IMG/VR virus record: IMGVR_UViG_3300046009_007677
Location: 1-22,609 of that record
Length of the DNA: 22,609 nt
Direction: 5' to 3' (one strand)
DNA from: a virus
The translations under genes were made by a program, and so were the position numbers. Under the pieces are notes generated by a model. The model did no database searches. It was given only the letters and a program-made list of their open reading frames with translations, and was not told the origin of the DNA. Positions 1-22,609 of this stretch are shown piece by piece (the stretch's first letter is position 1; each line of letters opens with the position of its first letter).

Positions 1-1251
1 GACATCAAACAATGGTTAACTGATATGAATTATTCAGTAGCCAGTAACGGAGCTGTATACCGCAATGATAAGCGAGGATTCTTACCAACCATTCTAGAAA
101 AATGGTTTGATGAGCGTGTTATTTACAAAGATAAGCGTGATACATTTGAGGTAGGAACAGAAGAATATAAATTTTATGATGCCATGCAGTTAACGCAAAA
201 AGTATTGCTTAATTCATTTTATGGTGTGTTAGGATTAAAAACATTTCGATTCTATGATTTAGATAATGCCGGGGCAATTACAGCAGTTGGTCAAAGCATT
301 ATTAAATTCTCAGCAAAAGTTATTAACAACTATTACAAGAAAGAATTAGGAACAGATCACTTTGTTAATGCATCTGGAGATAAAGCTGAGTTTGCATTCT
401 ATACGGATACAGATTCAACGTTTTGTAGCAGCGAACCACTAATTAAACACAGATTCCCGGGATGTAATACTGAGGATGAACAGTTTATGATTGAACAAAC
501 AAATGCAATTGCATCTGAAATTCAGCAAACTGTGAATACCATGTACGATCAATATGCAAAAGTGTTCCACAATACAACTAAACACCGTTTCCAAATCAAG
601 CAAGAATATATTGCTAAATCTGGTTTATGGATTGCCAAGAAAAGATATGCTCAATGGGTTATTTTTAAAGAAGGTAAACCTACGGATAAATTGGATATTA
701 AAGGATTAGATGTTGTAAGATCAAGTTTCCCGGAAGATTTTAAAAAGATCATGAAAGAAACATTGTGGTATATTCTTAAAGGCAAAGACAAACAAACTAC
801 TTCCACATTGATACATGATTTCAAAAGTAACATTAAAAAATCAGAAGTGTTGAATGTAATGAAGAATTCAAGTGTTAAAGAATTATCCAAATACATTCGA
901 GGTCGAAAATCGTTTTCTGGATTTATAAAAGGTACTACGGCACATGCAAAAGCAGCAATCAATTTTAATGATATGCTTTCAACATTGTCAACTGATATTC
1001 TACCAATTAAAGACGGTGAAAAAATCAAATGGGGCTACATGGTAAACAATCCATATGGGTTTGAAACTTTGGCATTGCGAGGCTATCAAGATCCACCGGA
1101 AATAGTTGAGTTTGCAAAACAGTATATTGATCACACTAAAATGTTTACATCTGATTTGAGTAACAAGTTCAATGATTTTTATGCCGCAATGGGTTGGGGA
1201 CAGTTACCGGAAAATAATAACGCTAAAAAGTTCTTTTCATTTGGGAAATAA
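1..1251 (+). CDS. 43: Family B DNA polymerase, C-terminal part (T4 gp43-like), 5' truncated by window
   Basis: This is the palm and thumb portion of a replicative family B DNA polymerase. The reading frame is open from base 1, so the true start lies upstream of the window; the ATG at 25 is internal. Motif B (NSFYG) is encoded from about 211 and catalytic motif C (YTDTDST, with the metal-binding aspartates) from 400. A KKRYAQ stretch (from about 649) matches the conserved KKxY element, and IKGTTAHAKAA resembles the thumb of T4 gp43. The last residues (AKKFFSFGK) look like the short hydrophobic clamp-binding peptide at the gp43 C-terminus. The sliding clamp and clamp-loader genes downstream support a T4-type replisome. 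The exonuclease domain, if present, is outside the window. Confidence 0.95.
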   Translation, partial: DIKQWLTDMNYSVASNGAVYRNDKRGFLPTILEKWFDERVIYKDKRDTFEVGTEEYKFYDAMQLTQKVLLNSFYGVLGLKTFRFYDLDNAGAITAVGQSIIKFSAKVINNYYKKELGTDHFVNASGDKAEFAFYTDTDSTFCSSEPLIKHRFPGCNTEDEQFMIEQTNAIASEIQQTVNTMYDQYAKVFHNTTKHRFQIKQEYIAKSGLWIAKKRYAQWVIFKEGKPTDKLDIKGLDVVRSSFPEDFKKIMKETLWYILKGKDKQTTSTLIHDFKSNIKKSEVLNVMKNSSVKELSKYIRGRKSFSGFIKGTTAHAKAAINFNDMLSTLSTDILPIKDGEKIKWGYMVNNPYGFETLALRGYQDPPEIVEFAKQYIDHTKMFTSDLSNKFNDFYAAMGWGQLPENNNAKKFFSFGK

Positions 1252-1263
1252 GAATAAATTCAT

Positions 1264-1269
1264 TATATT
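1264..1269 (+). promoter_or_regulatory. Putative A/T promoter element (TATATT) before the 1288 gene
   Basis: The 36-base gap after the polymerase contains TTCATTATATTA. It resembles elements before the genes at 7787, 9015, 10752, 11730, 12378 and 15100. The TATATT core lies 18 bases before the ATG, so a -10 role would give a leader of about a dozen bases. No convincing -35 is seen. The role is inferred from recurrence. Confidence 0.35.
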
Positions 1270-1287
1270 AAATAAAAACGGTTATAA

Positions 1288-1731
1288 ATGTACGGAAAGA
1301 AACAGTGGCGTGGCCTAGAGGTAGAAGGACGATATTCAGATATAATGACATTCTTTGTCAGAGATTTAGTTGACAACAAACTAGTTGTAAAAGAATACAA
1401 CGAATATCCACATTATTATTTTACTATTGAATACATGAAACAAATTCATAGTAACGTTAATCCGAAATGCGTATCAATCATTCGAGATATTTTAGATACA
1501 ACTAATTGTGCAATTACAATCGAAGCCGATACGGTTACTTTAAAGAGCATTCCGGTGGACCTAGTTAATAGATGCCACATTATTTATCGCATACAAGATC
1601 CTGCAGTACAACTGCTAAAAGATACCGATACATTAAGTATTGATGCTGGTTGGTATCGTGTTCATCAAATTACCAAGTGTAACATGATGGAAATTAAGCC
1701 AGATAACTATAAATTCGATGAAGAACTATGA
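1288..1731 (+). CDS. Hypothetical protein (147 aa)
   Basis: I do not recognise this protein. It is a soluble, mixed alpha/beta sequence with no signal peptide or membrane segment. It is rich in aromatic and charged residues near the N-terminus (NEYPHYYF at about 38-45) and carries four scattered cysteines without a clear metal motif. It follows the polymerase after a 36-base gap holding a possible promoter element, and its stop overlaps the next start (ATGA at 1728-1731), so it is probably translationally coupled to the QueD-like gene. It may therefore belong with the putative base-modification genes rather than with replication, but nothing in its sequence shows that. Confidence 0.75.
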   Translation: MYGKKQWRGLEVEGRYSDIMTFFVRDLVDNKLVVKEYNEYPHYYFTIEYMKQIHSNVNPKCVSIIRDILDTTNCAITIEADTVTLKSIPVDLVNRCHIIYRIQDPAVQLLKDTDTLSIDAGWYRVHQITKCNMMEIKPDNYKFDEEL

Positions 1732-2078
1732 AATATAGTGTAGTAGTAACATTTAGCATCGAAGGCTTTCACAATTGGCCAGATGCAAAAGAAGTATTCC
1801 CAGAAGTAGCATTCCTATCAGATCGACACCGTCATATGTTTGGATTCCGTTGTTATGCAACAGTAACACATACAGATCGAGATGAAGAATTTATTTTGTT
1901 AAACCGAAAGATACAAAAATCGCTTCGAATTGGTTTCTCAAAGGAATCAACTAATGTATTAGAATTTGGTTCTATGTCATGTGAAATGATTGGTGAGTGG
2001 TTGCTAGAAGCATTTTCATCTTTGTATAAAGTTGAAGTTTGGGAAGATTGGGAAAACGGAGCAATAATTGAAAGATAA
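1728..2078 (+). CDS. QueD / 6-pyruvoyl-tetrahydropterin synthase-like T-fold protein
   Basis: The 116 aa product matches the layout of the tetrahydropterin synthase/QueD family, whose members act on a GTP-derived pterin in queuosine, 7-deazaguanine and pterin synthesis. The N-terminal strand ends in GFH (H15), followed by RHRHMF (H34, H36); together these look like the three zinc histidines. The C-terminus has the family-like helix GSMSCEMIGEWLLEAF and strand KVEVWED with E106, at the position of the pterin-binding glutamate. The cysteine that QueD carries four residues before the first HxH histidine is absent (L30 here), so the chemistry may differ or be lost. It overlaps its upstream neighbour by four bases and sits one gene from a DpdA-like transglycosylase, consistent with 7-deazaguanine metabolism. 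Family assignment is from pattern matching by eye. Confidence 0.65.
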   Translation: MKYSVVVTFSIEGFHNWPDAKEVFPEVAFLSDRHRHMFGFRCYATVTHTDRDEEFILLNRKIQKSLRIGFSKESTNVLEFGSMSCEMIGEWLLEAFSSLYKVEVWEDWENGAIIER

Positions 2079-2079
2079 T

Positions 2080-3282
2080 ATGAGAAAAGTATTTTACTTT
2101 GGGCTAGAACCCCTTAAGGCTCGATATACTTACCAATTGAGTAAGGAATGGATGCCAGCCACATTTGCGCCGTATAAAACAGCCGGCGAATTAGAATTTA
2201 TCGATATTCCAGGAGATTTCGATCCAGACCAGCAAATTAAAGTTGGAGCTGTGTTAGATGCAGTTGGTCGAGGTAAATTTGCTATGAGTCAATGTAGCAA
2301 TTTCTTAGACATGATTAATAACGATCAAGTTAAAGATGGCGATGTAATCTTCCTGCAGGATTATTGGACTCCGGGAATGGATGCAATTTGGTATGCATTA
2401 GATTTGTATGGCATCAAAGTTAAAGTTTATGCAATGATCCATGCACAAAGTGTTGACGAGTATGATTTTACTTGGCCGATGCGTAACTGGATGCGTCATT
2501 ATGAATTAGGCTTAGATGAACGAATGACAGCAATCTTTGTTGGATCTACAATTCATAGAGACCAATTACGTCAAGCAGGATTTAAAGCACCAATCCATGT
2601 AGTATCATTGCCATTGCATCATGCCATGACTTTGGCTAAATTGCCTAATTATTCAGACGCATTACAACATGGTTTGATTAAAAAGAAAAACAAAGTAGTA
2701 TTTTCAAGTCGATTAGACAAAGAAAAAAATCCATTCTTCATGTTGCAAGTTGCTGAGGAATTCTTAGAAAATATGCCAAACTATACATGGCACGTGACAA
2801 CTTCCGGTAAATCATTCAAATCAATGTTGCCAGGTGTAATTGAAGAAATGAATGCTTTAGCCCAAAGACAACCTAGATTCAAATTGTTAAGCAATCTAAC
2901 AAAAGAAGAATATTACACGGAATTAGCAACTGCAAAGATTCAATTCAATAGTTCATTGCAAGATTATGTATCATGGACCGTATTAGAATCCACAGCATTT
3001 GGTTGCGATGTTGTATTTCCAAATTTTAGATCGTTTCCAGAATTTATTCCAGCACATCAAATGTATCAACCATTCCAAGTACAAGATGCGGTAAACACAT
3101 TAATGAATTGTATATTTAAACTAGAGATTTCTAGTGCAACTTATAATTTTGCAGAAATTGCAGATATTGGCCGAAGAATGGAGGCATACATTATTGCAAA
3201 TGATTATCAACAAGAAATCAATGTTTGGCACGAGCTGGAATATTGTAAATATTTATTAAAACAACAAGGTTACAATGAGTAA
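2080..3282 (+). CDS. GT4-like (GT-B fold) glycosyltransferase inside the replication block
   Basis: The 400 aa protein looks like a retaining GT-B glycosyltransferase. The second Rossmann half begins with KVVFSSRLDKEKNPF (about 205-219), the typical start of the GT4 donor-binding domain, and is followed near 298-321 by a VLESTAFGCDVV segment and FRSFPEFIP, which occupy the position of the donor-binding E-x7-E region. The N-terminal half (FGLEPLKARYTYQL) would bind the acceptor. I chose ATG 2080, one base after the upstream stop, over a TTG at 2068 inside the upstream gene. It lies between the QueD-like and DpdA-like genes, away from the glycan cluster at 12-22 kb. That placement suggests a DNA-base or nucleotide acceptor, but the substrate is not shown by the sequence. 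Confidence 0.8.
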   Translation: MRKVFYFGLEPLKARYTYQLSKEWMPATFAPYKTAGELEFIDIPGDFDPDQQIKVGAVLDAVGRGKFAMSQCSNFLDMINNDQVKDGDVIFLQDYWTPGMDAIWYALDLYGIKVKVYAMIHAQSVDEYDFTWPMRNWMRHYELGLDERMTAIFVGSTIHRDQLRQAGFKAPIHVVSLPLHHAMTLAKLPNYSDALQHGLIKKKNKVVFSSRLDKEKNPFFMLQVAEEFLENMPNYTWHVTTSGKSFKSMLPGVIEEMNALAQRQPRFKLLSNLTKEEYYTELATAKIQFNSSLQDYVSWTVLESTAFGCDVVFPNFRSFPEFIPAHQMYQPFQVQDAVNTLMNCIFKLEISSATYNFAEIADIGRRMEAYIIANDYQQEINVWHELEYCKYLLKQQGYNE

Positions 3283-4528
3283 AAAGTTTATTTACTACCC
3301 ATCACTGTCAGCAGGATCGATGGTCTCAGCCTTTAAAAAGGACACAAAGTTTACCGATGGTACTACGATGCGTTTCTTTTCAAAAGAATATCCTGAGGAA
3401 TGGAGGCATCCATATTTTCTAATCACAGCTGGTCACCATTATAAGAAAATGGACTTCCGTCAGCAAATGGGATTAGATGATGAAGTATTAGTGTTTGGTG
3501 ATTCTGGAGGATTCCAAATTGCAACCGGAGCATTGAAATGGGATTCAACAATTCGCGAAAAGATCTTTCATTGGTTAGAAGCCAATAGTGATGTTGCAGC
3601 AAATTTAGATATTCCACCACGAGTAACATTTGAAAATAGATTCCAAGATTCTATGGATATTTCATTTGATAACTTTAAATGGTTTGAGAAACATCAATCA
3701 GGTAAAACTAAATTCCTGAATGTGATTCAAGGAACATACAGTGAGGAATACAATACATGGTATCATAAATTCAAAGATTTTGATTTTAATGGTTGGTGTA
3801 TTGGAGGTCCTAAAAAATTAGTTGACTTCATGTATGTGGTTGCATTAATGTTGAAAGAACGTGAATTTGAAAAGAAACATGTAGAATTCATACATTTACT
3901 AGGAATAAGCAAAATATCAGATTTCTTTATTTTGTCAACCTTGCAAAAGTTATTGAATGAGTTAACTGATGGCAGAGTTCAATTGTCTACGGATTCATCA
4001 TCTCCAGGTCAATATCCAGTATATGGAACATATCTTCATTCAACAAATTATAAAACACAAACCTTTACGGAATTGTATTTTCCTAAGAATGCTGAGTATC
4101 GTAGAAAATCTCATGCTAGACAAGGCAAAGAAGGTGAAATTACAATTGACAAAACAAAACATGTACCTTGCAGTATAGAATGTCCAGCATGTCGTGATTT
4201 TACATATGAATACTTAGGTGGAAAAACACCAGAAGGATTGTGTCGTAATTCACAAGAAGGAATGCCTAGAATGGTTGTGCATAACACTCACTTGTATGTT
4301 AATATGGCAAAAGATGTTGACAAACTAGTTGATAGTCATGTGGAATTGTTGGAAACTGCTATCCCAAGTGAATTATTCAATGTGATTCTTTCACTACATG
4401 AAATGTTTGCAGATCCAGACAAAGCTATGCAAATATACTCAACATATGTTAAAACATATAAAAAATTCGGAGGCGATTCTATATCAACAACGGATGCCGA
4501 AAACTTTAATAAATACTTTAAATTTTAA
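3275..4528 (+). CDS. dpdA: 7-deazaguanine DNA transglycosylase, TGT-like (DpdA family)
   Basis: This 417 aa protein has the tRNA-guanine transglycosylase fold signatures: GDSGGFQ (75-81, D76 as the expected proton-handling aspartate), LNVIQGT (148-154), CIGG (175-178), HLLGIS (207-212), and STDSSSPGQ with D240 as the likely nucleophile. A zinc site follows: C299, C303 and C306, plus the histidine of VHNTH (H336). In tRNA enzymes the spacing is CxCxxC; here it is CxxxCxxC. Phage and bacterial DpdA proteins use this fold to swap guanine for a 7-deazaguanine in DNA. The start overlaps the glycosyltransferase gene by eight bases, and the gene sits just before the sliding clamp. A tRNA-modifying role is the main alternative, but the phage replication context and the neighbouring QueD-like gene favour DNA. 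Confidence 0.82.
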   Translation: MSKKFIYYPSLSAGSMVSAFKKDTKFTDGTTMRFFSKEYPEEWRHPYFLITAGHHYKKMDFRQQMGLDDEVLVFGDSGGFQIATGALKWDSTIREKIFHWLEANSDVAANLDIPPRVTFENRFQDSMDISFDNFKWFEKHQSGKTKFLNVIQGTYSEEYNTWYHKFKDFDFNGWCIGGPKKLVDFMYVVALMLKEREFEKKHVEFIHLLGISKISDFFILSTLQKLLNELTDGRVQLSTDSSSPGQYPVYGTYLHSTNYKTQTFTELYFPKNAEYRRKSHARQGKEGEITIDKTKHVPCSIECPACRDFTYEYLGGKTPEGLCRNSQEGMPRMVVHNTHLYVNMAKDVDKLVDSHVELLETAIPSELFNVILSLHEMFADPDKAMQIYSTYVKTYKKFGGDSISTTDAENFNKYFKF

Positions 4529-4540
4529 TCAAATAATAAA

Positions 4541-5248
4541 ATGGAAAAAAGCAAATTACAATCATTCATCAATCGCTACTATTTGGCAGGGAATTGTGAA
4601 GCAGTTATTTTAAAAGAAGATACATCGGGAATCAATTGTGAATTGATTGATATGGATCAAACCGTTGTAGGTAAAATTCAATGGAAAACAACTCCATTCA
4701 TGAAAGGTTCATTAGGAATCAATCATACCGGAACATTGACAAAGATGCTAGGAGCATTGGGTGAAAACATCAATATTGATGTAAAAGATTCATCTGGTAA
4801 GAATTATGCAATGAAAATTACAGAAGGCAATACTCAAGTAACTTTCATGTTAGCGGATACCACAGTTATTCCAGCAGTGCCAACTATCAATGCTGAGCCT
4901 GATTATGTTGTAACGATTCCAGTAAATGATGAATTCATTAACAAATTTATCAAAGCCAAAAATGCAATTCCAGATGCAAAGAATTTTGCAATTCAAGTTC
5001 AAAACGGCAAAATCAAATTCATCATCAATTATTCCACAGTGAATGCTGATAATATTTCATTTGAAATGGATGGCGGTAAAGATCCAATCGAGCCAATTTG
5101 TTTCTCAGCTGACAAACTCAAAGAAATTTTAGTTGCAAATAAAGGCGATGCTGGCCAATTGCATATCTCAACCGAAGGATTGGCTAGAATCAATTTCTCA
5201 GGTGCTGATTTCGATTCAACTTATTGGTTAGTTCAATTACAAAACTAA
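4541..5248 (+). CDS. 45: Sliding clamp, DNA polymerase processivity factor (T4 gp45-like)
   Basis: The 235 aa product is close to the length of T4 gp45 (228 aa) and has the look of a two-domain clamp of repeated beta-sheet units. The pattern runs from an N-terminal helix (SKLQSFINRYYLAG) through a central FMLADTTVIPAVP linker to a C-terminal half ending in an edge strand (STYWLVQLQN). Sequence similarity to T4 gp45 is low, so the call rests on length, fold-like pattern, and position beside the polymerase, gp44 and gp62 genes. It would form a ring on DNA that tethers the polymerase through its C-terminal hydrophobic peptide. It starts 12 bases after dpdA, without a Shine-Dalgarno sequence. Confidence 0.8.
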   Translation: MEKSKLQSFINRYYLAGNCEAVILKEDTSGINCELIDMDQTVVGKIQWKTTPFMKGSLGINHTGTLTKMLGALGENINIDVKDSSGKNYAMKITEGNTQVTFMLADTTVIPAVPTINAEPDYVVTIPVNDEFINKFIKAKNAIPDAKNFAIQVQNGKIKFIINYSTVNADNISFEMDGGKDPIEPICFSADKLKEILVANKGDAGQLHISTEGLARINFSGADFDSTYWLVQLQN

Positions 5249-5249
5249 T

Positions 5250-5678
5250 ATGCAAGTACGAGTAAAAAAATTACATCCAGACGCAGTTATCCCTAGTTAT
5301 GCAAAAGCTGGGGATGCTGGAATGGATCTAACTGCAACTGCTATGGAAAAAGATGACCATGGCAATATTACATATAGCACAGGATTAGCAATTGAGATTC
5401 CGCAAGGACATGTAGGATTAATATTTCCTAGATCATCAAATAGCAAAACTGATTTATATTTAACTAATCACGTAGGCGTCATAGACTCAGGATATCGTGG
5501 TGAGATTATGTTTAAATTTCGACCAGTAAATGGCTTATTAAACGCAACAATCTATCATCCAGGTGATCGAGTAGGACAATTATTAATATTACCATATCCG
5601 CAAATCGAAATAGCAGAATCAGAAAACTTATCTGATACTGACCGAGGCGAAGGAGGATTTGGATCAACAGGTAAATAA
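5250..5678 (+). CDS. dut: Deoxyuridine 5'-triphosphate nucleotidohydrolase (dUTPase)
   Basis: This is a complete trimeric-type dUTPase of 142 aa, which hydrolyses dUTP to dUMP and pyrophosphate and so keeps uracil out of phage DNA. All five conserved motifs are present in order: AGDAGMDL (20-27), PRSS (60-63), GVIDSGYRGE (76-85, with the catalytic aspartate and tyrosine), GDRVGQL (105-111), and the glycine-rich C-terminal arm RGEGGFGSTG (132-141). It begins one base after the clamp stop and ends one base before the gp44 ATG, so it belongs to the replication operon. An AGGAGG near its 3' end is coding sequence for the C-terminal arm. Confidence 0.97.
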   Translation: MQVRVKKLHPDAVIPSYAKAGDAGMDLTATAMEKDDHGNITYSTGLAIEIPQGHVGLIFPRSSNSKTDLYLTNHVGVIDSGYRGEIMFKFRPVNGLLNATIYHPGDRVGQLLILPYPQIEIAESENLSDTDRGEGGFGSTGK

Positions 5679-5679
5679 C

Positions 5680-6606
5680 ATGTACGGAAACACAGAAAAT
5701 ACGTTGTGGGTTGAATCATTTCGCCCAAGCACATTAGAAGGATATATTGGAAATGAACATATCATTGAAAAAGTTGGTATCTTTATCAATAATGGCGATG
5801 TTCCTCACTTATTGTTTTACGGTCCGGCAGGCACGGGTAAGACCACGTTGGCAAAAATCATTGCCGGCAGTGTGGACGCCGATGTCATGTATATAAATGC
5901 ATCAGATGAAAACTCAGTAGACGCAGTTCGAGACAAGATCAAAAGATATGCATCGACAGTAGGATTTCGTCGTTGGAAAATCATTATTCTAGATGAAAGT
6001 GATTATTTAACACCGAATGCTCAAGCAGCACTTCGTAATTTGATGGAGACATATAGCAAAACAACTCGTTTTATTTTAACATGCAACTATGTTGAAAAGA
6101 TTATTGACCCAATTCAATCACGTTGTCAAACATTTGCAATTACACCGCCAAATAAAACAGATGTAGCAAAACGATTAGTTACAGTGTTGCAAGAAAATGG
6201 AGTTGAATTTGATATCAAAGATGTTGCTGCAATAATCAATGCATCATATCCAGATATTCGTCGAGCTATCAATGCCGCACAAGCATCTGTAGTTAATGGT
6301 AAATTGCAATTGGATAAGGCAAGTGCAATTCAAGCAAATTATCTAACTGAAGTACTCGATGTGTTGAAAAATGCTAAAGATAAGAAAGCGGCATTTACCA
6401 AAATTCGTCAAATTATTGCTGATAGCAAAGTTAGAGATTTTACGCCAATGTACACATTCTTGTATGATAGCTTAGATGAGTTTGCTCACGGACATATTGC
6501 ACCATGCATTTTGATCATAGCAGAATCTCAATTTAAAGATGCTAGCGTGGTTGACAAAGAAATCAACATCATGGCTATGTTTGTAAATTTATTGGGAGAA
6601 ATATGA
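5680..6606 (+). CDS. 44: Clamp loader large subunit, AAA+ ATPase (T4 gp44-like)
   Basis: This 308 aa AAA+ protein loads the sliding clamp onto primer-template DNA using ATP. It has Walker A GPAGTGKTT (48-56), Walker B IIILDESDYL (101-110), a sensor-like FILTCNY (131-137), and the SRC motif (147-149) with the arginine finger that completes the neighbouring subunit's site. A lid segment (YPDIRRAINAAQ) and a helical C-terminal collar follow. T4 gp44 is 319 aa. A TTG at 5659 would give a longer product but lies inside dut; ATG 5680 gives the usual N-terminus (LWVESFRP close to the start). Confidence 0.95.
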   Translation: MYGNTENTLWVESFRPSTLEGYIGNEHIIEKVGIFINNGDVPHLLFYGPAGTGKTTLAKIIAGSVDADVMYINASDENSVDAVRDKIKRYASTVGFRRWKIIILDESDYLTPNAQAALRNLMETYSKTTRFILTCNYVEKIIDPIQSRCQTFAITPPNKTDVAKRLVTVLQENGVEFDIKDVAAIINASYPDIRRAINAAQASVVNGKLQLDKASAIQANYLTEVLDVLKNAKDKKAAFTKIRQIIADSKVRDFTPMYTFLYDSLDEFAHGHIAPCILIIAESQFKDASVVDKEINIMAMFVNLLGEI

Positions 6607-6650
6607 GTATACAATTAAAGCAAAAAAATAATGTCAGCACCATATTATAA
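6603..6650 (+). other. Possible 15-codon mini-ORF overlapping the gp44 stop
   Basis: An ATG at 6603 overlaps the gp44 stop (ATGA) and opens a 15-residue frame (MSIQLKQKNNVSTIL) ending at 6650, past the next gene's ATG at 6631. It crosses a run of seven A residues at about 6624-6630. It may be a coupling mini-cistron, a frameshift-joined N-terminus of the next gene, or chance. Confidence 0.2.
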
Positions 6651-6843
6651 ATCTAATATAACAATTGTTTTTAAAACTTCTAATCGCAGCAATGCTCGAA
6701 CTAAAATGAAAACATTTAGGAATAAAAGCATTGATGATGTGTTAGAAAAGAAATTGCCAGGAATTCCTGACACTGCAATTATATTAGAAATGGGAATTGG
6801 CGGAATATTCGAAGAAAAATATAAACTTAAGTATAAACTATAA
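6631..6843 (+). CDS. Small hypothetical protein (70 aa)
   Basis: I do not recognise this small basic protein. It has an N-terminal strand-like segment (NITIVFK), then a highly charged stretch rich in Arg and Lys, then a short conserved-looking end (GIPDTAIILEMGIGGIFEEKYKLKYKL, quoted in parts: GIPDTAIILEMGIGG and FEEKYKLKYKL). No signal peptide, membrane segment or cysteine is present. It lies between the two clamp-loader subunit genes, 24 bases after gp44 and two bases before the gp62-like gene, so it is co-transcribed with them. A small nucleic-acid-binding or regulatory role would fit the charge but is a guess. Confidence 0.6.
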   Translation: MSAPYYKSNITIVFKTSNRSNARTKMKTFRNKSIDDVLEKKLPGIPDTAIILEMGIGGIFEEKYKLKYKL

Positions 6844-6845
6844 AC

Positions 6846-7298
6846 ATGGCGGACGAGAAAAAGGGTGCAACAATTTTTGATTTCATTGACGGAGTAACAC
6901 ACAAAAAGAAAGAATGGAGCAAATGGTCCGAAACGGATCAATCAAAATTTGCTCCATACATTGTTAACAGATGGTTATCTATGCGTCAGGACTTGACAGA
7001 AATTATTAATGAGTTACAAACATATACAATCGGATTGTTACGACCAAAAGAAACATATCGTCTTTACTATGAATTCCTGCCAACTAGCAAAGGGTTTGCA
7101 AAATACATAAAAGGCAAAAAAGACGAAAAGTTTTCAGACAAATTAATCGCACAGGTAGCAGAGCATTACAGCATTGGTAAATCAGAAGCATCAGACTACG
7201 TGGAATTAATGGATCAAACAAGTTGCACCCGTCTGCTAGGTTTATATGGATATACTGAAAGTGAAATAAAAACAATGATTAAAGGAGTAAAAAAATGA
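6846..7298 (+). CDS. 62: Clamp loader small subunit (T4 gp62-like)
   Basis: The 150 aa product resembles the gp62 proteins of marine T4-like phages, the non-ATPase subunit that forms the clamp loader with gp44. Features I recognise are an N-terminal FDFIDGVTHKKKEW segment, a conserved FAPYIVNRWLSM block (35-46), and a middle block FLPTSKGFAKYIKGKK (77-92). The rest is helical with a charged tail. T4 gp62 is longer (187 aa) and quite divergent, so the call rests on the environmental relatives and the position downstream of gp44. It overlaps the next gene by four bases (ATGA), and its 3' end (AAAGGAG at 7281-7287) carries that gene's ribosome binding site. Confidence 0.68.
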   Translation: MADEKKGATIFDFIDGVTHKKKEWSKWSETDQSKFAPYIVNRWLSMRQDLTEIINELQTYTIGLLRPKETYRLYYEFLPTSKGFAKYIKGKKDEKFSDKLIAQVAEHYSIGKSEASDYVELMDQTSCTRLLGLYGYTESEIKTMIKGVKK

Positions 7299-7540
7299 CA
7301 CCAGAACAATTTACCTACTGGTTGCAAGGATTTATAGAATTAAGCAACCCAACCCATTTAACTACTAGACAGCTTGAAATCGTAAAAGATCATCTAGCAT
7401 CAGTATTTGATAAAAAAACACCAGACCGAAATACGGTTGGATGGACTCCAGAATGGCCGGTAATGCCAGGAACAACTGCACCTGTAGGTCCATATACATA
7501 TCCATCGATATCGGATCCACGGACAACAATAATTTGTTAA
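7295..7540 (+). CDS. Small phage hypothetical protein with YWLQGF motif (81 aa)
   Basis: The N-terminus (MTPEQFTYWLQGFIEL, then LTTRQLEIVKDHL) matches a small conserved phage protein family that I have seen under hypothetical names; its function is unknown to me. Two short helices (about 3-18 and 23-38) are followed by a proline-rich, probably disordered tail with an IIC end. It has one of the clearest Shine-Dalgarno sequences in the window, AAAGGAG seven bases before the ATG, lying within the upstream gp62-like gene. Two bases separate it from the next gene. Confidence 0.7.
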   Translation: MTPEQFTYWLQGFIELSNPTHLTTRQLEIVKDHLASVFDKKTPDRNTVGWTPEWPVMPGTTAPVGPYTYPSISDPRTTIIC

Positions 7541-7542
7541 TC

Positions 7543-7758
7543 ATGAGTATTAATACCGAATCACATTACAAAGGCAAAGATAGTCTTTATAAGTTTGCGG
7601 AAGAGTGGCAATTGAATACCTATGAATTTGACATCATTAAACGCATTGTTAGATGCCGGCATAAAGGTCAGTTCAATCAGGATTTAATTAAAACAAAAAA
7701 CTTAATTGACATTTACTTAAAAGAAAAAGGCGAAATGCGGTTGGATATTGAAAAATAA
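7543..7758 (+). CDS. DUF3310-like small protein (71 aa)
   Basis: The protein fits the DUF3310 pattern common in phages: an SHYKGKDSLYKF start, a central FDIIKRIVRCRHKGQ helix (29-43), and a DLIKTKNLIDIYL helix (47-59). Members are often annotated as nucleotide-kinase-like, but I know of no firm activity. The frame stays open upstream to 7441, inside the previous gene; ATG 7543, two bases after the upstream stop, gives the family's normal N-terminus and is preferred. It is the last gene of the uninterrupted replication run before a 28-base gap with a promoter-like element. Confidence 0.7.
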   Translation: MSINTESHYKGKDSLYKFAEEWQLNTYEFDIIKRIVRCRHKGQFNQDLIKTKNLIDIYLKEKGEMRLDIEK

Positions 7759-7760
7759 TT

Positions 7761-7772
7761 TCATATTATATA
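7761..7772 (+). promoter_or_regulatory. Putative A/T promoter element before the membrane-protein gene
   Basis: The 28-base gap holds TTTCATATTATATA followed by a run of A residues to the ATG at 7787. The core resembles the elements before 1288 and 9015. It marks the boundary between the replication genes and the membrane-protein pair. Confidence 0.35.
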
Positions 7773-7786
7773 AAAAAAAAAAGAAA

Positions 7787-8008
7787 ATGAAAAATATTTT
7801 TGATATCCAATTGAATTGGAAACTGCTTGTCATAACATTGTTAGCATACATGTTTGCAATGTCAATGTTTTTTGAGTATTGTATCAATCGAGAAATTAAC
7901 GAATATGTAGGTGGCGCAGCCGGAGTCATTGCATTGATTTACACAGTCTGGCAGATTGAATTAATTATTAAATTTATTAACAAAACAATTAAAAACAACG
8001 TAAAATGA
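7787..8008 (+). CDS. Small two-helix membrane protein (73 aa)
   Basis: This is a predicted integral membrane protein of unknown function. Two hydrophobic segments are visible, about residues 11-28 (WKLLVITLLAYMFAMSMF) and 41-62 (VGGAAGVIALIYTVWQIELI), joined by a short polar loop, with a basic C-terminal tail. I chose ATG 7787; an in-frame TTG at 7748 would only add a lysine-rich extension read from the A/T-rich gap. Its stop overlaps the start of the SPFH gene (ATGA at 8005-8008), so the two are translationally coupled and may act together in the host membrane. Confidence 0.7.
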   Translation: MKNIFDIQLNWKLLVITLLAYMFAMSMFFEYCINREINEYVGGAAGVIALIYTVWQIELIIKFINKTIKNNVK

Positions 8009-8907
8009 TTACAGGTATTATTATTGGAATTTTCCTTATTATCGCAGGAATTAAAATTGTTAGTGCTATCTCACAAGACAGTACAAAAGGTCTAATGACA
8101 GGCATTGCAATTGCGGTTGTAGGTGTCGTTATTGCATTCATTCAACCATACAGTGTTGAAAAAATTGACAGTGGTTACAAAGGACTAAAAATTAGTTTGA
8201 TTGGATCACAACGTGGCGTAACTAACTATCAATACAAGACAGGTTGGGTAGTATACAATTCATGGACTGAACAAGTTAAAGAATTTCCATTATTCCAGCA
8301 ACATATCGAGTATGATGACCAAATAGTTATTACAAAAGGCGGATTCTCAGCAACTATTAAACCAACCTTTAACTATTCCTTGAAGGAAAACAATATTGGG
8401 GACATGTTTGTGAATCTTCGATTAGACACCAAATCTATTGAACAAGGATGGCTAAAAAATGCAATTGTCGGATCAGTTAATGATGAAGCAAATAAATGGG
8501 AAGTCGATTCAATCTTTAGTCATCGTCAGGAGTTTGAAGCTGCAATTGTTGTAGAGTGTAACAAGCGATTAACACGATGGTTTGATGTATCTCAACTAAG
8601 AACAAATATTACACCTCCAGAAGCATTGCAGGAAGCTATTATATCTAAAACAAAAGCAATCCAACAAGCAGAAGCATCTGAGCAACAAGCATTGACAGCA
8701 ATTGCTGAGGGTAAGAGAAAAGTAGCAGTAGCAAGAGCAGACTCAGCTGAGACAATTATCAATGCCAAAGCAGCAGCACTAGCAATTAAGTTGAAACAAA
8801 TGGAATTGACGCCAATGTATATTGAGTATACAAAAGCCAGCAAATGGGACGGAGTATTACCAACCACCGTGGCAGGAGGCGCAGGAACATTCTTGAATGT
8901 TAAATAA
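8005..8907 (+). CDS. SPFH/band-7 (prohibitin-like) membrane protein
   Basis: The 300 aa protein begins with two hydrophobic segments (about 2-20 and 30-47), followed by a band-7-like domain (VEKIDSGYKGLKI onward, to about 200). A long alanine/glutamate-rich helix (about 205-266, with QQAEASEQQALTAIAEGKRK and ADSAETIINAKA) is characteristic of prohibitin/stomatin oligomers. The C-terminus (YIEYTKASKWDGVLPTTV) also matches prohibitin-type proteins. SPFH proteins form ring or cage scaffolds on membranes. Phage copies exist but their role is unclear; membrane protection, lysis timing or superinfection exclusion are all possible. It is coupled to the small membrane protein upstream and followed by a strong terminator. 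Confidence 0.85.
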   Translation: MITGIIIGIFLIIAGIKIVSAISQDSTKGLMTGIAIAVVGVVIAFIQPYSVEKIDSGYKGLKISLIGSQRGVTNYQYKTGWVVYNSWTEQVKEFPLFQQHIEYDDQIVITKGGFSATIKPTFNYSLKENNIGDMFVNLRLDTKSIEQGWLKNAIVGSVNDEANKWEVDSIFSHRQEFEAAIVVECNKRLTRWFDVSQLRTNITPPEALQEAIISKTKAIQQAEASEQQALTAIAEGKRKVAVARADSAETIINAKAAALAIKLKQMELTPMYIEYTKASKWDGVLPTTVAGGAGTFLNVK

Positions 8908-8927
8908 CTAAACCACAATATATAATG

Positions 8928-8960
8928 AAAAGCCGTAGCAGAAATGTTGCGGCTTTTTTT
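8928..8960 (+). terminator. Rho-independent terminator with GAAA tetraloop
   Basis: A 13-bp stem (AAAAGCCGTAGCA pairing with TGTTGCGGCTTTT, two G-T wobbles) closes a GAAA tetraloop at 8941-8944 and runs into seven T residues ending at 8960. It lies 20 bases after the SPFH stop and ends that transcription unit. It is the only clear hairpin terminator I found in the window. Confidence 0.92.
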
Positions 8961-8969
8961 ACTGTTTGG

Positions 8970-8998
8970 TTGGTTTTAATTGATTTTTTTCATATATT
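8970..8998 (+). promoter_or_regulatory. Putative sigma70-like promoter for the transglutaminase-like gene
   Basis: Just after the terminator, TTGGTT (8970-8975) and TATATT (8993-8998) are 17 bases apart, a standard -35/-10 spacing. The -10 lies within TTCATATATTATA, another copy of the recurring A/T element. The ATG at 9015 follows after an AAAGAG sequence that could serve as a ribosome binding site. Confidence 0.5.
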
Positions 8999-9014
8999 AT
9001 AAAAAAAGAGCAGT

Positions 9015-9533
9015 ATGAAAAAGACATTGTTTGTATTATTAGGAGTTTCAATTTTATTTTATGTTACATGCAGTTTGACAGTAACTTATTTATATGATTA
9101 TAAAGTTCAAAAAATTATTTCGAACACACCACAAGCATTTAGTTGTGATGCGCAGTGCAAAACTGATGATATAGATGAATTAATGCAATATGCATTAGAT
9201 TATACACTTACTAATTTAGAATTTGAACTAAATAGTTCTGGCAATTTAAGTGTATATGCTATTGACAAATCTAAATTAGCCAATTGTATTGGATATGTTA
9301 CATATTATAATGCAGTTTTAAATAAACTATTAAATGACAACCATATCAAGAATGTTAAATTGCAACATGCTCGAGCAATAATCACGGTTGCAGGTAATGA
9401 TATACATGATGTCTTTACGGATCCATCATTTAAAAATCATGACATTAGTATAGTAACAATTGATAATGAACAAGTCTACTATGTAGATCCAAGCCTATCG
9501 GAAATGGGAGTTAATCTAATTATTCAGAAATAA
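9015..9533 (+). CDS. Membrane-anchored or secreted transglutaminase-like cysteine-protease-fold protein
   Basis: The 172 aa product starts with MKK and a hydrophobic segment (about 4-27) that acts as a signal sequence or membrane anchor; no signal-peptidase site is obvious. The mature part has the transglutaminase-like triad arrangement: C91 at the start of a helix (NCIGYVTYYNAVLNKLL), H142 in KNHDISIVTID, and D158 in YYVDPS, matching the C...H...(Y)VDP pattern of that superfamily. Members include proteases and amidases as well as cross-linking enzymes. A role in the host envelope (lysis, exclusion or peptide cleavage) is possible but unproven. Its stop lies one base from the stop of the minus-strand gene, and it forms a single-gene unit between terminator and convergent gene. 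Confidence 0.6.
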   Translation: MKKTLFVLLGVSILFYVTCSLTVTYLYDYKVQKIISNTPQAFSCDAQCKTDDIDELMQYALDYTLTNLEFELNSSGNLSVYAIDKSKLANCIGYVTYYNAVLNKLLNDNHIKNVKLQHARAIITVAGNDIHDVFTDPSFKNHDISIVTIDNEQVYYVDPSLSEMGVNLIIQK

Positions 9534-9534
9534 T

Positions 9535-10698
9535 TTATTTTTTGATACCTGGCTTCGGAGTCGTTGATTTCGGAGCTGTGTATCTTAAGATAATATTAAC
9601 CGGGAATCCATTGTATCCATTTAATTCACGTAGATTTGCAGCTTTACGAATAATATGATATGGAGTCGCTTCACCTTTTTGGAAGTTCTTTATGCTATCA
9701 GTGAATTCCTTTATAATTTGTTCATTAGACATTTTATATTCTCTAGAATTAAAATCATAATTATCTTTAACAACAATTGTATTAACTCCAGATTTATATA
9801 CATTTGGTTTTGCAATTTCTCCCAATGTATACATAAATGTTGTTGCTAAATTAGGAGACACCATATTCATAAGTGTTCCTTTAGTTCCATATTTCTTTGC
9901 ATCATTTGCAGCACCACCTTTAGTTAATGATAATGCTCCGGTTGCACCAACCGATTTCCAATAATTGTAGTTAAATCCATTTTCTAAACCGTGAGCTAAA
10001 CACGCATTAAGTAAAAATTTACGCTCATCATCATGTAAATCTGCTTCAGTAAAAACTTCGGTACGTCCAATTAAAAATTCAAAGAAACATCTAAGATGCA
10101 ACGGCAATTGTTTCATAATCAAAGGTTTCAATGGAAACAACATTGTATCCAATGTAGATTTACCCTGGAATCGTTGTTGTTCTTTTTCCTTTCTTTGCAA
10201 CTCTGGATGGTACAGTTGAATTAATTTTAATTCTGTCTTACTTACAGGTACGCCTGATGTAACATTACCTGATAATTTATCCCAATAAGATGGATTTGAT
10301 TTTGATACCACTTCGAAATCAGAAAATGGCATAATTTTCAATATTGTCCAGTTCCAGTCTGTTTGAGGTAACACCGAAATTAATGATCGTATTATTTCTA
10401 AACGATCTACATTATTCAAAAACGATCGAAGGTATTCTCCAATACCTCTACCAGAAGTTAATTTTTGTAATTCTTTATTTACTAGTGCGTATTGATTAAT
10501 ATGCTTGATATTTTTAATGATAGCATTTTTAACAGCTGTTTCATCATCATTAAAGTATCCTTTTGAATCATATATCATTTTGGCTACTGTTTTAGCATTA
10601 AACGGAGAAACTACACCCGTTTTATCTACAGGGGCTTGCTTGAATACGGCGTTACGGCCACCCAATTGTTCGTTTAATAAAGATTTTAATTGTATCAT
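9535..10698 (-). CDS. Unrecognised phage protein (387 aa), only minus-strand gene
   Basis: I do not recognise a catalytic family. The N-terminal peptide MIQLKSLLNEQ is of a type I have seen at the start of virion-associated proteins in marine and T4-like phages (from memory). Residues about 37-108 (AKMIYDSKGYFNDDETAVKNA, then HINQYALVNKELQ and GIGEYLRSFLNNVD) form a helical module that I associate with phage structural or internal proteins. The C-terminus is basic and proline-rich (PKSTTPKPGIKK). There is no signal peptide or membrane segment. I chose ATG 10698 over an in-frame ATG at 10731 because it gives this N-terminus and leaves a 53-base divergent promoter region. It is convergent with the 9015 gene (stops one base apart) and divergent from the nuclease gene. 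Confidence 0.75.
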   Translation of the reverse strand: MIQLKSLLNEQLGGRNAVFKQAPVDKTGVVSPFNAKTVAKMIYDSKGYFNDDETAVKNAIIKNIKHINQYALVNKELQKLTSGRGIGEYLRSFLNNVDRLEIIRSLISVLPQTDWNWTILKIMPFSDFEVVSKSNPSYWDKLSGNVTSGVPVSKTELKLIQLYHPELQRKEKEQQRFQGKSTLDTMLFPLKPLIMKQLPLHLRCFFEFLIGRTEVFTEADLHDDERKFLLNACLAHGLENGFNYNYWKSVGATGALSLTKGGAANDAKKYGTKGTLMNMVSPNLATTFMYTLGEIAKPNVYKSGVNTIVVKDNYDFNSREYKMSNEQIIKEFTDSIKNFQKGEATPYHIIRKAANLRELNGYNGFPVNIILRYTAPKSTTPKPGIKK

Positions 10699-10737
10699 AT
10701 TAATAAATATCAATATATTGGTTTTTATCAAATTTTT

Positions 10738-10750
10738 TATTATAATATAG
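10738..10750 (+). promoter_or_regulatory. Putative A/T element in the divergent intergenic region
   Basis: TTATTATAATATA ends one base before the G of TAGTATG, immediately in front of the ATG at 10752. Its TATAAT core is at 10741-10746. If it is a -10 box, transcription would start at or next to the start codon. The 53-base divergent gap must also hold the promoter of the minus-strand gene; AATATATTGATATTTATTA (minus strand) is a candidate. Confidence 0.35.
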
Positions 10751-10751
10751 T

Positions 10752-11711
10752 ATGAAAGAAAATGTAAATTACATAGCTCCTATCTATAAGTTAGCATTGC
10801 GAGATGCCACAACTGTACCTAGAAAGATTTCGTACTCCCAATGGTCTATGTATGAAAAATGTCCACAACAATGGAAACTTGCTTACATTGATGGACTAGC
10901 TCCGTTTCAGTCTAGCATTGATACATGTTTTGGAACAGCCTTTCATGAAACCCTGCAAACATATTTAACTGTGATGTATACGGATTCTATAAAGAATGCT
11001 GATAGAATCGATTTGCAAGGCCTATTGACAACAAATCTTCGAAATGAATATTTACGCACGGTTGCTGCGATGAATGGTGAACATTATTCAAATCCATTGC
11101 AATTAGCTGAGTATCTAGAAGATGGTGTTGCCATTTTAAATTGGTTTAAAAATAGACGTTCAACCTATTTTTCTTCAAAGGATTGGGAACTTGTAGCAAT
11201 TGAGATGGAACTATGTACACAGGCTTCTGCTAAGAATCCTTCTGTGTTCTGGTATGGTTTTATTGATGTTGTTTTGAGAAACACAAAGACCAATGAAATT
11301 TTAATACTAGATATCAAAACAAGCAGAAGTGGATGGAACAAATATCAAAAGGCAGACAGTGTAAAGATGGCACAACTAATTGCATATAAAAACTATTTTC
11401 ATCAACAATTTGGCACTCCAATTGAAAAAATTGATGTTGAATTTTTTATCGTTAAACGCAAATTGATAGAAGATTCAATGTTCCCACAAAAAAGAATACA
11501 ACAACTTCGTCCGGCATCCGGCACGGTTACTCAGCGCAAAGTTCAGAAAGCAATCGATACCTTTGTTGAATTGTGTTTTGATTCCGAAGGCAATAAAAAT
11601 GCAGACCGCACCTATTTAGCTATTGCTGGTAAAGGATCAAAGAATTGCAAATATTGTCCATTTAAAGAAGATTATGCAAATTGTTCTAAAGAATCTAGGA
11701 TTCGTGAATAA
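10752..11711 (+). CDS. PD-(D/E)XK nuclease, RecB/Cas4-like with four-cysteine Fe-S pattern
   Basis: The 319 aa product has the order of motifs found in RecB/Cas4/AddB-type nucleases: GTAFHE (61-66, with H65), FIDVV (D172), LDIKTS (D187 and K189), and QLIAY (208-212). Four cysteines bracket the domain: C37 in YEKCPQQW near the N-terminus and C299, C302, C311 in NCKYCPFKEDYANC at the C-terminus. This one-plus-three layout matches the 4Fe-4S cluster of Cas4 and AddB. Such enzymes cut or resect DNA ends. As a stand-alone phage gene it could serve recombination, host DNA degradation or replication. No helicase or Cas genes are nearby. It ends 18 bases before the next gene. Confidence 0.9.
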   Translation: MKENVNYIAPIYKLALRDATTVPRKISYSQWSMYEKCPQQWKLAYIDGLAPFQSSIDTCFGTAFHETLQTYLTVMYTDSIKNADRIDLQGLLTTNLRNEYLRTVAAMNGEHYSNPLQLAEYLEDGVAILNWFKNRRSTYFSSKDWELVAIEMELCTQASAKNPSVFWYGFIDVVLRNTKTNEILILDIKTSRSGWNKYQKADSVKMAQLIAYKNYFHQQFGTPIEKIDVEFFIVKRKLIEDSMFPQKRIQQLRPASGTVTQRKVQKAIDTFVELCFDSEGNKNADRTYLAIAGKGSKNCKYCPFKEDYANCSKESRIRE

Positions 11712-11718
11712 AATTAAA

Positions 11719-11729
11719 TATATTATAAT
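11719..11729 (+). promoter_or_regulatory. Putative A/T element abutting the 11730 start
   Basis: The 18-base gap is almost entirely A/T (TTAAATATATTATAAT) and runs directly into the ATG, with TATATT at 11719-11724 and TATAAT at 11724-11729. There is no room for a Shine-Dalgarno sequence. It could be a promoter giving a leaderless message or an A/T-rich start-site signal. Confidence 0.3.
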
Positions 11730-11945
11730 ATGATTCGATTTAAACACAAACATACATATGTATACGGATTTGATATTCAAAAGAAGTCACCATATACTGG
11801 TTGGACGAAATATGAATATACATTGTTAACCGATATCTCAGATCCACAGTGTAAATCAAATCGAACAACATTAGAATCAATGCTTCGTATAGCATATGGC
11901 CATTTTCCTAAAAGTGTTAAATTTTTATACGAACAAAAAAAATGA
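11730..11945 (+). CDS. Small hypothetical protein (71 aa)
   Basis: I do not recognise this gene. The product is small and basic, with an aromatic-rich first half (HTYVYGFDIQ, then TGWTKYEYTLLTD) that looks like beta strands, and a short helix near the C-terminus (TTLESMLRIAYG). There is one cysteine and no signal peptide or membrane segment. Its stop overlaps the start of the SLOG-like gene (ATGA at 11942-11945), so the two are coupled. The extended A/T run just before its ATG replaces a Shine-Dalgarno site. Confidence 0.6.
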   Translation: MIRFKHKHTYVYGFDIQKKSPYTGWTKYEYTLLTDISDPQCKSNRTTLESMLRIAYGHFPKSVKFLYEQKK

Positions 11946-12346
11946 AAAAAATAGCAGTTATCGGTAGCACTGGGTGGCAAAATAAACGCAAAGTTCAGGA
12001 AACTCTGCAAATGATCAAAAAGAAATTTGGCGAAGAATTAATCATATACGGTGCTGGTGGAAATGAGGGTGCTAATAGTATGGTTAGAAAATATGCATTA
12101 GAATTCGGAATGCAATACCAAGAATATAATCCATCATTTTCAGGATATAATTTATACTCAGCAATGCCCGAATCATATTATGGTAAATCGTATCATTTTA
12201 GTCAACTTCATCATCGCATGAAATTAATTGCAGAACAATGTGATTATATGATGATATTAACCAATGAATCACAACTAGATCCAGTTTTAAAAACAGCATA
12301 CACAAATCAACAAAAACTTAGTAAACCGGTGGTGATATTAGGTTAA
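11942..12346 (+). CDS. SLOG-superfamily (YpsA/DprA-like Rossmann) nucleotide-binding protein
   Basis: The 134 aa protein is a single Rossmann-like domain. It opens with KKIAVIGSTGW (2-12), has a glycine-rich loop YGAGGNEGA (36-44) resembling the SGGA-x-GAD loop of SLOG proteins, continues with a helix MVRKYALEFG, and ends in KPVVILG (128-134) after CDYMMILTNES, the usual position of the second ligand loop. SLOG proteins bind nucleotides or nucleotide-derived ligands, and some act in ADP-ribose signalling. The substrate here is unknown. Nucleotide processing and interference with host signalling are both conceivable. It is coupled to the small gene upstream and followed by a 31-base gap. Confidence 0.72.
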   Translation: MKKIAVIGSTGWQNKRKVQETLQMIKKKFGEELIIYGAGGNEGANSMVRKYALEFGMQYQEYNPSFSGYNLYSAMPESYYGKSYHFSQLHHRMKLIAEQCDYMMILTNESQLDPVLKTAYTNQQKLSKPVVILG

Positions 12347-12348
12347 AC

Positions 12349-12373
12349 TATATTTATATAAAAGTTACAAGGA
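12349..12373 (+). promoter_or_regulatory. Putative promoter element and Shine-Dalgarno before the sugar cluster
   Basis: TATATT at 12349-12354 within TTAAACTATATTTATATA follows the SLOG stop, and AAGGA at 12369-12373 lies four bases before the ATG at 12378. This is the most plausible start of the first glycosyltransferase transcription unit. Confidence 0.4.
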
Positions 12374-12377
12374 ATAC

Positions 12378-13841
12378 ATGGAGTTATCAAAAAAGAAAAA
12401 AATCCTATTACTAGGAGATGATTTCCGTTTGCCATCTGGTATCGGAACTATCAGCAAAGAAATTATTTTAAACACAGTTAAAGAGTTTGATTGGGTTCAA
12501 TTAGGAGCTGCAATCAATCACCCGGATGCCGGACAAGCATTTGATCTATCTGCTGAGATAATCAAAGAAACAGGCATATCAGATGCATCAGTTAAATTGA
12601 TTCCATGGAACGGATATGGCGATAGAAATATCTTATTTGCTATTATCAACCAGGAACAGCCAGATGCAATTCTGCATTTTACTGATCCACGTTATTGGAC
12701 ATGGTTGTATGCAATCGAGCATGAAATAAAAACAACATTCAATATTCCAATTACATATTATTCTATCTGGGATGATTTACCATATCCAATGTGGAACGCA
12801 CCTTTTTATGCGAGCTGTGATATGATTATGGGAATTAGCAAGCAATCAGACAATATCCATAGAGAAGTGCTTAAACAGAATGGATTTGAGGTAATTAACT
12901 ATGATGATTCCTGGTATATGCCAACAGCCAAGAAATGGAACCAGATACTTACCGGATATGTTCCTCATGGGTTAAATCACAATGTATTCAAACCATTAAT
13001 CTCAAATGATCCAGCATATGTTGCAATGCATAAAAAAATCAAGCAAGATAACAAAGTTGATTTTGTTGTGTTTTGGAATAATCGCAATATTCGAAGAAAA
13101 CAGCCAGGTGATGTGATTTTAGCATTTAAAACATTTGTAGACACATTGCCAATCGAACAACAAAGCAAAATAGCATTGTTAATGCACACTCAAGCTGTTG
13201 ATGAAAATGGTACTGATCTAAGAGCAATTGCAAAAACTTTGGCTCCTACATGCAAAATTATCTTTTCAGAGCAAAAAGTTGCTTCAGCTGAACTAAATGC
13301 AATGTACAATGTTGCTGACGTTACAATCAATATTGGTAGCAACGAAGGTTGGGGACTAAGTAGTACCGAAGCAATCCTAGCAGGTTGCCCAATTATTAAC
13401 AATGTTACCGGAGGTCTTCAAGATCAATGTGGATTCGAAGATGAAAATGGAGAATGGCTTCGTTTTGATGGTCAATTTTCAACTAATCACACCGGACGAT
13501 TCAAAAAACATGGAACATGGGTAAAACCAGTATTTCCAAGCAATAGATCGTTACAAGGATCGCCAGCAACTCCATATATCTTTGATGATCGAGTTCAATT
13601 CGAACAAGTTGCCGAAGCAATTGCATATTGGTACACAATGACCGAAGAAAATAGAGCTGCATGCGGTTTTGAAGGAAGAACATGGGCATTAGCTAATGGA
13701 TTAACGGCGGAACAGATGGGTAACAAAATGATTTCAATGTTTAGAGATTTATTTGCAATGCATAGAGAATTAAGACCATTATTCACAGTAACAAAAGTAG
13801 AAGCTCCTAAATACGAACAAACAGGAATAGTAGCACAATGA
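12378..13841 (+). CDS. GT4-family glycosyltransferase (487 aa)
   Basis: This is a large GT-B glycosyltransferase. The acceptor domain starts at KILLLGDDFRLPSGIGTIS (8-26), whose glycine-rich loop is typical of GT4 enzymes. The donor domain begins around VVFWNNRNIRRKQPGDV (230-246) and carries the E-x7-E nucleotide-sugar motif at E323 and E331 (NEGWGLSSTEAILAG). At 487 aa it is longer than most GT4 enzymes; a polar insertion at about 360-400, just after the donor motif, accounts for much of the excess. The acceptor and sugar are unknown. It opens the long sugar cluster and overlaps the next GT4 gene by four bases. Confidence 0.9.
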   Translation: MELSKKKKILLLGDDFRLPSGIGTISKEIILNTVKEFDWVQLGAAINHPDAGQAFDLSAEIIKETGISDASVKLIPWNGYGDRNILFAIINQEQPDAILHFTDPRYWTWLYAIEHEIKTTFNIPITYYSIWDDLPYPMWNAPFYASCDMIMGISKQSDNIHREVLKQNGFEVINYDDSWYMPTAKKWNQILTGYVPHGLNHNVFKPLISNDPAYVAMHKKIKQDNKVDFVVFWNNRNIRRKQPGDVILAFKTFVDTLPIEQQSKIALLMHTQAVDENGTDLRAIAKTLAPTCKIIFSEQKVASAELNAMYNVADVTINIGSNEGWGLSSTEAILAGCPIINNVTGGLQDQCGFEDENGEWLRFDGQFSTNHTGRFKKHGTWVKPVFPSNRSLQGSPATPYIFDDRVQFEQVAEAIAYWYTMTEENRAACGFEGRTWALANGLTAEQMGNKMISMFRDLFAMHRELRPLFTVTKVEAPKYEQTGIVAQ

Positions 13842-15070
13842 GAAAAGTAGTTATAGCGTCGCCAGTAGCGACACAAAGCGGTTATGGTCATCACGCACGC
13901 GAAGTGATAACAAATATTATAGAACAACGAGGATCTGAATGGGATGTAAAACTAGTTTCATTGCCATGGGGACATACTCCGATGACTTATCCAATTTCGG
14001 TGGATTTGCAACTTCGTATAATTCCATTGCCATTAACAGAACAACCAGATGTATGGATTCAAATTTCAGTTCCAAATGAGTTTCAGGCTGTTGGAAAATA
14101 CAATATTGGTGTTACGGCAGGTACCGAAGGAGATATTTGTCCAACACAGTGGATTGAAACCATCAACAAAATGCAATTGATAATTGTACCTAGTGAATTC
14201 ACTCGCACCACATTTGAGGAAACGGCACGTCGCAACAACTTATTGATTACAACTCGAATTGAAGTAGTTCCAGAATATTTTGATGAAACAGTATATAAAT
14301 CATCAACTGATACTGTATTATCTGAATTAGATTCAGTAACTGAATCATTTGCCTTCCTATCAGTTGGACATTGGTTGCAAGGCCAATTAGGCGAAGACCG
14401 AAAAAACATAGGAGCCATGGTACATTGCTTTTTCCATGCATTTAAAGATGTTAAAGATGCACCAGCACTTATCCTAAAAACATCAGGTGCAACATATAGT
14501 ATTATGGACCGAATGGATATTGAAGGCCGAATCAATCAAGTTCGAGATATGTACGGTACTGCAAAATTACCCAATGTTTATTTAGTGCATGGAGATTTAA
14601 CGGATGCTGAAATGAATTCACTATACAATCATCCAAAAGTCAAAGCATTTGTGTCATTTACAAAAGCAGAAGGATTTGGAAGACCATTATTAGAATTCTC
14701 AGCAACAAGCAAACCAATTATTGCGCCGCATTATTCAGGTCAAGCAGATTTCCTCAAAAAGGATTTTATTTGTGCACTACCAGGCCAATTAACACCGATC
14801 CATGCATCAGCACAAAATGAGTTTTTAATTGGTGATGCAAAATGGTTTAGTTTTGATTATGGATATGCTTCCGCCATGATGAAAGATGTTCGTAAAAACT
14901 ACAAGAAGTGGGCTGAATTGGCAAAACGTCAACGCTATTTTGTTAATTCAACATTTACTAAAACGGCTGTTGCTGAAGTATACAAACAAGTGTTAGAAAC
15001 AGTGGATACTGGATTAGAATCAATTCCAAAACCATTGGAATTAAAACTCCCGAAGCTTCAAAAGATTTGA
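13838..15070 (+). CDS. GT4-family glycosyltransferase (410 aa)
   Basis: The 410 aa protein is a second GT-B enzyme. The N-terminus KVVIASPVATQSGYGHHARE (3-22) is the acceptor-domain loop, VPSEFTRTTFEE (117-128) is a common GT4 interdomain element, and the E-x7-E donor motif is at E278 and E286 (KAEGFGRPLLEF). The product ends with a short lysine/proline-rich tail. Its start overlaps the upstream GT4 gene (ATGA), so the two are probably made together and may add successive sugars. The 29-base gap after it holds another A/T element, ending this two-gene unit. Confidence 0.92.
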   Translation: MRKVVIASPVATQSGYGHHAREVITNIIEQRGSEWDVKLVSLPWGHTPMTYPISVDLQLRIIPLPLTEQPDVWIQISVPNEFQAVGKYNIGVTAGTEGDICPTQWIETINKMQLIIVPSEFTRTTFEETARRNNLLITTRIEVVPEYFDETVYKSSTDTVLSELDSVTESFAFLSVGHWLQGQLGEDRKNIGAMVHCFFHAFKDVKDAPALILKTSGATYSIMDRMDIEGRINQVRDMYGTAKLPNVYLVHGDLTDAEMNSLYNHPKVKAFVSFTKAEGFGRPLLEFSATSKPIIAPHYSGQADFLKKDFICALPGQLTPIHASAQNEFLIGDAKWFSFDYGYASAMMKDVRKNYKKWAELAKRQRYFVNSTFTKTAVAEVYKQVLETVDTGLESIPKPLELKLPKLQKI

Positions 15071-15071
15071 T

Positions 15072-15099
15072 TTGTCAACTAAATTCATTATAATATAAT
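15072..15099 (+). promoter_or_regulatory. Putative A/T promoter element abutting the 15100 start
   Basis: TTCATTATAATATAAT runs directly into the ATG. TTGTCA (15072-15077) could be a -35 with a 16-base spacer to TATAAT at 15094-15099, but that would place the transcription start inside the gene; the copy at 15089-15094 would give a start close to the ATG. Either a leaderless message or a non-sigma70 element is implied. Confidence 0.35.
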
Positions 15100-15747
15100 A
15101 TGAAAATAAGTTACGCAGTTACGGTATGCAATGAGGTCGAAGAAATTAAACGGCTCATTGCATTCCTGCTAAAACATAAACGAGAACAAGATCAGATTTT
15201 AGTCTTAATGGATTTACAAAAATCAGATTTCTTTGATAAGATTCCTGAAAAGGAACAAGTGCATGAGTTTATCATGCAACATCATGTACAAGCTCATTTA
15301 CAGGTTGCATTTAGATCATTAAACAATGATTTTGCTACATTTAAGAACAATATAGCTTCATATTGTACTGGAGATTATATTTTTCAAATAGATGCTGACG
15401 AATTGCCGCATGCAAAGTTAATTGAAATACTGCCAGCATTATTAGAAGAAAATTGCGATTGTGATGTATTTTTAGTGCCACGTGTTAACACAGTAGAAGG
15501 CATGGATCAGGATCATATGCAACAATGGGGCTGGGCAGTCAATGAAAAAGGATGGATTAATTGGCCAGACAATCAATGGCGAATTTGGAAAAATAAGCCT
15601 GAGATAAAATGGATAAACAAAGTGCATGAACGATTAGATGGTTTTAAATCATACACAGTTTTGCCAGAAATGGAAGAATTTGCATTATACCACCCAAAGA
15701 CAATTGAACGACAAATCAAACAAAATAATTATTACGATACATTATGA
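15100..15747 (+). CDS. GT2-type (GT-A fold) glycosyltransferase (215 aa)
   Basis: The product resembles short GT2 glycosyltransferases. The N-terminus is YAVTVCNEVEEIKRLI, the nucleotide-binding strand and loop of the family, and the metal-binding DxD is in QIDADELP (D98, D100). A later segment, NQWRIWKNKPEIKWINKVHE, matches the acceptor-side region of GT2 enzymes related to LPS core glucosyltransferases. It is compact, with no membrane segment, so it would act in the cytoplasm. The stop overlaps the next start (ATGA), and from here to the window end the genes form a nearly continuous overlapping run. Confidence 0.87.
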   Translation: MKISYAVTVCNEVEEIKRLIAFLLKHKREQDQILVLMDLQKSDFFDKIPEKEQVHEFIMQHHVQAHLQVAFRSLNNDFATFKNNIASYCTGDYIFQIDADELPHAKLIEILPALLEENCDCDVFLVPRVNTVEGMDQDHMQQWGWAVNEKGWINWPDNQWRIWKNKPEIKWINKVHERLDGFKSYTVLPEMEEFALYHPKTIERQIKQNNYYDTL

Positions 15748-16733
15748 AACGTACAATTACATATATTTTTCCAAATTGGTTACATCCAAACAATATTGGT
15801 GATACATTTGTTTCTACATTTATACCTAGGCTATTAAAGAAAATACATACTGATTGTATATTAGAAGTTGTTTGTACCGGAAAATTATACGATATTTTAG
15901 TTTTAGATGAATCAATTGATATATGTAGAAACCCAAACCAAGATGAATTACATTTAGATTTTGTTAATATTGCAATTAATACAAATCAGATAAATAACGA
16001 CTTGAAAATTGTGTATCCAGCATGGCATACAAATTTATTTTCTTTTTGGAAATTACATCATGATTTTTTAACTAATCATTCTAGTGCTAATATCATAACC
16101 GTTAACTTTTTGCTACAATTAGGATTACAAGATTTATTATTTGATGATAGTTTTAATTTTTATCCATATACAAATATACCAAAAATTAAAAATAATAATT
16201 CAATATTAAATTTAGGAATTGTAATATCCACAAAGTTAGCTGGCAAGTCAACACCACATCCTGGTTGTAATGGACTTGGATATCGGTATAAATTAGAATA
16301 TTGGAAACGGTTCGTTGAAGTTATAAAAGAATATTCAGATAAAATAAGAATTCATGAGTTTTCCGAACAGTTTTTAAATATCGGAGATATACATATGGGC
16401 TATACTAATTCATATAAAGAATTAATTACGCAGATAGATTTAATGGATATAGGCGTCTTGTCAGATGGCGGATTACATCACGTTTTTAATTGTAGAAATA
16501 TACCATTAGTATTATTTCAACCTAATATCTTAAGTAAAGTTGAATTTGTAAAATTAAGTAATAGTTATTATCCAGAACATTTACATTTAGATTGTAGGAA
16601 ATCCTGCAGATCATATTATTCAGAAGTATTTAATGTACAAGACTTATCAACATCATGTAACAATGAATGTGAAACTCTAGATCCAGAAGAATTAGCAAAA
16701 TATACAATAAAAATTATAGAACAAAACTTATGA
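15744..16733 (+). CDS. GT9-like (heptosyltransferase-type) glycosyltransferase
   Basis: The 329 aa protein resembles GT9 enzymes, which transfer heptose or related sugars. The N-terminal NIGDTFVSTFIPRLLKK (17-33) matches the family's GD-x-x-x-(S/T)TP start. The donor-site block MDIGVLSDGGLHHVFNC (234-250) and IPLVLF correspond to the disallowed-then-SDxGxxH pattern of GT9, and a C-terminal cysteine set (C284, C288, C305, C309) occurs where many GT9 proteins have one. It is more divergent than its neighbours, and the gene is conspicuously AT-rich. It overlaps both flanking genes by four bases. No phage GT9 substrate can be read from the sequence. Confidence 0.68.
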   Translation: MKRTITYIFPNWLHPNNIGDTFVSTFIPRLLKKIHTDCILEVVCTGKLYDILVLDESIDICRNPNQDELHLDFVNIAINTNQINNDLKIVYPAWHTNLFSFWKLHHDFLTNHSSANIITVNFLLQLGLQDLLFDDSFNFYPYTNIPKIKNNNSILNLGIVISTKLAGKSTPHPGCNGLGYRYKLEYWKRFVEVIKEYSDKIRIHEFSEQFLNIGDIHMGYTNSYKELITQIDLMDIGVLSDGGLHHVFNCRNIPLVLFQPNILSKVEFVKLSNSYYPEHLHLDCRKSCRSYYSEVFNVQDLSTSCNNECETLDPEELAKYTIKIIEQNL

Positions 16734-17218
16734 AAACAATCAAACACAATGGAAATAACTATCCAGAATTTCAATCCTATGGCAATGCTGCACAGTTTGC
16801 AATACCATTTGCAAAACACGTCTGCACTGGAACCGGCGTAGATATAGGATGTAATCGAGAAGAATGGAAGTTCCCTGGTGCGTATGCGGTCGATCCAGAA
16901 ATTAATGATTATGATGCATTAAACTTCCCATATGATAATCTAGATTACATTTTTAGTTCACACTGTTTAGAACATATATCTAACTGGGTTGATGTATTAG
17001 ACTATTGGACATCTAAATTAAAATCTGGAGGAACATTATTTTTATATTTGCCTGATTATTCACAAACATATTGGAGGCCATGGCATAATAGAAAACATGT
17101 TAATATATTCACGTCGACGATATTAGCAGATTATATGAATGACACTGGATATATTAATATATTCAATTCCGGCGTTGATTTAAACAATGCATTTATGGTA
17201 ACAGGTGAAAAAATATGA
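16730..17218 (+). CDS. Class I SAM-dependent methyltransferase (methyltransferase type 11-like)
   Basis: The 162 aa product has the SAM-binding loop GTGVDIGCN (34-42), an acidic end of strand two (VDPE, 54-57), a motif resembling IFSSHCLEHI (74-83), and KSGGTLFLYLP (98-108) at strand five. These match the Methyltransf_11 family found in sugar and LPS gene clusters. At 162 aa it is a minimal catalytic domain. It likely methylates a sugar or glycan of the cluster; the site cannot be predicted. It overlaps both flanking genes by four bases. Confidence 0.85.
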   Translation: MKTIKHNGNNYPEFQSYGNAAQFAIPFAKHVCTGTGVDIGCNREEWKFPGAYAVDPEINDYDALNFPYDNLDYIFSSHCLEHISNWVDVLDYWTSKLKSGGTLFLYLPDYSQTYWRPWHNRKHVNIFTSTILADYMNDTGYINIFNSGVDLNNAFMVTGEKI

Positions 17219-17886
17219 AAATTGCAGTTTGTAGTATTTTTGATGATGTTTATAAACAATTAGGTAATATTACTATATTAAATAATTGTAAAAAATATTG
17301 TGATAAACATGGATATGACTTAATAGTTAGAACAGCAGATTTTACAATGCCTAAATCACATATGGGTTATGAAAAAATTGATTTAATATTATCTGTACTT
17401 AAAACTAATCAACATGATTTAATATTTTGGCGCGGCGTAGATACGATGATAACTAATTTTACAATAAAATTAAATGAGATCGTAGAATTAGATAATTTTT
17501 TTACTGTTGCAGCAGATGTCCATGGAATTAATGCAGATTCATTTTTAATAAAAAATTGTCAACAATCAATTGAGTTTTTTGAAGAAATATTACGAGATAG
17601 ATTCAATTATATTGACGAACAACATGCATTTAAAATGTTGCAACACAAATACGGCATTAAAGTTATACCACAAAAATATATTAATTCATATGATTATAGT
17701 TTATACTGTTCAACCGAGCCATTTAATCATAACGGATATCAGCCAGAATGTGAAGCTTGTCTAGACGAATTTGGTCAAAACGGTCAATGGTCTACTGGAG
17801 ATTTTATGATACATTGGCCAGGAATTACATTAGATAAGCGTATACAATTAGCAAATGAATATCTAGATAAAGTAGTATATGAATAA
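17215..17886 (+). CDS. GT34-like galactosyltransferase-family protein
   Basis: The 223 aa protein resembles small GT34-type glycosyltransferases. KIAVCSIFDD starts the nucleotide-binding fold, YEKIDLILSVLKTNQHDLIFW leads to GVDTMITN (74-81, quoted in parts), and HWPG (200-203) is the conserved C-terminal histidine element. The usual DxD metal motif after the tryptophan is reduced to GVDT, with only one aspartate, so the activity or metal use may be altered. GINADSFLIKN (104-114) fits the acceptor loop. It overlaps the methyltransferase gene by four bases and the SDR gene by eight. Confidence 0.62.
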   Translation: MKIAVCSIFDDVYKQLGNITILNNCKKYCDKHGYDLIVRTADFTMPKSHMGYEKIDLILSVLKTNQHDLIFWRGVDTMITNFTIKLNEIVELDNFFTVAADVHGINADSFLIKNCQQSIEFFEEILRDRFNYIDEQHAFKMLQHKYGIKVIPQKYINSYDYSLYCSTEPFNHNGYQPECEACLDEFGQNGQWSTGDFMIHWPGITLDKRIQLANEYLDKVVYE

Positions 17887-18715
17887 AATAGCACTCACCG
17901 GACATTCTGGGTTCATTGGCAAAAATTTAGTTGATCGATTTAATATATTAGGATTTAATATATTTTATATTAATCGAGACTTATCAAATATAGATGAACT
18001 AAACGAGTTCCAACCTACATATATTTTACATTTCGGGGCAGAAATATATGATGATACTAAAATGATTGATGCTAATATAATTGCAACATATAAATTATTA
18101 GAAGCTACAAAACATATTGATTATAAAATGTTTATAAATTGCGGGTCATCATCAGAATACGGCAGAAAAAATAAAGCAATGTCAGAACATGATATATTAG
18201 AGCCACAAACAATGTATGAAGCAACAAAGGGATCAGCAACATTATTATGTAGGTCATTTGCATTTATACATCATAAACCAATTATAACAATACGACCTTT
18301 TTCCGTTTACGGGCGGTATGAAAAGTCACATAGATTTATTCCAACATTATTTAATAAATTTGATACACATGGCACAATAGATATATACCCAGGAGTACAT
18401 GATTTTATACATATTGATGATTTTGTTGACGGTGTAATGTCAATATGTTTTTCGGAAAATATAGAACCAGGAGAAGTTATAAATTTAGGATCAGGAATAC
18501 AGTATACTAATTTGGAAGTTTATGAAAATTTATCTATAATATATAAGTATGAACTAAATATTAAACTGCATAACAATTTAATACGAAATTTTGATTCGAA
18601 TAATTGGATAGCAGATATAACAAAAGCAACACAGAAATTTAATTTTCAACCTAAATATAATTTATTTACAGGCCTTAAACAATGTTATGAAGAACGAACG
18701 AACACAAATAATTGA
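17879..18715 (+). CDS. SDR-family nucleotide-sugar epimerase/dehydratase
   Basis: The 278 aa protein is an extended short-chain dehydrogenase/reductase acting on NDP-sugars. It has the NAD(P)-binding loop GHSGFIG (8-14), the catalytic region SSSEYG (90-95) and the YxxxK pair Y113/K117 (MYEATKG), followed by IRPFSVYGRYE (138-148), typical of sugar epimerases, dehydratases and deoxysugar synthases. It is shorter than most UDP-glucose 4-epimerases (about 330 aa). The neighbouring split transketolase suggests it helps build an unusual sugar. Its 3' end overlaps the transketolase N-half gene by 29 bases. Confidence 0.9.
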   Translation: MNKIALTGHSGFIGKNLVDRFNILGFNIFYINRDLSNIDELNEFQPTYILHFGAEIYDDTKMIDANIIATYKLLEATKHIDYKMFINCGSSSEYGRKNKAMSEHDILEPQTMYEATKGSATLLCRSFAFIHHKPIITIRPFSVYGRYEKSHRFIPTLFNKFDTHGTIDIYPGVHDFIHIDDFVDGVMSICFSENIEPGEVINLGSGIQYTNLEVYENLSIIYKYELNIKLHNNLIRNFDSNNWIADITKATQKFNFQPKYNLFTGLKQCYEERTNTNN

Positions 18716-19307
18716 AAAACTAAATTCTAGAATTTTAGAAATTAGTAAAAAACATAATTTATCTCATCTAGGAAGTTGTTTTACATCATTGCCTATTATT
18801 TTTGATATATTTCAATCAAAATCCGAATCTGACAAATTTGTATTATCAAATGGCCATGCTGGATTAGCTTTATATGTTGTATTAGAATATTTTAAAAATG
18901 CTGACGCCGAACATTTATTAGAGACATATGGAATTCATCCAGAACGAGATTTAGAAAATTTTATTGATGTATCTACTGGTAGTTTAGGATTAGGAATAAC
19001 TATAGCAACAGGTTTGGCTATCGGAAATCCTAAAATAAATGTTTATTGTTTAATATCGGATGGCGAAACGGCAGAAGGCAGTATTTGGGAATCTTTAAGA
19101 TTTATTGATGAAAATAATATTTCAAATATTTTTATACATGCAAATATCAACGGATGGGCGGCATATAAATCAATTAATACTGCTAAATTAGCTAAACAGT
19201 TAACTGCATTTTTACCTAGTATCAATATTCATTTTACTAATAATAACGATGTAGTATCGTTTAATACGCCATTAGAAGCACATTACATCAACGCAAATTT
19301 AATTTAA
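18687..19307 (+). CDS. Transketolase-like, N-terminal (thiamine-diphosphate PP) half
   Basis: The 206 aa protein corresponds to the diphosphate-binding domain of transketolase. It has SHLGS (26-30), SNGHA (54-58), GSLGLG (98-103), and SDGETAEGSIWE (124-135), which with N153 or N155 forms the thiamine-diphosphate/metal motif. Transketolases move two-carbon units between sugars. This half alone lacks the pyrimidine-binding domain, which is encoded by the gene at 20013, so a two-protein enzyme is inferred. It is shorter than typical free-standing N halves (about 270 aa). The start overlaps the SDR gene by 29 bases; no nearer ATG exists. Confidence 0.85.
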   Translation: MKNERTQIIEKLNSRILEISKKHNLSHLGSCFTSLPIIFDIFQSKSESDKFVLSNGHAGLALYVVLEYFKNADAEHLLETYGIHPERDLENFIDVSTGSLGLGITIATGLAIGNPKINVYCLISDGETAEGSIWESLRFIDENNISNIFIHANINGWAAYKSINTAKLAKQLTAFLPSINIHFTNNNDVVSFNTPLEAHYINANLI

Positions 19308-19315
19308 AGAAAAAT

Positions 19316-20011
19316 ATGGAAACAAGAACAATTAAGTTAATTGATGGGTCATTATATACCATCAATTTAACTACTCCAGAATTAATTAACCATTTTAATG
19401 ACGGAAGAAATTTTACCGATATAATTTTACAACAATTTAATGAATTATCGTGGTATAGTAAATACTTAACCGATCATGATAAAATTATTTTAGATTTAGG
19501 AAGTAATGTAGGTCTATTTGCGATACATGCAAGTTCATGGGCAGATTTAATTATAGCAGTAGAGCCAACTCCAAATCACATGGAACTCAATAAACAATTA
19601 ACATCTGACTTTGATAATATCACAAGAGTTCAAGCAGCAATTTCTGATACACCCGGAGAAATGCCATTTTATACATCTTCTGGTAATACTACAATGAATT
19701 CATTAATAGATAGAGGAGAACATAAATTTATGGTTGAAACTCTAACGGTATTAGATGTTATGGACAAGTTTAATTTAGACCATGTAGATTTTATTAAAAT
19801 GGATATCGAAGGATCCGAAGTAATTGCGTTAAATGATAATATTATCAACCAAATAAGCAAACGCGTTTCAAAGATTTTAATTGAATTCCATGAAGTTGAT
19901 GGTATAGGGTATTCTGAACACCGAAAAACATATGAAGACATTTTTATAAAATATGGGTATGAAACTACATATTTTGGGCCAGATGGATTATTTTGTACAA
20001 AAGAATTTTAA
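19316..20011 (+). CDS. FkbM-family methyltransferase
   Basis: The 231 aa product matches the FkbM family of SAM-dependent O-methyltransferases, often found in glycan and secondary-metabolite clusters. It shows ILDLGSNVGLFAIHAS (the SAM loop), AVEPTPNHMELNKQL (the second strand and helix), and VDFIKMDIEGSEVIAL, the family's hallmark block. It begins 8 bases after the transketolase N-half and ends one base before the start of the C-half, so it splits the two transketolase genes. It probably methylates a hydroxyl of the sugar made or attached by the cluster. Confidence 0.93.
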   Translation: METRTIKLIDGSLYTINLTTPELINHFNDGRNFTDIILQQFNELSWYSKYLTDHDKIILDLGSNVGLFAIHASSWADLIIAVEPTPNHMELNKQLTSDFDNITRVQAAISDTPGEMPFYTSSGNTTMNSLIDRGEHKFMVETLTVLDVMDKFNLDHVDFIKMDIEGSEVIALNDNIINQISKRVSKILIEFHEVDGIGYSEHRKTYEDIFIKYGYETTYFGPDGLFCTKEF

Positions 20012-20012
20012 T

Positions 20013-20489
20013 ATGAGACGAGCTTTTGCAAATTGGTTAGACCAAAAAATAGAAACGAATCCTAATATTATATTAATTACCGCAGATCTAGGTTACGGAT
20101 TATTTGATAAATTAAAAGAAAAATACCCAAATAATTTTATAAATTGTGGCGCCTCGGAACAATTAATGATTGGCTTAGCAGTTGGATTATCATATAGCGG
20201 AAAAATTCCATTTTGTTATAGTATAACGCCATTTTTATTATATCGACCATTTGAGTTAATACGTAACTATGTTAATAAAGAACAGTTAAATATCAAATTA
20301 ATTGGTTCCGGTAGAGATAGGGATTATGCACATGACGGATTTAGTCATTGGGCTGAGGATGATAAGGATATCATATTAAATTCATTTAAAAATATAAATG
20401 CATATTGGCCCGAGTCAGACGAAATTATTCAAACATTAGATTTGATATATGATACGACTAGTCCATGCTATGTAAATTTAAAACGATGA
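20013..20489 (+). CDS. Transketolase-like, central pyrimidine-binding (Pyr) half
   Basis: The 158 aa protein is the pyrimidine-binding domain of transketolase. ADLGYGLFDKL (24-34) is the domain start, GASEQLMIGLAVGLS (46-60) contains the catalytic glutamate E49 that activates thiamine diphosphate, and HDGFSHWAEDD (107-117) is the conserved donor/acceptor loop. The third transketolase domain, usual in about 310 aa free-standing C halves, is missing; the protein stops right after the Pyr domain. It probably pairs with the 18687 product. ATG 20013 is preferred over a start at 19953 inside the FkbM gene. Its stop overlaps the GT25 start (ATGA). Confidence 0.87.
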   Translation: MRRAFANWLDQKIETNPNIILITADLGYGLFDKLKEKYPNNFINCGASEQLMIGLAVGLSYSGKIPFCYSITPFLLYRPFELIRNYVNKEQLNIKLIGSGRDRDYAHDGFSHWAEDDKDIILNSFKNINAYWPESDEIIQTLDLIYDTTSPCYVNLKR

Positions 20490-21070
20490 GCGATATAACA
20501 GCATATATAATTAATTTACTACATCGACGAGATCGATATGATCATATGATTGAGGAAATGAAAAAATTATCAATTCCATATCAGTTCATTCCCGGAATTA
20601 TTGATGATACTAAAACATGTTTTCAATCACAACGAGAATGTGTACGATTAGCAAAAGAAAATAAATTGCCATACATTTTAATACTAGAAGATGATGCTGT
20701 TTTTACGGATCAAGTAGTTGAGATACTAGAGAACTCATTCAAAGAATTACAGTCATATGAGTGGGATATGTTTTTCTTAGGAGCAAACTTACAAAAACCA
20801 GCAATCCGAGTATCTGATACATTATTAAAACTATCAGGGGCATATGCTGCACATGCATATATGGTTCATGAACGATTTTATGATACTATATTAAATTTAC
20901 CACATATCTGTGAAATGGATGTGCATTATCACAATTTAATGTCAAAACATAACATATACATGTGCGACCCGATGATTGCGTATCAATTACCATCCCATTC
21001 TGATTTACAAGATGGATTCCGTGATTATAATGGATCTATTACTGAAAATTATTTAAAATTTAAACCATGA
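20486..21070 (+). CDS. GT25-family glycosyltransferase (LPS-type)
   Basis: The 194 aa product matches glycosyltransferase family 25, enzymes mainly known from LPS outer-core galactosyl and glucosyl transfer. It has YIINLLHRRDRY (7-18), the family's N-terminal signature, and ILEDDAVF (66-73), the acidic metal/donor motif, followed by WDMFFLGA. An in-frame ATG at 20465 would add seven residues, but the ATG at 20486 overlaps the transketolase stop in the ATGA pattern used across the cluster and starts the family motif at a normal distance. It overlaps the next gene by four bases. Confidence 0.88.
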   Translation: MSDITAYIINLLHRRDRYDHMIEEMKKLSIPYQFIPGIIDDTKTCFQSQRECVRLAKENKLPYILILEDDAVFTDQVVEILENSFKELQSYEWDMFFLGANLQKPAIRVSDTLLKLSGAYAAHAYMVHERFYDTILNLPHICEMDVHYHNLMSKHNIYMCDPMIAYQLPSHSDLQDGFRDYNGSITENYLKFKP

Positions 21071-21927
21071 AAATACTTTTAGCTTGTATTAATACCAATG
21101 GACTTGGAGGTAGTGAACTGTATCATTACGAGTTAGCACGCGAATTAGATCTAGCCGGACATGATGTAACATTATTCACATTGCGACAAATAGATTGGAC
21201 AAACGAAGTCCGATTAAAATTACAACATGTAAGACAATTAGATACTACAAATTTGGATATTACAGAAAAATATGATATAATAGTAGCAAGTCAACCACAA
21301 GTTAATATATTCATGTTAGAGCATTTTAAGGACACTCCAATTGTTAGTATAATACATTCTGAAATTAGATCTGAAGACCCAGTGCTAGATCCTCGTATAT
21401 CACATTACATTGCAATACGACAACCAATTGTGGATATGTTGATCGATGAATATAAAATTTCTGCAGATAAAATATCACTAATTTATAATCCAATTGATAC
21501 ATCTAGATTTAATTCAGCTGAAACTGCTAAGTTAGAACGCCATTCTGGAATCTTTGTTGGGGAAGTAATGGATCCTATTAGATTTAAAGCCGTGCAACAT
21601 TTAGTTGCACAATGCATTGAAAATGATTGGGACTTATACCTCATGAGCGATAGTTGCTATGATTTTAAGCATCCTAACATTAAATATGTAGATAAACGAT
21701 GGGATACAGAAAATCTAGTTCAAATGATGCATTTTACTGCTGGTATATTATTAGGTCGAACTACATTAGAAGGCTGGTGTTGCGATGTTCCAGGATATAT
21801 GTATATTATTGATATTCATGGAAATATTCTAGACATCGAAACAAACGCTCCTGACAATATTAAAACTTTATGTGATAGCAAACACGTTGCGCAACAACAT
21901 ATTAACTTATATCAAACAATTATATGA
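21067..21927 (+). CDS. GT4-like glycosyltransferase (286 aa)
   Basis: The protein begins with KILLACINTNGLGGSELYHY (2-21), the glycine-rich acceptor-domain loop of GT4 enzymes, followed by ELDLAGHDVTLFT and an interdomain ISLIYNPIDTSRF (136-148) typical of the family. GIFVGEVMDPIRFKAV (161-176) opens the donor domain. The donor-site region RTTLEGWCCDVPGYMY (231-246) retains E235 near the expected position. At 286 aa it is short for GT4, with the C-terminal helices reduced. It overlaps both flanking genes by four bases. Confidence 0.85.
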   Translation: MKILLACINTNGLGGSELYHYELARELDLAGHDVTLFTLRQIDWTNEVRLKLQHVRQLDTTNLDITEKYDIIVASQPQVNIFMLEHFKDTPIVSIIHSEIRSEDPVLDPRISHYIAIRQPIVDMLIDEYKISADKISLIYNPIDTSRFNSAETAKLERHSGIFVGEVMDPIRFKAVQHLVAQCIENDWDLYLMSDSCYDFKHPNIKYVDKRWDTENLVQMMHFTAGILLGRTTLEGWCCDVPGYMYIIDIHGNILDIETNAPDNIKTLCDSKHVAQQHINLYQTII

Positions 21928-22609
21928 ATATATCGCTACTAGTAGGACTAAAAAATAATTTGGACTACAACAAACATTTTTATCAAACAACTAGAGAATT
22001 ATACCCAGAAGTAGAACTATGTTTTGTAAGTTATGGATCAACGGATAGAACTCACGAATGGTTAGAATCATTGGTGGATGACAACTTAAAGTACTTTTAT
22101 TCTGAAGAAAATAAAACATTCTCTGATACATTTAATAAAGCAGCAGAATTAGCAACAAAGGATTATGTAGCATATCTTCATAATGATATTGTGTTAGCGC
22201 CTAGATTTTTAGAAAATTTAGAAAAACATGTAGGACCAAATAATGTGGTGTCATATACCACAATTGAACCGCCTATATTCGCAGGACATGAACGTCCTGG
22301 TAAATTGATATATGATTTAGGAACGGAGCTAGAGACATTTGATAAAGGGGCTTTATACGAATATGTAGAAACACAATGTGTTACCTATGCCGATAAAACT
22401 GAGCAAGGAATTACATTTTTTATGTGTATGCCAAGAACTCGATTATTAGAGATTGGCGGAATGGATAATTTATTCAATCCTATGTTTTGTGAAGATGATG
22501 ATTTAATTCGCCGTTGGAACATGTTAGGAATGAATTGCTTTACTGCACTAGATGCAATTTGTTATCATTTTGTAAGCAAAACATCTAGATTTTCTGATGA
22601 GTATCAACT
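21924..22609 (+). CDS. GT2-family glycosyltransferase, 3' truncated by window end
   Basis: My own translation from ATG 21924 (overlapping the previous stop as ATGA) stays open to the window end, giving at least 228 residues. It has the GT2 layout: LCFVSYGSTDRTHEWLE (32-48) in the nucleotide-binding half, YLHNDIVLAP (84-93) at the metal-binding position with HND in place of DxD, and GGMDNLFNPMFCEDDDLIRRW (178-198, quoted in parts as GGMDNLF and CEDDDLIRRW), the acceptor/catalytic ED block. The end of the gene, and any extra domain, is outside the window. It continues the overlapping glycan gene run. Confidence 0.88.
   Translation, partial: MNISLLVGLKNNLDYNKHFYQTTRELYPEVELCFVSYGSTDRTHEWLESLVDDNLKYFYSEENKTFSDTFNKAAELATKDYVAYLHNDIVLAPRFLENLEKHVGPNNVVSYTTIEPPIFAGHERPGKLIYDLGTELETFDKGALYEYVETQCVTYADKTEQGITFFMCMPRTRLLEIGGMDNLFNPMFCEDDDLIRRWNMLGMNCFTALDAICYHFVSKTSRFSDEYQ

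Follow-up and report, generated by a model that had tools for sequence, protein, structure and literature searches.

What might a phage make with three genes that it keeps between its DNA polymerase and its sliding clamp? The question is raised by a viral record, of which we analysed a 22.6-kb fragment (22,609 nt; this whole stretch is called the window here). The original prediction had proposed that the three genes may together make a glycosylated 7-deazaguanine in phage DNA. We consider it likely that the trio encodes the second half of a pathway in which a sugar-bearing 7-deazaguanine takes the place of guanine, in part or throughout, in the phage DNA. This reading builds on the genes themselves, their folds and active-site residues, the precursor genes found in relatives and a co-occurrence that is reciprocal across phages.

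The trio within the replisome operon

The genes concerned are all located on one strand:
25..1251, + strand, family B DNA polymerase, 3' part (context)
1728..2078, + strand, T-fold gene (QueD/PTPS superfamily), phrog_17812
2080..3282, + strand, GT-B (GT4-like) glycosyltransferase gene, LEPxxxRYTxQ family
3275..4528, + strand, TGT/DpdA-fold transglycosylase gene, by PF01702 and predicted fold
4541..5248, + strand, DNA polymerase sliding clamp (context), next gene of the operon

ORF calling bore out the predicted arrangement of overlapping or abutting genes between polymerase and clamp: all three ORFs are intact, and their junctions are translationally coupled inside the replisome operon. For the glycosyltransferase the ORF tool gave a TTG start at 2068, while the relatives favour the ATG at 2080 that had been chosen earlier. 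The polymerase fragment and a small unknown gene flank the trio on one side and the sliding clamp on the other, with a dUTPase and clamp loaders following the clamp. The window begins inside polB, and folE, queD and queE are not within it. No tRNA genes were found in the window. Several other glycosyltransferases of the window form a sugar cluster further downstream.

A QueD fold and the precursor genes of relatives

Sequence searches against the PDB returned no significant match for the TGT-like protein and none for the T-fold protein (best hit 2dj6, E 0.04), and the folds were therefore predicted. The T-fold protein also has no family in NCBIfam, and a search of a genome collection with its gene recovered only two MAG contigs, which are probably phage. 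Its AlphaFold model, built with 53 homologues in the alignment, has a pLDDT of 95 and is matched best in the PDB by E. coli QueD (4ntk, E 3e-7, TM 0.74). The zinc triad H15, H34 and H36 is invariant in 53/53 homologues. Invariant too are E86 and E106, which fall on glutamates conserved in the PTPS family (alignment to PH0634). However, the position of the catalytic cysteine of QueD is occupied by a leucine (L30), again in 53/53 homologues, and the Asp-His pair of QueD is missing. The description of this protein as QueD-like with zinc histidines is thus correct for the fold and wrong for the function. With zinc ligands and glutamates kept, and cysteine and Asp-His pair lost, it is a QueD-fold enzyme that cannot use the QueD mechanism. 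Complete QueDs coexist with the T-fold protein in other phages, and in relatives of the window a separate QueD is encoded upstream together with FolE and QueE. We have therefore rejected a role of the 1728 protein as the QueD that makes the precursor. From its conserved residues and its model, a guanine-like ring is expected to bind at its metal.

Of the precursor genes that the original prediction asked after, folE and queE were found in relatives, upstream of the window, and queC was not. The near-identical contig L114 shares its record with L009, in which the trio is 98-100% identical to that of the window; ahead of polB, L114 carries folE, queD, a small ORF, queE and the genes for thioredoxin, Cpn10 and a hypoxanthine-guanine phosphoribosyltransferase (HPRT). 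Of the 16 window-type relatives, 12 encode FolE, QueD and a QueE-like radical SAM protein, and the remaining four are fragments of 28 to 60 kb. The QueC family was found in 0/16 of these relatives, contigs of 140, 160 and 169 kb included, so that the phage-encoded pathway stops at 7-carboxy-7-deazaguanine (CDG). Among 65 dereplicated T-fold loci QueC was likewise found beside the T-fold gene in none, and the pathway therefore probably branches from CDG. CDG could still meet the QueC of the host. From these patterns the T-fold protein is probably a CDG-processing enzyme that stands in place of QueC.

Two other roles of the T-fold protein have to be weighed here. Since the phage is without QueC and hosts often have it, DpdA could insert preQ0 made by the host QueC, and the T-fold protein would have a binding or regulatory role. 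We give this reading hardly any credence, because the invariance of the zinc and glutamate residues speaks for catalysis and the phages supply FolE, QueD and QueE themselves. The second reading concerns the phage QueD. That of the window clade is of the HGY type; it has kept the cysteine and the Asp-His pair and has lost two zinc histidines, a loss complementary to that of the T-fold protein. The two could hence form a split, hetero-oligomeric 6-carboxytetrahydropterin synthase, with plain CDG as the product of the pathway and the glycosyltransferase acting on CDG, or its carboxylate, in DNA. The HGY type indeed makes up 64/80 of the QueDs in T-fold loci. In 13/80, however, the QueD is of the HGH type with the zinc motif, which means that the T-fold protein is kept even where a zinc partner is not needed, and we regard a split enzyme as very improbable. 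Processing of CDG by the T-fold protein remains our preferred reading.

Transglycosylase and glycosyltransferase across phages

The third protein of the trio matches PF01702 in Pfam (E 1e-6), and its model (pLDDT 85) matches both TGTs (2ash, E 4e-10) and the DpdA structure 7ui4 (E 2e-7). Hence the DpdA-like label holds at the level of the fold. D76 of the DSGG-Q motif, D112, H207 and D240 are invariant in 29/29 sequences, Q152-G153 is conserved as well, and with D76 and D240 both catalytic aspartates of DpdA (DSGG motif and nucleophile) are present. The zinc site that had been read alongside the GDSGGFQ motif and D240 is less general. Its cysteines (CxxxCxxC; C299, C303, C306) occur only in a close clade of ~417-aa proteins, while H336 is found in all, and a zinc site universal to DpdA was rejected.

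These data bear on whether the enzyme works on DNA or on tRNA. Its NCBIfam matches are tRNA TGTs, TGTs also lead its fold matches with DpdA 7ui4 in thirteenth place, and GT4-type enzymes are known to mannosylate queuosine in animal tRNA, all of which would fit a glycosylated queuosine-like base in tRNA that tunes translation. The model is no less similar to tRNA TGTs than to DpdA, so that sequence and fold leave both targets open. A profile of the DpdA-like proteins aligned to a phage DpdA set (CAjan/nt-1/ACP17) with an hhalign probability of 93% (E 3e-7), with TGTs still first among the fold matches. In favour of DNA, the relatives too have these genes flanked by DNA polymerase and sliding clamp, and one partner type of the T-fold gene (type L, below) is homologous to the DpdA of Vibrio phage nt-1. 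DNA of nt-1-type phages carries 7-deazaguanines (PMC6884629), and in phage 6E351A 15% of dG is present as dPreQ1 (PMC12028318). From the replisome setting and this homology we infer DNA as the target, and we consider a tRNA target improbable.

The glycosyltransferase call of the original prediction stands. The protein matches Glycos_transf_1 of Pfam (E 1e-5, slightly under the curated cut-off), the GT4-type residues R215, E219, K220 and E/D299-x7-E307 are conserved in 24-25 of 26 sequences, and its family has an N-terminal LEPxxxRYTxQ motif. A QTMAN-type domain of Pfam was not matched by the window protein.

The three genes also occur together in related phages. Their arrangement is not a matter of chance: the dpdA-like gene is encoded by 293 viral contigs, and in the best 80 of these the order T-fold gene, glycosyltransferase, dpdA, clamp recurs, with the glycosyltransferase directly before dpdA in 79/80; the lone exception is a contig that begins ~70 bases before dpdA, too near to it. 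Wider T-fold relatives, found with two divergent alignments, have a DpdA-type gene as neighbour, in many cases along with FolE, QueD and QueE. In most divergent phages the T-fold gene lies next to a member of one of four DpdA-like subfamilies:
Type F, DSGGFQ: window, PA5oct, Phosso
Type L, DSGGLQ: ACP17, X1, BUCT-ZZ01
Type C, DSGAF: CAjan-like
Type S, compact, assigned by motif and profile only: phiST, MA9V-3, D479, Ahp1

The T-fold loci were selected for their resemblance to a small number of queries, and redundancy was removed by sequence rather than by tree. In 58/65 of the dereplicated loci a DpdA-type gene lies within 3 kb of the T-fold gene, and in 7/65 there is none. The glycosyltransferase accompanies DpdA of types F, L and C in 42/47 of these loci and type S in 0/11 (Fisher 2e-8). 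Searched from the side of the glycosyltransferase, the T-fold gene is present in 78/80 loci and a type F or L DpdA in 74/80; in both loci without the T-fold gene the glycosyltransferase is near the contig end. No member of the glycosyltransferase family was found in 273 kb of flank at a distance of more than 5 kb from the T-fold gene. Within 50,697 phage records the family occurs in 20, and 16 of these have the T-fold gene. The other four belong to one Xanthomonas/Erwinia phage lineage, in which the glycosyltransferase has no T-fold or DpdA gene nearby and is adjoined by GlmS-like and deacetylase genes (one inspected). This lineage is the only case in which we found the glycosyltransferase with other partners. 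Among isolates, the glycosyltransferase occurs together with DpdA F or L in six lineages (window clade, PA5oct, Phosso, ACP17, BUCT-ZZ01 and X1) and both are absent in seven (Fisher 6e-4), these seven being further T-fold phages without the glycosyltransferase. In Vibrio phage 2.275.O a type F DpdA is accompanied by QueC and an annotated preQ0 reductase, and the glycosyltransferase is missing; tblastn searches gave no T-fold match in this phage.

How closely is the glycosyltransferase then tied to the modification? phiST, MA9V-3, D479, Ahp1 and others combine the T-fold protein with a compact DpdA and have no glycosyltransferase, and the core thus works without it. It is conceivable that the DNA carries an unglycosylated 7-deazaguanine and that the glycosyltransferase decorates the virion, a host glycan or a host protein, being linked to the other genes by a shared function in counter-defence. 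The placement of the other glycosyltransferases of the window in the downstream sugar cluster agrees with such a role. On the other side, the family is module-specific in both search directions and often directly adjacent, and it tracks the DpdA subtype, which would not be expected of an unrelated surface enzyme. We therefore judge an unglycosylated base to be rather unlikely. Membership of the glycosyltransferase in the sugar cluster was rejected because of its adjacency and reciprocal co-occurrence with the module. The comparative data support that it belongs with the 7-deazaguanine genes and not with wall glycans, and the co-occurrence makes it a candidate DNA glycosyltransferase.

A candidate pathway and its relation to known systems

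In the pathway that we favour, FolE, QueD and QueE would produce CDG. Using the zinc and the guanine-binding site of its QueD fold, the T-fold protein would convert CDG to 7-deazaguanine, most likely by decarboxylation, a step that would replace the routing of CDG via QueC to preQ0. The DpdA-like enzyme would then exchange guanine in DNA for this base, and the GT-B enzyme would add a sugar to the inserted base. HPRT could salvage the guanine released by the exchange. The occurrence of the T-fold gene both with and without the glycosyltransferase suggests that the T-fold protein makes the base and the glycosyltransferase decorates it. We infer the reaction of the T-fold protein, the glycosylation of the base, the order of the steps, the sugar and its linkage. 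The linkage would be unusual, since a decarboxylated 7-deazaguanine has no heteroatom (hydroxyl or amine) at C7; a C-glycoside at C7, an acyl glycoside of the CDG carboxylate or attachment at N2 are possible. The most specific version of the model, in which a repurposed QueD-fold enzyme decarboxylates CDG, 7-deazaguanine enters the DNA and a dedicated GT-B enzyme adds a sugar, possibly linked directly to C7, is put forward only tentatively; it would make a widespread and so far undescribed class of phage DNA hypermodification. As to the original proposal of a glycosylated 7-deazaguanine in DNA, the co-occurrence lends it strong comparative support, while its QueD step gives way to a T-fold protein that would process CDG.

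To our knowledge, the sugar-bearing DNA bases described so far are pyrimidines. If the model is true, glycosylated 7-deazaguanines would join this short list, and with a C7 linkage natural DNA would contain a C-glycosylated purine. The model would also account for the conservation of a three-gene block in several jumbo phages and in hundreds of contigs of environmental phages, and would provide for study a QueD-fold enzyme and a family of candidate DNA glycosyltransferases that are both new. It would further predict why these phages may withstand many defences that work by restriction or by reading the sequence. A direct test of the model is possible in the isolates PA5oct, Paride, ACP17, X1, Phosso and BUCT-ZZ01.

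The modification of phage DNA to dPreQ0, dPreQ1, dG+ and dADG by FolE, QueD, QueE, QueC and DpdA is well established, and a sugar-bearing 7-deazaguanine is not among the bases described there (Hutinet et al. 2019, PMC6884629). Our system shares with it the FolE/QueD/QueE precursor route and a TGT-fold transglycosylase encoded with replication genes. In contrast, QueC is absent here, and an extra T-fold protein and a dedicated glycosyltransferase are present. In the open literature, taken here to leave Cui et al. 2023 aside, we found neither a description of a glycosylated 7-deazaguanine in phage DNA nor a glycosyltransferase linked to DpdA in one pathway, in line with the earlier remark that no described phage example was known.

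There are also phages whose DNA reportedly contains dDG and dCDG, for which Cui et al. 2023 are said to have predicted a CDG decarboxylase, DpdL. These phages reportedly share the branch from CDG without QueC, and the T-fold protein is an obvious candidate for a DpdL-type CDG decarboxylase. We know of no glycosyltransferase that is part of the dDG/dCDG pathway. The alpha-GT and beta-GT of T4, which have the GT-B fold, and other phage DNA glycosyltransferases likewise attach a sugar to a modified base in DNA. However, these enzymes act on hydroxymethyl-pyrimidines, while here the partner genes would make a 7-deazapurine. In animals, the queuosine of tRNA is glycosylated by QTMAN and QTGAL, and the shared element is a sugar placed on a 7-deazaguanine nucleoside once a TGT has inserted the base. 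There the target is tRNA and the sugar is attached to the cyclopentenediol of Q, which differs from the phage model. Taken together, the central idea of the original prediction is upheld.

QueD and a phosphoribosyltransferase in window-type phages

Two genes lie on L114, a near-identical contig that extends upstream of the window:

L114 5916-6377: phage QueD
L114 8072-8581: hypoxanthine-guanine phosphoribosyltransferase, located between queE and polB, as in window-type phages

The clade's QueD retains the Cys, His31 and the Asp-His pair, while HGY replaces HGH and the first zinc His is missing; its residue losses and those of the T-fold protein are complementary. The phosphoribosyltransferase might salvage guanine released by DpdA. 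A similar gene adjoins queE in BUCT-ZZ01.

TGT/DpdA-like genes beside other T-fold genes

Compact TGT-like proteins of 259-290 aa, annotated as hypothetical, are encoded in four viral loci:

L007 6801-7580
L006 6806-7600
L005 6695-7552
L093 6417-7289

Each of these genes adjoins a T-fold gene and none is accompanied by the GT, and the proteins are candidates for a separate DpdA subfamily. A T-fold gene is also close to the following:

L230 6197-9726: three consecutive DpdA-like ORFs, DSGAF type

Sugar genes apart from the trio

A long sugar cluster occupies window positions 12378-21927 and probably serves glycan decoration unrelated to the trio. It holds:

12378-21927: several glycosyltransferase-like ORFs; methyltransferase-like ORFs
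17879: NAD-dependent epimerase
18687, 19953: two distinct ORFs, one for the N-terminal and one for the pyrimidine-binding part of transketolase

The family of the trio's GT also occurs in a Xanthomonas phage:

L274 5654-8888 (region): GT of PhiXhv-12

Its neighbours are glucosamine-6-phosphate synthase-like and LmbE-like deacetylase genes, with neither a T-fold gene nor DpdA nearby, and the PhiXhv-12 locus may represent another sugar modification.
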